Made by a program: the position numbers and the translations under genes. The notes below the pieces were generated by a model. It worked only from the letters and a program-made list of their open reading frames with translations, made no database searches and was not told where the DNA came from. From the NCBI GenBank assembly GCA_016432725.1, contig JACJDG010000003.1, positions 1 to 64,000 on the forward strand: a stretch of 64,000 nt of DNA, in the 5' to 3' direction. The stretch is from Streptomyces sp. DHE7-1. GTDB lineage: Bacteria; Actinomycetota; Actinomycetes; Streptomycetales; Streptomycetaceae. This document shows positions 1-64,000 of the stretch, in pieces (the stretch's first letter is position 1; each line of letters begins with the position of its first letter).

Positions 1-940
1 GGGCCGGGCGTGTCGGCGAGGTCGCGAGGATGCGGGCCGGAGTCGGCCGATACGGCCTTCCAGAGCCTTCTCCGTCAGCCCTACCTCCGCGGCGGCTTGC
101 TGCTGGGTGTAACCCTGGGCGCGCAGGGCCAGTCCCTTGCGGACCTTGGTATCAGTGATGTACGGGAGGATGCGCTTGATTTCTTCGTGGGTGGCTGCGG
201 CGTAGAAGGGGTCGGTGGCGCGCTGGTCAGGGATTTCCCGCGCTGCCCTCTCATTGTCGGCTGTGGGAGATCCAGCTCAGCCTGCCCCATCTGCCGGGCT
301 CGGAACCAACGGGTGTAGACGGTGCGGAAGGAGCGGATGGAGGCACCGACGAAGTAGGTGCTCAAGCTGGCTCCGCCGCTGGGCGCCCACTTGCCGCGGA
401 CAAGGCCGTGCTCGTGGAAGAGGTCCAGGCCGGCGATCACGGTGTCGGTGGCAACTTCGGCGCGGTCGTCCCGCGTTCCAGTCAGGCGTGGTCATCCGAG
501 CAGGCACAGGGCGGCCGGCCTGCCGTGCGTGCTCAAAGATTTCGCCGCTCGCGTTCCACTTACTGACGGTGCGCCAGCCGTAGTTCATCAGGCGGGCCGT
601 CACTTTTGGTATCGGGGCCCTGGAAGTCGTCCGCGCGCAGGATGTCGACGATACGAGCGTCGGCCTGCAGCCGTGCCGCATGCGTGACGCCGTTCTCCGA
701 GGTGGGAACCGGCAAGGGTGTGCTCCAGGCTCAGCAACTCCTCGAGCTGAGCTCCGTAAGCTCCAGGTCCTCCTGCAGCAGTGCTTGGGGAGCACGCCCC
801 TGGCACGTCTCATCCGGCACACTCGCTCCCTTGCGTCCCTGCCGCCCATATGGGCCCCTTTCCAGCCTGACGCGGATGTCATAGGCATCACCGCCGCTCT
901 CCCCTCGCCCCCACCAGAAGAATTTATGTGACTCAGGCCA
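1..940 (-). pseudogene. Sigma-70-like HTH protein, broken and running off the window
   Basis: Pieces of one protein appear in successive frames of the minus strand. From about 940 down they read a segment with DIRVRLERGPYGRQG, then TARLMNYGWRTVSKW, then GLDLFHEHGLVRGKWAP and TYFVGASIRSFRTVYTRW, and finally YTQQQAAAEVGLTEKALEGR at about 60-110. The last piece resembles a region-4-like helix-turn-helix, and the whole resembles sigma-factor-like proteins common in Streptomyces (family assignment by recollection). At least four frame changes are needed. The reading frame is still open at base 1, so the C-terminus lies outside. It could be a decayed gene or an intact one with several base-call errors. 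Confidence 0.5.
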
Positions 941-1040
941 CATGTGATCGGGCGAGGGGACAGGTACCGCCGTCCGCTAAAGCATCCACACCAGCCACCC
1001 GGCAGCGGGTGAAATCAGCATCATGGAAACGGAGTTCACA

Positions 1041-1234
1041 GTGAGTCAGCACACCAGAGGCAACCAACCACTGCTCGGCCTGCGCAGCGCGATGGTGCTG
1101 CTGCTCGGCGTCCTCACCGGTGTCGGAGCAGGCGTCCTCACCTACCTGTCCGAGCACTCCCTGCCCGCCACGGCACTCGCCGCCGCGCCGGCTTCGGTGC
1201 GGGCGTGCTGTTCTTCCAGGCCATCATCGGCTGA
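1041..1234 (+). CDS. Small one- or two-helix membrane protein (single frameshift)
   Basis: A GTG at 1041 follows ACGGAG with a 6-base spacer, preferred over the ATG at 1023. The product starts MSQHTRGNQPLLGLRSAM, continues with a hydrophobic helix (VLLLGVLTGVGAGVLTYL) and after one missing base near 1190 ends in GFGAGVLFFQAIIG at the TGA 1232-1234. Two hydrophobic stretches suggest a small inner-membrane protein of about 64 residues. The function is unknown. It is followed at once by a strong hairpin (1252-1305), so it is probably a monocistronic unit. The frame moves in the direction expected for one lost base. Confidence 0.55.
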
Positions 1235-1251
1235 ACACCCCCACAGGCCCC

Positions 1252-1305
1252 GGGGGGTCTTGGGGGCAGCAACCATCACCATGGTTGCTGCCCCCAAGAC
1301 CCCCC
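1252..1305 (+). terminator. Perfect 25-bp hairpin with CACC loop
   Basis: Bases 1252-1276 are the exact reverse complement of 1281-1305, separated by the loop CACC. The arm begins GGGGGGTCTTGGGGGC. It lies 18 bases after the small membrane gene and between two convergent units, which fits a bidirectional terminator. The length and perfection are greater than usual for a simple terminator. Confidence 0.6.
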
Positions 1306-1619
1306 GTTGCATTTACCGCACGCCTCAAGCCGACTCGTGCCGGGCCGACCTGCCTCGGGTCCAGCGGGGCTCCACCCCAGAGTGCGACGCGCTCTTTCCT
1401 CTCGCTCCTGCGAGTGCCGGCGAGGCTGGTTCCCACGGCATGCCCAGAGCGGCGAGAAGGTCGTGGGCGAGGCCGGTCTCACTGGTGGTGCCCGGGCCGG
1501 GTGCAGCTGAACGGTGGATGGTGGGCGGTAAGGGCGGTGAGCGCATGGACCGCGTCGTCGCCTGGGTCGAGGACCACAGTGACGGACGGCGGTAGCACGG
1601 CAAGCGGCAGTGCTGGGGA

Positions 1620-2360
1620 TCAGCCAAGGCGGCTGAAGGCCCAGCGCAGCAGTTCCTGGTCCACGCGGGGGCGGCCGGTGCGTGCCAGTGCGGTGCGGGT
1701 GTGGGCGGTCAGCTGGCCCAGGCGCGGAAGTTGCCGTGCGTGGCGTGGCTGTCGGCGAACGTGATGTCGTCGGGGTCGGCGTCAGCCCAGACCGGGTGGA
1801 ACAGCGGGATGACCTCGCGGACCTCGTCAGGGGTGAGGCGGGTGAACTGCTGCCAGATGAAGATGCGCGAGGAGAGCATCGGTTCGCGGCGCAGCACGGT
1901 GTGGCAGCCCGCGCCACCGACGAAGATGATCGCGAGCTGGTGGAGGGTTCGTCCCAGAGGTAGCGGAAGTATTCGAACGCCTCCCCGTTGAGCCACTGGC
2001 CTCATCCACCAGGAAGGTGCGGGGGCGCTCAGCCAGGGCCGTCTTCAGCAGGCGGTCGAACTCGCTGGGATGGCGCGGTGGTTCGCCGGCCAGATCGAGG
2101 GCGGTGAACAGTTCGTAGCGCACCGCGCGGGCGGTGGGCCGGGCCCGGAAGGTGATCTTGCGGACGTCCTCGCCGGGTTCGAGTGCGCGCAGGCAGGTGT
2201 TGACGGCGAGGGTCTTGCCGAAGCCGGCGCCGCCGTGGATGCACATCATGGCGCGGGCGGCGACGGTGTCGGTGATGTTCTCCCGTGCCGTCAGCAGCGC
2301 GCGGGTGGTGACGACGGAGGCGTCGGGCAGGTCGACGTACTGGTAGGTGGCCGCGGTCAC
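1620..2360 (-). CDS. TniB/TnsC-like AAA+ transposition ATPase (two single-base shifts)
   Basis: The GTG start at 2360 overlaps the stop of the transposase (GTGA), so translation is probably coupled. The product of about 247 residues has a Walker A GGAGFGKT near residue 45, a Walker B RTFLVDEAQ near residue 115, then IIFVGGAGCHTVLRREP (sensor region) and a C-terminal tail DQELLRWAFSRLG. TniB/TnsC/MuB ATPases form filaments on target DNA and deliver it to the DDE transposase. Frame is lost near 2007 and near 1948; one extra C in the run at each place restores it. Together with the next two genes it forms a Tn5053/Tn7-like transposition module. Confidence 0.75.
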
Positions 2361-4176
2361 GAGGCGTCTCCTGCAGGTCGGGAGTCGGACTCCGGCGCAA
2401 CGTCCACCGACGGGTCGGCTGGAGTGGAGGCGGGCGGGGCGGCGCTGTGCCAGCAGCGAGGGCGGCGGGTACGCCAGTGCGCCGGAGGCGGGGCGGGCGG
2501 GATCAGGTCAGGCAGTGCCAGTCGTACGACGTCGGTGTAGTCGACGGCGGCGAGTTCACGCTCGGCCTGGGCGGCCGTGACGGCTCCCAGCCGCTGGGCG
2601 GGCTCCGCGCTGGTGGTGGGGGCGAATCGCTGGCGCCGCAGGCGCTCGGCGGCCTTCGCGTCGGAGCGCAGGCGCCGAGCGCGCTCCGCACGTGCCTCGC
2701 GCAGGGCCTGCAGTTGCTCGGGGGTGGCCGCGTCCGCGAGGTGCGCCGGGCCGAGGTGGCGGCCACGGGCGTCGCAGACCTCGATCTCGTGATCGTGGTG
2801 CGGCATATAGCGCACGCGGACCTGGCGGCCGGCCTGACCGGTCATCCACGCGGCGACGTAGGTGCGGCCGCGCCAGCTCACGCCGTGGCGGGTCAGCTTC
2901 CGGACCGGCCGTCGTCCTCGAGGGTGAAGGCCCACAGATCGGCGGCGGGAATGTCGGTGACAGGGGTCGGATCGGCCTGCCACGCCTGAAGCGGCGTACG
3001 GCCCGACAGGGCTTTCGGACGGTGCGTGGTGTTCCACCAGTTCGTCCACGCCAGGACCTCTGCGGTGAAGTCCTTGAACGACAGGGCGGACGCCGCCCCT
3101 GCGGTACGTTGGCGCCGCTCCGAGCGGGGCCCGGTGGGCCCGGCGGTGTAGCCGGGCAGGGCGGCGAACAGCATCCGGTCCGCGGCCCGGTTGAGGCTTT
3201 CCACCGTGCCCTTCAGATGCGGGCTGTAGGCGGGCAGGTCTTTGACCGTCACGCCCATCGCGCCGAGTGCGGTGGTGACGGTGGCCGACAGGAAGTCCTT
3301 GCCCCGGTCCATCCTCACCAGCTCCGGCACTCCCCGGCCGGGCCGTAGGGCTCGTCCCGCACCACTGCGGCGCGCAAGGCTGCCAGTACCGACGCGCGGG
3401 AGGGATGGCCCGGGGTGACAGCGGTACCGGTGATGACCTTGGTGGCAGTGTCGATGAACCAGGTGATCCACGGGCGCACCAGATCGCCGTCGGCGTCGAC
3501 CAGCAGCGGGGCCTGGACGTGGTCGGTCTCCCAGGCGTAGTTGCGCCATGACGGTGGCCGCTTGCCGAACACGTCATGGGCGCGTGCTGCCTCCGGTCCG
3601 ATGGCGAGACCGGCGCGCTCCCCCGCCGTCAGGTCGCGGCGCAGCGCGCGCAGGAACGTCGACAGGGACGGGACCGAATCCAGCAGCGGCACCTGCGACA
3701 GGGCTGCCCCGCCCGGAACAGCCACCGGGTCCGGCGGGAGGGCACGGTAGCGCCGGTCGTTTGCGCTGGTGGCCCCCCGGCCTCCGCTGCGGCGCGCTCT
3801 ATGAGCTGGCGGTGCACTGCGGAGGCGTTGCCGTGCCAGTACGCCAGCAGCACCCGGATCTCCGCGGTGATCTCGAACCGGCCGGTGCGGCGGGCTCCGG
3901 GGTGCGCAGCCGCCGCCGGGCTCTGGGATGCCTCGGCCAGCCACCGCCACACCGTGCGCTCCGATACCCCCAGACACTCCCCGCCAGCCGCACGTGCTGC
4001 CGCGAAAGACCGCCCCGGGCCCGCAGCGCCAGCAGACGACGCACCGCAGGCGCCCGCAGCGCAACCAGCGACTGCTTTCCAAGCACACCGGCCGGATCCC
4101 CCGGCGGTGGCAGCCGCTGCCCTCCCCCGTCAAGGCCACGGCCCTCGTTGATGTCCTGCGCTCTGCTGTCCGTCAT
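2357..4176 (-). CDS. TniA/TnsB-like DDE transposase (frameshifted)
   Basis: The ATG at 4176 overlaps the stop of the upstream ATPase (ATGA). The protein of about 606 residues has an N-terminal helix-turn-helix with RTVWRWLAEA, a central integrase core and a C-terminal Mu-type beta-barrel region (SWRGRTYVAAWM, VRVRYMPHHDHEIEV). The catalytic residues are visible as ETDHVQ (D about 217), RMDRGKDF (D about 289) and GTVESLNR (E about 325), a DD36E spacing. GTVESLNRAADRM and WNTTHRPKALSGRTP are typical for this family. Frame changes near 3335, 2900 and in the N-terminal part look like single-base losses. It should catalyse strand transfer for the element. Confidence 0.8.
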
Positions 4177-5621
4177 CGCGCCGTTTCTTCTCCTCGCCGA
4201 ACGGAGTGAGGCTCTCTGCCGTCGGAACCGGTGTGCGCCGGGCACGTGAGAGGGGCCGGGCCGTCACGAGTACGGGCCAAGCCGGGCGCATGCCCGGTCG
4301 ATCGCGTCTCGCTCCACTCCCGCACCGGGGTCGCGGCCCCGGCGGCGCAGACATGCGAGGTGATCTTCGCCCAGGTACGGAAGTTGCCGCGGGCGGTCTG
4401 CTCATCCACCCGCACCAGGTCGGCCGGATCAGCGTCCTCCCACACCGGGTGGAACAGACCCAACGTCCGCGCACATCCTCCGTGTCGAGGCGGCTGACCT
4501 GGTGCCAGGTCAGGACGCGGGAACGCATCGCCGCTGCCCGGGCCAGTGCCCGCTCGCTGCCCGCCCCGCACAGCACCAGGGCAGCCGTGCAACCGGGCGA
4601 GTCCCACAGCTGCCGCAAGTAGTCCAGCACCGGCGGCGACAAGCGCTGCGCGTCGTCGAGGAACAGCACACCCGGCTCGGTCAGCGCCTCCGCCAGTGCT
4701 TGGTCGGCCGGTCCGGCACGGTGGGTCAGGGACCCCGACGGCAGCCCCAGTGCCTCGCACAACGCGGCCCGCACCTGCGGCAACCCGGGCCTGACCCCCA
4801 CCACCGCGCGCCACACCGGCACCCGGCCGGGCAGCAGATGCAGAGCCTGCTCGACCGCGACCGTCTTTCCAGCCCCGTGTCCCCGTACACGCAGCCGATC
4901 CCCCGCGCGGCGACCGTGTGCCCCACCGCCTCCACCACGGCGGCCACCTGCCGCGTGGACACCAGCCGCGCCCCCGGCGCGTACAGGCGCACCCCACCGG
5001 ACACCCGGGGACGCGCAGCAGTCTTCAACGCGCCGGCCCGTTCCTCACCACCCGTACCGGGTGGCATGGCGTCCGGGCCGTCCACGACCGGCGGACCGTC
5101 CGCACCTTCTGCGAAACCGAGTTCGGCCAGTGCCCGGTCATACCGGCTCGGCTCCACCCGGCCCGACGCCGGGCGGGCGATCTGAAGCGCCCGGCCCGCC
5201 CTCAGTTCGTCCTTGATCGCGCGGTGCAGCGTCGCCAACGACGGCACAAACTCCGCTCCCCAGTGGTCCAGCACTCCCTCGTCCTGCGCCCGGACCATCC
5301 TGCGGCGCAGCTCGGCGACGTTCCCGCCCACCTGGGTGAGTACCTCCCACAAGGCGTCGCCCACCGTGAACCCGCCCTGCCGCGGCCGGGCCTCCACCCG
5401 CCCTCGCGTCCCTCGGCCAGCCACCGCCATACCGTCCGCTCCGTCACCCCCGCCAGCCCGGCCGCGATCCGCACGTGCAACGACGACAGGCCACCCTCAC
5501 CCCGGTCCACCGCCAGCAGCCGCCGTACCACCACACCCCGCGCCAACGGCACACCCCCGGCCGGCACAGCCCCAGCCGACCCCGCCCCGGGCTCACCCGC
5601 CGAACCCGCTTGAACCGTCAT
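4173..5621 (-). CDS. HTH-AAA+ fusion: transposase-like DNA-binding region joined to a TniB-like ATPase
   Basis: The ATG at 5621 opens the operon. Residues about 35-150 resemble the N-terminus of the adjacent transposase: GLSSLHVRIAAGLAGVTERT here against GLSRQHVRLA..GVSERTVWRWLAEA there, followed in both by a segment ending PSLATLHRAIKDELRAGRA or PSLSTFLRALRRDLTAGER. Residues about 240 onward are an AAA+ ATPase with Walker A GDTGAGKT (after restoring one G near 4880), Walker B GVLFLDDAQR near residue 320, then VLCGAGSERALARAAAMRSR. The tail LGLFHPVWEDADPADLVRVD matches IPLFHPVWADADPDDITFAD of the downstream TniB, so the two ATPases are paralogues. A role in target or end selection is an inference. 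Confidence 0.7.
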
Positions 5622-5673
5622 ACGGGCCAGCCCACCCGACCCGCCGACCCCTCACATAGGAACAGCGAAACCC

Positions 5674-6132
5674 ATGACAGCCAGCAACCAACCTGCTAGC
5701 CACACCGCAACAGCCGCTTGGTCACCCCATGACAGCAGCCACAACCCCGCCCCACACCCGCTACCAGGACATCCACTCCGCGATTCCGCTGACGCCCACC
5801 CGCTGCCACCCCAACGCCCAATCACAATCGAAGTAGAACTGGTGTCGCAGGGGTGGCGAACCCTGGCCCGCCCTGTGCGCCCCGGCTCCTTCGCCCGCGG
5901 ATGCTTGGCACGCGGGGACCGCAGGCCGCGCGGCAGCTCGGGGAGCAGTCGGGTCGTCAGCCCCAGTCATGCGCCCAGGCTCTTCTCCCGCGTCCGCCGC
6001 GAGCTGGTCGCCTCCGGGTGGCTGGAGGAGAACCCGATGCCGCATATCGACAACGTCCGGTTCTACCGGCTCACCAGCAAGGCCGACCCGAACGCCGGCG
6101 CCGAGCTCCTGCAGATCCGCCCCACCGCGTAA
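5674..6132 (+). CDS. Hypothetical protein with a winged-helix-like C-terminus
   Basis: The frame is open for 152 codons. Only the C-terminal part, with LFSRVRRELVASGWLEE and HIDNVRFYRLTSKAD, looks like a real protein; it resembles the recognition and wing part of small DNA-binding proteins. The first 90 residues are Pro/Arg-rich and may be read in the wrong frame, since another frame gives TRYQDIHSAIPLTPTRCHPN over 5751-5830. It starts just upstream of and divergent from the transposition operon, where a regulator of that operon would be expected. The family is not recognised. Confidence 0.3.
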   Translation: MTASNQPASHTATAAWSPHDSSHNPAPHPLPGHPLRDSADAHPLPPQRPITIEVELVSQGWRTLARPVRPGSFARGCLARGDRRPRGSSGSSRVVSPSHAPRLFSRVRRELVASGWLEENPMPHIDNVRFYRLTSKADPNAGAELLQIRPTA

Positions 6133-6360
6133 CCCCCGCCCTCCGCCCGTAAGAGGTCGTCTCACTTGGTGAGTCGGGCGGGCCACGGCCAGCGGAAGCG
6201 TGGCAGTAGCAGCCGTGGCGCGGCTCACGGGAGCTTTACTGCGAATTGGTTGCAGTTACGCAGCATGGGCGCAAAGGTGGATCGCCGATCGCAGCAAGAA
6301 GAAGATGACCGACCTCCTTCAGCGGAGGGCAGGGGCCGCCACCCGTGCGGCCTGCGGGTT

Positions 6361-6639
6361 TCAGCGTTTGGTGAGAGGGCCGGCGTGCAGCGCGTTCCGG
6401 AGGCGCCGGTATTCGTCCTCGTCGATCTCCCCGCGGGCCAGCCGCTCACCGAGGATGTCCTCTGCCGAGGGCGGGGCCGGGGTGTAGGTGGGTGTGTGTT
6501 CCTGGGGAGGTCGGTTCAGGGCGCGGAAGAGCAGCACCCCGAGGGTGATGATCAGCGCCCAGAACAGGATCATGCCGGCCGACATTGCGAACCAGCCCCA
6601 GCCGCTGACGTCGTGGTCGTACCAGAACATCATTGCCAC
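6361..6639 (-). CDS. SHOCT-domain small membrane protein
   Basis: The 92-residue product starts MAMMFWYDHDVSGWGWFAM, has one membrane helix (GMILFWALIITLGVLLFRAL, residues about 20-40), a proline-rich linker and a C-terminal SHOCT motif (SAEDILGERLARGEIDEDEY, then RRLRNAL). SHOCT segments are short oligomerisation modules of bacterial membrane proteins; a biochemical role is not known for this group. It is divergent from the copper ATPase and such genes are often neighbours of copper export genes in actinomycetes. The frame is intact. Expression may be controlled from the shared 200-bp intergenic region with its two palindromes. Confidence 0.8.
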   Translation of the reverse strand: MAMMFWYDHDVSGWGWFAMSAGMILFWALIITLGVLLFRALNRPPQEHTPTYTPAPPSAEDILGERLARGEIDEDEYRRLRNALHAGPLTKR

Positions 6640-6663
6640 TCACCTGCTTCGGCCTTGTTCTCT

Positions 6664-6690
6664 GGTCGGATGCGGAAGCCGCATCCGACC
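6664..6690. promoter_or_regulatory. 12-bp inverted repeat between divergent SHOCT and copper ATPase genes
   Basis: GGTCGGATGCGG and CCGCATCCGACC are separated by AAG. It lies 25 bases before the SHOCT start. Because both flanking genes point away, a terminator role is unlikely; an operator or a 5' leader hairpin is more plausible. Confidence 0.45.
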
Positions 6691-6771
6691 GCTCCTTGCC
6701 TCACCTGCATCGTCCCGCTGTCGGGAGTGGCGGTCTGGGGCCGGATGGTCCCTGACCGGTGGGCCGGCCCG

Positions 6772-6788
6772 CCCCTACCAGGTAGGGG
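6772..6788. promoter_or_regulatory. 17-bp palindrome in front of the copper ATPase operon
   Basis: The sequence CCCCTACCAGGTAGGGG is a perfect 8-1-8 inverted repeat 51 bases upstream of the ATPase start. The operon encodes its own CsoR-type copper sensor, so this is a candidate operator. The half-sites differ in order from the TACCC/GGGTA sites at 10022 and 13798. Confidence 0.5.
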
Positions 6789-6839
6789 TAGCCGGGCGCA
6801 GGCTGGAAAAGGGGAACCGACACGGGAGGTGAGCAGCCC

Positions 6840-9644
<2,805 letters not shown>

Positions 9645-9648
<4 letters not shown>

Positions 9649-9975
9649 CCGCGACTGCAGCCCCACCCCAGACGCCCGCCAGCCGCACCCAGTCACACCC
9701 GGTTACGCCGGCCGCAAACCCGACCACCTGGCCCGTCTGAACAAGATCGAGGGCCAGATCCGCGGCATCTCCCGGATGATCACCGACGACCGCTACTGCA
9801 TCGACGTCCTCACCCAGATCACCGCCGCCAGCCGCGCCCTGCAGGAAGTCGCCCTCAGCCTCCTCGACGACCACGTGCGCGGCTGCGTCACCCGGGCCGC
9901 CCGCACCGACTCCGCCAGGCCGAGGAGAAGTTCGTGGAACTCAACGAGACCCTGCGCCGCGCCCTGCGCCTGTAG
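9645..9975 (+). CDS. csoR: CsoR/FrmR-family copper-sensing repressor (two single-base shifts)
   Basis: The ATG at 9645 overlaps the ATPase stop (ATGA), so the sensor is coupled to the pump it probably controls. The product of about 110 residues contains the family core [20 protein letters not shown], a first ligand Cys in [10 protein letters not shown], and His and Cys in DDHVRGCV, the C-H-C Cu(I) site of CsoR proteins. The tail is [17 protein letters not shown]. One missing C near 9706 and one near 9916 break the frame. CsoR proteins are all-helical tetramers that leave DNA when Cu(I) binds. Candidate operators lie at 6772, 10022 and 13798. Confidence 0.85.
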
Positions 9976-10021
9976 TCATGGCCAAGTGCCCCTCGCCGCA
10001 CGCGCCGCTCCATGGCCGCAT

Positions 10022-10035
10022 TACCCCTCCGGGTA
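10022..10035. promoter_or_regulatory. Candidate CsoR operator before DUF6153/multicopper oxidase genes
   Basis: TACCCCTCCGGGTA is a TACCC/GGGTA inverted repeat with a 4-base centre, 45 bases before the DUF6153 start. It has the same outer spacing as the site at 13798 (TACCCCCTGGGGTA). The match to copper-sensor operators is by pattern only. Confidence 0.55.
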
Positions 10036-10079
10036 TATTGACGGCCAGAAGCTGCCCACCTCCAGCAGGGATGGAAGTC

Positions 10080-10525
10080 ATGACGACAGCCCTCCGCCGG
10101 TTCGGCGCCCGCGGCGCCGCGCTCCGGTGGACACCGGCTGCCGTCATCGCGCTGATCGCGGCGCTGGCCGTCCTCGTCCACCACGAGACCGCCGCCGCTC
10201 TCACGCACGTGCCGCCCGCCCGAAGCATGTCGGGTATGGACCACACGGCCCCGCCCGCGGTGGCTTTCCACGGCGGCGGGCACGCCACGGCATCGGGTAT
10301 GTCGGCCCCGGCACCGACCCGCGACGACCACGGGGTCTGCTCCAGCACAGCCACGCAGCACTGCGCCGTCGCGGGTGTCGACAGCCTCAAGCTCGTACCG
10401 CCCCACAAGCCGGCCCCGGCGGCGCTCCGGCTTTCCGCCCCGGCGCATCCGTCGGCCGCGACGTCCCGGGCACCACGGGTCGGGCACCACCCGACCTTTC
10501 CGCCCTGTCTCGACTGCTGCTGTAG
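10080..10525 (+). CDS. DUF6153-family secreted or membrane-anchored protein (frameshift near the end)
   Basis: The product has an N-terminal hydrophobic segment (TPAAVIALIAALAVLVHH, residues about 18-36), a His/Met-rich middle (SMSGMDHT, HGGGHATASGM), one Cys pair (GVCSSTATQHC) and the C-terminal signature PPDLSALSRLLL after one lost base near 10495. The same layout and ending (APPDLSELQLLRI) occur in the gene at 14711-15130. Members are found near copper genes in Streptomyces; the His/Met content suggests a periplasmic-side metal-binding role, which is an inference. It is followed after 94 bases by the multicopper oxidase and probably shares its transcript. Confidence 0.65.
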
Positions 10526-10619
10526 GCCGCGCCCGCGGCTGCCCGTGCTCACGCACGCGGCCGGCCGCGCCCACACGCGCGTCGACCAACAGCACTCTCG
10601 AGACAGAGGACCCCCTGTC

Positions 10620-12234
10620 GTGAACATGAATCGCCGCTCCGTCCTCCTGGCCGGGCTCAGCGCCGCGGGCGCGGGCGCGCTCGCCGCGTGCAGCAGCCCC
10701 ACCAGCACGCCTGCACTGGTCAGCCCCTCCGGGTCAGCCGTCGCCGCCGTCGACAAAAGGCGCACCAGGACCGGCAGGACACACGAAGTGACCCTGACCG
10801 CCGCGCAGGCCAAGACCGACCTGGGCGCCGGAATCACGGCCAGGACATGGGCCTTCACCGGCCAGCTTCCGGGCGAGGAATTGCGTGTCTCGGCCGGGGA
10901 CACACTGGCCGCCACGCTGTCCAACCAGCTGCCGAATCAGGCCACGACCTCCGTCCATTGGCACGGCATCGCCCTGCGCAACGACATGGACGGGGCACCA
11001 CCGGCCACGCAGGCGGAGGTGCGGGCGGGACGGAACTTCACCTACCGGTTCACCGCGGACGCTCCCGGTACCTACTTCTTCCATCCGCACGTCGGTGTCC
11101 AGCTCGACCGGGGCCTGTACGCGCCCTTGATCGTGGAAGACCCCAAGGAGCCACTGTCGTACGACGAGGAGTGGGTGGTCGTTCTCGACGACTGGCTCGA
11201 CGGCGTCACCGGTACCCCGGACGACGCCTTCGCCGAGTTGCGCCACGGCATGGGCGGGATGCACATGGGCCACGACTCCCCCAGCTCGTCCAGCTCCTCC
11301 GACCATGGCATGGGGGACATGGGCGGCATGGACATGAGTAGCGGCATGAACGGCATGAGCACCCCGTCCGCCTCCTCCTCAAGCCGGGATATGAGCGGGA
11401 CGTTCATGCTGATGGGCGCCCAGAGCCGACTGCTCGGGGGCGACGCCGGCGATGTGAAGTACCCTACCACCTGGTCAACGGCCGGGTTCCGGCCGACCCT
11501 GCGGTCTTCCGCAGCAAGCCCGGCAAGCGCGTCCGGCTGCGCCTGATCAACGCGGGCGGCGACACCGCCTACCGGGTCGCCCTCGGCAGTCACAAGCTGA
11601 CCATCACCCACACCGACGGCCTCCCCGTCCACCACCAGCAGGTCGACGCCCTGCTGCTCGGCATGGGCGAACGCTACGACGTCCTGGTCACCCTTCACGA
11701 CGGGGTCTTCCCGCTGGTGGCCCTGGCCGAGGGGAAAAACGCCAGTGGCATGGCCGTCATCCGCACCGGTTCCGGCCCCATCCCCACGGCAGCCGTGCGC
11801 CCGAGGGAGCTGGACGGCATGCTCATGGCCGCTTCGCAGCTGCGGGCGGCGGCGGACGTCCGGCTGCCTTCGAAGAAGGCCGACCGGGTCCACCGCATCG
11901 AGCTGACCGGCAGCATGACGACCTACAACTGGGCCGTCAACGGCCGCCGGTTCGACATGAACAACCCGACCGCTCATCCGATCACCGTCGAAGCGGGCCA
12001 GCGGGTCCGGCTCGACTTCGTGAACACCACCACCATGTGGCACCCGATGCACCTGCACGGCCACACCTACCAGCTCGGTCACAGCGGACCGCGCAAGGAC
12101 ACCACGATCGTCCTGCCGAAGAAGACCGTGTCAGTGTTCTTCGATGCCGACAACCCGGGCAGTGGATGCTGCACTGCCACAACGCCTACCACGGAGAGGC
12201 GGGCATGATGGCGCTGGTCGCCTACCAAGCCTGA
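10620..12234 (+). CDS. Multicopper oxidase, Tat-exported lipoprotein (two single-base shifts)
   Basis: A GTG at 10620 follows AGAGGA at 9 bases; the ATG at 10626 is an alternative. The N-terminus NRRSVLLAGLSAAGAGALAA ends in a lipobox (LAAC), indicating Tat export and lipid anchoring. All copper-site motifs are present: VHWHGIALRN, YFFHPHVGVQ, HPMHLHGHTYQL and MLHCHNAYHGEAGMM. A Met/His/Ser-rich loop (HGMGGMHMGHDS, then DMGGMDMSSGMNGMS) at residues about 208-262 is typical for cuprous oxidases. It probably oxidises Cu(I) to Cu(II) outside the membrane, complementing the ATPase. Frame breaks near 11463 and 12166 are each repaired by one C. Confidence 0.85.
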
Positions 12235-12487
12235 CCTCCCGCACACGGTGCGGTGCGGGACAGCCAGCGCCCTCCGGCCTGAGCGTGCGAACCGGGGCCG
12301 GCGCTGGCACCGTCGCGCCTACTGAAACAGTCGGCAGTACGCGCCCGTGAGTAGGGCGGACGGGTAGTACGAGCGTTGACGCGCGCGGCAGGGCATCAGG
12401 AACTTAGGCGGCTCTCCACCCGGGGGGAAGAGCCCGTTCCGCCCCGGGCCGATCCGTGCGCTACCCCGCTCGTGGTGGAGTACGTGT

Positions 12488-12995
12488 GTGACTGCCACCT
12501 TGCCGCGCGTCCTGCCCAGCCCGGAAGGCAAGCCGGTTCCGCCGGCCGGCACCGCCGAGAGGTTCCGGGCCTTCGCCTGCGACTTGGCTGCCGGCCGACG
12601 GGCGTGGACACCTGAGGCGGCGCACTTCATCGCTGACCTGTTCGACCAGCTCGCCGCAGACTGGGACACCACCCGCGCCACAGGCCGAGACGAGGCCCTG
12701 CGCGACGCACTCACCCGCGGCGGCCCGATGCCCACGGGCCGTGTCTCGAACTCGGCTCCGGAACAGGCCTCTACACCCCCACGCTGACGGCCGCCTTCCC
12801 GCACGTCATCAGCGCGGATCTGTCCATGGGCATGCTGCAGCAAGCCGGTGGCCGCTCGCCGTGGCGAGTGCGTGCCGACGCGAGCGCGCTGCCGCTCGCC
12901 GACGCCTCTGTGGCCGCCATCGCAGCGATCGACATGCTCCTATTTCCTGCCGAGACCGCACGCGTTCTCGCAGCCGGCGGAACGCTGCGTGTAGT
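12488..12995 (+). pseudogene. Class I SAM-dependent methyltransferase, 3' end lost
   Basis: The GTG at 12488 starts MTATLPRVLPSPEGKP. After one lost C near 12738 the glycine-rich motif I is seen as LELGSGTGLY, followed by SADLSMGMLQQ, ADASALPLADASV and a strand ending ETARVLAAGGTLRVV. This is the N-terminal two-thirds of a methyltransferase. At about 12995 the frame runs into sequence that belongs to a different gene on the other strand, so the C-terminal third is missing. Unlike most broken genes in this window, this is a true truncation. Confidence 0.6.
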
Positions 12996-13250
12996 CGGCC
13001 GTGTCTCCTACCCGCTTGGCCGTACCGTTCTCGGGTACGGCGACGACGCCTTCGTGGGTGGCAACGTACAGGCGCCCATCGGCCGGGTCGACGCCCAGGC
13101 CGTGGACGTGGCCGGCGGCAAGAGCGCCGTCCGTCGACTTGCCGGTGTCAGAGCCGGAGGAACAGGCGGTCAGGACAGCCATCCATAGGCGGGTAGCGGA
13201 GGCGAGGGCCGGGCAAGGAGGCCGGCCCTCGCCGCGAGGGCCCAGGCCAG
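12994..13250 (-). pseudogene. Remnant of a secreted F510_1955-type glycosyl-hydrolase-like protein
   Basis: The minus strand reads VLTACSSGSDTGKSTDG (a lipobox-like segment), then GHVHGLGVDPADGRLYVATH and EGVVAVPENGTAKRVGDTAD before the frame stops making sense at about 12994. This matches the start of the actinobacterial lipoproteins named F510_1955 family, which are copper-island neighbours (from memory). Only about 75 residues remain, and the true start codon and signal peptide are not clear. It meets the truncated methyltransferase tail-to-tail, marking a deletion or recombination junction. Confidence 0.5.
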
Positions 13251-13267
13251 GAGGAACGGCGTACCTG

Positions 13268-13756
13268 TCAGTGGTAGGCGTGCACGACGGCATGCCCCTT
13301 TCCGCGGCTGATCATCCACCGGTTCACCGGTGTGGTCAGGGCGAAGGCGACAGCGAGAGACGCCGCGAGCGAGACCCAGAACAGAGCCTGGGACAGGCCC
13401 GCGTCCATGGCACCGGGGACGCCGACCATGATGGTGTTGTCGATCAATTCCATCACGGCGATGGACACCGTGTCCGCGGCCAGAGCGACCTTCAGTGCCT
13501 GGCGGAGCGGCAGGCCGGCGCGCAGCACGCCCCGCATGGTCAGCGCGTAGCCGAAGACGAAGGCCAGCGCGATGGAGAGGACGACGGTGGCTGCGTTGTG
13601 CAGACCGGCGGCGGTGCCGATCACCATGCCGAGGACCTCGCCGATGGCGCAGCCCGTCAGGCAGTGCAGCGTCGCTTGAGCGGCGGTTCGCCAGGGTGCA
13701 CCGGGGCCCTGGTGGGTGTGGTGCTCGTGCTGATGCCGGTGTGCGCTGTGGTCCAT
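13268..13756 (-). CDS. DUF4396 membrane protein
   Basis: The 162-residue frame is intact from ATG 13756. It starts with a His-rich cytosolic tail (MDHSAHRHQHEHHTHQG), then has about four hydrophobic helices: CLTGCAIGEVLGMVIGTAAG, TVVLSIALAFVFGYALTM, a middle one around DTVSIAVMELIDNTIMVG, and SLAASLAVAFALTTPVNRWM. Proteins of this family accompany copper pumps and are thought to be metal-related membrane proteins; the transport role is not established. A copper-operator-like palindrome lies 42 bases upstream of the start. Confidence 0.75.
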   Translation of the reverse strand: MDHSAHRHQHEHHTHQGPGAPWRTAAQATLHCLTGCAIGEVLGMVIGTAAGLHNAATVVLSIALAFVFGYALTMRGVLRAGLPLRQALKVALAADTVSIAVMELIDNTIMVGVPGAMDAGLSQALFWVSLAASLAVAFALTTPVNRWMISRGKGHAVVHAYH

Positions 13757-13797
13757 CGTCAGCTCCCCTTGCTGAATTGGTTCACCGGCACAACACC

Positions 13798-13813
13798 ATA
13801 CCCCCTGGGGTAT
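13798..13813. promoter_or_regulatory. Candidate CsoR operator before the DUF4396 gene
   Basis: ATACCCCCTGGGGTAT is a perfect 7-2-7 inverted repeat, 42 bases upstream of the DUF4396 start. It is the cleanest copy of the TACCC/GGGTA motif found in this island. Confidence 0.6.
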
Positions 13814-13921
13814 TTCATGCTGGGGAAAAGGGACTGCAGCGGCTGTCCTTGGTGCTGGTACCGGGCCGCGGCGCGGGGCGCTCGATGACTGGATGCCCCG
13901 AGCCGCGGGCCTGGCTGGGAT

Positions 13922-14606
13922 CTACCGCTTGCCGAGGATCTTGTTCATCTCGGTGATTTCGGCCGACTGCGAGGTGCCGATCGACTTGGCCATCGTCTTG
14001 GCAGGCCCGTAGGCACCCTTGGCTCGCTCGGTCTTCGCCATCTCGATGGCGCCCTGGTGATGGCTGATCATCATCTGCACGAACGCCTTGTCGAAGGCGT
14101 CCCGGACAGGTCCTTGAGCTTGTCCATGTCGTCATCCGACATCATGCCGGCCATCGACGAGTGGTTCATGCCGGACATGGATGAGTGATCCATGCCCGGC
14201 ATGCTCTCCATCCCGGACATCCCGGCGTCCGGGACGTTCTCGCCCCAGCCCTTCAGCCAGCCCGACATGGTGTTGATCTCCGGATCCTGCGCCTGCTTGA
14301 TCTTCGCGGCCAGGTCCTTGACCTGCTGCGAGTTCGCTCGCGACGGTGCCAGGCCGGCCATGGCCACGGCCTGCCGGTGGTGCGGGATCATTCCCTGCGC
14401 GAACGACACGTCTTGGGCGTTGTGGCTGCCCTGCGCGGCTGAGGCGGTAGCCCGTGCACCGGCGGAGGCCATCGCCCCCATGTCGTGGCCGGAGTGCCCG
14501 AGGGCGAGGAGGAATCGCTGCTGCCGCAGGCGGTCAGCACCACCGCAGCCGTGGCGGCTGCGGCCAGCGCGGTCGTCCGGCGGAGGAGGGAACGGCGAGA
14601 TGCCAT
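13922..14606 (-). CDS. DUF305 lipoprotein (frameshifts)
   Basis: The ATG at 14606 starts MASRRSLLRRTTALAAAATA with lipobox VLTAC, so the product is a Tat-type lipoprotein. The DUF305 core follows: DVSFAQGMIPHHRQAVAMA and, after a second break, MMISHHQGAIEMAKTERAKG, ending ITEMNKILGKR. A Met/His insert (GMSGMESMPGMDHSSMSGM) lies between the two halves. DUF305 proteins are secreted ferritin-like four-helix proteins with HH metal-binding motifs, often in copper islands. Frame is lost near 14500 and 14100; at both places a one-base change rejoins the halves. Confidence 0.75.
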
Positions 14607-14629
14607 CAGAAGTACAGCTCCTTGAAGCG

Positions 14630-14646
14630 CCCGCGCGACGCGCGGG
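14630..14646 (-). terminator. 8-bp GC hairpin between DUF6153 and DUF305 genes
   Basis: CCCGCGCG, one base, then CGCGCGGG lies between the stop of DUF6153 (14711) and the start of DUF305 (14606). It could end the upstream transcript or cap the DUF305 leader. Confidence 0.35.
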
Positions 14647-14710
14647 AAGTATGGATGCAGACACACCGGAGCACGCCACCTGCCTTGAGGCGGGTGTCGT
14701 GCGGGCGCCT

Positions 14711-15130
14711 CTAGATCCGCAGAAGCTGCAACTCGGAGAGGTCCGGCGGTGCCCGGTCGGCCAACGCTTCGACGGCTGGGACGCTGCCGACGGTCGCGGC
14801 GGGCTCGGGGACAGTCAGGGATGGCATCAAGGCCGGTGGGACGTAGGCGGCAGAGGTACCTCCCGCCGCGCAGGTCCCGCCGGCATGGTCCATGGCCATG
14901 CCGCCGTTGCCCGCGTCCGACAGGTGCTGGCAGTCCGCGCCCACAGCATGGGCGGGCGCGGAGTGCCGGCCTGCAGCCTCGACCGACATCACCATGTCGT
15001 GCTGGCCGAGAGCCGGCATGCCGTTGGGTGACAGGGCATGCATTCCCAGCACCCCGGCCACCACGGCCAAAACCATCCACATCCAGCGCGCAGAGCTCAT
15101 CACAGAGCCGATACGGATGCTGGACGTCAT
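14711..15130 (-). CDS. DUF6153-family protein, second copy
   Basis: The frame is intact for 139 residues from ATG 15130; an internal ATG at 15100 is also possible. It has an N-terminal helix (WMWMVLAVVAGVLGMHAL), a His/Met-bearing middle (GQHDMVMSVEAAGRHS, GGMAMDHAGG), two Cys (GADCQHLS, GGTCAAGG) and ends APPDLSELQLLRI. The order of elements and the terminal PPDLS motif match the gene at 10080-10525, so the island carries two members. A membrane-anchored metal-binding role is an inference from composition. Confidence 0.65.
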   Translation of the reverse strand: MTSSIRIGSVMSSARWMWMVLAVVAGVLGMHALSPNGMPALGQHDMVMSVEAAGRHSAPAHAVGADCQHLSDAGNGGMAMDHAGGTCAAGGTSAAYVPPALMPSLTVPEPAATVGSVPAVEALADRAPPDLSELQLLRI

Positions 15131-15225
15131 GCGTTCAGGATTGGGGGGTCGCTCCGGAGCACTTTCGCACGGTTGCGGTTCGTGCCGCCGCGGCACACGC
15201 CCTTTGCGGCGACGCAGCAGAGGGT

Positions 15226-16482
15226 TCATCTGATGATCCACGGCTGGGTGGCGAGGTGGAGAGCGTACTCCAGCGGGCCGCGCCTGAAGTGTCGGGTCCA
15301 TACAACCGCCAGAAGCATGGCGGCCGCGATGAAGGTGAGCAGCACCGGCAGGGCGGACATCGTCTCTCCGTCGACCGCCGCCACGTACCAGACATCGGTG
15401 AAGAACCACAGCGCGACGATGTGCAGGACGTACATGGTCAGTGCTGTCATGCCGACCGCGGTGACAGGTGTGGCCAGCCGGGTGAGGCGGGGCATCCGTT
15501 CGGTGACGGTCAGACAGGCGGCGACCACGGCGAGGGCGACGCCGGTGTTGCCGACGAGGGAGAAGGTGGTCTGGCTGTGCGGTGCGCCCACCAGCAGCCA
15601 AGCGGGTGGGACACGGCCTTCGAGCTGACCGACAGTGTCGGACCACCAGGCCGACGAGGCCGAGCCGCCGTCAGTGGCGGTGGCTACGACGGAAAGGGCG
15701 TGCGGGACCAGGTGCAGGGCGAGCCAGGAGCTGCCGTAGCCCAGCAGGGCGAGCGCCCCGCCGACGATCGCGAGCCGGTATCGGAAGCCTGGCCGGGTCA
15801 GGTCCAGCCGGGCTAACGCCATGCCCGCGATCACCAGCGGGATCCAGGCGAGCACCGGGTATTCCCCCGTGAACAAAAGCTCGATGATGCCGTCCGTCCC
15901 GCTGACCAGGGCCAACGGGTCGTGGTCGATGACGGTGTCTGCCCAGGCTCCCTCCTCGATCGACACCCTGATCACGAACAGGACCTGGGGCAGGGTCAGC
16001 GCACTCGCAGCGGCGATGAGGGCAAGCGTCACTGCTCGGAGGCGGTAGAGCGGGAGGACGGCCAGGAAAAGCAGTCCGTAGAAGCTGAGGATCACGTCGA
16101 CGTCGGTGTCCAGCGCGGTCAGCGCGTATCCGAACGCCAGCAGCACGACGGCGCGAATCATGATCCTGGCCCGTGCTCGACGGCCTGCGCGCCCGGTATG
16201 GGGGTGCGGGCGGCCGGTGATGAGGACCAGCGGGAAGCCGGCGAGCAGCGCGAAAAGGGCGGCGGAGCGGCCGCGGGCGGTCTCGAGCAGCCATCCCACT
16301 GGGCCGCCCGCTGTCACCTCGGGCCCGACATGGGCGGAGTACATACCGCAGACCGCCAGTCCGCGGGCCAGGTCGATGCCGATCAGTCGGCCTGTCGAGG
16401 GCCTGCCGTGGGCGGTGGGTGAACGGTCGTGCTGAGGCGGCGGCACGTCTGCCGGTTCGGCCGGAGGTGTTTTCTGGGCCAT
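15226..16482 (-). CDS. DUF418 / acyltransferase-like multi-spanning membrane protein
   Basis: The 418-residue frame is intact. After a cytosolic N-terminus it reads RLIGIDLARGLAVCGMYSAH, the usual start of DUF1624/DUF418 proteins, then about ten membrane helices, and a C-terminal DUF418 block with MTALTMYVLHIVAL and LEYALHLATQPWI. GPLEYALHL is close to the conserved GPLEWLWR motif of the family. Such proteins are related to heparan-alpha-glucosaminide acetyltransferases, but their substrates in bacteria are unknown. It is the first gene after the copper genes in the same direction and may be independent of them. Confidence 0.75.
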   Translation of the reverse strand: MAQKTPPAEPADVPPPQHDRSPTAHGRPSTGRLIGIDLARGLAVCGMYSAHVGPEVTAGGPVGWLLETARGRSAALFALLAGFPLVLITGRPHPHTGRAGRRARARIMIRAVVLLAFGYALTALDTDVDVILSFYGLLFLAVLPLYRLRAVTLALIAAASALTLPQVLFVIRVSIEEGAWADTVIDHDPLALVSGTDGIIELLFTGEYPVLAWIPLVIAGMALARLDLTRPGFRYRLAIVGGALALLGYGSSWLALHLVPHALSVVATATDGGSASSAWWSDTVGQLEGRVPPAWLLVGAPHSQTTFSLVGNTGVALAVVAACLTVTERMPRLTRLATPVTAVGMTALTMYVLHIVALWFFTDVWYVAAVDGETMSALPVLLTFIAAAMLLAVVWTRHFRRGPLEYALHLATQPWIIR

Positions 16483-16535
16483 ATCTGGTTAATGCGCCAT
16501 GTCTCACCCGGGTTACGCCAGGAGTTGTCAGCTGC

Positions 16536-16567
16536 GCCGCCGGCTTGGCTGCAGCCAAGCCGGCGGC
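16536..16567. terminator. 32-base perfect palindrome
   Basis: GCCGCCGGCTTGGCTG is followed directly by its exact reverse complement. It lies between the MFS gene stop and the DUF418 start, both on the minus strand, which suits a terminator for the MFS operon. Confidence 0.5.
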
Positions 16568-16776
16568 TCATCAGTTGCACGCCGCACGTCTGCCCAGCTC
16601 GCGCCGGTCACCCTCGACCGGCTCGGCAGCCCGGTCATCCACCCCGCGCTGACGACCACGTCGCCCGCCTCCTGAAATCGGCCCTCCACCTCGTCGCCAG
16701 GCCTGGGTATGGGTCTGCGCGATGCGCCGGCCGCGGTGTCGCCGCTGCGAAGCGCACTGATCGGCTCGGTCATGCC

Positions 16777-18015
16777 TCATCCGGTCACCGGCACCGGAGC
16801 AGGCGCAGGCGTGAGGTGCCCTGACCGGTGAAGTCTGGCCACCATGGCTGCGCACACCAGGCCGGTCGCGGCCAGCGTCGCCCAGGGCAGCCAGCGCACG
16901 CCCGTATCGAACAAGGCACCGACCGCGAGATTCCCGAGGGAGATCGCGACACCGGAGGCGGTGCTGTAGGCGCCGTAGTAGGTCGCGATGAGCCGGTTGT
17001 CGGACAGACGGACGAGGGTGTCCATCTCGAAGGGGTAGAGCAGGGCAGCGCCCCAGGCCAGCAGCGCGGCGCACAGCGCGAGCGCGAAGACACCGGCCAC
17101 CAGGCCGACCGCTCCGGTGTAGGGGCCGGGCAGCACCGGCAGGAACGCGGCCGCCATCACCACCAGCCCGTAGGCGATTGCACGTCCGCTGCTCAGCGAC
17201 CGTTTCGCCCATGCGGTCAGTTTCAGCTGTCCCCACAGGGCCGCGAGCGCGGACACGGCGAAGACGGCCCCGGTCACCAGCCCCGTGCGCTCACCGAACA
17301 GTTCGCGGGCGCGCAGGGGGAGGGCGAGATAGACCTGGAAACCCAGAACGTACGAGCCGGTCATTGCGGCGGTGAAGAGCAGGAACGGCCGATTGGCGGC
17401 GACGGTACGCCAGTCGGCGGCCACAGCGCGCCAGGCCGGCTCACCGCTGCGGTCGGCCGGCGGCAGGGAAGGCAAGGCCCTGGCTTGCAGGACGGCCAGA
17501 GCAGCAAAGATCATCGCTGAGACCGCGCAGACCACGGAGAAATTCCAGGTCAGCAGGGCCAGTCCCGCCAGGGGGCCGATCAGGATGCCCGCCTGGTAGA
17601 AGACGTTGAAGGCGGCGAAGGCCTCGACACGGCGTTCCTCGCCCGCATCCGCGGCCAGGTAGGCGCGCACGGCGGGGTTGAACAGCGCGCCCGCCAGCCC
17701 GGTCAGAGCGGAGGCCACGAGCAGGGCGGGCAGCGTGGCCGCAAGGGCAAGCAGGGCGAAGGCGACCGTGCGCAGGGTACAGCCGATGAGGATCATCGGT
17801 TTGCAGCCGTAGCGGTCGGCGAGGGTACCGCCGACGAGGAACATGCCCTGCTGGGAGAGGTTGCGCACGCCGAGGACCAGGCCGACCGTCCAGGCCGCAA
17901 GCCCGAGGTCGTGGGCGAGGTGATCGGCCAGGTAGGGCATGAGCATGTAGAAGCCGACGTTGATGGCGAACTGGTTGGCCATCAGCAGTCGCGCCGGCCG
18001 GTCGAAGGAGGCCAT
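16777..18015 (-). CDS. MFS transporter (MdtH-like, 12 helices)
   Basis: The 412-residue frame is intact from ATG 18015. It has the MFS loop 2-3 motif GGTLADRYGCKPMILIG, a second motif in LYPFEMDTLVRLSDNRL and regular hydrophobic helices. The start lies 16 bases after the stop of the cysteine-synthase-like gene, so the two form an operon. An efflux role for a small molecule, perhaps made or modified by the neighbouring PLP enzyme, is an inference; the substrate cannot be read from sequence. Confidence 0.8.
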   Translation of the reverse strand: MASFDRPARLLMANQFAINVGFYMLMPYLADHLAHDLGLAAWTVGLVLGVRNLSQQGMFLVGGTLADRYGCKPMILIGCTLRTVAFALLALAATLPALLVASALTGLAGALFNPAVRAYLAADAGEERRVEAFAAFNVFYQAGILIGPLAGLALLTWNFSVVCAVSAMIFAALAVLQARALPSLPPADRSGEPAWRAVAADWRTVAANRPFLLFTAAMTGSYVLGFQVYLALPLRARELFGERTGLVTGAVFAVSALAALWGQLKLTAWAKRSLSSGRAIAYGLVVMAAAFLPVLPGPYTGAVGLVAGVFALALCAALLAWGAALLYPFEMDTLVRLSDNRLIATYYGAYSTASGVAISLGNLAVGALFDTGVRWLPWATLAATGLVCAAMVARLHRSGHLTPAPAPVPVTG

Positions 18016-18031
18016 CTGGGCCCGCAGCCCC

Positions 18032-19155
18032 TCATCGGATGCCTGCCTCGGCCCGGGGCCCGCTTGCTTGGCTCAGCGGGTTTCGGACCTGGCTGCACCT
18101 GGTCCAGCCGGTCACCACACGCTCGTCGGGCTCGGCGATCTCGTCGGGTTCCGGCGGTGGCTCACGGTCCAGCAGCTGATGGTCGCGGCACCATGCGTCG
18201 TGGTAGATGGTGTCGAGGTAACGGTACGGGCCATCGGGGAAGACGGCTGCGACCCGCGTGTTGGGGGGATACGTCCGCGCGGCCCATCCCGCGACGAGCG
18301 CGACGGCACCGACGCTCCAGCCACCCGTCGCGTAGTGGCGGCGGCCCAGCTGACGGCAGGCCCACACCGCTTCGGCCGGCGCCACCCAGTGGACCTCTGC
18401 GAAGGACCCGTAGTCGACGTTGCCCGGGTAGATGCTCGAGCCCAGGCCCCGCATCAGCCTGGGCCCGGCAGGCTGTCCGAAGATCGTGGAGGCGACCGAG
18501 TCCACGCCGATCAGGGTCAGGGCGGGAAGGACTCGCGCAAGACGCCGGAGATGCCGGCGGAGTGGCCTCCGGTGCCCACCGACGCCACGAGAACGTCGAT
18601 GCGGCCGATCTGCGCGATCAGCTCTTCAGCCAGCGGCCGGTAGGCGGCCACGTTGTCCGGGTTGCGGTACTGGTCGGGGCAGTAGGCACCTGGGGTGCGG
18701 GCCAGCAACTCGGCGACACGCTCGCGGCGCGCCTGCTGCCAGCCGCCGTCCGTGTGCGGGGCGGTGACCTGGTCGACGTGCGCTCCGAGTGTGGCCAGCA
18801 GCCGTTGGACCGGCGGCTCCATGCCAAGGTCGGTCACGACGGTCACCGGATGTCCGAAGGTCAGCCCGGCCAGGGCGAGTCCCAGGGCGAAAGTGCCGCT
18901 GGAGGACTCGACGATCGGAGTGCCGGGCGCAAGGTCCCCGCGGCGGCGGGCCTCCCGGATCATGTGCAGGCCGGGGCGGTCCTTGATGCCGCCGGGGTTC
19001 GCGCCTTCGAGTTTGGCGTAGAAGCCGCAGCCCGCCGTGGCGAAGGGCTCGTCGATCCACAGGACGGGAGTGCTGCCCACCAGTTGGGAGGGGTGGCGGG
19101 CCACGACGGGGAGAGGCGGGTGGGCTCGGAGGTTTTCAGGCAGGGGAACGTTCAT
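18032..19155 (-). CDS. PLP-dependent cysteine synthase-like enzyme (one frameshift)
   Basis: The ATG at 19155 follows GAAGGAG. The product starts [20 protein letters not shown]. The PLP lysine lies in [15 protein letters not shown], the substrate loop in [16 protein letters not shown] and the phosphate-binding turn in [11 protein letters not shown]. The C-terminal half ([20 protein letters not shown], then [13 protein letters not shown] and [13 protein letters not shown]) follows after one lost C near 18517. The fold is type II PLP (cysteine synthase/CBS). The sequence GGIKDRP differs from the usual NPGGSVKDR by one residue. The C-terminal tail is longer than in CysK. It is transcribed with the MFS gene. 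Confidence 0.75.
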
Positions 19156-19267
19156 GCGTGTACGGCTCCTTCGCGCCACGCAGGGAATCAGTGTGGCGCG
19201 GTCGCAGCGGGTCTTGGGCGCGCGGGCACGCCCCTGCCGCAGGTGCGGGCAGGGGCGTGAGCGGTGC

Positions 19268-19693
19268 CTACAGACGCCAGAGGCAGTACAGCGCGAGGGT
19301 GACCGGGCAACTGGAGGCGCGAACGGGGATATCGGGTGGCCGGCACCGGACGGGCAAAGGTGTCGCGTCACTCGACGCGGTGGGGTCGCCGGCTGGATCG
19401 GCGTGCCCGGCCTCGCAGATCGTCTCGTCGCCCGTGGTTCTGGGGCGGTCGGCCGTGTGATCGATGTGACCCGCCGCCCCGTGCTGATGAGCGGGGACCG
19501 GTTCTCCCTTGTGGCCTGCGTCGGCGGTCGCCTGAGTGCTGACGGCGACCTCGACAGGCATGAGCGGCCCGGCGTAGGAGTCGGCGTGCACGGAACCAGC
19601 GAGGTGTGCGGTGACCAGGAGGACGAGGCCCAGGAGCAGCCCCAGGCGGTGGGGCCGCATCGAGGCCCGCCGCATCACCCATGACCTGATCAC
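19268..19693 (-). CDS. Secreted or anchored His-containing protein
   Basis: The frame is open for 141 residues. The N-terminus has a clear export helix ([20 protein letters not shown]). The rest is hydrophilic with [15 protein letters not shown] and three Cys (TICEAG, VRCRPP, SSCPVT). Size and layout resemble the DUF6153 genes of this island, but the PPDLS ending is absent. Start codon choice is open (19693, 19675 or 19660). A TACCC/GGGTA inverted repeat lies 22 bases upstream, so it may belong to the copper regulon; this is an inference. Confidence 0.5.
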
Positions 19694-19714
19694 GAACTCA
19701 GAGTATTCGAATGA

Positions 19715-19733
19715 CTACCCACCGCTCGGGTAG
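19715..19733. promoter_or_regulatory. CTACCC-N7-GGGTAG inverted repeat
   Basis: The half-sites match those of the copper-operator candidates at 10022 and 13798 but are three bases further apart, which would rotate one half-site. It is upstream of the secreted protein gene at 19693. It may be a weak or different operator. Confidence 0.35.
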
Positions 19734-20228
19734 GCGGGCACGATCGACGACGGGGAGCGTCCGAAAGGACCACTGACAGCCGGGTCCGCACCTCCGGCCG
19801 TCCGGGAAGTGGTGGCCACGCAGCGCGTCCGCCGGCCGATCCCCGCGGCCGGACATGGCCCACCTCCGCCACCAGGTGCTCGACGAAGGATCGGCCACTG
19901 CCCACCAGATCGAGTCCTGCGAGGCGGCAGACCGCTGCCAAGCAGAGGGAACGGGCCGGCGAAACCGTCCTGGCGTGAGTCCATGAGCACACCAAAGACG
20001 ATCTACACCCACTCCGAAGCGCGCCGTTCACGAGAATCGCGAGCAGAGTGGATCACGAGAGGACACAGGCGAGGGTGCCGGTGCCGGACAGGTCTCACCT
20101 CCGATGGAGACAGTGTCCGTGGTCCGGGCCACCTGGAGCGGGCACGGCCGCCTGGGCAGCGCGGAGTCCTGCTGCGGAACGACCCGCCCGGCATGCGGCC
20201 GCCCTGTCCCGGCGGCAGAGGGCCTTGG
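19734..20228. other. No supportable gene; possible decayed coding sequence
   Basis: The forward strand gives short plausible peptides (MAHLRHQVLDEGSATAHQ at about 19855-19910) but no start, frame continuity or family could be established. I see no repeats of note. Confidence 0.3.
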
Positions 20229-20812
20229 TCAGGAGAGGCCCGTCAGGGCGTGGATGAGCCGTTCCACCCGGTCCTGAGGGTGTGGCGCGTCGGGGCGGTC
20301 CGTCATCAGCAGGTGGTGCAATGTACCCACCAGCGCCAGCGCGACCGACCCGGCGTCCAACTCCTCGGCCACGCGGCCCCGGTGCTGTTCGGCGCCGAGG
20401 TAGGTCTCGATCGATGCCTGAATGGCGTCGAAGCCGGGCGCGCCGGCAGCCCAGGCCTCACGTACGCGCAGGGCCGCTGCCGGCCGGGTCACCGCCAGCC
20501 CGACGACTCCGGGATCCAGACTCAGTACTGCCGAAGCCAGGTCCACCAGGTTGCCGGTGACGGAGCCGCTGCCGGCCTGTTCGGGAAGGCGGGCGGCGAG
20601 CGCGGCGGTGCGGGTGAAGCGGTCCAGGACCAGTTCGGCGACGAACTCGTCCAGCCCGGCGAAGTGCGTGTGAAGTACCCCTTGGCACAGCCGGCTTCGG
20701 TCGTGACCGCCCGGCTGGTCAGGGCAGCGGCCCCTTCTCGGGCCAGGACCCGCTCGGCCGCCTCGAAGAGCCGCTCGCGCAGGTCGGGGATGGCCACTCC
20801 GCGTGGTGACAA
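20229..20812 (-). CDS. TetR-family repressor (one frameshift)
   Basis: A TTG at 20812 or 20815 follows GGGAGGAC; a GTG at 20797 is an alternative. The HTH region reads LRERLFEAAERVLAREGAAA then LTSRAVTTEAGCAKG; after one missing base near 20680 the frame continues with the TetR turn (VLHTHFAGLDEFVAELVLDR) and an all-helical ligand domain. It is divergent from the methyltransferase at 20932 and the intervening region holds two palindromes, so control of that gene and itself is likely. The ligand cannot be predicted. Confidence 0.7.
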
Positions 20813-20841
20813 CAAGTCCTCCCGGACAAGAAGACATTGTA

Positions 20842-20880
20842 AGTATGGGCACCCGCCCATACTGTTTGGGCGTGCGCCCA
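20842..20880. promoter_or_regulatory. Double palindromic operator between TetR and methyltransferase genes
   Basis: AGTATGGGC and GCCCATACT are separated by ACCC (20842-20863); TGGGCG-TG-CGCCCA follows at 20867-20880. The two share TGGGC/GCCCA half-sites and sit in the 120-bp divergent promoter region. Confidence 0.6.
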
Positions 20881-20931
20881 TTCTAGGGCGGGCCATCGCT
20901 TGGCAACACCCGTCCACCGGAGGTTCCATTC

Positions 20932-21779
20932 ATGCACCCCATCGCCAACACCGCGCAGGAACAAGCCTGGAACGGCTATGAGGGCGCCCACTGGGCAGCC
21001 CACCAGGACCGTTGGGACGCCGTGAACGCAGGCTTCAACCAGCCCCTGCTCGACGCCGCGGCCATCACGCCCGGCGACCAGGTCCTCGACATCGGCTGCG
21101 GCGCGGGAGCCACCACCCGGCTCGCCGCTCGCGCCGCCGCCCCGCACGGCAGTGCCCTGGGATTGGATCTGTCCGGCCCCATGCTCCAGCGCGCCCGAGC
21201 CTGTGCCGAGGATGCAGACCTCGGCAACGTCCGCTTCGAGCAGGGCGACGCCCAGGTCCATCCACTCCCCCGCGGCATCTTCGACGTCGCCGTCAGCCGC
21301 TTCGGCATCATGTTCTTCAGCGACCCCGCTGCCGCCTTCGCTAACATCGTCGCCGCATTGCGCCCGGGCGGCCGCGCCGCCCTGCTCTGCGCCGCCGAAC
21401 CCGAGGGCAACCAGTGGCTGACCGCCCTGACCACGCTCGAAGACCTGCTGCCGCTGGGCGGCTTCGGCAAGCCCGGCCCCGGCATGTTCTCCCTGGCCGC
21501 GCCCGGCGCGGCAGCCGCACTGTTGAGCCAGGCGGGGCTGCGGAACGTACGCACCGAACACGTCGAGGCCTACGGCACCTGGGGACACGACGCGGCAGAA
21601 GCCGCCGACTTTCTCCTGAACTCCGGGCCTGCTCGCCACCTGCTCACCGGGGCCGCGCCCGGCGCCGCCACCCACGCCCTGGCCCGCCTCACCGACGCCC
21701 TCCGCCCCACGAGGGCGACGCCGGGCTGCGGCTGCGCAGCACCGGCTGGCTGATCACCGCCACCACACCCGACGTCTGA
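20932..21779 (+). CDS. Class I SAM-dependent methyltransferase (one frameshift near the end)
   Basis: The ATG at 20932 starts MHPIANTAQEQAWNGYEGAH. Motif I is VLDIGCGAGATTRLAARAA, then GLDLSGPMLQRARACAEDA and VRFEQGDAQVHPLP, and FDVAVSRFGIMFFSDP marks the motif after the core. The protein is a UbiE/small-molecule type methyltransferase. After one lost C near 21706 it ends LRLRSTGWLITATTPDV at 21779. The substrate is unknown. It is divergent from, and probably repressed by, the TetR protein at 20229-20812. Confidence 0.75.
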
Positions 21780-22104
21780 CCTTTACGCGCCCCTCCACCT
21801 GCACACCGCGCAGGTCGAGAAACGGTGTGTCTGCCTGTCGAACGCGTGATTGGAGGTCTTCCAGTACTTCATCGATCATGTCGAGAGAACGGGCGAACTC
21901 CAGGGCCGCAACTGTGTCGTTGGGCGGCAGGGCCCCGGCGTCGACGGTGACGGGAGGCCGCACGACGGTGAGTTCGGTGCGGGTCCCGCCACCGGTCGTC
22001 ATGCGGTCCGCGGGGACAGTCCAGAATCCGGTGCCAGTCATGGGCGTCACCGTAGTGGCATCCGCTCCGCCCACGCGCAGATGCCCGGGCCCGCCTGTGG
22101 TCAT
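21754..22104 (-). CDS. Small hypothetical protein
   Basis: The intact 116-residue frame overlaps the end of the methyltransferase by 26 bases on the opposite strand. It reads MTTGGPGHLRVGGADATTVT, then TELTVVRPPVTVDAGALPPN, DTVAALEFARSLDMIDEVLE and DLQSRVRQADTPFLDL. Composition is that of an acidic soluble protein with one long helix in the centre. No family was recognised. A real gene is suggested by the low-Arg, natural residue mix, which the opposite frames lack. Confidence 0.45.
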   Translation of the reverse strand: MTTGGPGHLRVGGADATTVTPMTGTGFWTVPADRMTTGGGTRTELTVVRPPVTVDAGALPPNDTVAALEFARSLDMIDEVLEDLQSRVRQADTPFLDLRGVQVEGRVKVRRRVWWR

Positions 22105-22335
22105 CGCGTTCGTTCGACGCAGGGGGCGGGGCCGGGATCACCCATCGCGGTATGTCATGCGTGCGCGGCGATGACGTCCTGGTCCGTGCCGGCGCCGGCG
22201 CAACGGGCGGCCGGCGCCGGCACGGGGAGGGTGTCATGGCGGTGGCCGCTGCTCCGGGACGAGCGGGGGCCACCGCCGGCGGGCGCGCAGGGCGCGGCCT
22301 GGATGGGTACGGCCCCGGTGAGGGGGCGTGTGGGG

Positions 22336-24745
22336 TCAGAAGTTGGAGAAGACGTCCGCCAGCACTTTGTTGATGGTTCGGGGGTCGTGGGCGTCGTAGT
22401 CGCGGGCGTGTGTCCTGTCGGCGATGTCTTCCAGAGGGGTGGTGGTCTTGCCGGTTGCGGAGCTCGGGTCGGCGCCGGTTGTGGGCTTCTGGTCGGCGCT
22501 GGAGCTGTAGGCGATGGTGAAGACGCGGACCGCGGGTTGGTCGGGGTCGCCGATGCGGCTGAGGAGGTCCTCGAGCGCCGGGGTGTCGAGGCGGGCTCGT
22601 TGCGGCCGTCCGTCAGGACGACGACGGCGTTGATGGCGTCGGGATCGTAGTGGCGGCGGAGTTCTTCGACGGCCTTGTCGATGACGTCGTTGAGGGCGGT
22701 CGCGCCCTGCGGTTTGAGGTGCTGGACGCTGGCGTCGAGGTCGTCCCGGTGGGTGCGGCCGGCCTCGGTCGTGGCTCCCATGGGGGCCAGCGGCTGGTCG
22801 ACCTTGTGGCTGTTGGCAAAGCTCCACAGGCCCACTTTGTCCTGGTCGGTGAATCCGTCCAGGAGGGGCCGCGCGCGGCCTTGACGTAGTCGAGCTTGCT
22901 CCGCTCCGTGGGCAGGCGGTCCTTCTTGTCGATGCCTTCGTCCATGGATCCGGAGGTGTCCATCAGGATGAGGACGTTGGCGGGCTTGCGCAGTTGCCGC
23001 CAGGCGACGAGCAGTTTGTCCAGGACATCGGCGCTCGGGGTGTCCAGCCGCGGCGGCGCCGCGTCGGGCAGGGCTCCGTTGCCGCGAGTGATCTGGGCGG
23101 TGGCCTTGGCGGGGTCGGTGCGAAATCCCAGTCCGGCGAAGCGACTTACGGCGTGGTCGCCGGCCAGGTACTTCCGGAAGTCGTCCGCGACGGCCTGCTG
23201 CGCCGGGCGCAGCCCGTTGAGCGGGATGTAGGGGTGATCGCTGTACAGGGTGCCGTCGTCGGGATAGAAGGCGACGAGCTTGGTCTTCGGCGGCTTCTGT
23301 CGGGCGCAGCCGTGTTCCTTGGATGCGCTGCCGCAGGGGTAGCCCTTGTTGTAGGCGATGACGGCGGTCTCTTCGACGGTGACGGCGGAGATGTAGGAGG
23401 TGCTCTGGTTGCCGTCGTCGGCGCGACGCAGGTTGGCCAGGAAGGTCAGGGTGGTGTCGCCGTAGTGGACCGCGGCCTTCTCGATGTCCTGGACGCGCTT
23501 GCGGTTGTCCGCGTCCTGCAGGTCTTCGGGTGCCAGTTCACCGGAGGTCCCGGTCTTGGTGTAGAACGCGGCGATCGTGGCGTTCAGGCCCGAGGTGGAG
23601 TACTCGGGGTTGGTCTTGCCGAGCTTGAAGGTGCCCCACTCCGGGTGGCCGTGGTCCTTCCAGAAGTGCGGCTGGCCGGCGAGCGAGGCCAGGTTCTTCC
23701 AGCCGATCTGCTTCTTGGGCCAGCCCAGCGCCTTGGCCATCGGTTCGGGCATGGCGATCGTCAGCGGGCTGGTGACCACGGAGGGTCCAGCCTCCTCGGG
23801 CAGGTGGTCGAGCGCCGCACCGTGGGCGCGTTGCCGGGCGATCGGCAGCCAGATCCTCGAGGCCGGGGACCATACGTCGGGCCGCGGGCCGTCGCTCTTG
23901 TCCCATCCCCGGGCCAGTGCCTGCATGGCAATGCCCGAGTCGATGCTGTCCACCACGATCCCCACGCACTGACCATGGCTGGAACGCGTGCCGAAGTCAT
24001 GCGCGAGATCGCCCAGGACCCGGGACTTGTCGGTCGAAGAGGCGATCCGCAGCGTCTCCGTGACGTGGCCGCAGGACGACCCCGCTCCTCCCACCAGTTT
24101 CACCAGCCCCGCCGTGGCCACGACGACCGCGACCAGACCCACCGCGAGCCACACCGACCGCCGCGGCCGCCGCCCCAGGACTTCCTGCCGCTGCCGCTCT
24201 GTCTCTGGGCGCGGAGCACCCTGCTGGTCAAGCTCCGGGCGTGGGGCGTCCTGCGGTTCTGCCGCGAACACCGGCTCGGGCTGCGAGACCTTCCAGGAAG
24301 CGGCCAGTTCCTGCGCCGTCCCCAGTTCTCCGGTGGCGATCCCGTGTGCGTGGCACGTACTGATCAGGGCTGCGGCGAACTCTGCCGACGCACCATCCGG
24401 TCCCTGTGACCGCAACTCCTGCTCGCAGGCCTGGGCCTGATACCGCAGGCCCACCCAGGGCCCTGTGTCGGTCACCCCGGCAGCCGAGACGAACTTCTGC
24501 ACGACGTCCGTGTCCGGCAGTTTCCTGCCATCCGTCACCCTGGACAACGCCGAGGGGCTGTACTGCGTGGCCTCAGCCATCTCCTTCAGCGTCCGCCCCT
24601 GCCCGGGGCGGGACCGCAGGCTCCTCAACGCCCAGGCGAAAGCCGCCACCGGGCTGGTACGAGGATCAAGCGGACGACCTGGCTGCCCCGGTCGCGGGCT
24701 CCAGCCGGGGCGCCTTCTGCTCCAACCCGGCGTCTCGTCATTCAC
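22336..24745 (-). CDS. Membrane HTH / solute-binding / VWA protein (two frameshifts)
   Basis: The protein of about 803 residues has four parts. An N-terminal XRE-type HTH (TLKEMAEATQYSPSALSRVT, about residues 50-90) is followed by one membrane helix (SVWLAVGLVAVVVATAGLVK, about 195-215). Then comes a solute-binding-like region (TETLRIASSTDKSRVLGDLA to RFAGLGFRTDPAKATA, about 225-560). A C-terminal VWA domain has the MIDAS motif LILMDTSGSMDEG and AINAVVVLTDGRNE. Proteins with solute-binding plus VWA domains are common in Streptomyces; the cytosolic HTH head is the unusual part and suggests a one-component surface-to-DNA sensor. Frame breaks near 22868 and 22597 each need one base. Its start overlaps the upstream small membrane gene by 8 bases. 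Confidence 0.7.
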
Positions 24746-24959
24746 CGCTGCTCACGCCCTCGCCCAGAGCGCCGAACAGGTTCCGTGCGGCCTGGGCCGC
24801 GGCCAGAGCGCCGCCCGCCATGCACGTCAACGCGTTCCGCGGGTCGGAGCCGGCCGCCAGTACCACCATCATCAGCACCACCTGGACCACGACGAGGACG
24901 CCCACGCGGCAGGCCGGCCCCGGCGGCACCTCCGTCTGTAACTGCTTCTTACGGCTCAC
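24738..24959 (-). CDS. Small two-helix membrane protein coupled to the VWA gene
   Basis: A GTG at 24959 is preceded by AGGAGGGGA at 4 bases, a strong ribosome site that decides the start. The 73-residue product reads MSRKKQLQTEVPPGPACRVG, a hydrophobic helix (VLVVVQVVLMMVVLAAG) and a second weak one (ALTCMAGGALAAAQAARNLF). The stop lies inside the start of the VWA gene (8-base overlap), so the two are probably translated together and may act together at the membrane. The family is not recognised. Confidence 0.6.
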   Translation of the reverse strand: MSRKKQLQTEVPPGPACRVGVLVVVQVVLMMVVLAAGSDPRNALTCMAGGALAAAQAARNLFGALGEGVSSGE

Positions 24960-25613
24960 TGAGTCCCCTCCTGATGCGGTGGTCCTGACACCCACCCGGG
25001 CCGAACGCGGTGGCCGGAGCTGCAACTCCGGCCACCGGGGCCCGGCGGGCTGGCTACAGCTTCCGCCCACCGACAGCGCGAAGAACAGAGTTAACGGAAC
25101 ATCAGCAATCCCTCGGGCGATGTCAGCAAAAACGCTCACTTCGCCAGCCGGCCGCCCTGTCGGACCCGCCGCCACCCACGCCCCGGGTCACCCCCTTCCC
25201 GGCCGCAGCGGACACGAGCACCCCTCACCCGGTGCTCCGCCCTGAACGGCAGGTCGCCCAAGGCCGACGATGTCGCCTGGGACCGGTTCAATGGCAGCAC
25301 GCATACCGTGAGCCCGGCCGAGGCCGAGCAGATCGACGCCGCGAGCGGGGCGTCATGGCACTCATGGGGTGGTTCCCGGGGACTTTTCGCTCATGGGTCT
25401 CGCTCGCGCCTGGGAGCAGCGGAACGGCTTCGCGCGTGGCGCCCTGCCGGGGCTGCTCACCGCTTGATCCACGGGGCCGGCAGCGGTCGCCCTGCGGCGG
25501 ATGGGCAACCGTTCGCGATCGGCAGGAGTCTAGCGAGCGGGGACTGTTCCCTCGCAGACACAGTCCGCTCACTCGCGGTCCGTTCACTCGCGCCCCCAGC
25601 AAAGGATTTCTCC
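24960..25613. other. Intergenic region with promoter-like direct repeat
   Basis: No gene could be supported in about 650 bases. Near 25565-25595 the segment CGCTCACTCGCGGTCC is followed by a near copy (CGTTCACTCGCGCCCC), just before the surface-protein gene. Confidence 0.35.
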
Positions 25614-26888
25614 GTGCCGACACCCTCACCAGCCCCTCGCTCTTTCCGGTCCTCTGTCGCCGCCCTCGGCGCAGCAGGTCTTGTGGCACTGGCCGGCGCA
25701 CCCGCGGCCTACGGCGACGAGACCATCCCCGACCTGGTCGTCGGGGGCGTCGCGCCGGTCAGCGGGCTGAGGCCGGGAGACGGCATCGACGTTCGGGCCA
25801 CTGTTGCGAACAAGGGCACGGTGGCGGCCGAGAAGGTGTGGGTGGCCTACTCCGTCACCCGAGGACTCGACTTCGCCGAGGTGCCCTCCAACTGCCAGGT
25901 GCAGCACGTGCGGCCCTACGACGAGATGCCCGAGCGGTGGACCGCGGTGTGCGCGTTCGACCAGGCGGTGGAGCCCGGCGCCGTCTACACGACCGACGGG
26001 CCCCTGCGCGTCACGGCTCTGGACCGCGCGCTCAACGACGAACTGCGCCTGCGTGTCGAGAGTGGCGATCCGGGAGCTGATGACAACGGCAGTGACCCGG
26101 TGGCGGGAACCGCACCGCCGGTGAAGCTCGTCGCGGCGGACGCCGGGGGCGTGGGGTCGGCGCGCATCGTCGACGTGCCCGTCACCACCGTGAACACGGC
26201 CGACTACCAGGTGACGGGTGCCGCACTCAGGGGAGCGTCGGGGACACGGTCACGATGAAGGTGAAGTTCACCAACGCCGGACCCGCCTGGGTGTGGCCCC
26301 GGGAAGGGGACAAGGCCGTCCGCGTGATGGTCACTCCCCGCCCGGAACGTCGGTCGTCAAGCGCGGCACCTTCTGCCGGGCCGAGGGCGGAGCGTACGTC
26401 TGCGGCATGCGGTCGCTCTACGAAGGCAGCGGGGAGACCTACACCTTCGACCTGCGCATCGACAAGCGGGTGCCCGGCGCCAAGGGGTCCATAGCCCTGA
26501 GCACCGAAGCCCGGCCGTTCGATCCCGACAAGGCCGACGACCAGGCCGACATCACCCTGGACGTCGTGGGCGGTGGCTCCTCCGGGTCGGCGGGTGGCTC
26601 GGACGGGTCGGGTGGCTCCGACGGATCGGGGGCGGCTCGACCAGCGGCACGAACGGATCGACCGGCGGAACGGGCGGCTCGACGGGCACCTCGACCAGCG
26701 GCTCGGACGGCGGATCGTCCTCCACGGTCACCGGCGGGACGGCGAGTGGCGGGACGACGAGTGGTGGCAACCTCGCGGAGACCGGATCCTCGGCGCTGCC
26801 GGCCGCCGGCGTGGCTGCTGCGGCGGTAGCGATGGGCGCCGGCGTGCTGCTCGTCCAGCGCCGTCGCCGCGCGCAGCGGCCCGACTGA
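25614..26888 (+). CDS. LAETG sortase-anchored surface protein (frameshifts)
   Basis: A GTG at 25614 follows AAAGGA at 7 bases. The N-terminus has a signal peptide (SFRSSVAALGAAGLVALAGA, cut near PAAYGD). Two CARDB-like beta domains follow: DLVVGGVAPVSGLRPGDGID then VRATVANKGTVAAEKVWVAY, and after one break near 26235 GDTVTMKVKFTNAGPAWVW. A Gly/Ser/Thr-rich stalk (about 26570-26770) leads to the sortase signal LAETGSS, a membrane helix (PAAGVAAAAVAMGAGVLLVQ) and the tail RRRRAQRPD. LAxTG is recognised by class E sortases of Streptomyces, so the protein is cell-wall linked. Frame breaks near 26235, 26340 and 26635 are single-base. Confidence 0.75.
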
Positions 26889-27017
26889 CCTCCTGCCGCT
26901 CTGTCCGTTCGCGCCTGGTCCGGTCCGGGGGCGATGGCCGGGCGTCGTCACCCCCGTGCGTTGCGTATCGTGCTCGGCGCGCCGGGCGGACCGGTTGCGC
27001 AGCCGTGTGCACACCGG

Positions 27018-27224
27018 TCAGGTGATCGGCTGCGTGGTTCCGTCAGGCAGGGTGCAGTAGTAGCCGGCGTAGGGGCGTGCGGTGATCTGTCCGCCGGCGG
27101 CTGTGCACTCGTCGCTGGTGATGTTCAAAGACGAGGCGGCCTCGGCGCTGACGGCGCCGAGGCCGCTCAGGCCGGCGAGGGCCGCCGCGGCCAGGGCGAG
27201 GCTCAGGATCCTTCGGATGCGCAT
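27018..27224 (-). CDS. Small secreted protein with one Cys pair
   Basis: The ATG at 27224 follows GGAGGAG at 6 bases. The 68-residue product has a signal peptide (RILSLALAAAALAGLSGLGA, cleavage near VSAEA) and a mature part of about 40 residues with two Cys (SDECTAAGG and YYCTLPDGTT). It has no recognised family. The neighbouring gene at 27375-27658 also encodes a small exported Cys-bearing protein in the same direction, after the surface protein on the other strand. Confidence 0.65.
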   Translation of the reverse strand: MRIRRILSLALAAAALAGLSGLGAVSAEAASSLNITSDECTAAGGQITARPYAGYYCTLPDGTTQPIT

Positions 27225-27374
27225 GACTTGCTCCTCCTGCCAGGTGCCTTGGTCCGTCAGGCGTCCGGGAACGGCTCGTCCCGAAGTGACGGAGCGGGGT
27301 GACGTCGCTGTCCTCGGTGTCGAGGCAAACCCGTGGGCCGTGTTGTGTCCGGGCGGGCCGGAGCAGCGAGTCCT

Positions 27375-27658
27375 CTAACGCGGTTCGTGGGCCGCCGCCC
27401 GGCAGGCACCGTTCGCGGCGCCGCCCGCGACTCCGGCCTCGGTCAGCCCGGTCACACAGCTCTGCAGGTCTCCGACCACGCCACGGCTGCAGGCCGCCGT
27501 GACGGAGTCGGAGGCGGTGGCACCGGCCTGTGCGGCCATCTGTGCGCAGGCGGGATGTCCGCCCGGACCGCGGGGGCGGCGAGGACCGCACCGCCGAGGG
27601 TGAGGGCCAGCGCCGTGAGGACACCGGCTGTACGGGTCGGGCTGCGCATGGGAACCAC
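27375..27658 (-). CDS. Small secreted Cys-containing protein (one frameshift)
   Basis: The start is GTG 27658 or ATG 27649. A signal peptide (TAGVLTALALTLGGAVLAAP) is followed, after one lost C near 27553, by ADIPACAQMAAQAGATASDS, VTAACSRGVVGDLQSCVTGL and TEAGVAGGAANGACRAAA. Four Cys in the mature 65 residues suggest two disulfides. The family is not recognised. It is probably co-expressed with the similar small secreted gene downstream, 151 bases away. Confidence 0.55.
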
Positions 27659-28268
27659 CAGCTCTCCAGGACGTTCGCTCGGGACGGAGACAGAGCTCGA
27701 CGCTCACACCACCCGTGAGTCGGTCGCACGGTCCCGAAGCCGGCCGGCCGGGGCCGCGCGGTCACACCGTCCGGCGACGCCCGGTGAGTGCGTGTGTCCG
27801 CCGGCCTGCGGGGTCACCGGCCGACCGCACGTTCTGCGTCGCCGCCCTTGAGCCCCATCAGGACATCGTCTCGGGAACGTCGTCACCGGGCCGCAGAGGG
27901 CGGCCCGGGACCGGATCAGGCGTACACGGACCTCCACTCGCGGGCCTCTCAACCAGCGTCGCATCCTCTCCCCCGCCCGTCCTGTGCAGCGGCAGACCCG
28001 TCGGGGGTGTGGCCCGGAACCAGCAAGGTGCGGCAGGAGCCCGGGCGCGCGGCGAGAACCCAGTCCAGCGATTTCCGGCATCGCGGCCCGCTGGTGGGTG
28101 TGAACGGCGGCGGCGTGCTGTGCGGCGGGTGCCGTGCCCGGGCGGCTCCCTGGCAGGGGCCGCTCAGGTGTGCGCGAGTACGACCACAGGCGTCGGAGGT
28201 GCCCCGGCGCTTCAGGGAAGCTGCGGGCGGAGCAGCCGGTGCCGGCGGCCGTGTGTCAGCTGTGGGCC
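27659..28268. other. Intergenic, no supportable gene
   Basis: About 610 bases without a frame of natural composition on either strand, no clear palindromes and no repeats that I could find. Confidence 0.4.
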
Positions 28269-29180
28269 TCAGGAGGGCCGGGATCGCAGGCGGCGCACCA
28301 TGCGGGCGTCCTCGAAGCCCACCTGGCGGGCCGCGGACTCGACGGTGGCGCCTTGGCTGATCAGGTGTTCGGCCCGCTCCAGGCGCAGGGTCTGCTGGTA
28401 GCGCAGCGGGGTGAGGCCGTCGGTGGCCCGGGAGAACTGGCGGGTGAGTGTGCGGGCGCTGACGCCGGCGTGGGCGGCCAGGCGGGTGAGGGGCAGCGGC
28501 TCGGCGTAGTGGGTGTCGATCAGGTCCTGGACGCGGTGCACGCAGTCGTCGACGTGGCTGCGGTGGCGGAGCATGGCGCTGGCTTGGGGTTCGTTGCCGT
28601 TGCGGCGTGTGTAGATCACCATTTCGCGTGCCACCCGGGCGGCGAGGGCGGGGCCGTGGCGTGCGGCCAGCAGGTGCAGGGCCAGGTCGATGCCGCTGGC
28701 GATGCCGGCGGAGGTGACGATCCGGTCGTCGGTGGAGAACAGGACGTCGCGGACCACCGTCGCTCGTGGGTGGCGGGCGGCGAGTTCGTCCTGGAGCTGG
28801 TGGTGTGTGGTGCAGCGGCGGCCGTCGAGGAGGCCGGCCTGTCCCAGGGCGTCGGCTCCGGCGCAGACGCTGGCGACGGTGCCGCCGGCGGCGTGGTGTG
28901 CGCGCAGCCGTCCGGCGGTGCGGGGGCTGATGAGGGGGCCGCCCCTGAGGGTGGGTGCGCTCCATCCGGGGACCACGACGAGGTCGTCCGGGCCGAGGTC
29001 GGGCCAGGTGGTGCGGGCGGTCAGCGGCAGGCCCTGGGCGCTGCGTATCTGGGGTTCCTCGGCGACGTAGTCGAGGTCGTACGGCTGCCCGAAGGCCACT
29101 GCGGTGGAGAAGACCTGGGCCGGGCCGGCCAGGTCGAGCAGGTGGACTGCGGGCAGCAGGACGAAGACGACACGGCTCAT
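28269..29180 (-). CDS. GlxA/FtrA-type regulator: DJ-1/PfpI domain plus AraC HTH
   Basis: The 303-residue frame is intact. Residues 1-170 form the DJ-1/PfpI-like sensor (VVFVLLPAVHLLDLAGPAQV, VASVCAGADALGQAGLLDGR, TSAGIASGIDLALHL), with a Cys at the nucleophile-elbow position. Residues about 205-303 are the AraC domain: LPLTRLAAHAGVSARTLTRQ, then FSRATDGLTPLRYQQTLRLE and VGFEDARMVRRLR. The stop of the upstream hydrolase overlaps its start (ATGA), so both are coupled and the hydrolase may be part of the response it controls. The ligand is unknown. Confidence 0.85.
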   Translation of the reverse strand: MSRVVFVLLPAVHLLDLAGPAQVFSTAVAFGQPYDLDYVAEEPQIRSAQGLPLTARTTWPDLGPDDLVVVPGWSAPTLRGGPLISPRTAGRLRAHHAAGGTVASVCAGADALGQAGLLDGRRCTTHHQLQDELAARHPRATVVRDVLFSTDDRIVTSAGIASGIDLALHLLAARHGPALAARVAREMVIYTRRNGNEPQASAMLRHRSHVDDCVHRVQDLIDTHYAEPLPLTRLAAHAGVSARTLTRQFSRATDGLTPLRYQQTLRLERAEHLISQGATVESAARQVGFEDARMVRRLRSRPS

Positions 29181-29715
29181 ACCGGTGATGCTGCCAGCTC
29201 GTCCACCGTGGCGATCCGCGCGAAGCGGTCGCGCAGGACGGCCAGGGTGCGTTCGGTGATCGCCTCGGCGCTGAGGTCGCCGATGGGGTTGGTCGTGGTC
29301 GCATCGGCGACGAACACGACCTCGTATCCCAGGTCGCTGCCGATCCGGGCGGTGGTCTCGACACACTGCTCGGTGCGGATGCCGCAGACCCACAGCTCGC
29401 CGACCCCGGCCTCGGTGAGCCGCTGCTGCAGGTTGGTGGTGGTGAACGCGTTGTGCGAGGTCTTGTACAGCACCGGTTCCCCGGGCAGCGGCTGCTCCAG
29501 TTCCTTCAGCAGCCGGACGTGCCCCGTCTCCGGGTCGAACACGTCACCGCTGCCGGGCTCGGTGTGCAGCACCCAGACCAGCAGATCGTTGTTGTTCCGC
29601 GCGATGCGCACCAGCCGGTTCACCGGCTCGGCGATGTCGGGGTTGGCGATCTGCTCCCACAGGGGCGGGCGCGGAAGGATTCCTGGACATCGATCACGAT
29701 CAGGGCTCGTCTCAT
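29177..29715 (-). CDS. Isochorismatase-family cysteine hydrolase (one frameshift)
   Basis: The ATG at 29715 starts MRRALIVIDVQESFRARP. After one lost C near 29665 it continues with ANPDIAEPVNRLVRIARNNN, VLHTEPGSGDVF, the lysine motif LYKTSHNAF and the nucleophile motif WVCGIRTEQCVETTAR. The D-K-C triad of the family is therefore complete. Such enzymes hydrolyse isochorismate, nicotinamide or N-carbamoyl compounds; the substrate is open. Its stop overlaps the GlxA-type regulator start. Confidence 0.75.
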
Positions 29716-29965
29716 GTCCACCAGTCTGGCCTGGGCGTACTCGGGGCCGACAGGCATGATCGGGGCCGAGACCGGAACGATCCGGTCACCTGCCAAAAAA
29801 GGGGGGTCGCTGAAGAGCGGCTCGCCTTCCGTAGCCGACGGCTCCGGTCTCACGCGTGTGCCTGCCCGGTCCCGGTGCCGGGCTCGTGGGTGGCGCGGCC
29901 GGTACCGGTGTGGCCCGCGGCCATGGGCCGGCTCCCTGGGGTGGCCCCGTCACCGGCCGGTGCTG

Positions 29966-30973
29966 TCAGAGGGCTCGCTGGGCACCGTAGTAGCCGTGGC
30001 GCATCCGGAACCTCATGGGGCCGGTACCGTCCGCTTGGATGTGCTCGATCAGTCTGGATCTCAGCGGCTCGGGCACGTCCTTGCCGTGTGCTGTGGTCCA
30101 CTCCAGGGAGCCGAAGAGCTGGGCGGCGCCGTCGAGTTGGGTGGGTCCGGGTGCGCCGGTGGTGAGGGCTGTGAGGATGCGTTCGGCGGGTTCGGCGAGG
30201 AGTTGCCGCTGCACGGCCAGGTCGTACCACTTCAGGCCGCCGGTGGGCTCCCTGGCGGGTGTCCCGGCCCAGGCCAGCAGGACACGCGCCCGCTCGATCC
30301 CGTCGGGATAGCGATGTCGGGTGAGGGTGGTGAGCCGGGCTTCGGCGTCCCGCACGTGCCGTGACCAGGCTTCGCGGTCGCGGCCGGGCGGGTGGGCGAG
30401 GGTGGCGGCCGCGTCGGACAGCCCGGCCGGCGCGGCATGGATCCAGCGCATCCGGCGTCGCTCGTCCTCGGCCTGTTGCACGGCCAGTTCCGCCTGGACC
30501 TCACGTGATCGGGTCAGGCCTCGCTGCGCCAGCCATGCGGTGAGCGCCGGACCGTCGCGCAGGTCGGCGTCGCACTGACCGATCCCCCGCAGACCGGATT
30601 GGTGGTGAAGCGTCCAGCAGGCGATCGCTGCGCCGGTGGAGTCGTACACCGTGATCGTCGGCCAGCCCCTGCACCGGCACCGGTCGCCGGTGCCCCCGTC
30701 CACGATGGCCAGCATGGAGGCCAGGTCGGCGATCTCGCCGCCGGTCAGCACGATCCGCGCCAGGTCGGCGGAGCCGATGTCGTCCGGTGATCCCTCGACG
30801 ATCACGACGTGCCCGGCGCGGTTCAGCACTTCCCGCAGCCGCGCTGTTGTCGGCGCGTCCTCGGCCGTGTCCGCATGCCCTTCGGAGACCACGCTCGCGA
30901 GGATAGCGGGCGGCTTGGCCGGCTCGCGGGTGCGGCGGGTCTGCCTACGCGAGGAGGGGCGCGGTTCGCTCAA
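29966..30973 (-). CDS. Hypothetical protein of 335 residues
   Basis: The frame is intact from ATG 30973. A basic N-terminus (MSEPRPSSRRQTRRTREPAK) is followed by an alpha/beta part (LNRAGHVVIVEGSPDDIGSA, ITVYDSTGAAIACWTLHHQS) and a helical part rich in Arg and Leu (RWIHAAPAGLSDAAATLAHP, ARVLLAWAGTPAREPTGGLK). It ends MRFRMRHGYYGAQRAL. No membrane helix or signal is seen, so it is cytosolic. I do not recognise the family; no operon partner is adjacent. Confidence 0.6.
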   Translation of the reverse strand: MSEPRPSSRRQTRRTREPAKPPAILASVVSEGHADTAEDAPTTARLREVLNRAGHVVIVEGSPDDIGSADLARIVLTGGEIADLASMLAIVDGGTGDRCRCRGWPTITVYDSTGAAIACWTLHHQSGLRGIGQCDADLRDGPALTAWLAQRGLTRSREVQAELAVQQAEDERRRMRWIHAAPAGLSDAAATLAHPPGRDREAWSRHVRDAEARLTTLTRHRYPDGIERARVLLAWAGTPAREPTGGLKWYDLAVQRQLLAEPAERILTALTTGAPGPTQLDGAAQLFGSLEWTTAHGKDVPEPLRSRLIEHIQADGTGPMRFRMRHGYYGAQRAL

Positions 30974-31103
30974 GGGCAGTCGGTGCAGGCTCAGCTGGTT
31001 CGTCGCGGCGGCCGTGGCAGTTGCTCAGTGCGCGCGTCGGCTCAGAGGTCCGGGCCGGGCAGGTCGTCACGGTGCACGTCGGAGGGGTCCGCATTCTCGA
31101 GGT

Positions 31104-31339
31104 CTACGTCCGGGTTCGCCTCGTCGTCGGGGTGCCAGGTGCCCCAGCGCCGGTGCCTGGGGGCGTGTCGTCATCGAACTCGTCAAGGTCGCGCCAGGAT
31201 GCCGCACGTCCGTCGCCTACCTCCACGCTCGCGTCACGCAACGGTGCGTCAGGCGCGTCGAGCCGGCGGTCGAGAAGGACAGCAGTCCGGCGGCCGCGTC
31301 CCCTGCCAGGCCCCACAGCGCTGCGTCCCACAACGTCAT
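31104..31339 (-). CDS. Small hypothetical protein (one frameshift)
   Basis: The ATG at 31339 starts MTLWDAALWGLAGDAAAGLL, a pattern I have seen in small Streptomyces proteins near regulatory genes. After one break near 31275 it continues LDRRLDAPDAPLRDASVEVG and ASWRDLDEFDDDTPPGTG. The product would be about 78 residues with a hydrophobic N-terminus and an acidic tail. Function is unknown. Confidence 0.35.
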
Positions 31340-31845
31340 GTTCAGCACGTTAGGACACTGAACGGGGCCACCTATACGGTGCGTTGCGCATCCTGACGCG
31401 TGGCTGGAGCGAGCACCACCACAAGGTCTTCCTCTGGCCGGCAGCGAGGCGAGGGGCCGGGTGATCCCGGCTTGAATCTTCATCCCCGGGTCCGTGCGAC
31501 GGGGTCAGCGCTGTGTCCGGTCAGTCGCCTTCCGGGGTAGTGCCGTCGGCCCGGCCTGGCGACCATGGCGGTCGCCGTCGGCGCCGTGCCTCTGCTGCCC
31601 CAGTGCTTCGGCGTGCTGCCCCGGTGCCGCGGCCGCGGCCAGGGCCGCGTCCTGGGGCGGGCGGCGCCGCACCGGGGATACCGGTGCCGCCTGCCGGCTC
31701 CCGGAGACCGTGGTGGGCGAAGCGTCCGGCCGCCTGTCACGGTCGCTCTGAGCTCAAGGCGGGGCCGGGCCGGGGCGGCCGACCTGCCGAAGCCGGGTCC
31801 CGGGGCAGCCTCGGATCGGGGGCCGGCCACCAGGCGCCCGGTGGC
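31340..31845. other. Intergenic, no supportable gene
   Basis: About 500 bases downstream of the sigma factor gene, very GC-rich, with no frame of natural composition. Confidence 0.35.
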
Positions 31846-33173
31846 CTACGCCCGGTGCGAAGCGGCGAGGCGCTCGGCCAGAAAAACGCGCTCGGCGTCG
31901 TTCCCGGTCAGCTCCAGCGCCTGGTGGTAGGCGAGCGAAGCCTCCTGCGGGCGGCCGAGGCGATGCAGCAGGTCCGCCTTGATCGCCGGCAGGTACGGGT
32001 ATCGGGCGAGTCGGTCGTCCTTCTCCAACTCCGTTATGTCTTCCAGCGCTTGTGCGGGACCGGAGACCATCGAGACCGCCACCGCACGGTTCAGCGCCAC
32101 CACCGGTGAGGGCCACACCGACAACAGCTCGTCGTAGAGGGTGACGATCTGGGGCCAGTCCGTCCGGTCGTAGGACGGCGCCTTGGCGTAGAGCGAGGCG
32201 ATCGCCGCCTGCAGGACGTAGCGATTCGGTCGTCCGCCGCGCAGCGCGTCCACGATCAGGTCGTGCGCCTCGGCCATCGCCGCACGGTCCCACAGCGATC
32301 GGTCCTGGTCCTCCAGGCGCAGCAGGCGACCGTCGGCGTCGGCCCGGGTGGCGCGCCGGGCGTCGGTGACCAGCAGCAGGGCGAGCAGCCCCGCGCCTCC
32401 GGCTCGTCGGGCATCAGCTCCCGCAGCATCCGGGCGAGCCGAAGCGATTGATCCACCAGGTCGTTGCGTACCAGGGCAGGGCCGGACGGTGCGGTGTGCC
32501 CGGTGGTGAACAGCAGATGGATCACGCCGAGCACCGCGCGCAGCCGGTCCGGGAGTTCGGCCGCTTGCGGCAGCCGAAAGGGGATCCGCGCGGAGACGAT
32601 CTTCTTCTTCGCCCGGGTCATCCGGGCGGCCATCGTCGGCTCCGACACCAGCAGCGTCCGGGCGATGTCGGCGGTCCTCACCCCGCACACCAGCCGCAGG
32701 GTGAGTGCCAGTTGCGCCTGTTGCGCCAACGCCGGATGGCAGCACATGAAGATCAGTCGCAGTCGCTCGTCCGGTACTACGTCCTCCGGCTCGACGGCGG
32801 CCGGTTCGTCGGCGGCCGGCTCGACGGCGGCCGGTTCGTCGGCGGTCGCCTCGTCGGTGGTCGCCTCGTCCTGTGTCTCCTCGTCCTGTGTCTCCTCGGG
32901 CTCTGCCAGCAGCGGGAGTTTCGAGCGGATCGTCTGCTCGCGCCGCAGCGCGTCCATGGCGCGGCGCTTGGCCGTGGTGGTGAGCCATGCCTCCGGGGTG
33001 TTTGGGATCCCGTCGCGGGGCCAGCTCGCAAGGGCCGTGGCATACGCCTCCTGCACGCATTCCTCGGCCAGATCCAGGTCGCGCGCGACGCGCGCCGTCG
33101 CGGCGAGCACCAGGGCCCATCCACGGCGGTGCGCGTCCGCGACCGCCGTCTCGACGTCTGCCGGGGAGGTCAT
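31846..33173 (-). CDS. ECF42-type RNA polymerase sigma factor (DUF6596), one frameshift
   Basis: The N-terminal part has sigma regions 2 and 4: DLDLAEECVQEAYATALASW, then PEAWLTTTAKRRAMDALRRE, and VRTADIARTLLVSEPTMAAR. The long C-terminal extension contains PSYDRTDWPQIVTLYDELLS and VVALNRAVAVSMVSGPAQAL, the TPR-like ECF42 extension. One break near 32397 joins the two frames. Between regions 2 and 4 is an acidic linker made of repeated EETQDE, ATADEPAAVEP and AADEPAAVEP units (about 33 extra residues) that is not usual. Its start overlaps the stop of the YCII gene, the standard ECF42 partner. Confidence 0.8.
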
Positions 33174-33532
33174 GCCGTGGCGGGCCGGGTGGCGATGAAG
33201 CCGCCCTCGACGGGCCGGACCTCGACCCCGCCGCCCTGTTGGGTGGCGGGATTGGCGCGAGCGATCCGCAAAGCGGCGTCCAGGTCGGGCGCCTCGATGA
33301 CGGCGAAGCCGGCGATGACCTCCTTGGCCTCGATGAACGGGCCGTCCGTCACCACGTCGCCGCGGATCGAGGTCGCCGTGTCGGCGGCGGGCTGCAGCGC
33401 GAATGCCGCGACCAGGGCGCCGGAGTCCACCATGTCCTGGAAGTGGCGGTCGTGGGCCTCCCGTGCACCGGGGAGGACCTCGGTCTCGTCGGCGTGTGCC
33501 GTCGCGTAGATGAGGATCGCGTACTGAGCCAT
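33170..33532 (-). CDS. YCII/DGPF-domain protein, partner of the ECF42 sigma factor
   Basis: The 120-residue frame is intact from ATG 33532. It reads MAQYAILIYATAHADETEVL, has the histidine of the YCII fold (GAREAHDRHFQDMV) and the family signature VTDGPFIEAKEVIAGFAVIE. The stop overlaps the sigma factor start (ATGA). DGPF proteins are the conserved neighbours and likely targets of ECF42 sigma factors; their chemistry is not settled. Confidence 0.85.
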   Translation of the reverse strand: MAQYAILIYATAHADETEVLPGAREAHDRHFQDMVDSGALVAAFALQPAADTATSIRGDVVTDGPFIEAKEVIAGFAVIEAPDLDAALRIARANPATQQGGGVEVRPVEGGFIATRPATA

Positions 33533-34038
33533 GGCGGCCGTCCTTCCAGGTACGTGTTGTTGCCTGACACTCTTACGTCGATCGGCCGGCCCGGTTTCGA
33601 CAGCCCTCCGCGGAATTTCTTCGGCCGGCGCGCCGCGATGCGGCGATCGCCCCAGGCGGCCAGGCGGCCAGGCGGCCAGGCGGCCAGGCGGACGCGGGTG
33701 TCCGGCAAGTGGAGCTGCACGCCGGTCCGTTGCCGATCTTGTCGACCGGTCCTGCGTCGCCGCTCGCGGAGCCGGTCTCACGAGACGGCCGAGCGGGGGC
33801 AGAGGCTTGTGGATCGGGCCGCGTGCCCTCGACTCCGGGCCCCGCCGTTCGAAGAGGCGGCGTTCGGCCGGTTGCCGGCGGGCGCACATATCAGTGGACG
33901 CTGCGCCACGGTCTTGGCCGGAGCCAGAGCGTGGTGGACAGCGGCCGGGCATGCCGCGAGACCCTCCTGCTGTACTCGCAGCCCGCCGGCACGGGTACGC
34001 ACGGGGCGTCGTCATTTCCCCGCGACGGCCGGCTGGGG
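33533..34038. other. Intergenic region containing an 8-bp tandem repeat
   Basis: No gene is supported. The unit AGGCGGCC is repeated about five times at 33651-33700. The rest is GC-rich with no natural frame. Confidence 0.4.
33651..33700. repeat. Tandem repeat of AGGCGGCC
   Basis: About five and a half uninterrupted copies of the 8-bp unit lie 120 bases upstream of the YCII-sigma operon. Copy number may vary between strains. Confidence 0.75.
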
Positions 34039-34755
34039 TCACCGCGTGGTGAAGGCGCCGCCGTTGACGTGGAGGGTCTGGCCGGTGATGTGACGGGCTC
34101 CTGGGGAGGCGAGGAAGTAGGCCGTCTGGGCGATGTCGTCGACCGTGCCGGGTCGCTTGTTGTGGGTCTCCTCCACCAGGGCGCGGTGGCGTTCGTCGCT
34201 GAGCTGGCCGTGGAAGAAGTTGGTCTCGGCGATGTAGCCCGCGGAGATGACGTTGCAGGTGACACGCTGGGGAGCGAGTTCGGCGGACAGTGAGGCGTTC
34301 CATGCGGCCAGGGCGGCTTTGGCCGCTCCGTAGGACCCGCCTCGGCGTTCGGCACCGATCGAGCCGATGCTGATGACGGAGCTGCCGCTGGTGAGTTTGT
34401 CCTGGACCGAGGTCGTGGTCAGCACCGCGGTGAGGAGGTTCTGCGCGAGGTTGGCGTGCCACTGGGCGAGCAGCACCTCCAGTGCCGGTGCTTCGCCGGA
34501 GGCCGTCCGAGGCAGGCCGCCGGCGGCGTTGACGAGCACGTCCAGCTCGTCGAGCCGGGCGGCGCACGCCTCGGCCTGCCCGGGGTCGGACGCGTCGCAG
34601 ACGACGCCGTGCACGCCCAGTTCCTTGGCGGTCTGTTCGACGGTGTCGGGGGTGCGGCCGGTGATGAAGACCTCTGCCCGGTCGGCGGCGAACCTTTGGG
34701 CGATGGCACGGCCGATGCCGCTGGTGCCTCCGGTGATGAGCACGGTGCGGGTCAC
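34039..34755 (-). CDS. SDR-family oxidoreductase
   Basis: The 238-residue frame is intact from ATG 34755. The NAD(P)-binding motif is LITGGTSGIGRAIAQRF, the next marker is VLVNAAGG, the catalytic Ser is in SVISIGSIGAERRG and the Tyr/Lys pair in SYGAAKAALAAW. It ends in a common SDR tail (GARHITGQTLHVNGGAFTTR). R at the end of strand 2 (ITGRTPDT) favours NADPH. The gene is divergent from a MarR regulator, which probably represses it. The substrate is unknown. Confidence 0.85.
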   Translation of the reverse strand: MTRTVLITGGTSGIGRAIAQRFAADRAEVFITGRTPDTVEQTAKELGVHGVVCDASDPGQAEACAARLDELDVLVNAAGGLPRTASGEAPALEVLLAQWHANLAQNLLTAVLTTTSVQDKLTSGSSVISIGSIGAERRGGSYGAAKAALAAWNASLSAELAPQRVTCNVISAGYIAETNFFHGQLSDERHRALVEETHNKRPGTVDDIAQTAYFLASPGARHITGQTLHVNGGAFTTR

Positions 34756-34777
34756 GGATCCTCCTGCTCACTGCTAC

Positions 34778-34791
34778 GTTTAGATCTAAAC
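34778..34791. promoter_or_regulatory. MarR-type palindrome GTTTAGATCTAAAC
   Basis: This perfect 14-bp palindrome lies between the SDR start (34755) and the MarR start (34820). Its size and position suit the operator of the adjacent MarR protein. Confidence 0.65.
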
Positions 34792-34819
34792 ATAGCTGAC
34801 GACGACAGGGGATCGCACC

Positions 34820-35368
34820 GTGTCCGACGCCGCCACCACATCGGGGGACCCCGCGCCCGTCCACTCCTGCGCCGCCGAGATCGCCGCGGCCTGGCGGCGG
34901 GAGAGACCGGGCACCCCGACCGAATCGATCGAGATCGTCACCCCCGTCTGGCAGCTGGCCAAGCTCTTCGCCGACGACCGCAACCGCGCGCTGCGGGAGG
35001 CGGGCATCGACGCGGCCACCCTCGACCTGCTGTCCGTCATCCGCCGCTCCGGGCCGCCCTACACCCTCAGCACCCGCGAGATCGCCGCGAGGACGCTGGT
35101 GACCGCGGGCGCGATCTCCCAACGCGTCGCCCGAGCCGAACGCGACGGCCTCGTCCAGCGGGCACCGGGGACCACCGGCCGCCGAACCGTCCTGGTGAAC
35201 CTCACGGCCGAAGGCCACGCACTCATCGAACGGTCCGTCGACGCCGTACTCGGCCGGGAGGCCACACTCGTCAGCTGCCTGTCGGCACGTGAACGCACCG
35301 CGTTCACCGAACTGCTGGACAAACTGATGACCGACGTCCGCCGCCGCACGGCCCCCGAGGAACGCTGA
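34820..35368 (+). CDS. MarR-family regulator
   Basis: The GTG-started 182-residue frame is intact. The winged helix reads SIEIVTPVWQLAKLFADDRN, ATLDLLSVIRRSGPPYTLST, REIAARTLVTAGAISQRVAR (recognition helix) and LVQRAPGTTGRRTVLVNLTA (wing), with dimerising helices at both ends. It is divergent from the SDR gene with one palindrome between. A repressor of the SDR gene that responds to a small molecule is the usual arrangement for this pair. Confidence 0.85.
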   Translation: MSDAATTSGDPAPVHSCAAEIAAAWRRERPGTPTESIEIVTPVWQLAKLFADDRNRALREAGIDAATLDLLSVIRRSGPPYTLSTREIAARTLVTAGAISQRVARAERDGLVQRAPGTTGRRTVLVNLTAEGHALIERSVDAVLGREATLVSCLSARERTAFTELLDKLMTDVRRRTAPEER

Positions 35369-35424
35369 ACCGGCCCGCCCGACGTCCACCCCGCTCCCCG
35401 GTGCGCCCGCCCGGCGGCCGAACG

Positions 35425-35759
35425 GTGACCTCCCTCCCGGACCGGCTCGTCGGCCGCCTGCCGTCCGGCCGGACACCAGGCCGGCTTCTGCTGTGGATCG
35501 AGGCCCGCCGGCTCCTGCCCCAACCTGTCGGCGTGGAGGAGGCAACGCTGCTCATTTCGGAGTGGCTCGGCGAGCAGGGTGTGGGAGCCATGATCCGCAT
35601 CGACGCGGAACGTCTGCGAGAAGGGCGGCCCGCGTGGACCTTCGCCGCCGGCGGTGGCCCGTTGACCGGCGGCCTGAGAGCGACGGGGCCTCGGTCGCCG
35701 AGTGCATGGACACGGCCTTGCCGCGACTGCGCGAGGCCGGACCGACCGTCCCCTTCTGA
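35425..35759 (+). CDS. Small hypothetical protein (one frameshift)
   Basis: A GTG at 35425 starts MTSLPDRLVGRLPSGRTPGR. It continues with LLLWIEARRLLPQPVGVEEA, TLLISEWLGEQGVGAMIRID and REGRPAWTFAAGGGPL; after one break near 35685 it ends ASVAECMDTALPRLREAGPT. The residue mix is that of a soluble alpha/beta protein of about 111 residues. It follows the MarR gene by 56 bases in the same direction. No family was recognised. Confidence 0.45.
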
Positions 35760-35865
35760 GCGTGAACCACGTACCCCGGCCCCGAACCACGCCGGCGCTG
35801 AGCGCTCGTACCGGAACCCCGGTGACGCGGACGCGGACTCCACTCGCGGTGGCGCATCGCGGCGC

Positions 35866-35925
<60 letters not shown>

Positions 35926-36049
35926 CGTGCCGCGGTCGATGCCGGCGCCGTCGACCGCGCCGTTTCGTGCCCGTCAGCGGGCGCACGGGGCGGCCGGGCC
36001 GACGCGCCCCTCCTCTGAGACTCCTCAAGTCGCTTGGCCTGCGGCGGAC

Positions 36050-36406
36050 ATGACCGTCAGGCTGATGCGCATGACGGGATTCATGGGACTGGGCAAGAAG
36101 AACGACGTCGTGCTGACGGTACGGGACGCGGACGTGGTCGCGGCGGCCCTGCGACAGGCGCTGGAAGAAGCCTCACCCCAGGAGCGCCCGGGTCTGGAAC
36201 ATGCCGCCGCTCTCGTGGAGGCCACCGCCGCCGCGACCGACAGCCGACTGCGGGCCCGCTGGGTCCGCTCGCGGCTGGCCGCCGTCGGCTTCACCGGCGA
36301 CATCACCTCGGTCGCGGCGGTGAAGGCACTGCGCCAGGCGGAACCGGAACTGAGCCTGCTCGCGGCGGTGCGACTGCAGAAGGAGGCGGTGGCCCACCCG
36401 GAGTGA
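36050..36406 (+). CDS. Small hypothetical helical protein
   Basis: The 118-residue frame from ATG 36050 is intact. It reads MTVRLMRMTGFMGLGKKNDV, then VLTVRDADVVAAALRQALEE and AAALVEATAAATDSRLRARW, ending PELSLLAAVRLQKEAVAHPE. It is rich in Ala, Leu and Arg and is likely all-helical and cytosolic. No family was recognised. A GC hairpin overlaps its stop codon. Confidence 0.5.
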   Translation: MTVRLMRMTGFMGLGKKNDVVLTVRDADVVAAALRQALEEASPQERPGLEHAAALVEATAAATDSRLRARWVRSRLAAVGFTGDITSVAAVKALRQAEPELSLLAAVRLQKEAVAHPE

Positions 36407-36424
36407 ACCGGGGCCCCGCGGTTC
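36405..36424 (+). terminator. Hairpin at the end of the 36050 gene
   Basis: GAACCG and CGGTTC flank a GGGCCCC core right at the stop codon, suiting a rho-independent-type hairpin without a strong T tract. Confidence 0.4.
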
Positions 36425-36747
36425 GCCGACGGGGGCGCTGACGGCCGGTCCAGGAGCCGCCGGCAGCGGCAGGGCGCCTGGGTCCCGGGCTCTGCACACC
36501 GCTCTCGCCGCCGTCCTTCCTCACGAACACAGGGGGGCGGCGCCGGCCGCCCCGCTCGATGCCTCGGCCCGCCGGCCGTGGAACTTCGATGAGGGCCGGC
36601 ACCGTTCGTGCTCGCTGATGCCGGACACCGGTGTCAGCACGCCCGGGGCCGCGACGACTACCCGGGGGCTCCCGCCGTGCCGTGCGGCGCCCCTGCGCGC
36701 AGGGGCGGGGCTGCGCACAGGCCACGGCACCCGGCAGGATCCATGCC

Positions 36748-37319
36748 ATGGACTATCGACATGCCGTCGCGGCCGACGCCCCGGCGATGGCCGAGCTTCT
36801 CGCCGCCCATCACCATGACGCGCTCACCGAGCAGGAGCGTGCGCAGCAGGGCTTCGTGCAGGGCGGCTTCGACGCCGGCACCCTGCGCGCGATGGCCGAG
36901 GACGGGAGCCTGCTCGTCGCGGACGATGACGGGCACCTGGCCGGCCTGCTCGGGCTGGTCCCCCGGAGAACACACACGGTGCGCCCCCGCCGGTAAAGGC
37001 GCTGCTGGACGCGCAGGACTCACTCACCTGGCAGGGACGCCCGCTGCGTTCCACGTCCTTCCTGCTCTACGGACCCGTGGTGGTCGCCTCCGCCTACCGC
37101 GGGAAGGGAGTGGCGAGGGGACTGTTCACGGCGGCACTCCGGGCGGCCGCACCACGAGCCGAGGTGATGGTCGCCTTCATCGAACTGGCCAACACGGTGT
37201 CGTGGCACGTCCACGTGGACGGTTTCGGCATGGTCCCCCTGGGCGAGTTCACCCTGGGCGACCGTGCCTACGGCGTCGTCGGCGTATCCACCCGGCCGGC
37301 AGCAAGGGGCGGCGGCTGA
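36748..37319 (+). CDS. GNAT-family N-acetyltransferase (one frameshift)
   Basis: The ATG at 36748 starts MDYRHAVAADAPAMAELLAA. The acetyl-CoA-binding strand and loop read SFLLYGPVVVASAYRGKGVA then RGLFTAALRAAA, and a later strand with HVDGFGMVPLGEFTLGDRAY belongs to the C-terminal half. One break near 36970 separates the two. The product would be about 190 residues. The acceptor substrate cannot be told. It is preceded by about 320 bases without a supportable gene. Confidence 0.65.
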
Positions 37320-37500
37320 ACGATCCGACGGGCTGCGTCCGCCGCGTACACCTCGGCGGCGCGTCCGCATCCTGGAGCCGCCGGACGACGCCCGGCGGGC
37401 GGTCGTCGACGCAAATCCGGCCCTGGCCGATCCTCACAGGGGCTGGTCTGTTCGCCGTGTGGTGCGAAGGGGCTGCGCCGCTGGTACCGGGGGCGCCCGG

Positions 37501-37780
37501 TCAGCCGTCGAGCGCGGCGGACGGCGCGTTCCCGTCCTGGGCTTGCCGGGCGCGCTTGGCGAGCACCGTGGCCAGGTCCTTGACCGCGTCCTCGTCGATG
37601 CCGGGCTTGTCCTTGTCCGCGGAATCCGCCAGCGTCCCCAGCAGCGTCGTGCCGACCCGGGTCTGGGTCACGGCGCCGGGCTCGCCGTGGAAACCGGAGG
37701 AACCGAACAAGGCGTCGCGCTCGTCACCGATCGGGCCGATCCCGAACGTCCTGGCCCTCTGTCCCGCCTTCTTGCCGTAT
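37501..37780 (-). pseudogene. C-terminal fragment of an unknown protein cut by a TnpB element
   Basis: The minus strand reads AGQRARTFGIGPIGDERDAL, FGSSGFHGEPGAVTQTRVGT, TLLGTLADSADKDKPGIDED and AVKDLATVLAKRARQAQDGN before a stop at 37501. Composition is that of a real protein. The frame runs without a start straight into the right end of the TnpB element at about 37780. The missing 5' part is not found on the other side of the element near 39070, so the locus also lost DNA. The family is not recognised. Confidence 0.5.
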
Positions 37781-37930
37781 TGACGTCCTCTTTCCCCTGA
37801 AGGGGGAGATTCCCGCCTACCGCGCCGTTGAAGGCTGCGGTGTCGGGTGGGTTCCTGCTTCGCTGCGCGGTGCCGGGAGGGGTCCCGGTCTTACCTGCGC
37901 TCCACAGGCTGTCACGGCCAGTCCGGCCGC
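37780..37930 (-). ncRNA. Right end of TnpB element and probable omega RNA 3' part
   Basis: A CCCCT-GA-AGGGG hairpin at 37794-37805 and the sequence GAGGACGTCAA (minus strand) mark the right end of the element just after the tnpB stop. In IS200/IS605 and IS607 elements this region is the 3' end of the omega RNA, and the bases after it act as the guide. Here the guide would start at the truncated gene, near TACGGCAAGAAGGCGGGACA. Extent is estimated, not seen. Confidence 0.4.
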
Positions 37931-39034
37931 CTTGGCGACGTTGACCGCCGCGTTGATGTCCCGGTCCAGGACGGCCCCGCATGCCCTGCACGTCCACACG
38001 CGGACGTGCAGGGGCTTGGGGCCGTCCTTGACGCCGCACCGCGAGCACACCTGGGAGGTCGGCTCGAACCGGCCGATCTTCACGAGGGTGCGCCCGTACC
38101 GGGCGGCCTTGTACTCCAGCATGGTCACGAACGCCGACCATCCGGCGTCGTGGACGGACTTGGCCAGGCGCGTGCGGGCGAGTCCCTTCACCGCCAGGTC
38201 CTCCACGGCGACCGCTTGGTTCTCGCGGATCAGCTTCGTGGAGAGCCGGTGGTGGAACTCGCGGCGCGCGTCCGCGACCCGCGCGTGCGCGCGGGCGACC
38301 TTGACCCTGGCCTTGTCCCGGTTGCTGGAGCCCTTGACCTTGCGGGACAGGTCCCGCTGCACCTTCTTCAGGCGCTTCTCGGCCCGGCGCAGGAAGCGCG
38401 GACTGTCGACCTTCCGGCCGTCGGAGAGGACCGCGAAGTGCCCGAGCCCCAAGTCGATGCCGACTTCTGGTGTCGCCTTTGGCAGCACCTCGCACGGGCC
38501 GGTCTCCACCACGAAGGATGCGAAGTACCGGCCCGCCGAGTCCTTGACCACCGTCACCGTGGACGGCGTCGAGGGCAGCGTCCGCGACCACTTCATCTTG
38601 AGGTCGCCGATCTTCGGCAGGCGCAGCTTCTGCCCGGGAGTGATCGACCAGCGGGCGTTCGCGGTGAACCGCACGGCCTGCCGGGTGTCCTTGCGGGACT
38701 TGTACCGGGGCGCGCCCATGCCCGGGCGCTTGCCCTTCAGGGCGTCGAAGAAGTTCCGGTACGCCGTATCCAGGTCCCTCAAGGACTGCTGCAGGACGAC
38801 CGCCGACACCTCGCCGAGCCAAGTGCGTTCCGGGGTGTTCTTCGCCTGGGTGATGAGCTGCTTCGAAAGGTCCCCGGTCTTCGGGAACGGCAGCCCCTCG
38901 CTGCGGGCGGTCTCCCGAGCCCTGAGAGCGTCGTTGTAGACCACCCGCGCACACCCGAACGCCCTCGCCAACGCCATGCGCTGACCGGCACTCGGGTACA
39001 GACGGAAGCTGTACCGAAGCTGCACGCGGATCAT
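37817..39034 (-). CDS. tnpB: TnpB RNA-guided nuclease of a solo IS200/IS605-type element
   Basis: The 405-residue frame is intact. The N-terminus reads MIRVQLRYSFRLYPSAGQRM and ALARAFGCARVVYNDALRAR. The RuvC residues are present: D in VGIDLGLGHFA (about 194), E in VAVEDLAVKGLA (about 276) and D in LDRDINAAVNVAKAA (about 358). A zinc ribbon, VCSRCGVKDG with CRACG, lies between the last two. No Y1 or serine transposase gene accompanies it, so the element cannot move alone. TnpB proteins cut the empty donor site under guidance of the omega RNA. All active-site residues look functional. Confidence 0.85.
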   Translation of the reverse strand: MIRVQLRYSFRLYPSAGQRMALARAFGCARVVYNDALRARETARSEGLPFPKTGDLSKQLITQAKNTPERTWLGEVSAVVLQQSLRDLDTAYRNFFDALKGKRPGMGAPRYKSRKDTRQAVRFTANARWSITPGQKLRLPKIGDLKMKWSRTLPSTPSTVTVVKDSAGRYFASFVVETGPCEVLPKATPEVGIDLGLGHFAVLSDGRKVDSPRFLRRAEKRLKKVQRDLSRKVKGSSNRDKARVKVARAHARVADARREFHHRLSTKLIRENQAVAVEDLAVKGLARTRLAKSVHDAGWSAFVTMLEYKAARYGRTLVKIGRFEPTSQVCSRCGVKDGPKPLHVRVWTCRACGAVLDRDINAAVNVAKAAGLAVTACGAQVRPGPLPAPRSEAGTHPTPQPSTAR

Positions 39035-39117
39035 GTTACGCAGTTGGTTTATGGGTAGGCCGTTGACGTGTGCCTGGCGTGGTTCGGCGATGACCGGGCG
39101 GCGCGGTGGCGGGAGGC

Positions 39118-39507
39118 TCAGCTGCGCTCCTGCACGAGCTTGACCCGGTGCCCTTCGGGGTCGCGCAGCCAGGCGAATCGAAGGCGGCCGTCCGGGGAGT
39201 CGGCGGGAGTCGTCAGCGGCTCGCCTCCCGCGTCGAGTGCCGCCCGGTCCAGGCTGTCGACGTCGTCGCACCACAGCACGATCTCGGTGTTCTCCCCGGG
39301 CGTCGTGGCGATACCGAACAGCTCCTCACCCACACGGGCCGAGGTGAACCCGATCCGCACCCCGGCGGCCTCCACTTCGACCTGGTGCGGCTCGCCGTCG
39401 GGTGGAAAGCGGAAACGCTCCGGCATCCCGAGGCGGCGGTAGAACGCCGCGCAGCGTTCGACGTCGTCGCACCACAGGTTCACCTGGACAGCGCCGAACT
39501 TCGCCAT
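39118..39507 (-). CDS. VOC-family (glyoxalase/bleomycin-resistance-like) protein
   Basis: The 129-residue frame is intact from ATG 39507. It shows two beta-alpha-beta-beta-beta halves: MAKFGAVQVNLWCDDVERCA, FYRRLGMPERFRFPPDG, then NTEIVLWCDDVDSLDRAALD and FAWLRDPEGHRVKLVQERS. The final metal-ligand-type Glu region is changed to VKLVQ. It may bind a toxic small molecule or act as a metal enzyme. The TnpB element sits immediately downstream. Confidence 0.75.
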   Translation of the reverse strand: MAKFGAVQVNLWCDDVERCAAFYRRLGMPERFRFPPDGEPHQVEVEAAGVRIGFTSARVGEELFGIATTPGENTEIVLWCDDVDSLDRAALDAGGEPLTTPADSPDGRLRFAWLRDPEGHRVKLVQERS

Positions 39508-39743
39508 GCCCGCACGCTACTGCAGCGCCTGCACACTTCCCCCTCCCCCGACTCCCGGTCCCCTCTCCCCGCAGCCCTTCCGCCCAGTCCTCCGCGCACC
39601 GATCGGCCACACCCCGTGGAGCAGGCGCGTGAGAGCGTGCCGCTTCGCGAACGGCCTGGACGGCGGGGGCGACGTCAACGGGCCGCCGCCCGCGGTCAGG
39701 GCGCTGACCGCGGGCGGCTCGGATGTGGTGTGGACGCAGGACG

Positions 39744-40072
39744 TCAGTCGCAGTCCCAGTTGGAGCCGCGGTGGTGGTTGCCGTACCGGTACTGGCCCCA
39801 GTCCCAGCGGTCGTAGCGGCAGTGGTTGCGGTGATGCCAGCGGTCGAACCGGCCGTAGCGGTCGTAGCGGTCGTAGCGGTCGTCGTCGCAGCCCCGCCGC
39901 CAGTCGTCGAAGTGGCGGTAGCCGTAGGCGTGGTGGTTGCCCGGGTGGAACGAGGGCGCCACTGCCGTCGTGTGGACCGCCGCCGGGCCGCGGATGCCTC
40001 CATCGAGAGAGGCGCCATGACAGCGCCGGCCGCAAGAAGCGTGCCCGCTACTGCCTTAGCAATGGTCTTCAC
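39744..40072 (-). CDS. Secreted Asp/Arg/Tyr/His-rich repeat protein (frameshift)
   Basis: A GTG at 40072 follows AGGAGATCAG. The signal peptide is KTIAKAVAGTLLAAGAVMAP, cut near SMEASA. After a break near 39975 the mature part reads APSFHPGNHHAYGYRHFDDW, RRGCDDDRYDRYDRYGRFDR, WHHRNHCRYDRWDWGQYRYG and NHHRGSNWDCD. The (D/W)RYDRYGRF-type repeat and the high Tyr, His and Trp content are striking. It has three Cys. No family is recognised. A role in the cell wall or in metal or surface binding is only a guess. Confidence 0.5.
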
Positions 40073-40820
40073 CTGATCTCCTTTCAAACACCAGGGCTGG
40101 TTTAGCTCTGGTGCTGATCGTGACGCTACACAAATGCCCCGTCGTTCATTGCGGATTGAGTTTCCATCAAATTTGTCGGCATGGCGGCGCGATATCGAAA
40201 AACAGCAGCTCAGTGGCGCTTCCGTGCCCTTGGACGGGAATCCGCGACCTGTTCGGTGATGGCGTCCGACCAGGTGAACTCCCGCATCAGGCAGACTGGT
40301 TCGCAGGGGTGCGACAGGTTGGGGCCGATGGATTGATACACCGTCAGGAATTGCCTCGGTTTTATCGGAGTCGTGTGATGAGAAAACGTGCGGCCGGTCT
40401 GCGGTGAAATCGGTGAGGCGGGGTTCTGGTACTGCCCTGACTTTCGTGGAGTGGATTTCTCGCCGAGAGAGGGCGGCCGGCTGCCCGCAGAGGGAAGGAC
40501 ACGCCGGGCCTGGCGTGTCGCCGTCGCCGCCGCACGGCGGCCCACGCGGGAGGAGGGCCGCGCCGCAGGGCCGCCGGAAGGCCCTGCGGCGCGGCGCGGC
40601 GTGGCGTGGCGTGGCGTCGGGCACAGGGGGTGACCGTCCGGGTCCGGTCGGGGGCAGGAGGGGGTACGCCGGTGGCGGTGGCGCCCTGAGCCGCGCCCTC
40701 GCACGGCGGGCCCGGCGGGTGCCGGCCTCACGCCCGTACGCCGTCGGCCTGCAGGAGCGGTGACCACAACGCGCAGTGGAGGGCGGGCGGTTGAGGCGCC
40801 GGGGCGAGGAATGGAACAGG
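40073..40820. other. Long intergenic region, AT-richer near its left end
   Basis: No gene is supported. The part at 40095-40200 is noticeably richer in A/T than its surroundings and is the likely promoter region of the secreted protein at 39744-40072. The rest is GC-rich without natural frames. Confidence 0.35.
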
Positions 40821-40892
40821 CACACGCTTTTGAACGTATGTCGGATATAAGCGGTTTGCGTTGGCCGTTCCCCTTCCGCTACCGTCCACGCT

Positions 40893-40913
40893 CTCCGGAC
40901 GAATCGTCCGGAG
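40893..40913. promoter_or_regulatory. 9-3-9 inverted repeat upstream of peptide gene 1
   Basis: CTCCGGACG, AAT, CGTCCGGAG. A matching repeat with changed arms (CTCCGAACG, AAT, TGTTCGGAG) lies upstream of the second peptide gene. Both are preceded by a conserved block starting TTTGAACG(T/A)ATGTCG. It is 232 bases before the peptide start. Confidence 0.65.
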
Positions 40914-41144
40914 GCTCCGGACGGCGGGGTTGCGCATGGCCCTGCCGTCCGGAGTGACCGTTCCCGTACGGGATCCGTGCGACGCCATCGCGCCCGGCCT
41001 GCGGCTTCTGCAGTGGCCGGCAGACCTGTGGCCGGTGGCGCCGGCCGGGGGTGGAGTGCAGCCGGCGGCGGGCAGTTGGTCTGTCCGCCGCCGGCCCGGC
41101 TCCTGATTTCGCGTACATCCCTTCCTTCATTGAAAGGCTTCCTC

Positions 41145-41357
41145 ATGAACAACGACCTGCTCGAGGCCGAGACCGCCGAACTGCTTCCCGGCCGCGAGGC
41201 GCTGGGCAAGTTCTCGTTCAGCTTCACGAAGATGACGACCGTCTCGAAGAAGATCGCGCACGTGGACGCCCACAACGAGTCGGCGGCGGTGAACCAGTAC
41301 TCGCCGTTCGCGGTCGCCCAGTCCCAGGCCACCCAGGCCATCAGCGTCCGGCAGTAG
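41145..41357 (+). CDS. 70-residue peptide, copy 1 (RiPP-precursor-like)
   Basis: The ATG at 41145 follows GAAAGG at 9 bases. The product reads MNNDLLEAETAELLPGREAL, GKFSFSFTKMTTVSKKIAHV, DAHNESAAVNQYSPFAVAQS, QATQAISVRQ. It is 80 percent identical (56 of 70) to the peptide at 54211-54423. An acidic, leader-like N-terminus (ETAELLPGREALG) precedes a core rich in Ala, Ser, Gln and His. No signal peptide or membrane helix is present. It has no modification gene next to it; the PqqD-M50 protease near copy 2 may serve both. A strong hairpin follows the stop. Confidence 0.65.
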   Translation: MNNDLLEAETAELLPGREALGKFSFSFTKMTTVSKKIAHVDAHNESAAVNQYSPFAVAQSQATQAISVRQ

Positions 41358-41376
41358 CACGGCCCCTGACGCGGCC

Positions 41377-41409
41377 GCAGGGGCACGCCCGTAAAGGGCG
41401 TGTCCCTGC
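41377..41409 (+). terminator. 14-bp hairpin after peptide gene 1
   Basis: GCAGGGGCACGCCC, GTAAA, GGGCGTGTCCCTGC with one G-T pair, 19 bases after the stop. It should end the peptide transcript. Confidence 0.7.
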
Positions 41410-41540
41410 GGCGCGCGGAGCCGCGGGGACCGAGGCGCACGGCCTGCCGGGTGGTGGACACGGCCGGCAGCCGGTGCCGGCGCCGGACGGAGACTGCCTG
41501 CCGCCGGTGCCCGGGGGTCCCCGCGGCGCCCGCCCGTTGG

Positions 41541-41576
41541 GCGAAGGACGCACCCCGTGGGGTGCGTCGGTCTTCG
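41541..41576 (+). terminator. Second long hairpin
   Basis: GACGCACCCC-GT-GGGGTGCGTC with outer GCGAAG/CTTCGC arms. It lies in the stretch between the peptide gene and the IS3-like gene. Confidence 0.5.
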
Positions 41577-41627
41577 CACGCCGGGCGGGCGCCGGGCCCG
41601 GCGGCGTCCCGGGGTCGGGCGCCCGGC

Positions 41628-41694
41628 AGACACCCCGCAGACGTCAGGCAGGCACCCAGCAGACGTCAGGCAGGCGCCCAGCAGGCGTCGGGCG
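41628..41694. repeat. Three tandem copies of a 22-bp unit
   Basis: The unit is close to CAGACGTCAGGCAGGCACCC and is repeated about three times with drift just before the IS3-like gene. Confidence 0.6.
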
Positions 41695-41745
41695 GTGAAC
41701 CGTTTCCCGGGGCAAGGTCCTTATCGCCCGTCCTTCGGTGGCGGC

Positions 41746-42800
41746 ATGAAGAGGTGGGATCCAGATCCAGTGAGCAGTCCTCACCCCGCAGCGCTGCGCG
41801 CCCGCGCGGAGCAACTGGCCTCGGAGGGCCGGCCGGCGAAGGAAGTGGCGCGGCAACTGGGCGTCTCCGCGCAGACCGTGTACCGCTGGCGGCGCTCCGC
41901 TTCGTCGGGTGCGGACCTGGCACGGGCCCGCACCCGCATCGGCGAGCTGGAGAGGGAAGTGCTGTTGTGCCGCGAAGTCATCGCCACCTTGCGGCAGATG
42001 ATGCCCCCAAAAGACGTTACGAGGTGATCCACGGCCTGGCGTCGCACGGTGTCACGGCGCGCCACCTCGCCGCGCTGCTGGGCGTCTCGGAGTCCGGGTA
42101 CTACGCCTGGCGCGCCCGCACCCCCTTGCCCCGCGCGCTGCGCCGGGCGTGGCTGACCCGTCTGATCCTGGACATCCACCAGGAGTCCGGCTCCGTCTAC
42201 GGGTACCGCAGGGTGATGCAGGAACTCGGCCGCCGCTACGGCATCGACGTCGGCCACACCACCGTGGAGGCCGTCATGAGGGGGGCCGGGATCCGCGGCC
42301 GGGCAGGAAGGCCGCACGAACAGGCCCCGCCCGAAGGCGCCGGTACGCCCGGCCGGCGCTGGGTTGTCGACGTGCTGGCCGTCACCACGGTGCAGGGCCC
42401 CGTGTACGCGGCCGTCGTCCTCGACACCGTCTCGCGCCGTCCGGTCGGCTGGAGCACCGCCGCGGCAGCCCACCGCACGCTCGTGCACCGCGCCCTGATG
42501 GCCGCCGTCACCCGCGCCGAGCACGCCGAACCCGCCGCCCGGGCGGGGGGTGAGAGTCTGCCGGGCTGCTCCTTCACCGAGCGGGCCGGCTCCTTGCAGT
42601 GCGCCCCCGTCCACGCGGCCGTCGGGGACTGGTACGACCACGCGGTCGTCGGCGCCTTCTGGGACGGCGTCCACCGCGACCTGCACGGCCCGTCGCCCTG
42701 GCCGGACCGGCAGTCGGCCGAGGGCCGGCTCGGCGAGATCTTCGACCGCTTCGCCGCTCGGGCCCCGGCCGCCCCGCCGGCGCCACCTCCCACCCCGTAA
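41746..42800 (+). CDS. IS3-type OrfA-OrfB-like protein with degenerate active site
   Basis: The first frame (41746-42027) has an HTH and a leucine-zipper-like tail: EGRPAKEVARQLGVSAQTVY and IGELEREVLLCREVIATLRQ. The second frame, shifted by -1 at CCCCCAAAAG (42004-42013), reads YEVIHGLASHGVTARHLAAL, LGVSESGYYAWRAR and GSVYGYRRVMQELGRRYGID, as in IS3-family OrfB. The integrase core keeps the first Asp (RWVVDVLAVTTVQGPVYAAV) but the SDxGSQY motif is replaced by FTERAGSLQCA and the final DNAxAES by YDHAVVGAFW, so the catalytic Glu is Gly. It is probably a DNA-binding protein derived from a transposase, not an active one. No terminal repeats are seen. Confidence 0.65.
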
Positions 42801-42810
42801 GGCGGATCCT

Positions 42811-43080
42811 TTGGAAACGACAGCATCCGGGACAGCCGCCGGCCGTCCCCGGCCCGACATCCACCCCGGGCAGGACACCTCCACCGCCCACGCCCACCGG
42901 CTGCGCCTGTACGGCGCGCTGGACCGGGTGTGTGTGCCCCTCGCCGCCGCCGACGTCCAGGCCGTGTTCAAACTGGCCGAACTCGACTGCGTCACCGTGC
43001 ACGCCGTCATCGACTGGATCACCACGGCGCGCACGCTCGAACCACTCCCGCACCCGCACCCGCTGCCGCACCCGAGGTGA
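42811..43080 (+). CDS. Small hypothetical protein following the IS3-like gene
   Basis: A TTG at 42811 after AAGGCGG, 10 bases past the previous stop, gives an 89-residue product: METTASGTAAGRPRPDIHPG, QDTSTAHAHRLRLYGALDRV, CVPLAAADVQAVFKLAELDC, VTVHAVIDWITTARTLEPLP, ending in a His/Pro tail. The central part is helical and soluble. Spacing suggests an operon with the degenerate transposase. No family was recognised. Confidence 0.5.
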   Translation: METTASGTAAGRPRPDIHPGQDTSTAHAHRLRLYGALDRVCVPLAAADVQAVFKLAELDCVTVHAVIDWITTARTLEPLPHPHPLPHPR

Positions 43081-43116
43081 CGGCCACCCGAGGCGACAGC
43101 TACCCGAGGTGACGGC
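43069..43116. repeat. Three tandem copies of a 16-bp unit
   Basis: CACCCGAGGTGACGGC, CACCCGAGGCGACAGC and TACCCGAGGTGACGGC follow each other across the stop codon of the 42811 gene. Confidence 0.8.
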
Positions 43117-43150
43117 ACCCGGCGTGCGGCCGGGCGAGAAGCCCCTTCTC

Positions 43151-43522
43151 CTAGGGGGCGCCGTTCGCGTGCAGCAGCGACTCGACGAGGACGGCCACGT
43201 GCCGGCGGTCCGTCGGGCTCAGCTTGTGCACGCTCGCGATGAGGATCGCCACCTCCGGATCGGCGGCCTCGGGGGCGTCCTCGAGGTAGAGGTGGACGCC
43301 CGCGGCCTCGGCGGCGGCCCGCTGCACCGGCGCCACCGGGATGCCCAGTCCCTTGGCCAAGCCCTCCAGAGTGGTCTGCTGGGGCATCTGCGCCAGCCGC
43401 TCCGACGTCGCCAGATGGTGGACCGTCGAACGGGAGATGCCACCGCGGCGCGCTACATCGCTGTAGGACCAGCCGTACTGGTCCAACTTGTGCTTGATCA
43501 TTTCCTGCAGTGTGTTGGGCAC
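43151..43522 (-). CDS. XRE-family HTH regulator
   Basis: The 123-residue frame is intact. It starts MPNTLQEMIKHKLDQYGWSY with HTH SDVARRGGISRSTVHHLATS and a helical tail (TTLEGLAKGLGIPVAPVQRA, VAILIASVHKLSPTDRRHVA). The C-terminal half is the usual SCO-type extension of small Streptomyces XRE regulators. It is convergent with the IS3-like operon. Another, related HTH protein is at 49040-49351 (GISRSTLHRLASGTKQPS against GISRSTVHHLATSERLAQ). Confidence 0.75.
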   Translation of the reverse strand: MPNTLQEMIKHKLDQYGWSYSDVARRGGISRSTVHHLATSERLAQMPQQTTLEGLAKGLGIPVAPVQRAAAEAAGVHLYLEDAPEAADPEVAILIASVHKLSPTDRRHVAVLVESLLHANGAP

Positions 43523-43837
43523 GCCGGTTCTTCCTGTGAAAGAGGGAGGGACCGCCTGTCGATGAGTCTAACGGCCCTACCGCCGGGGCGTTCCGCACCT
43601 TCTTCTCCCCCGGCGCCCTGCGCTACCCTGCCCGCCGACTTCACGTCATGATCGGCACCCGCGAACCGGGGCGCCGCGTCTCGCCGCCCGGGTCGGCCCG
43701 CGACGCGGCGAGACGCGGCAGCCGGTCCCTTCGTCGGCAGGTTCCGGGCTCGTCCCGTGCGTTGCCGATCAGTTCCGGCAGGCGGCGGCCGGCCGAAGCG
43801 ATGCGGGCCGTCGCCCGCGGGGTGAGGGCATGGGACG

Positions 43838-44314
43838 ATGACGGCCGTGTCAGGTCAGGTCTGGGTGTCGCTCATCTCGCTGGGCGGTGTCGTCCTCGGC
43901 GGTGCGTTGTCCTACCTCGTGCAGCACCGGACTCAGCTCTCGGCCGAACGCGCTGAACAGCGGCGGCAGCGGATCTCCTTGTCGAAAGGCCAGGCGCGCG
44001 GAACGGCTGGCGTTGCTGGAGCGGTTCATCGAAGTGGGGCCGAGGCCGAACGCTGCGCCTTCAGCCGGCCTTCCGAGTGGGACGACACCCACGACTGGTT
44101 CCGCACGACCCGGGACGTCATGAACCGGCTGTGGGTCGCGGAACGGCTCATCCGCATCCAGTTCCCCCTGACCGTGCACGACGCGGCCCGCGCGTACTTC
44201 CTCGACCTCAACCGGACGGTGTGGGAAGGCCTGCCCGACGGGGAGAGCGTGCGCGACTACCTGGAGGACAACCGGCTCGCGTTCCTGGACGCGGCCCGCG
44301 CCGTCATGGACTAG
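43838..44314 (+). CDS. Membrane-anchored hypothetical protein (two compensating shifts)
   Basis: The ATG at 43838 starts MTAVSGQVWVSLISLGGVVL and continues GGALSYLVQHRTQLSAERAE, an N-terminal anchor followed by a coiled-coil-like stretch. The C-terminal part (WDDTHDWFRTTRDVMNRLWV, AERLIRIQFPLTVHDAARAY) is in the same frame, but between 43985 and 44040 the natural text (ARRAERLALLERFIEVG) is in another frame. Two opposite single-base shifts would explain this. The topology is one helix with a cytosolic helical domain. The function is unknown. Confidence 0.5.
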   Translation: MTAVSGQVWVSLISLGGVVLGGALSYLVQHRTQLSAERAEQRRQRISLSKGQARGTAGVAGAVHRSGAEAERCAFSRPSEWDDTHDWFRTTRDVMNRLWVAERLIRIQFPLTVHDAARAYFLDLNRTVWEGLPDGESVRDYLEDNRLAFLDAARAVMD

Positions 44315-44357
44315 CGCACCGCCGGCCCCGGGGATCCTTCCGGGGCCCCGCTCGCGG

Positions 44358-44663
44358 TCAGGCCGGCAGGAAGCCCGGCCACCAGGGCGGGACGCCGTCC
44401 GGGCACGACGGGGCGGGATAGGAGTCCGGCATGCCGAGCCATGTGACCAGGAACCAGGCACACCCCAGGGCGAGGACCAGCCAGCCGGCCAGTGCCGTCC
44501 CGCGATGACGCCTGCCGAGGGTGCGGTGCAGCACCACCCACGAGGCGGCAGCGGCGATCCAGAGGAGAGGCGCAAGGAGCAGCAACGTCAGGCCATTGGC
44601 CGCCGGGCCGCTGCCGATGTCACAGGCAGCCCACGCCCTCCCGATCGCGGTGACGGTCACCAC
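44358..44663 (-). CDS. Small membrane protein
   Basis: The 101-residue frame is intact and contains two hydrophobic helices (LTLLLLAPLLWIAAAASWVV and GTALAGWLVLALGCAWFLVT), joined by a short basic loop (HRTLGRRHR). It ends PPWWPGFLPA. The function is unknown. It is convergent with the gene at 43838-44314. Confidence 0.5.
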   Translation of the reverse strand: MVTVTAIGRAWAACDIGSGPAANGLTLLLLAPLLWIAAAASWVVLHRTLGRRHRGTALAGWLVLALGCAWFLVTWLGMPDSYPAPSCPDGVPPWWPGFLPA

Positions 44664-45248
44664 CGCGGTCAGCGCACCGAAGACCGCGCCCGAGCTGGCC
44701 CCTGCCCACCGGCGGCTCGGGGAACCCGACGGCTCAGCCCCACGATCGTCTCCCCCTCAACTCGCCGTAACGCGCCGTAACTCGCCGTAGGGGCGGACCG
44801 TATCAACATCAACGCCGCGCAGCTGGTTGGCAGTTGCTCCTCGGCTGCGGCAGCGTTGCTGTCGCGCCGTGACGCCGTGGCGTCGCTGGAGCCCTCGTCC
44901 GCCGGCGGGTCAGGCCATGGCGCCTTCGGCGGTCCGGCGACGACGGGCTGCGTCGCACCGCGGCCTCGCTGCCCCTGCCCGGGGGGCGGGGGTGCGGTGG
45001 GGCGGTGGGGGCGGGGGGGGCTGGCGCGTCCGTGCCGGAAGAGGGGCGGGGCCGGGGCTTCCCGGGTCCCGTGTCTGCGTCGGCCGTCGCCCGGGGCCGG
45101 GGTGGTGCCGTGGGCGGCCACCCGCTGGAACAGGCTCGCCGCACCGTCGAAGGACGCATCAACCGCCCGGGGCAGGGGTGCGGCGTCGCCGCCCGCTGCG
45201 TGCAGGAGGGCCCCGGTGGTGATGCGATCCCAGGGGCAGGGGGTCCTG
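44664..45248. other. Intergenic, G-rich, no supportable gene
   Basis: A G-rich run lies at 44980-45025 (GGGGGCGGGGGGGGC type) and could form G-quadruplex structures. No natural frame was found. Confidence 0.4.
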
Positions 45249-45820
45249 TCAGCGGACGACGTCGAACACGTTCTTCTGCAGGCCGTTGGCGTAGACGTCG
45301 TGCTCGACCAGCTTCAGCTTCTGGGTGTCCTTGTCCGTGGTGGAAAAGAGCCGCTTGCCCGCTCCGAGCAGGAGCGGGAAGACGAGCAGGTGGTAGCGGT
45401 CGATGAGGTCGGCGTCGGCGAGGGCCTGGTTGAGGCCGGCGCTGCCGTGGACGATGATCGGGCCGCCTTCGGTCCGCTTCAGCGCGGCGACCTCGTCGAG
45501 GGAGCGCAGGATCGTCGTCTCCCCCCAGTTCGTCACCAGGTCGTCCTCGGTCAGGGTGGTCGAGACGACGTACTTCGGCATCAGTTTGTAGTCGGCGAAG
45601 TCCTCCATGGCGGGCCACACCGGGCTGAACGACTGATAGCTGGTCCGGCCCATCAGCATCGCGGTGGCTTCCTTCTGCTCACGGCCCTTGAGGTCGAACG
45701 CCTCGGGAGGAACTCGACGTCCTTGAAGGTCCAGCCGGAGTTGCGGTAACCGGGCTCGCCGCCCGGGGCCTCCACGACGCCGTCGAGGGAGATGAAGGCG
45801 GTGCTGATCAGGGTGCGCAT
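45249..45820 (-). CDS. Dihydrofolate reductase-family protein (one frameshift)
   Basis: The ATG at 45820 starts MRTLISTAFISLDGVVEAPG, GEPGYRNSGWTFKDVEF; after a break near 45712 it continues with LMGRTSYQSFSPVWPAMEDF, KYVVSTTLTEDDLVTNWGET, GPIIVHGSAGLNQALADADL and VFPLLLGAGKRLFSTTDKDT. This is the RibD-C/DHFR-like family of about 190 residues. These proteins bind NADPH and are usually annotated without known substrate. A second member lies at 51167-51729 on the other strand. Confidence 0.75.
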
Positions 45821-46475
45821 GGCGGTTTCCTCGGTGTCTCGTGTCCGGTTTGCGAGCCGACTCGGTCGGCGCGCGCTTCGACCGCTGTCGCGGCCGCCGC
45901 GCACCCACCGTGATCTTTGACTGTCGATCATGAAGGAACTCATCGGCCGCCACCGCCCTTTTCGGCAGACCCGGCGAAGCGCGCACCACGCGGAGAGATC
46001 CGCGCGCGCCGCTCGACCGCACGACGTGTCAACGGCGCAGCAGCGGCGAGCAGCGGCGCAGCAGAGGGCCTGCCTCACCAGGCGGCGTAGCGTCCGATGC
46101 GGTCGGGCTCACGGATCCGGACGACGCGGGCCGGCCCGGTGACAGCGCCGGCCGATGCCCTCTTCGCGATGACTCCACGACCTTCGCGATGCTCCGCGAC
46201 GGCTTCCCCGAACCCCGACCCGCCGCAACCGGGTGAGGGTTCGCACCGGCGCCGAGTCCAGTGCCCGGTTCGGCCCCTGTGCCCGAAGCCGCCGGCGAGC
46301 GGTGTCACGCCGCTGGTCGTCGTCGGGCGCGACCACTCAATCGCCCATCCCTCCCCCTCCCCTGGCGGACGGGCTGGTGCGCGGGCCGGGCGCGGTCCGG
46401 CCGTCGACCGCCCTGCGGGGATCCCGCGTCGAGGCCCCAGGGCCGCGCAGGGGCGGGCCGGCGGCGGGGGGGTGG
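45821..46475. other. Intergenic, no supportable gene
   Basis: Short GCAGC/GAGCAGCGGC repeats occur at 46025-46065. No frame of natural composition is seen. Confidence 0.35.
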
Positions 46476-48002
46476 TCAGCCCGTTTCGTGGCGGCCGGGG
46501 TTCGCGGCGACGGGGGTGAGGGGCCCGTTCGCCTCCACGATGGAGGTGAGCGGGTAGGGCGGGCCGCTGGTCCCGTCCAGGGTGAGAAGGGGGGTGTCGT
46601 CCGCCTGGCGCAGGCCGTCGTAGAGCCACATCTGGCCGAGGCGGTCGGTGTGGTTGAGGGCGAGGTCGTAGACGCGGCCCCCAGAACGAAGGGGTCGGCC
46701 GCCCGCTGGGCCGCCTCCTGAAGAAGGCGGGGCACGGCCTCCGCGGTGAGACGGACCTCCACCCCGTCGAGGTCTGCGGTGGCGGTCTGGACCCATCCGC
46801 TGCGGTGGGTCGGCGCGTTCAACGGTGCACCGATCGCGGCCAGCCAGTACTCCCAGTCGCTCAGCGACACGGCGTGGATGCGGACGTCGACGCGGTCATG
46901 GTCCGCGGTGATCCCGGTGACCTCGAGCCGGGCCGCGTTCTCCGCCCGCAGCCTGGCCGCCGTGACCGCGGCCGACGGCCGCGACCCGTCCTCGCCGGGC
47001 GTGCGCGACTCCTGGACGCCGGTGTGCTGGGCCGGTTCGGGTGCCGGTGCGGTCGGCTGCTGGGCGAGGGCCGGTTCGAGCCCCACGGTCTGATGGGCGG
47101 GGACTGGGGCGAGCGCCGCGGCCTGCTGGACGGGGGCCGGTTCGAGCTCCACGGCCTGCTGGGCGAGGGCCGGTTCGAGCCCCTCGGCCTGCTGGGCGGG
47201 GACTGGGGCGAGCGCCGCAGCCTGCTGGACGGAGTGCGGTTCGAGCCCCTCGACCTGCTGGGTGGGGGGCGGAGGCTGGGCCTGGCTGCCGGCGGCCGTG
47301 CGCGGCCCCTGGGCGCCGGTGTTCTGTCCGGTGACCGGTCCGAGCGCGACCGGCCGTCGGGCGGCAGCCAGGGCAGGCGCGGCGGTCTGCCGGGCGGAGG
47401 CCGGGGCGCAAGCGGCGGTCTGCCGGGCGGAGGCCGGGGCGGAAGCGACGGTCGGCCGGGCGGAGGCCGGGGCGGGCACGGCGGCCTGCCGAGCCGGGGC
47501 TGGGGCTGGCTCTCGTCGGTGGTGCGCGGCTCCTGGACACCGGTGCCTTGTCCGGTGACCGGTGCGGGTGCGAGTGCGGTCGGTTGGTGGACGAGGGCCG
47601 GTTCGAGCGCCGGGGCCGGGGCGTCGCAGAAGTCGGGCAGGGTCAGGCCCACGGGGCACGGCTCGGACGCGCCGAGGATGCGCAGCGGGCGGGGTGTTGC
47701 GGGCGGGCCGGGGCTGTCCTCGCCCGAGCAGGGCGCTGTGACCGCCTCCCACTGGGCCGGTGCGCCCGGTACGGGGTGCGCCTCGATCTCGGTGACCTCG
47801 CCTCCGGGCTCGCCGGGGTCCGCGTCGGGCGCGGGGGCGGTGTGGGGTGTTGTTGTCTCAGTCGTCTGAGGGTGTCGGCGCCGCCGGTCTCCACCAGGCG
47901 GCCCTGTGCGTTGAGATCGGCGATGAAGGCGTGGGCGAGTTCGCTGAGCCGCGCGGTCAGTTCCCGCTCGAGGTCGGTGTCCTTGTTGTAGGCGATGGTC
48001 AT
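46476..48002 (-). CDS. BN159_2729-family protein with low-complexity centre (frameshifts)
   Basis: The ATG at 48002 overlaps the sigma factor stop (ATGA). The N-terminus is MTIAYNKDTDLERELTARLS and ELAHAFIADLNAQGRLVETG. The centre (about 47020-47650) is Ala/Pro/Gln-rich and made of a drifting 13-15-residue repeat such as QQAEGLEPALAQQAVELEPA. The conserved C-terminal domain reads RVDVRIHAVSLSDWEYWLAA, IGAPLNAPTHRSGWVQTATA and GRVYDLALNHTDRLGQMWLY. Frame breaks near 47870, 47500 and 46690 are needed. The function of the family is not known; coupling to a sigma factor suggests a regulatory role. Confidence 0.65.
46900..47560. repeat. Degenerate internal repeats of the BN159_2729-like gene
   Basis: Units of about 40-45 bases encoding QQAxxLxPxxA recur many times; a second set of 30-base units encodes ASARQTAACAPASARQTAAP. 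The repeated DNA may cause length variation and the frame changes. Confidence 0.6.
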
Positions 48003-48598
48003 GCCACAGCTCCCGGGTAGGCCTTGCGGAGGGAGTCGAGCGCGCGCCACTGGAGTGTTTTGACGGCGCCGTCGGTGGTGCCCATGGTGCGGGCGGTCTC
48101 GCGGACGGACATCTCTCCCAGGAACCGCAGCCGGATGACGACCTGCTGACGGGGGGTGATCTCCGACAGGGCGTGGTGCAGGTCGTCGAGCGCGAGGGAG
48201 AACAGAACGGTTTCTTCTGGGTCGCTGACCGACGGAGCCCAGGCGTCTCCCACCTGGGTGATGTGGTCGACGAAGGTGAGGTTGCGGGACGTGGCGGTCT
48301 TGAAGTGGTCGGCGACCGCGTGACGGGCGATGGTGCACAGCCAGGCGCGGATCGACGTACCCGTCCAGGTGAAAGTCTTGATCTTGATCCATGCCTTCAT
48401 GAAGACGTCCGCGGTGAGGTCCTCGGCCAGCGCGGAGTTCGATCTGACGCGCTGGCCGATGAGGGTGGCGATGACACCGTGATGCATCCGGTACAGCTCG
48501 GCGAACGCCTCGCGGTCGCCTTGCTGGGCGCGGGTGATGAGGGCCAGTTCCCCCGTGGTGCCGCCGTCGACGGCAGCGTCGTGGGCCTGAGTGGTCAA
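47999..48598 (-). CDS. ECF-type RNA polymerase sigma factor
   Basis: A TTG at 48598 after GGGAG is the likely start; no ATG precedes region 2. The product of 199 residues shows region 2 (DREAFAELYRMHHGVIATLI, LAEDLTADVFMKAWIKIKTF, IRAWLCTIARHAVADHFKTA) and region 4 (LSEITPRQQVVIRLRFLGEM, VRETARTMGTTDGAVKTLQW). It ends RALDSLRKAYPGAVA. Its stop overlaps the start of the BN159_2729-family gene, a conserved Streptomyces pair. No anti-sigma factor is adjacent, so that protein may modulate it. Confidence 0.8.
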   Translation of the reverse strand: MTTQAHDAAVDGGTTGELALITRAQQGDREAFAELYRMHHGVIATLIGQRVRSNSALAEDLTADVFMKAWIKIKTFTWTGTSIRAWLCTIARHAVADHFKTATSRNLTFVDHITQVGDAWAPSVSDPEETVLFSLALDDLHHALSEITPRQQVVIRLRFLGEMSVRETARTMGTTDGAVKTLQWRALDSLRKAYPGAVA

Positions 48599-49039
48599 AG
48601 GATTGCTCCCGGTCGTTGGGACAGAAGGTGAGGTGGGCTGCCGGCAGAACGTGAGGCGGGGGTCGCGAAGACCGCCCGGCGGGCCCGCGGGCCCCGGGGA
48701 CGAAGGACCCGGGCCGGTACACGGCTCAGCCGCGCGCGCCGGCCGAGGCCCCCATGCACGGTGAGGATCGGGCCGGTTCCTCGGACGGCCGCATGCCATC
48801 CGAGGCCCCCCGGACCCGGTGGGGATCGGACAGGTTTCCCGGGCGGCCGCATGCCGCCCGAGGCCCCGCGCCTGCCGAGGAGGGGGCCGGTTTCCCCGGA
48901 CGGACCCTGCCGGCCGAGACCCCCCTGCCGGCCGAGACCCCCGTGCCGGCCTAGACCCCCGTGCCGGCCGAGGCCCCGTGCCGGCCGAGGCCCCGTGGCG
49001 GCCGAGGCCGCTGTGTCGGCTGGGGATCCGGGCCGGTGT
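48599..49039. other. Intergenic region dominated by repeats
   Basis: No gene is supported. It holds the CCGGCCGAGRCCCC repeat listed separately and a larger duplication (GGACCGGTTTCC-like phrases with CGGCCGCATGCC twice at about 48778-48860). Confidence 0.4.
48907..49012. repeat. Tandem array of a 17-18-bp unit (TGCCGGCCGAGACCCCC)
   Basis: Six to seven consecutive copies with GAG-ACC or GAG-GCC variants lie between two regulatory genes. Confidence 0.75.
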
Positions 49040-49351
49040 TCAGTCGGCCGTGTACCGGCCGGCGTCCCCGTGCCGCAGTCGGTGCCGCTCCCGGGCGGGC
49101 ACCCGCTGGCGCTGCGGAAGGCTGCGCTGCATCGTGTGCGGGTCGTCGTAGACGAGCGCGTCGAGCCGGACACTGTAGGCGTCCCGCAGCGTCCAGAGCG
49201 TGGCCAGGCTCGGCTGTTTCGTTCCGCTCGCGAGCCGGTGGAGCGTCGACCTGCTGATCCCGGTGCGCAGCGCCATGTCGGCGACGCTTTCGTCACCCAG
49301 CTCCCTGGCCTTGAGCAGGAGCGTGGCCATATGGAGGCGAAGCATGGTCAA
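49040..49351 (-). CDS. XRE-family HTH regulator
   Basis: The 103-residue frame is intact; starts at 49351 or 49345 are possible. It reads MATLLLKARELGDESVADMA, then the HTH LRTGISRSTLHRLASGTKQP and SLATLWTLRDAYSVRLDALV, with a basic tail. It resembles the HTH proteins at 43151 and 49566. The 210-bp region upstream is AT-richer and shared with a divergent HTH gene. Confidence 0.7.
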   Translation of the reverse strand: MTMLRLHMATLLLKARELGDESVADMALRTGISRSTLHRLASGTKQPSLATLWTLRDAYSVRLDALVYDDPHTMQRSLPQRQRVPARERHRLRHGDAGRYTAD

Positions 49352-49565
49352 TAGACCCCCTCAGCAACGTGCAGCCGTGCGGCTGACCCACACGCGCGCA
49401 ACATATGCAAGTTGCCGGAAATGAGTGACGCAAGGGTATTTTGATTCGCACACCAATACGAGAATCGGGATGTGGCCTGCAGAAATGCCGATCTAGGTTT
49501 TGACCTGCAAAGGTGCACGCGTGCAACCAGCGTGTGACAACATGCCTGCGCGCTACCCTCCGACC

Positions 49566-50071
49566 ATGCGGAGTGCGAAGGATTCCCCCACGAAAGCCGG
49601 ACCCTACGACAGGCTCAGGCGCAGCGGATCGGCGCGTATCTCACCCAGGCCGCGACGGCGGCCGGATACGACGTCCGCCGGCGCCACGGCGGCCGGGCGC
49701 AACTGGCGGCCGTGACCGGTCTGAGCCTGACCACCATCAGCCGGACACTGGACGGCAAAACACTGCCGCTGTCCTCGCAATTGAGCACGTGGGCGACCGT
49801 CCTCAACCTCGATCACCGCAGGGTTCTGGTGGAGAGCGGTCTCATTCCCGAGCAGCGCGGACCCGAATCGCAGCGGCGGGGACCGGCCCCGGCGACGCTT
49901 TCCCCGGACGAGGCCATGACCGCCTGGAGAATCACCGACCCGATCATCCGCCGGACCCTGAACGGCAGCATCGTCCACGCGATCGCACTCCAGGCCGAAA
50001 TCGACGCGGCCGCCGGGTCGCGGGCTCTGCGCGAAGACACTCACAACGGCACGTGGCGCGCCCGCAGATGA
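49566..50071 (+). CDS. HTH DNA-binding protein (one frameshift)
   Basis: The ATG at 49566 starts MRSAKDSPTKAGPYDR. After one lost G near 49613 it continues AQAQRIGAYLTQAATAAGYD, VRRRHGGRAQLAAVTGLSLT, TISRTLDGKTLPLSSQLSTW (HTH of XRE type) and VLNLDHRRVLVESGLIPEQR. The C-terminal half is helical (ATLSPDEAMTAWRITDPIIR). It is divergent from the XRE gene at 49040-49351. A regulator paired with its neighbour is likely; targets are unknown. Confidence 0.65.
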
Positions 50072-50583
50072 CACCCTCGCGCCACGTTCCCCCTCCCCGG
50101 ATCACCGCACGCCGGCCGTCGCGGCGTGAACCGACCGCCCGTGCAGGGGGCGTGACGCACACCGGCCGACCCGTCGCCGCCAGGCGAGCGCCGCCCCGCC
50201 ACGCCGCGGCAAGCGGGGGCCGGTACTGGCCGGGCAAGAGCGGGCCGCTGCCGCCAGGCGAGCGCGGCCCGGTGCCGCATATCGCGCGCGACGCACGGGC
50301 CGGTACCGCGGGGGGGATGCGGGCCGGTGTGCGCCGCCTGCCGCAGCGCCTGGGAGGCGCTGCTCGGGTCGGTGGTGCGGCCCGGTCGGCAGGGCGGCCC
50401 GGTCGGCGGGGGCGGGTGGTGGGGCGGCCGGCGGGGCCGGGGCCAGGTCGCCGCGCGCCGCGATCACCGGCAGTGCCCTCACGGCTGCGGCCGCGCCGAA
50501 ATCGAGCACATGCGCGCCCGCCGGGTCCGACCCCTCGGCCATGGCTCTCCGGCTAAGCTCGGCGGAATCTTCCGCGAAATCCC
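50072..50583. other. Intergenic, no supportable gene
   Basis: GC-rich stretch with CGGCAGGGCGGCCCGGTCGG-type local duplications near 50385-50410. No natural frame. Confidence 0.35.
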
Positions 50584-50948
50584 GTGTCCGCACCGCGGCT
50601 CACGGTCACCGGAAGAGCGGGGAATATCCTCCTGCCGTGCCACATCCAGCGGGTCGAAAAGGGGCCACGCCGAGAGGGGTATCAGGTGCTTGTCGTACAG
50701 GGAGCCCCACGACCGCTGTCGTGCGCAGCCATACCGGCGAGGCGGTGGTCCTGCTTTCCGGCGCCACGCTGCGGCAGATACCGGAGAAGACGTTCACCGA
50801 AATGATCAAAGCCGCTGCCGCCGTCCTCAGCGCCGCAGAACTCAAAACCGTCCACAACGCCGTTCCCAGCCTCGGCACCGGACCCCCGGATTTCCATGTC
50901 CATGTCGGCGGAAAAGAGTTGACGGTCTACCGGCTGATCGTGAACTGA
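50584..50948 (+). CDS. Small hypothetical protein (one frameshift)
   Basis: The likely product starts at GTG 50584 or later and reads CHIQRVEKGPRREGYQVLVV, then after one lost C near 50710 TTAVVRSHTGEAVVLLSGAT, LRQIPEKTFTEMIKAAAAVL, SAAELKTVHNAVPSLGTGPP and DFHVHVGGKELTVYRLIVN. Composition is natural and the C-terminus is beta-rich. It has no recognised family or operon partner. Confidence 0.45.
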
Positions 50949-51166
50949 GCCGCGCCCGCGGCCGGCGAACACCACGCATTCCCCCGTCTTTTCGCTGCGC
51001 GGCAGCCGGTCCTTCACGGCGAAGCCCGCCCCGCGGCGGCGTAAGGTTTCCCCGGGAAAGGATCTCGCGGAACGCCCGGCCCCCAAGGGGATGCCGCGAG
51101 CCGTGATGAGTTTCGCGGCGCCAGCCGGTCCTACAGTCGAACCGGTGTCACGGAGGAGGACTTTGG

Positions 51167-51729
51167 ATGCGCAGCGTGACCTATTCGATGGGCGTCTCGC
51201 TCGACGGCTACATCGTCGGACCCGACGGTGAATTCGGCTGGACGGCCCCCGACGCGGACGTCTTCCGCTTCTGGATCGAGGAGATCCGCGAGGTCGGCGT
51301 CCACCTGATGGGGCGACGCCTGTACGAGACGATGCTGTACTGGGAGAGCGCCGACCAGGACCCCACGCTCGGCGCCGCCGAACGCGAGTGGACCGCGCTG
51401 TGGAAGCCGCTTCCCAAGGTGGTGTTCTCCACCACGCTGGAGACGGTGCAGGGCCAGGCCCGCCTCGCCTCCGGCACCCTGGCGCGCGAGATCGAACGCC
51501 TGCGAGCCGAACCGGGCCAGGGCGACATCGCGATCGGCGGCGCGACCCTCGCCGCCGAAGCAGCCGCAGCCGATCTGATCGACGAATACCGGACCGTGGT
51601 CTACCCCGTACTCGTCGGCGGCGGCACCCCGTTCTTCCCCCGACACGAACGCCGGGTCAACCTCGAACTCGCCGAGACCCGCACCTTCCCTCGAACATCG
51701 TCTACCTCCGCTACCGCGTCACACGGTAG
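51167..51729 (+). CDS. Dihydrofolate reductase-family protein, second member (one frameshift)
   Basis: The ATG at 51167 follows GGAGGAC. It reads MRSVTYSMGVSLDGYIVGPD, LMGRRLYETMLYWESADQDP, PKVVFSTTLETVQGQARLAS, DIAIGGATLAAEAAAADLID and VVYPVLVGGGTPFFPRHERR. After one lost C near 51687 it ends SNIVYLRYRVTR at 51729. It is a RibD-C/DHFR-like NADPH-binding protein. It is similar in type to the product at 45249-45820 but not closely related. The stop is followed by hexamer repeats. Confidence 0.8.
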
Positions 51730-51769
51730 GACCAGGCCCGCGACCAGCACGGCACCCCCGTAGCCGCAG

Positions 51770-51901
51770 CCGCAGCCGTGACCCCGTGGCCGTGGCCGTG
51801 GCCGTGGCACGACGACGCCACCGGGCCACGACCACCGGGCCGCGGCCACGGGGGCACAGCCACAGCCACAGCCACAGCCACAGCCACAGCCACAGCCACA
51901 G
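51770..51901. repeat. Hexamer arrays: GGCCGT then CACAGC
   Basis: GCAGCC and GGCCGT hexamers cover about 51765-51808; CACAGC (ACAGCC) is repeated about eight times at 51854-51901. Not seen to encode a real protein. Confidence 0.85.
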
Positions 51902-52054
51902 GAAGTCTCTCCGACTCCCCAGACACCGTTGCCTTCGGTGCTGGGCCCGGCGCGCGGGGCCTCTGCGGGTGGGCGGCGCCATCCACCGAGGGGCCTCCCG
52001 GCGGGCGGTGGGGCAGGCGGTCGCAGGACGCCGGCCCCAGGCACGACAAGCACG

Positions 52055-52137
52055 TCAAGTACGACGAGGTACGACGAGGTACGACGAGTACGACGAGTAC
52101 GACGAGTACGACGAGTGCGACGAGTACGTCGAGTGCA
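52055..52137. repeat. Array of TACGACGAG-type units
   Basis: Nine- and ten-base units (GTACGACGAG, TACGACGAG) are repeated about nine times just before the VOC gene stop. Confidence 0.85.
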
Positions 52138-52191
52138 GGCAGCCATCGAGGGCCGCACCCGGTACCGGGGTGCGGCCCTCGGCGTCCGTGC

Positions 52192-52581
52192 TTAGGCGGG
52201 CCAGCCGCCGTAGGGCACGGTGATGAGTTCCATGGCGTGGCCGGCCGGGTCCATGAAGTAGACGCCGCGGCCGCCGTCGTTGTGGTTGACCGTGCCGGGC
52301 TGCTGCCGGCGCGGATCGGCGTAGTGCTCGATGCCGCGCTGGGTGATCTGTGCGTATGCCGCGTCGAACTCCTCTTCGGAGATCAGGAACGCGTAGTGCT
52401 GGGGAGTGATCTTGTCGGCGGGGATCGTGGCGAAGTCCAGCGTGACGCCGTTGCTCAGACCGACCGCGATGAACGGGCCCCACTCGGCGGTGATCTCCAG
52501 GCCCAGCAGGCCGGCGAGGAACTCTGCCGACTCCCGGTTGTCCCGGGCGTGGACGATCGTGTGGTTCAACTGCACTGTCAA
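52192..52581 (-). CDS. VOC-family protein
   Basis: A TTG at 52581 follows GGAGGC; a GTG at 52575 is also possible. The product of about 129 residues reads VQLNHTIVHARDNRESAEFL, AGLLGLEITAEWGPFIAVGL, SNGVTLDFATIPADKITPQH and GGRGVYFMDPAGHAMELITV. The His and the final Glu of the VOC metal site (LNHT, AMELIT) are present, as in glyoxalase-like and ring-cleavage-like enzymes. The substrate is unknown. Confidence 0.75.
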   Translation of the reverse strand: MTVQLNHTIVHARDNRESAEFLAGLLGLEITAEWGPFIAVGLSNGVTLDFATIPADKITPQHYAFLISEEEFDAAYAQITQRGIEHYADPRRQQPGTVNHNDGGRGVYFMDPAGHAMELITVPYGGWPA

Positions 52582-52951
52582 GGAATGCCTCCGAGGGCAT
52601 CTCCTGACACCTCCATGCCTCACCCAGCCGGTGACCGGCACGCGATGTCACCGCAGATGCTAGTCGCTGCTGCCCTCCGAGGTGAGCCGGTGGCCGACGA
52701 GAGCCGCGCCCGTACCGGCGCAGGCGGCAAAGGGTTCGGCCCTTGTGTGCGTAGCGGTGATGCAGGCTCCGGCAGCCGGCCAGGCCCCGTGGATCCGCTC
52801 CGGCTATTTCGTCGTGGCCGGCTTCTTCACCCGAGTGCAGGGCCGTGACGGCAGCGGCCGGGCCGCGGAACTCACGATCCGCAGCGCAGCCCCAGCACAC
52901 TGTGCTCCACCGCACCCGCGGGAAGATCACTCCTTCCCGAAGCCCTGGCGG
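52582..52951. other. Intergenic, no supportable gene
   Basis: About 370 bases with no natural frame and no notable repeat. Confidence 0.35.
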
Positions 52952-53356
52952 TCAACTCGACCAGACCGGCCCGGAGTTCCACGGCCCGCTCCCCAGGACG
53001 ACCGCACTGGTGATCAGCTCCAAAATCAGACAGTCGTACGCGTCACCCATGTTCCGGTAGCGCTGGGCGTCGCCCTCGACCACGGCGGAGGCGATCCTCC
53101 TGCCGGGGCCGGCCGCGCGGGTGAAGGACACCTCGTAGACGCCGTGACCGGTCCAACTCCGGTGCATGAACAGGACATCGCCCTCGACGAAGACGTTCCA
53201 CTTCTCATCCATACTCCCGGCGCGAGCGCCGTGCCGGATCCGATCCCACTCCTCCTCCGTCCAGACCCGGTCCGGTACCTGGGACACCGGCCGGGGCACG
53301 CCGATCGGGTGCAGGCGCCGGAACGACTCTCGACTGAGCGGGACATCGGCCATCAT
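52952..53356 (-). CDS. Small hypothetical protein
   Basis: The frame is intact for about 134 residues from ATG 53356 or 53353. It reads MADVPLSRESFRRLHPIGVP, RVWTEEEWDRIRHGARAGSM, DEKWNVFVEGDVLFMHRSWT and GHGVYEVSFTRAAGPGRRIA, ending LGSGPWNSGPVWSS. The EKWxxxxEGDxLxxHRSWTG phrase is distinctive and resembles Streptomyces proteins of unknown function. It appears soluble and beta-rich. Confidence 0.6.
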   Translation of the reverse strand: MMADVPLSRESFRRLHPIGVPRPVSQVPDRVWTEEEWDRIRHGARAGSMDEKWNVFVEGDVLFMHRSWTGHGVYEVSFTRAAGPGRRIASAVVEGDAQRYRNMGDAYDCLILELITSAVVLGSGPWNSGPVWSS

Positions 53357-53589
53357 GACGCGATCCCAGGGAAGCACCACTCCCCACGACAGCCGAATTA
53401 CCTCCCCGGCCCCCGACTCCGGCGCAGGGCCGCCCACCCCGACCGGGCCGCGCCTGCCAGATGACGGGACGCAGCAGCCGTGCGGGGGCGCCGGCCGCAC
53501 TCCCCGGCGCCGCAACGGCCCCGGCTCCCGCACCCCGGCCGGCGCGCCCGACAGGCGAACCGCCCGCCCGCCCGCTCGCCCGCCACCGC

Positions 53590-53752
53590 CGGTCCGCCGG
53601 TCCGCCGCACTGCCGGTCCGCCTGCCCGAGCCCGCTTGCCGGTCTACCGGACTGCCGGTCCGCCTGCCCGTGCCCGCCTGCCGGTCTGCCGGTCTGCCCG
53701 CCTGCCGGTCTGCCGGTCTGCCGGTCTGCCGGTCTGCCGGCCACGGTGCCGT
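53590..53752. repeat. Array of 8-bp GCCGGTCT / GCCGGTCC units
   Basis: More than fifteen copies, with GCCCGCCT breaks, lie upstream of peptide gene 2. The array starts in the stretch after the small hypothetical gene and is not considered coding. Confidence 0.85.
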
Positions 53753-53902
53753 GCAGGCACGGCCGGATCCGATGAGGACGCGGGCACGGACAGCCCAGCC
53801 GGTCCCGCTGACGCCGGACGGAAGAACAGCCGTGCGACTTTGAACGAATGTCGCATTTGGATTGTTTGCGCTTTTCCTTCTGCTTCGGTTACTGTCCAGG
53901 CC

Positions 53903-53923
53903 CTCCGAACGAATTGTTCGGAG
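53903..53923. promoter_or_regulatory. 9-3-9 inverted repeat upstream of peptide gene 2
   Basis: CTCCGAACG, AAT, TGTTCGGAG. Relative to the copy at 40893 both arms changed GG/CC to GA/TC at matching positions. Shared flanks begin with TTTGAACG and TTACTGTCCA-like text. It is 288 bases before the peptide start. Confidence 0.65.
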
Positions 53924-54210
53924 ACTTCGGACGGTTGGGCGGCTTCTCCCCCGATTCCGCCACGCCCCGACCCGAGCAGCCGGGTTTCCGCATGACCCGG
54001 CAGCGACAGGCCAGGCACTTCGCGCCGTCCGTCGAACCTCCCGGCGCGGGCCGTGCGGACGGCCTGCTGCTCGCTCACTGTCAGCCGGAACGCGCCGGCA
54101 GGTTCGAAAAAGGCGAGGACCGAAGACGCGGCCCGACACCACGCCGGGCCACGCCGCACCGGACATCGCTTTGTTCACAGACCACTTGAAGGATGAAAGG
54201 ACTCCTTTTC

Positions 54211-54423
54211 ATGAACATGGACCAGCTCGAGACCGAGACCGCGGAACTGCTGCCGGGACGTGAGGCGCTCGGCAAGTTCTCGTTCAACTTCGCCAAGATG
54301 ACCACCGTCACCAAGAAGGTGGCCCACGTGGACGCGCACAACGAGTCGGCCGCGCTGAACCAGTGCTCGCCCTACGCGGTCGCCCAGTCCGAGGCCGCCC
54401 AGAGCATCAGCGTGCAGCAGTAA
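54211..54423 (+). CDS. 70-residue peptide, copy 2 (RiPP-precursor-like)
   Basis: The ATG at 54211 follows AAAGGA. It reads MNMDQLETETAELLPGREAL, GKFSFNFAKMTTVTKKVAHV, DAHNESAALNQCSPYAVAQS, EAAQSISVQQ. Of 70 residues 56 match copy 1; most changes are conservative, but Cys 52 replaces Tyr 52. The identical ETAELLPGREALGKFSF block could be a leader recognised by the PqqD-like domain of the protease encoded 500 bases downstream. There is no export signal. Precursor status is an inference from size, duplication and neighbour. Confidence 0.7.
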   Translation: MNMDQLETETAELLPGREALGKFSFNFAKMTTVTKKVAHVDAHNESAALNQCSPYAVAQSEAAQSISVQQ

Positions 54424-54930
54424 CACCGCAAAGCCGGGCAGGGCCGGGTCGGTGGACGGACCCGGCCCACCCGGCACCCCGGGCCCCCACCCGGCCCCGC
54501 GGCGACGAGAACGCCACCGGGTCGGCCCGACCGCCGCTGACGAGCGTTCAGGCCGACGAGGCCGGGCAGCGCGGCACCACCCCGCGCAACTCCCGCGCCC
54601 CGGCCGGTGCACCACGCAACGTCACGGCCGACGAGACATCAACCCATATCGACGCCACAGCAGTTGGCACCGGAGTGCCGCGCAGGCGCACCGCCGCAAC
54701 CGGCCTTCAACGCTCGGCCCCGCCGCACCGGAACCGCTCCCCCGGCACCGCATCGCACCGCAGCCCACCCCCGCCACGCGCCCGCCCGCCGCCCGGTGAC
54801 CGCGCCCGTGCGGGCGTCGCCCTCGCGGGCAGCCGGGCAGCCGCCCGGGACGCGGCGAACGCTCCCACGGACCCGCGCCGCAACACCCACGCCCATGAGC
54901 CGAACCGTCAACCGCGCCCAGGAGAAGCCC

Positions 54931-56920
54931 ATGCCGGCGTCCGACGACCACGCCAGCCGCACCACCCTGCAGGCCCACCCCCCTCACCACGGACACCTCC
55001 CCGGGCAGGCAGCCGGCCCCCACCCGCCCCACGGCCACACACCCGACACCCCCGCGCCCGGCGAACCCGCACACCCATCACACCCGGCGCACCCGGCGCA
55101 CCCGGCGCACCCGGCGACCGCGCACGCCCCCGGAACCTGGGGCGGCACGCCGGTACCGCAGCCGAGCCCGGACCTGCAGACCCTCGGCGAGTACAAGGGA
55201 TCAGGCTTCACCGACCGCCGGTACATCGTCCGCCGCGGCGACGGACAGATGATCCAGCTCTCCCGCCTGCTCTACCTCGTCGTCGCCAGCATCGACGGCA
55301 TCCGCGACGCCGAGGCCATCTCCCACCGCGTCAGCGGCCGCTACGGCGCCGAAGTCACCACCGACAACATCCTCCACCTCGTCGAGCACAAACTCACCCC
55401 GCTCGGCATCACCCTGCCCCCGGCGGACACCCCGACCAGGCCGCGGCCCCCCGCTCCGACCTGCTGCTCGCCCTGCGCGGCCACAGAACGATCTTCCACG
55501 AGAGACACGTGGCCCGCATCGCCGCCGCCCTCGCCTGGCTGCACCGGCCCACCATCGTGGCCCTCACCCTGGCCGGCGCCGTCGTCATGGACGTCTGGCT
55601 CTTCGCCGTCCACGGCGCCATGACCGCCGTCCTGCAAGTCCTCGAGCAGCCCCTGTGGATGCTCATCATCTTCCTGCTGACCGTCGCCTCCCTCCTCTTC
55701 CACGAATTCGGACACGCATCCGCCTGCCGCTACAGCGGAGCCGTCCCAGGAAAAATCGGCTGCGGCATCTTCCTGATCTGGCCCTCCATGTACACCGACG
55801 TCACCGACGTCTACCGCATCGGCAAAGCCGGCCGCCTGCGCACCGGACTGGGCGGCGTCTACTTCAACGTCCTGTTCATGCTGGCCCTCACCACCGCCTA
55901 CCTCATCACCGGCCAGCCCTTCCTCCTCGCCGCCGTCTACCTCGCCCACTTCGAAGTCCTCGAACAACTCATGCCCGCCGTCCGCCTCGACGGCTACTAC
56001 ATCCTCGGCGACCTCGCCGGCGTCCCCGACCTCTACGGCAAGATCAAACCCATCCTGCAAAACCTGCTCCCCGGCACCCGCCACCACACCGCCAAAGCCC
56101 AGGTCAGCGACCTCAAACGCTCCGCACGGACCATCGTCACCGTATGGGTCCTCACCATGGTCCCCCTCCTCATCGCCGAAGCCGCCTACGCCCTGTGGAA
56201 CCTCCCCCGCCTCCTCACCACCGCCACCCGCGCCCTCCACGACCAAACCCTCGGCACCATCACCGCCTTCACCCACGGACACCCCGCCGCCGGACTCGTC
56301 GGCACCCTCGGCACCCTCATGCTCCTGTGCCCCCTCGCCGGAGGCACCTACCTCACCACCCGCATCACCACCCGCCTCTGGCGCGCCACCACCCGAGCAA
56401 CCCACGGCAAACCCCTGCTCCGCCTCGCCCTCGCCGCCACCACCACCGCCACCTGCGCCGTCCTCGCCACCGCCTGGACCCAAGGCCTCACCCCCAAACC
56501 CCTCCCCAAGCAGCCCCCGCCACCCCGCCCTCCAACCCCGCACACCCACCCCCACCCCCCACCCAGCCCCACACAACCAGCCACCACCGGCCCGGCCACC
56601 ACCCCCTCCCCCACCACCCCGCCCGGCCACAGCCCCTCCGCACAACTCCCACACCCGACCGAGGACGTTCAGCACACCCCCACAGCCACACCCACCACCA
56701 CACCCCAGCAAGCAAAGCCCCCGGCACCCGCGCACCCGGCCCCGCAACCTCACCCGGCGCCACCCCCACCCGCCCCGGCCCAGCCCATCCCCCACCCGCA
56801 CCCCTACCCAAACCCCCTCCCAGACCTCCCAACCCTCACAACCCCCCTCCGCCTCACCCTCACCCACAGCGACCACACCGTCGAACCCCAGCCAGTCCTG
56901 ACGCCACATCACCCACCCCT
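54931..56920 (+). CDS. PqqD-like domain fused to M50 membrane metalloprotease (frameshift)
   Basis: The ATG at 54931 follows AGGAG. After a Pro/His-rich head (with HPAHPAHPA repeats) a PqqD/RRE-like domain reads GSGFTDRRYIVRRGDGQMIQ, LSRLLYLVVASIDGIRDAEA and VTTDNILHLVEHKLTPLGI. One lost C near 55437 is needed. The M50 part has several helices, the zinc motif LLFHEFGHASACRYSG (about residue 257) and the third ligand in AVRLDGYYILGDLAG. A long Pro/Thr/His-rich tail follows; its true stop is uncertain because no stop occurs in the main frame before the next gene. PqqD-type domains bind peptide leaders and M50 proteases cut within membranes, so maturation of the 70-residue peptides is the likely job. 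Confidence 0.7.
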
Positions 56921-56934
56921 CCCAGGAGAAGACC

Positions 56935-57620
56935 ATGCACCACCGCAAACCCCGCACCCCGAAAAACACCACCACCGCCGTCCGCCTCGGCGCCGTCGTC
57001 ACCGCCGGCCTCGCCCTCACCACCGCCACCACCACAGCACGCGCCACACCCCACCCCACCCGCACCCTCCCCACGCCGCCATCGCCGTCGACACCGCCTA
57101 CAGCCACGCCGACAGAACCCACACCAACCAGACCGACCAATCCTTCACCATCCACGAATACGGCCCCACCATCGCCGTCACCGCCAACAACCGCGCCACC
57201 GCCATCTCCGCCGGCTGCACACCGAACAACCCCTGCCGCTCCATCGCCCTCTCCTACCAAATCGTCACCACAGCCGGCCGCAACGCACGCCTCATCAACG
57301 CCACCAACATCAGCAGATCCCTAAACGAACACTGCCCCACCTGCCAAACCCTCTCCGCCGCCTACCAATTCATCATCGCCACACCCCGCCAATTCCACCT
57401 GAGCCCCACGCACGCAACGAACTCAACAACATCAACCGCAAGATCAACACCCTCCAAACATCCCACCTACCCATCAACCAAATCACCCACCAAGCCGACG
57501 AACTCGCCCACCAAATCAAAACCATCCTCGACCACGAAACAACACACACCCCCACACCACCACCAACGACCCCCAAACCAACTTCACCCCACCGTCACCC
57601 TCCACCGCACCATCCACTAA
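56935..57620 (+). CDS. Secreted protein with Cys pairs, partner of the M50 protease (frameshifts)
   Basis: The ATG at 56935 follows CAGGAGAAG. It starts MHHRKPRTPKNTTTAVRLGA with signal helix VVTAGLALTTATTTARA. After a break near 57080 the mature part reads AIAVDTAYSHADRTHTNQTD, QSFTIHEYGPTIAVTANNRA, TAISAGCTPNNPCRSIALSY, QIVTTAGRNARLINATNISR and LNEHCPTCQTLSAAYQF; after another near 57405 it has a helical stretch with NELNNINRKINTLQTSH. Four Cys in CxxxxPC and CPTC arrangements are seen. The end is uncertain (57620 or 57655). The family is not recognised; the position after the protease suggests an extracellular partner or target. Confidence 0.5.
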
Positions 57621-57922
57621 CCCCACCCACCCCACTCGTCCGGACCCGCGCATAAGGCCGCCACATACCGGCCCAGCCGGTAGGTGGCCGGCAGCGCCAA
57701 ACGACCGCACAAGGCATCGATCCCGATCATCGACCCGCCAACTCGCGCCTCCCGAAGACACCACAACCGCCCACGCAACTCCGCCTCATCCCACGTCCCG
57801 AAAACCACCTCCCACCGACCCACATCCGACGCAGCGACAGCAGCGAGCCACTGCCTCTCGGCCTCAACTCGCCGCCTTCGCTGTTCCGTGTACTGATGCC
57901 CCGGCCGCGCCCGGCGGTTCAA
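57617..57922 (-). CDS. Small hypothetical protein
   Basis: A TTG at 57922 overlaps the stop of the alpha/beta hydrolase (TTGA). The 101-residue product reads MNRRARPGHQYTEQRRRRVE, AERQWLAAVAASDVGRWEVV, FGTWDEAELRGRLWCLREAR, VGGSMIGIDALCGRLALPAT and YRLGRYVAALCAGPDEWGG. The natural residue mix supports a real soluble protein. It is coupled to the hydrolase and convergent with the peptide-protease operon. Confidence 0.5.
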   Translation of the reverse strand: MNRRARPGHQYTEQRRRRVEAERQWLAAVAASDVGRWEVVFGTWDEAELRGRLWCLREARVGGSMIGIDALCGRLALPATYRLGRYVAALCAGPDEWGGWG

Positions 57923-58905
57923 CCCGTGAGGGTGTTGAGCCAGCCGGTCAGCAGACGGTTGATCTCCTCGGGGCGTTCCTGCTGGATCCAGTGGCCACAG
58001 CCCTCTACGAGGTGGCAGGCGGTCAGGCCGGGGAGAGTGGTGGGGAAGGCGTCGATAGCGTCGGACATCCAGGTGGTGGAGGCGTCCAGGGCGCCGCCGA
58101 TGAACAGGGACGGTTGCATGATCGGGGCTCCGCGGCGGGGGGCGAGGTCCTCCCAGTCGCGGTCCACGTTGCGGTAGCGGTTGAGGGCGCCCGTCAGACC
58201 CGTGCGCTCGAACTCTCCGGCGTAGACGTCGAGGTCGTCCTCGGTCAGCCAGGCCGGGAGGATGCCGGCGGGAAAACGGTCACACAGCTGGCCACCGTGG
58301 GCGACGAAGTGCGGGTCGGGGTCGCCCTGGGCGGGCATGGTGTCGGCGGACAGGGCGGCGTAGAAGCCCGCGAGCCAGCCCCGCACGTCAGGCTCGATCT
58401 CCGTCTCGGCGCGGCCGGGCTCCTGGAAGTAAGAGACGTAGAACTCCTGCTCGGGGCCGCCGATCTGGCCGAAGATGTCGGTGGGGCGGGGGCCGCCGGG
58501 TGGCGCGTACGGGACGCTCAGCAGGGCGACGGCCCGGAAGACCCCGGGATGGAGCAGGGCGGAGGTGGCGGCGATGTTGGAGCCCCAGTCGTGTCCCACG
58601 ACCACCGCGTTCTCCTCGCCGAGGGCGTGCACGAGGGCGACGTTGTCCTCCACCAGGTCCAGCATCCGGTAGGCATCGGTCTCCGCAGGCTTGGAGGAGC
58701 GGCCGTAGCCGCGCACGTCGAGCGCCGCCGCCCGGTAGCCGGCCGCGGCGAGGGCCGGGAGCTGGCGGCGCCAGGAGTACCAGGACTCAGGGAAGCCGTG
58801 CACGAGCAGGACCAGCGGGCCGGTGCCCTGCTCGACCAGGTGCAGGCGCCCGGCAGGGGCCTCGACGGTGCGGTGACGGAGTGCGGCGGACGGCTCGGGC
58901 TGCAT
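57919..58905 (-). CDS. Alpha/beta hydrolase, epoxide hydrolase-like
   Basis: The 328-residue frame is intact from ATG 58905. The oxyanion motif HGFPESWYSWRRQL, the nucleophile elbow VVGHDWGSNIAAT (Asp nucleophile) and the catalytic His in VEGCGHWIQQERPEEINRLL are all present, as is a cap-domain region with EFYVSYFQEPGRAE. The nucleophile Asp and YVSYFQEPG segment fit soluble epoxide hydrolases better than esterases. It is divergent from the XRE-cupin regulator at 59048. Confidence 0.8.
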   Translation of the reverse strand: MQPEPSAALRHRTVEAPAGRLHLVEQGTGPLVLLVHGFPESWYSWRRQLPALAAAGYRAAALDVRGYGRSSKPAETDAYRMLDLVEDNVALVHALGEENAVVVGHDWGSNIAATSALLHPGVFRAVALLSVPYAPPGGPRPTDIFGQIGGPEQEFYVSYFQEPGRAETEIEPDVRGWLAGFYAALSADTMPAQGDPDPHFVAHGGQLCDRFPAGILPAWLTEDDLDVYAGEFERTGLTGALNRYRNVDRDWEDLAPRRGAPIMQPSLFIGGALDASTTWMSDAIDAFPTTLPGLTACHLVEGCGHWIQQERPEEINRLLTGWLNTLTG

Positions 58906-59047
58906 GGGTTCTTCTCTCGGTTCGCGGGTGGGCGCAGATACGCATCGATCATGCGGCGCAGCGACCGTCCACCGCGATTACCCTTGCCACCCTGGCAAAC
59001 TCGCAGGACAGGTTGTTGGAGCGGCACGTCCGAAGGGGGCAGAGCGG

Positions 59048-59658
59048 GTGACCGGCGACGACGTGGCCGACACGCTGGCGGCGATGGGCCCCCGGCTGCG
59101 GGCCGCACGCCAACACCGCGGCGCCACGCTCACCGGCGTCAGCTCCGCGACCGGCATCTCCCCGAGCACGCTGTCGCGGATCGAGACCAGCCGACGCGAG
59201 CCCACCCTGGAAGTCGTGCTGCAGTTGGCGAAGGAGTACGGCGTCTCCCTGGACGAGCTGGCCGGCACCGCTCCCGCCGCCGAGCCCCGCACCTCCGCGC
59301 TCCAGCGTTTCGGCGACGACAAGGCGGTGCTGCCGCTGACCCGGTACGTCGGGGGCCTGCCTGCCCACAAACACGTCCTACCCGCCATCCAGGAGCCGCC
59401 CGCGCGGCCCCGGCAGGTCTCCCACGACGGCTGGGAATGGCTGTGCGTCCTGTACGGGCGGCTATGGCTCGCACTCGGTGACCAGGACCTCGTCCTGAGG
59501 GCCGGGGTGTCGCCGAGTTCGACACCCGCAATCCGCATGGGGTCGCGAACGCCGGCCCCGGCGGCCCGGTTGAGTACCTGGTCATGTTCGGGCCGCAGGG
59601 AGAGCGCCTGCGACCTCGCACCCCGCCCGCCCCTGGCCCCGGCCCCAGGGCCCGGTAG
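59048..59658 (+). CDS. XRE-cupin transcriptional regulator (one frameshift)
   Basis: A GTG at 59048 starts MTGDDVADTLAAMGPRLRAA. The HTH reads RGATLTGVSSATGISPSTLS then RIETSRREPTLEVVLQLAKE. A C-terminal cupin follows (SHDGWEWLCVLYGRLWLALG), continuing after one break near 59510 as AEFDTRNPHGVANAGPGGPV, EYLVMFGPQGERLRPR. This architecture occurs in regulators of small-molecule metabolism. It is divergent from the epoxide-hydrolase-like gene and is probably its regulator. Confidence 0.75.
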
Positions 59659-59699
59659 CAAACAGCTAACGAACGGCCTGACGTCCCGAATACGCCCAG

Positions 59700-59965
59700 G
59701 GTCTCAGGCCTCTTCCACGCCGTCCTCAGCGGCATCGGGATCGCGGAAGGGGCGCAAGTCGCGTGGGACCGCTGGCCTTGACGGTGAACAGGTAGCGGCC
59801 GAGGAAGCCGATGTGCCGGTCCTTGAGCGGGGAGAGCCGGGCAACGTCCTCGTCCCTGACGGCGGGCCCTCGGCGCGGAGCCGGGCAACAGCAGCGACCA
59901 AGTAGCGGGTGTTCCGCAACACGCGGCTGTACACCGCACACCGCAAACGCCAGCCAGAGCACGCG
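59700..59965 (-). pseudogene. 3' remnant of a Tn3-family transposase
   Basis: The minus strand gives, in adjacent frames, RNTRYLVAAVARLRAEG, VRDEDVARLSPLKDRHIGFL then GRYLFTVKASGPTRLAPL, and the tail RDPDAAEDGVEEA. RDEDVARLSPLKxxHxxxLGRY is the usual end of Tn3-type TnpA proteins. Only about 80 residues remain. The 5' side is lost near the GCAGCTGG tandem repeat at 60001. With the recombinase remnant at 62553 it brackets the GH10 gene. Confidence 0.6.
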
Positions 59966-60000
59966 TCGCTTTCGTGTCACCGTGCAAGCAGGCGGACCGT

Positions 60001-60048
60001 CAGCTGGGCAGCTGGGCAGCTGGGCAGCTGGGCAGCTGGGCAGCTGGG
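60001..60048. repeat. Six tandem copies of CAGCTGGG
   Basis: A perfect 8-bp array marks the border between the Tn3 remnant and a truncated secreted-protein gene. Confidence 0.85.
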
Positions 60049-60170
60049 CCAGAGTGTCCCGCACTGGCAGGGAGAGCGTCCGGCCGGGATCGGCCGTCTC
60101 GGTGGCGTGAGCGGTCGCAGGGACGATCAGGGCAGCAAACACGGCGGCCTTGGCAGGAGTTGCGGGCGAA
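60049..60170 (-). pseudogene. N-terminal remnant of a secreted protein
   Basis: The minus strand reads AVFAALIVPATAHATETADP then GRTLSLPVRDTLAQLP, a signal-peptide-like start followed by the beginning of a mature domain that resembles secreted HNH nucleases of Streptomyces (weak recollection). It ends at the CAGCTGGG repeat and has no clear start codon. Confidence 0.35.
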
Positions 60171-60187
60171 ACGCGAGAGTCCTCCAG

Positions 60188-60211
60188 GAGATCACCAATC
60201 CGTGATCTCCG
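60188..60211. terminator. 9-bp hairpin
   Basis: GGAGATCAC, CAATCC, GTGATCTCC. It lies between the remnant region and the GH10 locus. Confidence 0.5.
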
Positions 60212-60294
60212 GCTTATAGAGCGTTTTGTTCCGTCAGGGGCGTTTGATAGGGCAGCGAAGTTGAGTAGGTCACGGTCGCTCGAGAGGGTGGCAC

Positions 60295-60627
60295 GTGGAA
60301 TTCAATGCGGTTATGGAGAACGCCTCGTGGGACCGGCTCTCCGCGGCCGAAGAGGGCAGGAGCCTGCAATGGCACCGAGCCTGCTTGGCTTTCTCGTCAG
60401 GCGTGGTATCGGCGTGCAGGCAGTGCGTCACCTATGTCGACACCCACAGCCCCGGCGCCGATCCCGGCCCGGTCGTCATCGCCTGTCACGACCAGCGCGT
60501 CAACTCCGTAGGCTCAGCCTCGCTGAGTGCCAGTTCCGACTTGTGGCAGCCCGGCCGCAGCTCGTCCGCCAGTCCCATCATCCGCCGGTCAGCGAACAGT
60601 GAGCGCACTTACGTACCGTCTCCGTGA
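60295..60627 (+). CDS. Doubtful small hypothetical protein
   Basis: A GTG-started frame of 110 residues reads MEFNAVMENASWDRLSAAEE, GRSLQWHRACLAFSSGVVSA and CRQCVTYVDTHSPGADPGPV. The first half looks fairly natural and has a CRQC motif; the second half is Ser-rich and may be out of frame. No family or partner. It could be part of another decayed gene. Confidence 0.25.
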   Translation: MEFNAVMENASWDRLSAAEEGRSLQWHRACLAFSSGVVSACRQCVTYVDTHSPGADPGPVVIACHDQRVNSVGSASLSASSDLWQPGRSSSASPIIRRSANSERTYVPSP

Positions 60628-60806
60628 ATACCGTGAAGTCCGCTGACACACGGGTGTTCGATGCGCCTTCCGCGCAGGCCGCAGCGATCCGGGGCCGCTC
60701 CGACACACGGGACGTGCCACGCAAGGCCGCCGTACCTCACGTGTGATGAACTGTGGCCTGGTTTCGAGACGTTGATCTTGTCTCGAACAAGAGAGTGGGA
60801 GGAACC

Positions 60807-62546
60807 GTGGGCCTTGGTGGGGGACGTGGCAGCGACTGACCGCCGTGGTGCTCATCATGGTGGTGGCGGCCGGGTGTACGGGGCAGGGCGAAGGCGCGGG
60901 CGGCGGAAACGACGAAGACCTGTTGCGGAACTACGACTGGACGCAGATGCCGGGCACCACCGTGCGGAACGACATCCTGCAAGTCAGCGCATTGGATCGG
61001 CGCATCGTGGAGCAGGATTCCTCCGGCGGCCAGCCCAACCCCCGCTGAACCTGGCCGGTCCGCATCTCAGATCCGATGGCGACTTCACCGTCGTCGCGCG
61101 CATGTCCGGAGTGGGTGACGATGACGGCGACTCATGGCTGCGGCTGTTCGGACGTGTACCGATCATCTACGACGAATGGCGGCAGGAGCGGCCCTCACTC
61201 CGCGTCGGCGTGACCGCTGACGGACACGTGAAGGTACAGGTATGGGACGGCGAGGGCGATGAGCCGGCCACGTCCGAGGAGTTCGACTGCGGCTGCTCCG
61301 GGACGGTGACGCTCGCCATGTCGAGCATCGGTGACACCTTCCGCGTGAAAGCCGACGGGCGGCGGCTGGGAACCGTGCAGGACCCGGGGGTGTTCGCCGA
61401 GGGCACTGTCTGGTTCGGTCTGGAGGCGGACGCGGGCGAAGACGAGCACCGCGAGGGATGGCGTCTGACGCAGCTGACCGCGCGGGCGGAGAGCGGTGAC
61501 TCGCTCCGCGTGATCAAGGCGCCGCAGCTACGCCAGGAGCAGTCCGACGACTCGCTGCGTGCGCGGGCCGCAGACGTGGGGCGGCCGTTCGACGTCGGCG
61601 CCGCCCTGGCCGAGAACCCGCTGCTCACCGACGCGCGCTACCGGGCGCTCGCGGGGAGCCAGTTCTCCATGCTCACTCCGGAGAACGCGTTCAAGCCACA
61701 GTTCCTCCACCCACGCCGGGGCGTCTACGACTTCCGCGACGCGGACCTACTCGTACGCTTCGCCTGCGCAAACGACATGAAGGTGCACGCGCACACCCTC
61801 GTCTGGCACGAGGCTCTGCCCAACTGGATGCGGGAGAACGACGACCCCGAGGAGGTGCGCCGGACCATGCTCCGGCACATCGCCATGGTCGCCGGGCACT
61901 TCAAGGGAAAGGTCGCGGAATGGGATGTGGTCAACGAGCCCATGTCCGACGACGAGAAGAGCTACACCAACGGGATCTCGGTCTGCGCTCCGAGCAGAGC
62001 CCGTGGTTCGAGGCCATGGGCGAGGAGTACATCGACGAGGCGTTCAGGGCCGCCCACCGGGCCGATCCGAAGGCACGGCTGTTCCTCAACGAGTACGGGG
62101 TCGAGGAGGAAGGCGAGCGGTGGGACGCCCTTTACGATCTGGTCAAGCGGCTCAAGGAACGCGGCGTACCGATCGACGGCGTGGGTTTCCAGAACCATGA
62201 GTACACACCCGGCGACCGCATCGACCCGGAGACCTTCCGCAGCCATGTGCGGGACCTGGCGGAGCTCAGGGTTCAGGCGCGGGTGTCGGAGATGGACGTC
62301 CCCATAGGTGAGGACGAGGAGGACGGGCGGCAGACCCAGGCTGATGAGATGGCGGGCAAGCTGCGGGTCTGCCTGGAGGAGCCGAACTGCACATCGTTCT
62401 CCACATGGGGAATAACCGACCGGTACGGTTCCACCGCCGACACCAAGATCTATCCTCCGCGCACGGCCGATTCCCTGCCATGGGACGCAGCCCTGCGGCC
62501 GAAGCCGGCGTACGAGCGCCTGCTCGAGACCCTTGACGAGGCGTGA
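60807..62546 (+). CDS. GH10 endo-beta-1,4-xylanase-like lipoprotein (three single-base shifts)
   Basis: A GTG at 60807 after GGGAGG gives MGLGGGRGQRLTAVVLIMVV with lipobox VAAGC once one G near 60828 is restored; otherwise a start at 60845 would lack charged residues. Residues about 80-235 are a lectin/laminin-G-like beta domain (GDFTVVARMSGVGDDDGDSW, GTVWFGLEADAGEDEHREGW). The GH10 barrel follows: FSMLTPENAFKPQFLHPRRG, HAHTLVWHEALPNWM, acid/base Glu in EWDVVNEPMSDD and nucleophile Glu in ARVSEMDVPIGEDEEDG, ending FSTWGITDRYGSTADTK. Frame breaks near 61040 and 61975 are also single-base. It is expected to degrade xylan-type polysaccharides at the cell surface. Confidence 0.8.
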
Positions 62547-62552
62547 GGAATC

Positions 62553-63000
62553 AAGGCGCGATCTCTTGGTTTGGAGATGCTCGCCGGGCCCTGTCCGGCG
62601 TCTACGACCCCACCGGTCCGAGGAAGCTGCTGTTCGCGTTCTTCGCGGCGATGGCGGAGACCGAGCGGAGAACAGCTGCGAGTCGACGCTGGAGGGCTCG
62701 ACACCGCGGCCCGCAAGGGCAAGCACGGCGGCCGGCCGCCGGTCATCACCGACGACATGCTGCACACCGTGCTCCGGCGCCGCGCGAGCGGCGAGTCCGT
62801 CGAGCAGATCCAGCCCGACCTGATCACCCCCACCGGCAAACGCAAGGGACACAACCCTTCGGTGGCCAGCACCTACCGGGCGCTCGCCGAGCACGCCAAG
62901 CGCGAGGCGTTCACGGAGGCCGTCGAGCAGGCCCACGCCGCGGCCGAGCCGACCCGGCGGCTCAACGCGCCCAAGCGGCGGCAGGCCGCCCCGCACCGCC
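62553..63000 (+). pseudogene. Serine recombinase (resolvase) remnant, N-terminus lost
   Basis: Right after the GH10 stop the plus strand reads LEMLAGPLSGVYDPTGPRKL, LFAFFAAMAETER, then after a break ESTLEGLDTAARKGKHGGRP, PVITDDMLHTVLRRRASGES and VASTYRALAEHAKREAFTEA. This is the central helix and HTH part of a Tn3-type resolvase. The catalytic Ser region is missing. It pairs with the Tn3 transposase remnant at 59700, so the GH10 gene sits between halves of a decayed element. Confidence 0.65.
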
Positions 63001-63059
63001 TTGCGCCGACTGCATCCACGGGCGCTCCCCGGCCGGAGAGCGCCACGGGCAGCCCGGGG

Positions 63060-63716
63060 TCAGCCGCCAGCCGAGCCGACCGAGGCAGAACCGCCGGAGG
63101 TCCAGCCGGAGTTGGACAGCGGCCGGGGGCGCGTGCTGCGCTCGGAGCGCAGCTCCACCACGACCCCTGCCGGACCGAGCAGGGCCGCCAGCGCGTCGGC
63201 GAGCCGCTGCGGGTCGCCGCCGAACGGGAGCGGGGCGATCCGCTCCCGGCCGCCTCGCAGGACGAGTTCCAGCGCGAGCGCGGAGACGGTCGGCTTGCGG
63301 TCCCCCTCGTATGGCTCCACCACCTCGGGCGTCAGCCGCACCTCGCGCAGGGTGTCGACGGGCAGCCAGTCGTCCGGCCTGGCGGCCCGGACCAACCGCA
63401 GGGACGCGGGCACCCCGGCCGGCGAGAACTCCACCCGCAGGATGCGCCGGGCCCGGGAATAGGCCACCGCCGGCCAGCCGAGCAGGTACTCCAGCCCGGC
63501 GATCACCCCCACCACCACGAACACGGTCGACGCCCGCGCCCCGGCCAGCGCCATCCAGAAGGCGACGAGCAGGGTCGGCACGACCAGGGCGAGCGGAGTG
63601 AACAGCGCCGGCCCCGCCGAGGTCAGCGCGATCCGCGCCGGCCCGGCCGGCGAGCCGCCGCGCAGGATCAGATCCGTCGAGTCGGGACCTTGTCTGAGCA
63701 TGGGACCGGTGGCCAT
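63060..63716 (-). CDS. Hypothetical membrane protein
   Basis: The 218-residue frame is intact. It has two adjacent hydrophobic helices (FTPLALVVPTLLVAFWMALA and STVFVVVGVIAGLEYLLG) at residues about 38-85, a beta-rich cytosolic part (ILRVEFSPAGVPASLRLVRA, LPVDTLREVRLTPEVVEPYE) and a Ser/Arg tail. This pattern is like PH-domain (bPH) membrane proteins, but I cannot assign it. The C-terminal tail past about residue 195 may be a fusion to the adjacent recombinase remnant region. Confidence 0.5.
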   Translation of the reverse strand: MATGPMLRQGPDSTDLILRGGSPAGPARIALTSAGPALFTPLALVVPTLLVAFWMALAGARASTVFVVVGVIAGLEYLLGWPAVAYSRARRILRVEFSPAGVPASLRLVRAARPDDWLPVDTLREVRLTPEVVEPYEGDRKPTVSALALELVLRGGRERIAPLPFGGDPQRLADALAALLGPAGVVVELRSERSTRPRPLSNSGWTSGGSASVGSAGG

Positions 63717-63799
63717 GCATCCAGCGTAGGACCGGTCCGCAAGAGCGCCTCGACCCCCTCACGGCCGCCGTCCTGCCGGGCCTGCTGGTGTCCCCCGGA

Positions 63800-64000
63800 C
63801 CGCCGGGCAGCCCGCCGCCGCATTCCGGGCCTTCCGGGCCTTGGCCCGGGTGGTGACCTGGGCCAGGCCGGTGGACGCGACGAAGGCGAAGCGGACTGGG
63901 GTGACGTGCGGGGTGCCGTCGCGGCGGAGGGTGGTGAAGGTGGCCGGGTATGGGCGAGTGAGGAACGCCCGCATGTCGAACGGGAGTTCGGCAGTCGCCT
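63800..64000 (-). CDS. PPOX-class flavin/F420-dependent oxidoreductase, partial
   Basis: The frame runs in from beyond base 64000: ELPFDMRAFLTRPYPATFTT, LRRDGTPHVTPVRFAF, STGLAQVTTRAKARKARNAA. LTRPxxATxTTLRxDGTPHVTPV is the start of the pyridoxamine-5-phosphate-oxidase-like fold. The C-terminal half is not found: after KARKARNAA the frame turns into an unrelated Pro/Gly tail ending at 63759, so the gene is either frameshifted or truncated. These enzymes bind FMN or F420. Confidence 0.55.

Follow-up and report, generated by a model that had tools for sequence, protein, structure and literature searches.

The window, the whole 64,000-nt stretch analysed here, is the first 64 kb of a 7.83-Mb chromosome contig (C1) in the three-contig genome of Streptomyces sp. 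DHE7-1. Near the start of this contig lies a three-gene transposition operon, which a first-pass annotation correctly placed at about 1620 to 5621. The operon is on the minus strand and is directed at the contig end. That annotation contained neither the transposon end at 5826, nor the orientation of the operon, nor its position at the end of the contig. The features are as follows:

4264..5621, minus strand: gene 1, an HTH-AAA fusion of a transposase-like DNA-binding N-terminus and a MuB/TnsC-like ATPase (tblastn, intact relatives, homology)
2357..4179, minus strand: gene 2, a TnsB/MuA-like DDE transposase (Mu-transpos_C, 1.5e-11; DDE residues)
1620..2360, minus strand: gene 3, a second AAA+ ATPase, without an HTH, with a GTGA overlap with gene 2 (AAA_22, 4e-7)
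5756..5826, minus strand: the only transposon end, on the inner side, running outward from 5826 as 5'-TGTGATTGGGCG... (identity limit of the copies in this genome; 39 of 89 sequences)
1..5826, minus strand: the portion of the element contained in the window contig; the element would extend outward to a telomere, beyond the assembly

The start of gene 1 is uncertain, at 5621 or nearer 5546. In this contig none of the three genes is an unbroken frame: by tblastn, genes 1 and 2 fall into five pieces each and gene 3 into four, with frames changing between pieces. Two further copies in the same genome, on contigs C2 and C3, are 99% identical to the window copy, and pairwise comparison of the three gives 46, 23, and 35 indels versus 12, 2, and 9 substitutions. 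Of the 104 indels, 100 affect a single base, and 92 of these lie next to an identical base. Because the copies differ mostly by such one-base homopolymer indels, the frame breaks in the window genes are likely sequencing errors. The broken frames were left unmended, and the genes were analysed in intact relatives. Frames in the inner flank (window 6840-9648) also break or overlap (7088/7058, 9466/8266), so that indel errors may reach past the element. Beyond gene 3, window 1251-1306 holds an inverted repeat, perfect over 26 bp and with a loop of 4 nt, perhaps a terminator, which is also present in C2 with small differences.

Conservation of the operon

A genome scan for the fusion confirmed 165 candidate relatives, the best 80 of which were kept and gave 77 loci. 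Gene 1 is matched in 74 of these 77 loci, and 54 of the 74 carry the fusion as an uninterrupted frame covering at least 90% of the profile. The fusion, for which the first-pass annotation had allowed that it might be an assembly artefact, is confirmed in these relatives. When genome and plasmid loci are combined, all three genes are intact in 44 operons, of which 43 keep the proposed gene order; the exception, L020, has two copies. In the relative L019, for example, a 428-residue HTH-AAA protein is followed by a transposase of 609 residues and an ATPase of 247. Of the overlaps described in the first-pass annotation, the one joining genes 2 and 3 (NTGA) recurs in 42 of 43 intact operons, whereas genes 1 and 2 overlap in frame in just 16 of 43; the annotated relative L019 has a gap of 78 nt from the end of gene 1 to the start of gene 2.

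Matches at E 1e-20 or better occur in 13 of 296 genomes of the class; three of these lie outside the genus and cover the ATPase part only. The genome scan found the fusion in Kitasatospora and Streptacidiphilus. Within the genus, the fusion profile matches somewhere in 57 of 121 genomes, in many over the ATPase or HTH part alone. Related telomere-proximal operons consist of a transposase and two ATPases without an HTH (G049, G056, G097) or of a transposase and one ATPase (G037, G098). Because these operons lack the HTH-ATPase, the fusion is, judged by gene content, an accessory of this branch. A different second operon, which encodes a DDE transposase and an ATPase matching Pfam TniB (2.5e-15), lies beside the telomeric one at L024:5128-8303 and points inward.

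The operon proteins

Gene 2 has the Mu transposase C-terminal domain, its profile matches TnsB of ShCAST (1.6e-21), and of 60 relatives 59, 60, and 60 retain the respective DDE residues. As had been supposed, the N-terminus of the fusion is homologous to that of the transposase (39% identical in 117 columns, E 8e-15, or E 1.2e-18 when 37 fusions are used), and its ATPase part is homologous to gene 3 (36% identical in 236 columns, E 2e-38). Fusion and transposase share the helix RTVWRWL, with conservation of 95% or more in each across 44 elements. Foldseek searches with the N-terminus alone gave nothing significant; the best match was ShCAST TnsB (E 0.09, and again at 0.17), and others were a CRISPR repeat-binding protein (0.16) and Hsmar1 (0.37). 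In VIA-align, TnsB was level with homeodomains at a Z of about 5. The homology of this part is argued from sequence. Concerted evolution of the two HTHs was considered and rejected, as their mean identity is about the same within an element (0.487) as between elements (0.477), with no sign of gene conversion. The HTH duplication looks old.

The ATPase part of the fusion matches MuB at 1e-5. In the AlphaFold model of the fusion (mean pLDDT 81, linker poor), its closest structural match is to MuB filaments (Z 20.4, rmsd 2.9, 227 residues aligned), followed by ShTnsC (Z 19.7). The Walker A lysine of gene 1 is kept in 60 of 61 sequences and the first Walker B aspartate in all 61; at the second Walker B position 32 sequences have D, 28 have E, and one has K. 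Gene 3 has weak PDB matches, to DotB (5e-4) and to MuB and TnsC (0.06-0.08). Both proteins have the AAA+ fold with Walker A and B motifs, gene 1 by structure and motifs and gene 3 by sequence and motifs. Together, these results bear out the description of the locus as a Tn7/Mu-like operon with two AAA+ proteins, one of them fused to a transposase-like DNA-binding region, that is conserved in relatives.

In NCBIfam, the L019 fusion has no family, and genes 2 and 3 have no match above the cut-off. Neither operon ATPase reaches the cut-off for Pfam TniB, whose matches in this genome are at two other loci. TniQ and TnsA, reported as not seen nearby, are likewise not found in the rest of this genome or in G089; in G065 there is one of each, mid-chromosome, and that TniQ is far from the elements. 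These two relatives in G065 are 3.4 kb apart (G065:C1:5171473-5175481), probably in a separate Tn7-like element.

A single inner end

The identity of the C1 copy with the C2 and C3 copies ends at window 5826. C2 and C3 share an inner flank and C1 has a different one; this genome thus provides two distinct junctions. The TGTGA end is matched 40 times in 39 of 89 sequences, always upstream of gene 1 and in one orientation, and three draft contigs (L038, L043, L047) start exactly at it. More distant relatives have related ends that start with TGCGAT, also upstream of gene 1. Gene 1 is no more than 350 nt away from the end in 44 of 49 elements, and in four others about 3 kb of cargo intervenes. 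At L019:9557-12689 and L020:769-6190, the two are separated by cargo of roughly 3 to 5 kb. Both cargoes include a SecA-annotated protein, the L019 copy of which has no Pfam match at E 0.01, and that of L020 also includes a P-loop NTPase.

With the TGTGA end profile, no inverted partner was found beyond gene 3 in the 89 sequences. Other end profiles gave a sole inverted match, in L040, which is upstream of gene 1, and a partial match beyond gene 3 in L078, which runs in the same direction. A permissive search of eleven longer or complete elements found no inverted match better than E 2; such a search is sensitive to close copies alone, as ends altered by 10, 20, 30, and 40% were recovered in 45, 18, 5, and 0 of 50 trials. 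These comparisons place one specific transposon end on the inner side of the element.

The telomere as outer boundary

Among 72,556 plasmid records, 39 match, all from Streptomyces. Taking the best place in each record, the operon points outward in 37 of the 39, some of which are close relatives of each other. The median distance from the operon to the record end is 7.9 kb, and it is below 10 kb in 23 and below 20 kb in 32 of the 39. One exception is a damaged copy on a circular plasmid. The other, NZ_CP114282.1, has two copies facing each other: at about 173290-191025 (L166:13291-31026) there are identical 7,712-bp arms and a 2.3-kb loop, with the TGTGA ends outermost and inverted, and the record's own ends lie amid ordinary genes. 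The arrangement looks like two plasmid ends that were joined, either in the cell or by assembly. The flanks of this sole two-ended record show no 5-bp duplication.

On draft contigs of at least 50 kb, the operon points toward the nearer contig end in 26 of 32. The proportion is 21 of 22 on contigs of at least 100 kb, and between 50 and 100 kb 5 of 10 point inward. One large chromosome copy (L089) points inward.

The genome G065 carries copies at all four of its replicon ends, where the distance from the TGT to the record end is 11,880, 11,931, 11,939, and 11,940 bp. Compared pairwise, these copies have 0 substitutions and 2 to 5 gaps, and no similarity is found between their four inner flanks. 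The lack of substitutions points to recent spread of the copies in this genome. The terminal 300 nt of G065 fold far better than shuffled sequences (z -5.2, 0/200). Six of eight plasmid record ends fold as hairpin-rich telomeres (z -3.5 to -10.5), and the other two show no telomere-like folding. Together, these data indicate that in G065 and other complete records the second boundary is the telomere. At the starts of the window and of C2 no telomere-like folding is seen (z +1.3 and -0.6), which argues that the present assembly stops short of the telomere. Thus, in place of the flanking terminal inverted repeats and 5-bp duplications envisaged by the first-pass annotation, a single end and a telomere were found.

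Landing sites

Of 35 readable flanks, 32 are distinct, and these 32 share no target consensus beyond the absence of A at -1 (G in 19 of 32). When window 5700-9700 was compared with 60 relatives and with its own genome in search of an empty site, none of the matches listed was contiguous across 5826, and the best match to a relative among them starts at window 6313.

Similarity to the body of a mapped element is commoner in flanks of 300 nt or more than in stretches 5-6 kb further in (20/65 versus 6/50; Fisher p 0.024, self matches not excluded), and 18 of these 20 flanks match in the same orientation by the best of the matches listed for each. Flanks ending in or near an inward-running terminal helicase gene number 10 of 65, versus 2 of 50 controls. 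In L031, the end lies 70 bp inside the end of another family. Some insertions interrupt the terminal helicase gene belonging to an older end; this and the counts, which are small and partly dependent, suggest that new insertions replace older termini or telomeres. According to PMC8743542, ttrA genes near telomeres run inward, and streptomycete telomere types do not track strain phylogeny, exchange being thought frequent. A telomere-carrying transposon would be a direct mechanism for telomere exchange among streptomycete replicons.

A probable telomeric transposon and its alternatives

Taken as a whole, including the mechanism and gene roles proposed below, the element is very probably a telomeric transposon of the linear replicons of Streptomyces. 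Two parts of this reading are established at the level of sequence. In complete records the inner end is specific, the operon is directed toward the replicon end, and the element extends from its inner end across cargo up to the telomere, its other boundary. In addition, one genome has near-identical copies at several of its replicon ends, and their inner flanks differ.

In the proposed mechanism, the DDE transposase would bind the end and bring together two such ends, which a telomere probably bridges, as in two replicon ends or a replicated end; the joined copies in NZ_CP114282.1 hint at such a bridge. The transposase would then join the paired ends to new DNA, and the target replicon would lose its old terminus and gain the element together with the element's telomere. 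Gene 3 may be a MuB/TnsC-like ATPase that presents target DNA. Gene 1, with its transposase-type end-binding HTH, could link the ATPase to the ends or pick subtelomeric targets, and the latter role would stand in for the absent TniQ. When the element moves, linear chromosomes and plasmids seem to acquire new ends.

Within a telomeric element, gene 1 could instead be mainly a regulator, an HTH-ATPase sitting on the end and promoter and restraining the operon or blocking self-insertion. This assignment is possible, though on balance unlikely. The recognition helix that gene 1 shares with the transposase, the proximity of the end to gene 1, and the fact that related operons manage without this gene are all consistent with it. 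However, the kept Walker A and B residues and the close match to MuB and TnsC suggest that gene 1 is a working part, an argument that is itself weakened by the variable second Walker B residue.

More doubtful still is the combined proposal that gene 1 is a self-contained target selector replacing TniQ, which through its transposase-type end-binding domain recognises the ends or subtelomeres of resident telomeric elements and loads the second ATPase at these places, new copies thereby landing in existing termini and replacing their telomeres. If true, recognition of self-type DNA would be linked to telomere turnover through the two ATPases. Dual target selection and mixed filaments, both put forward in the first-pass annotation, are speculative further roles for the ATPase pair. 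In any case, the conserved HTH-AAA fusion makes target choice without TniQ testable.

Two other explanations of the element as a whole are both very improbable. The element could be a conventional two-ended Tn7/Tn5053-like transposon that gathers at tolerant replicon ends, with its second end too diverged to detect; the second-end search does miss ends diverged by more than about 20%, and the damaged copy on a circular plasmid would fit, but a two-ended element would stop short of the telomere, whereas the four G065 copies, whose settings are unrelated, share a sequence that is unbroken between the TGT end and the record end, and the outward orientation in plasmids exceeds what tolerance alone predicts. 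Alternatively, the operon could be a passenger of homologous recombination or telomere exchange between replicon ends, which is thought common in streptomycetes according to PMC8743542 and could explain the identity of the G065 copies by gene conversion; yet recombination alone would leave ragged boundaries, whereas the inner boundary is the same TGTGA end in 32 distinct flanks, and the catalytic residues of the transposase are conserved.

Comparison with known systems

Telomeric transposons reportedly have one specific end and the telomere as second boundary, and reside in linear replicons, with Streptomyces among their hosts. The window element has the same layout of end and telomere and, judged by these features, belongs to this known kind, since telomeric transposons of linear bacterial genomes have already been published (Hsieh et al., Science 387, eadp1973, 2025). 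A sentence citing that paper states that a class without TniQ exists. By title and abstract, none of the papers listed in a literature search describes this operon.

The Tn5053/Tn402 transposons (TniA, TniB, TniQ, TniR) are alike in having a Mu-type DDE transposase followed by an AAA+ ATPase. The operon differs from them in having no Pfam TniB match over cut-off and no TniQ in its own genome, and may also differ in its ends, as no inverted pair was found in a search that sees close copies alone. It resembles Tn7-like elements and the type V-K CAST system (ShCAST) in its TnsB-like transposase and TnsC-like ATPase fold, and differs by its two ATPases, its single end, and the absence of TniQ and TnsA from its own genome.

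Phage Mu provides, in MuB, the best structural match to the fusion ATPase, and gene 2 shares the C-terminal domain of the Mu transposase. MuB likewise has an N-terminal HTH, and thus a DNA-binding ATPase is not unheard of. What sets the present operon apart from Mu is that its HTH is homologous to the one in the transposase of the same element and that it has a second ATPase downstream.
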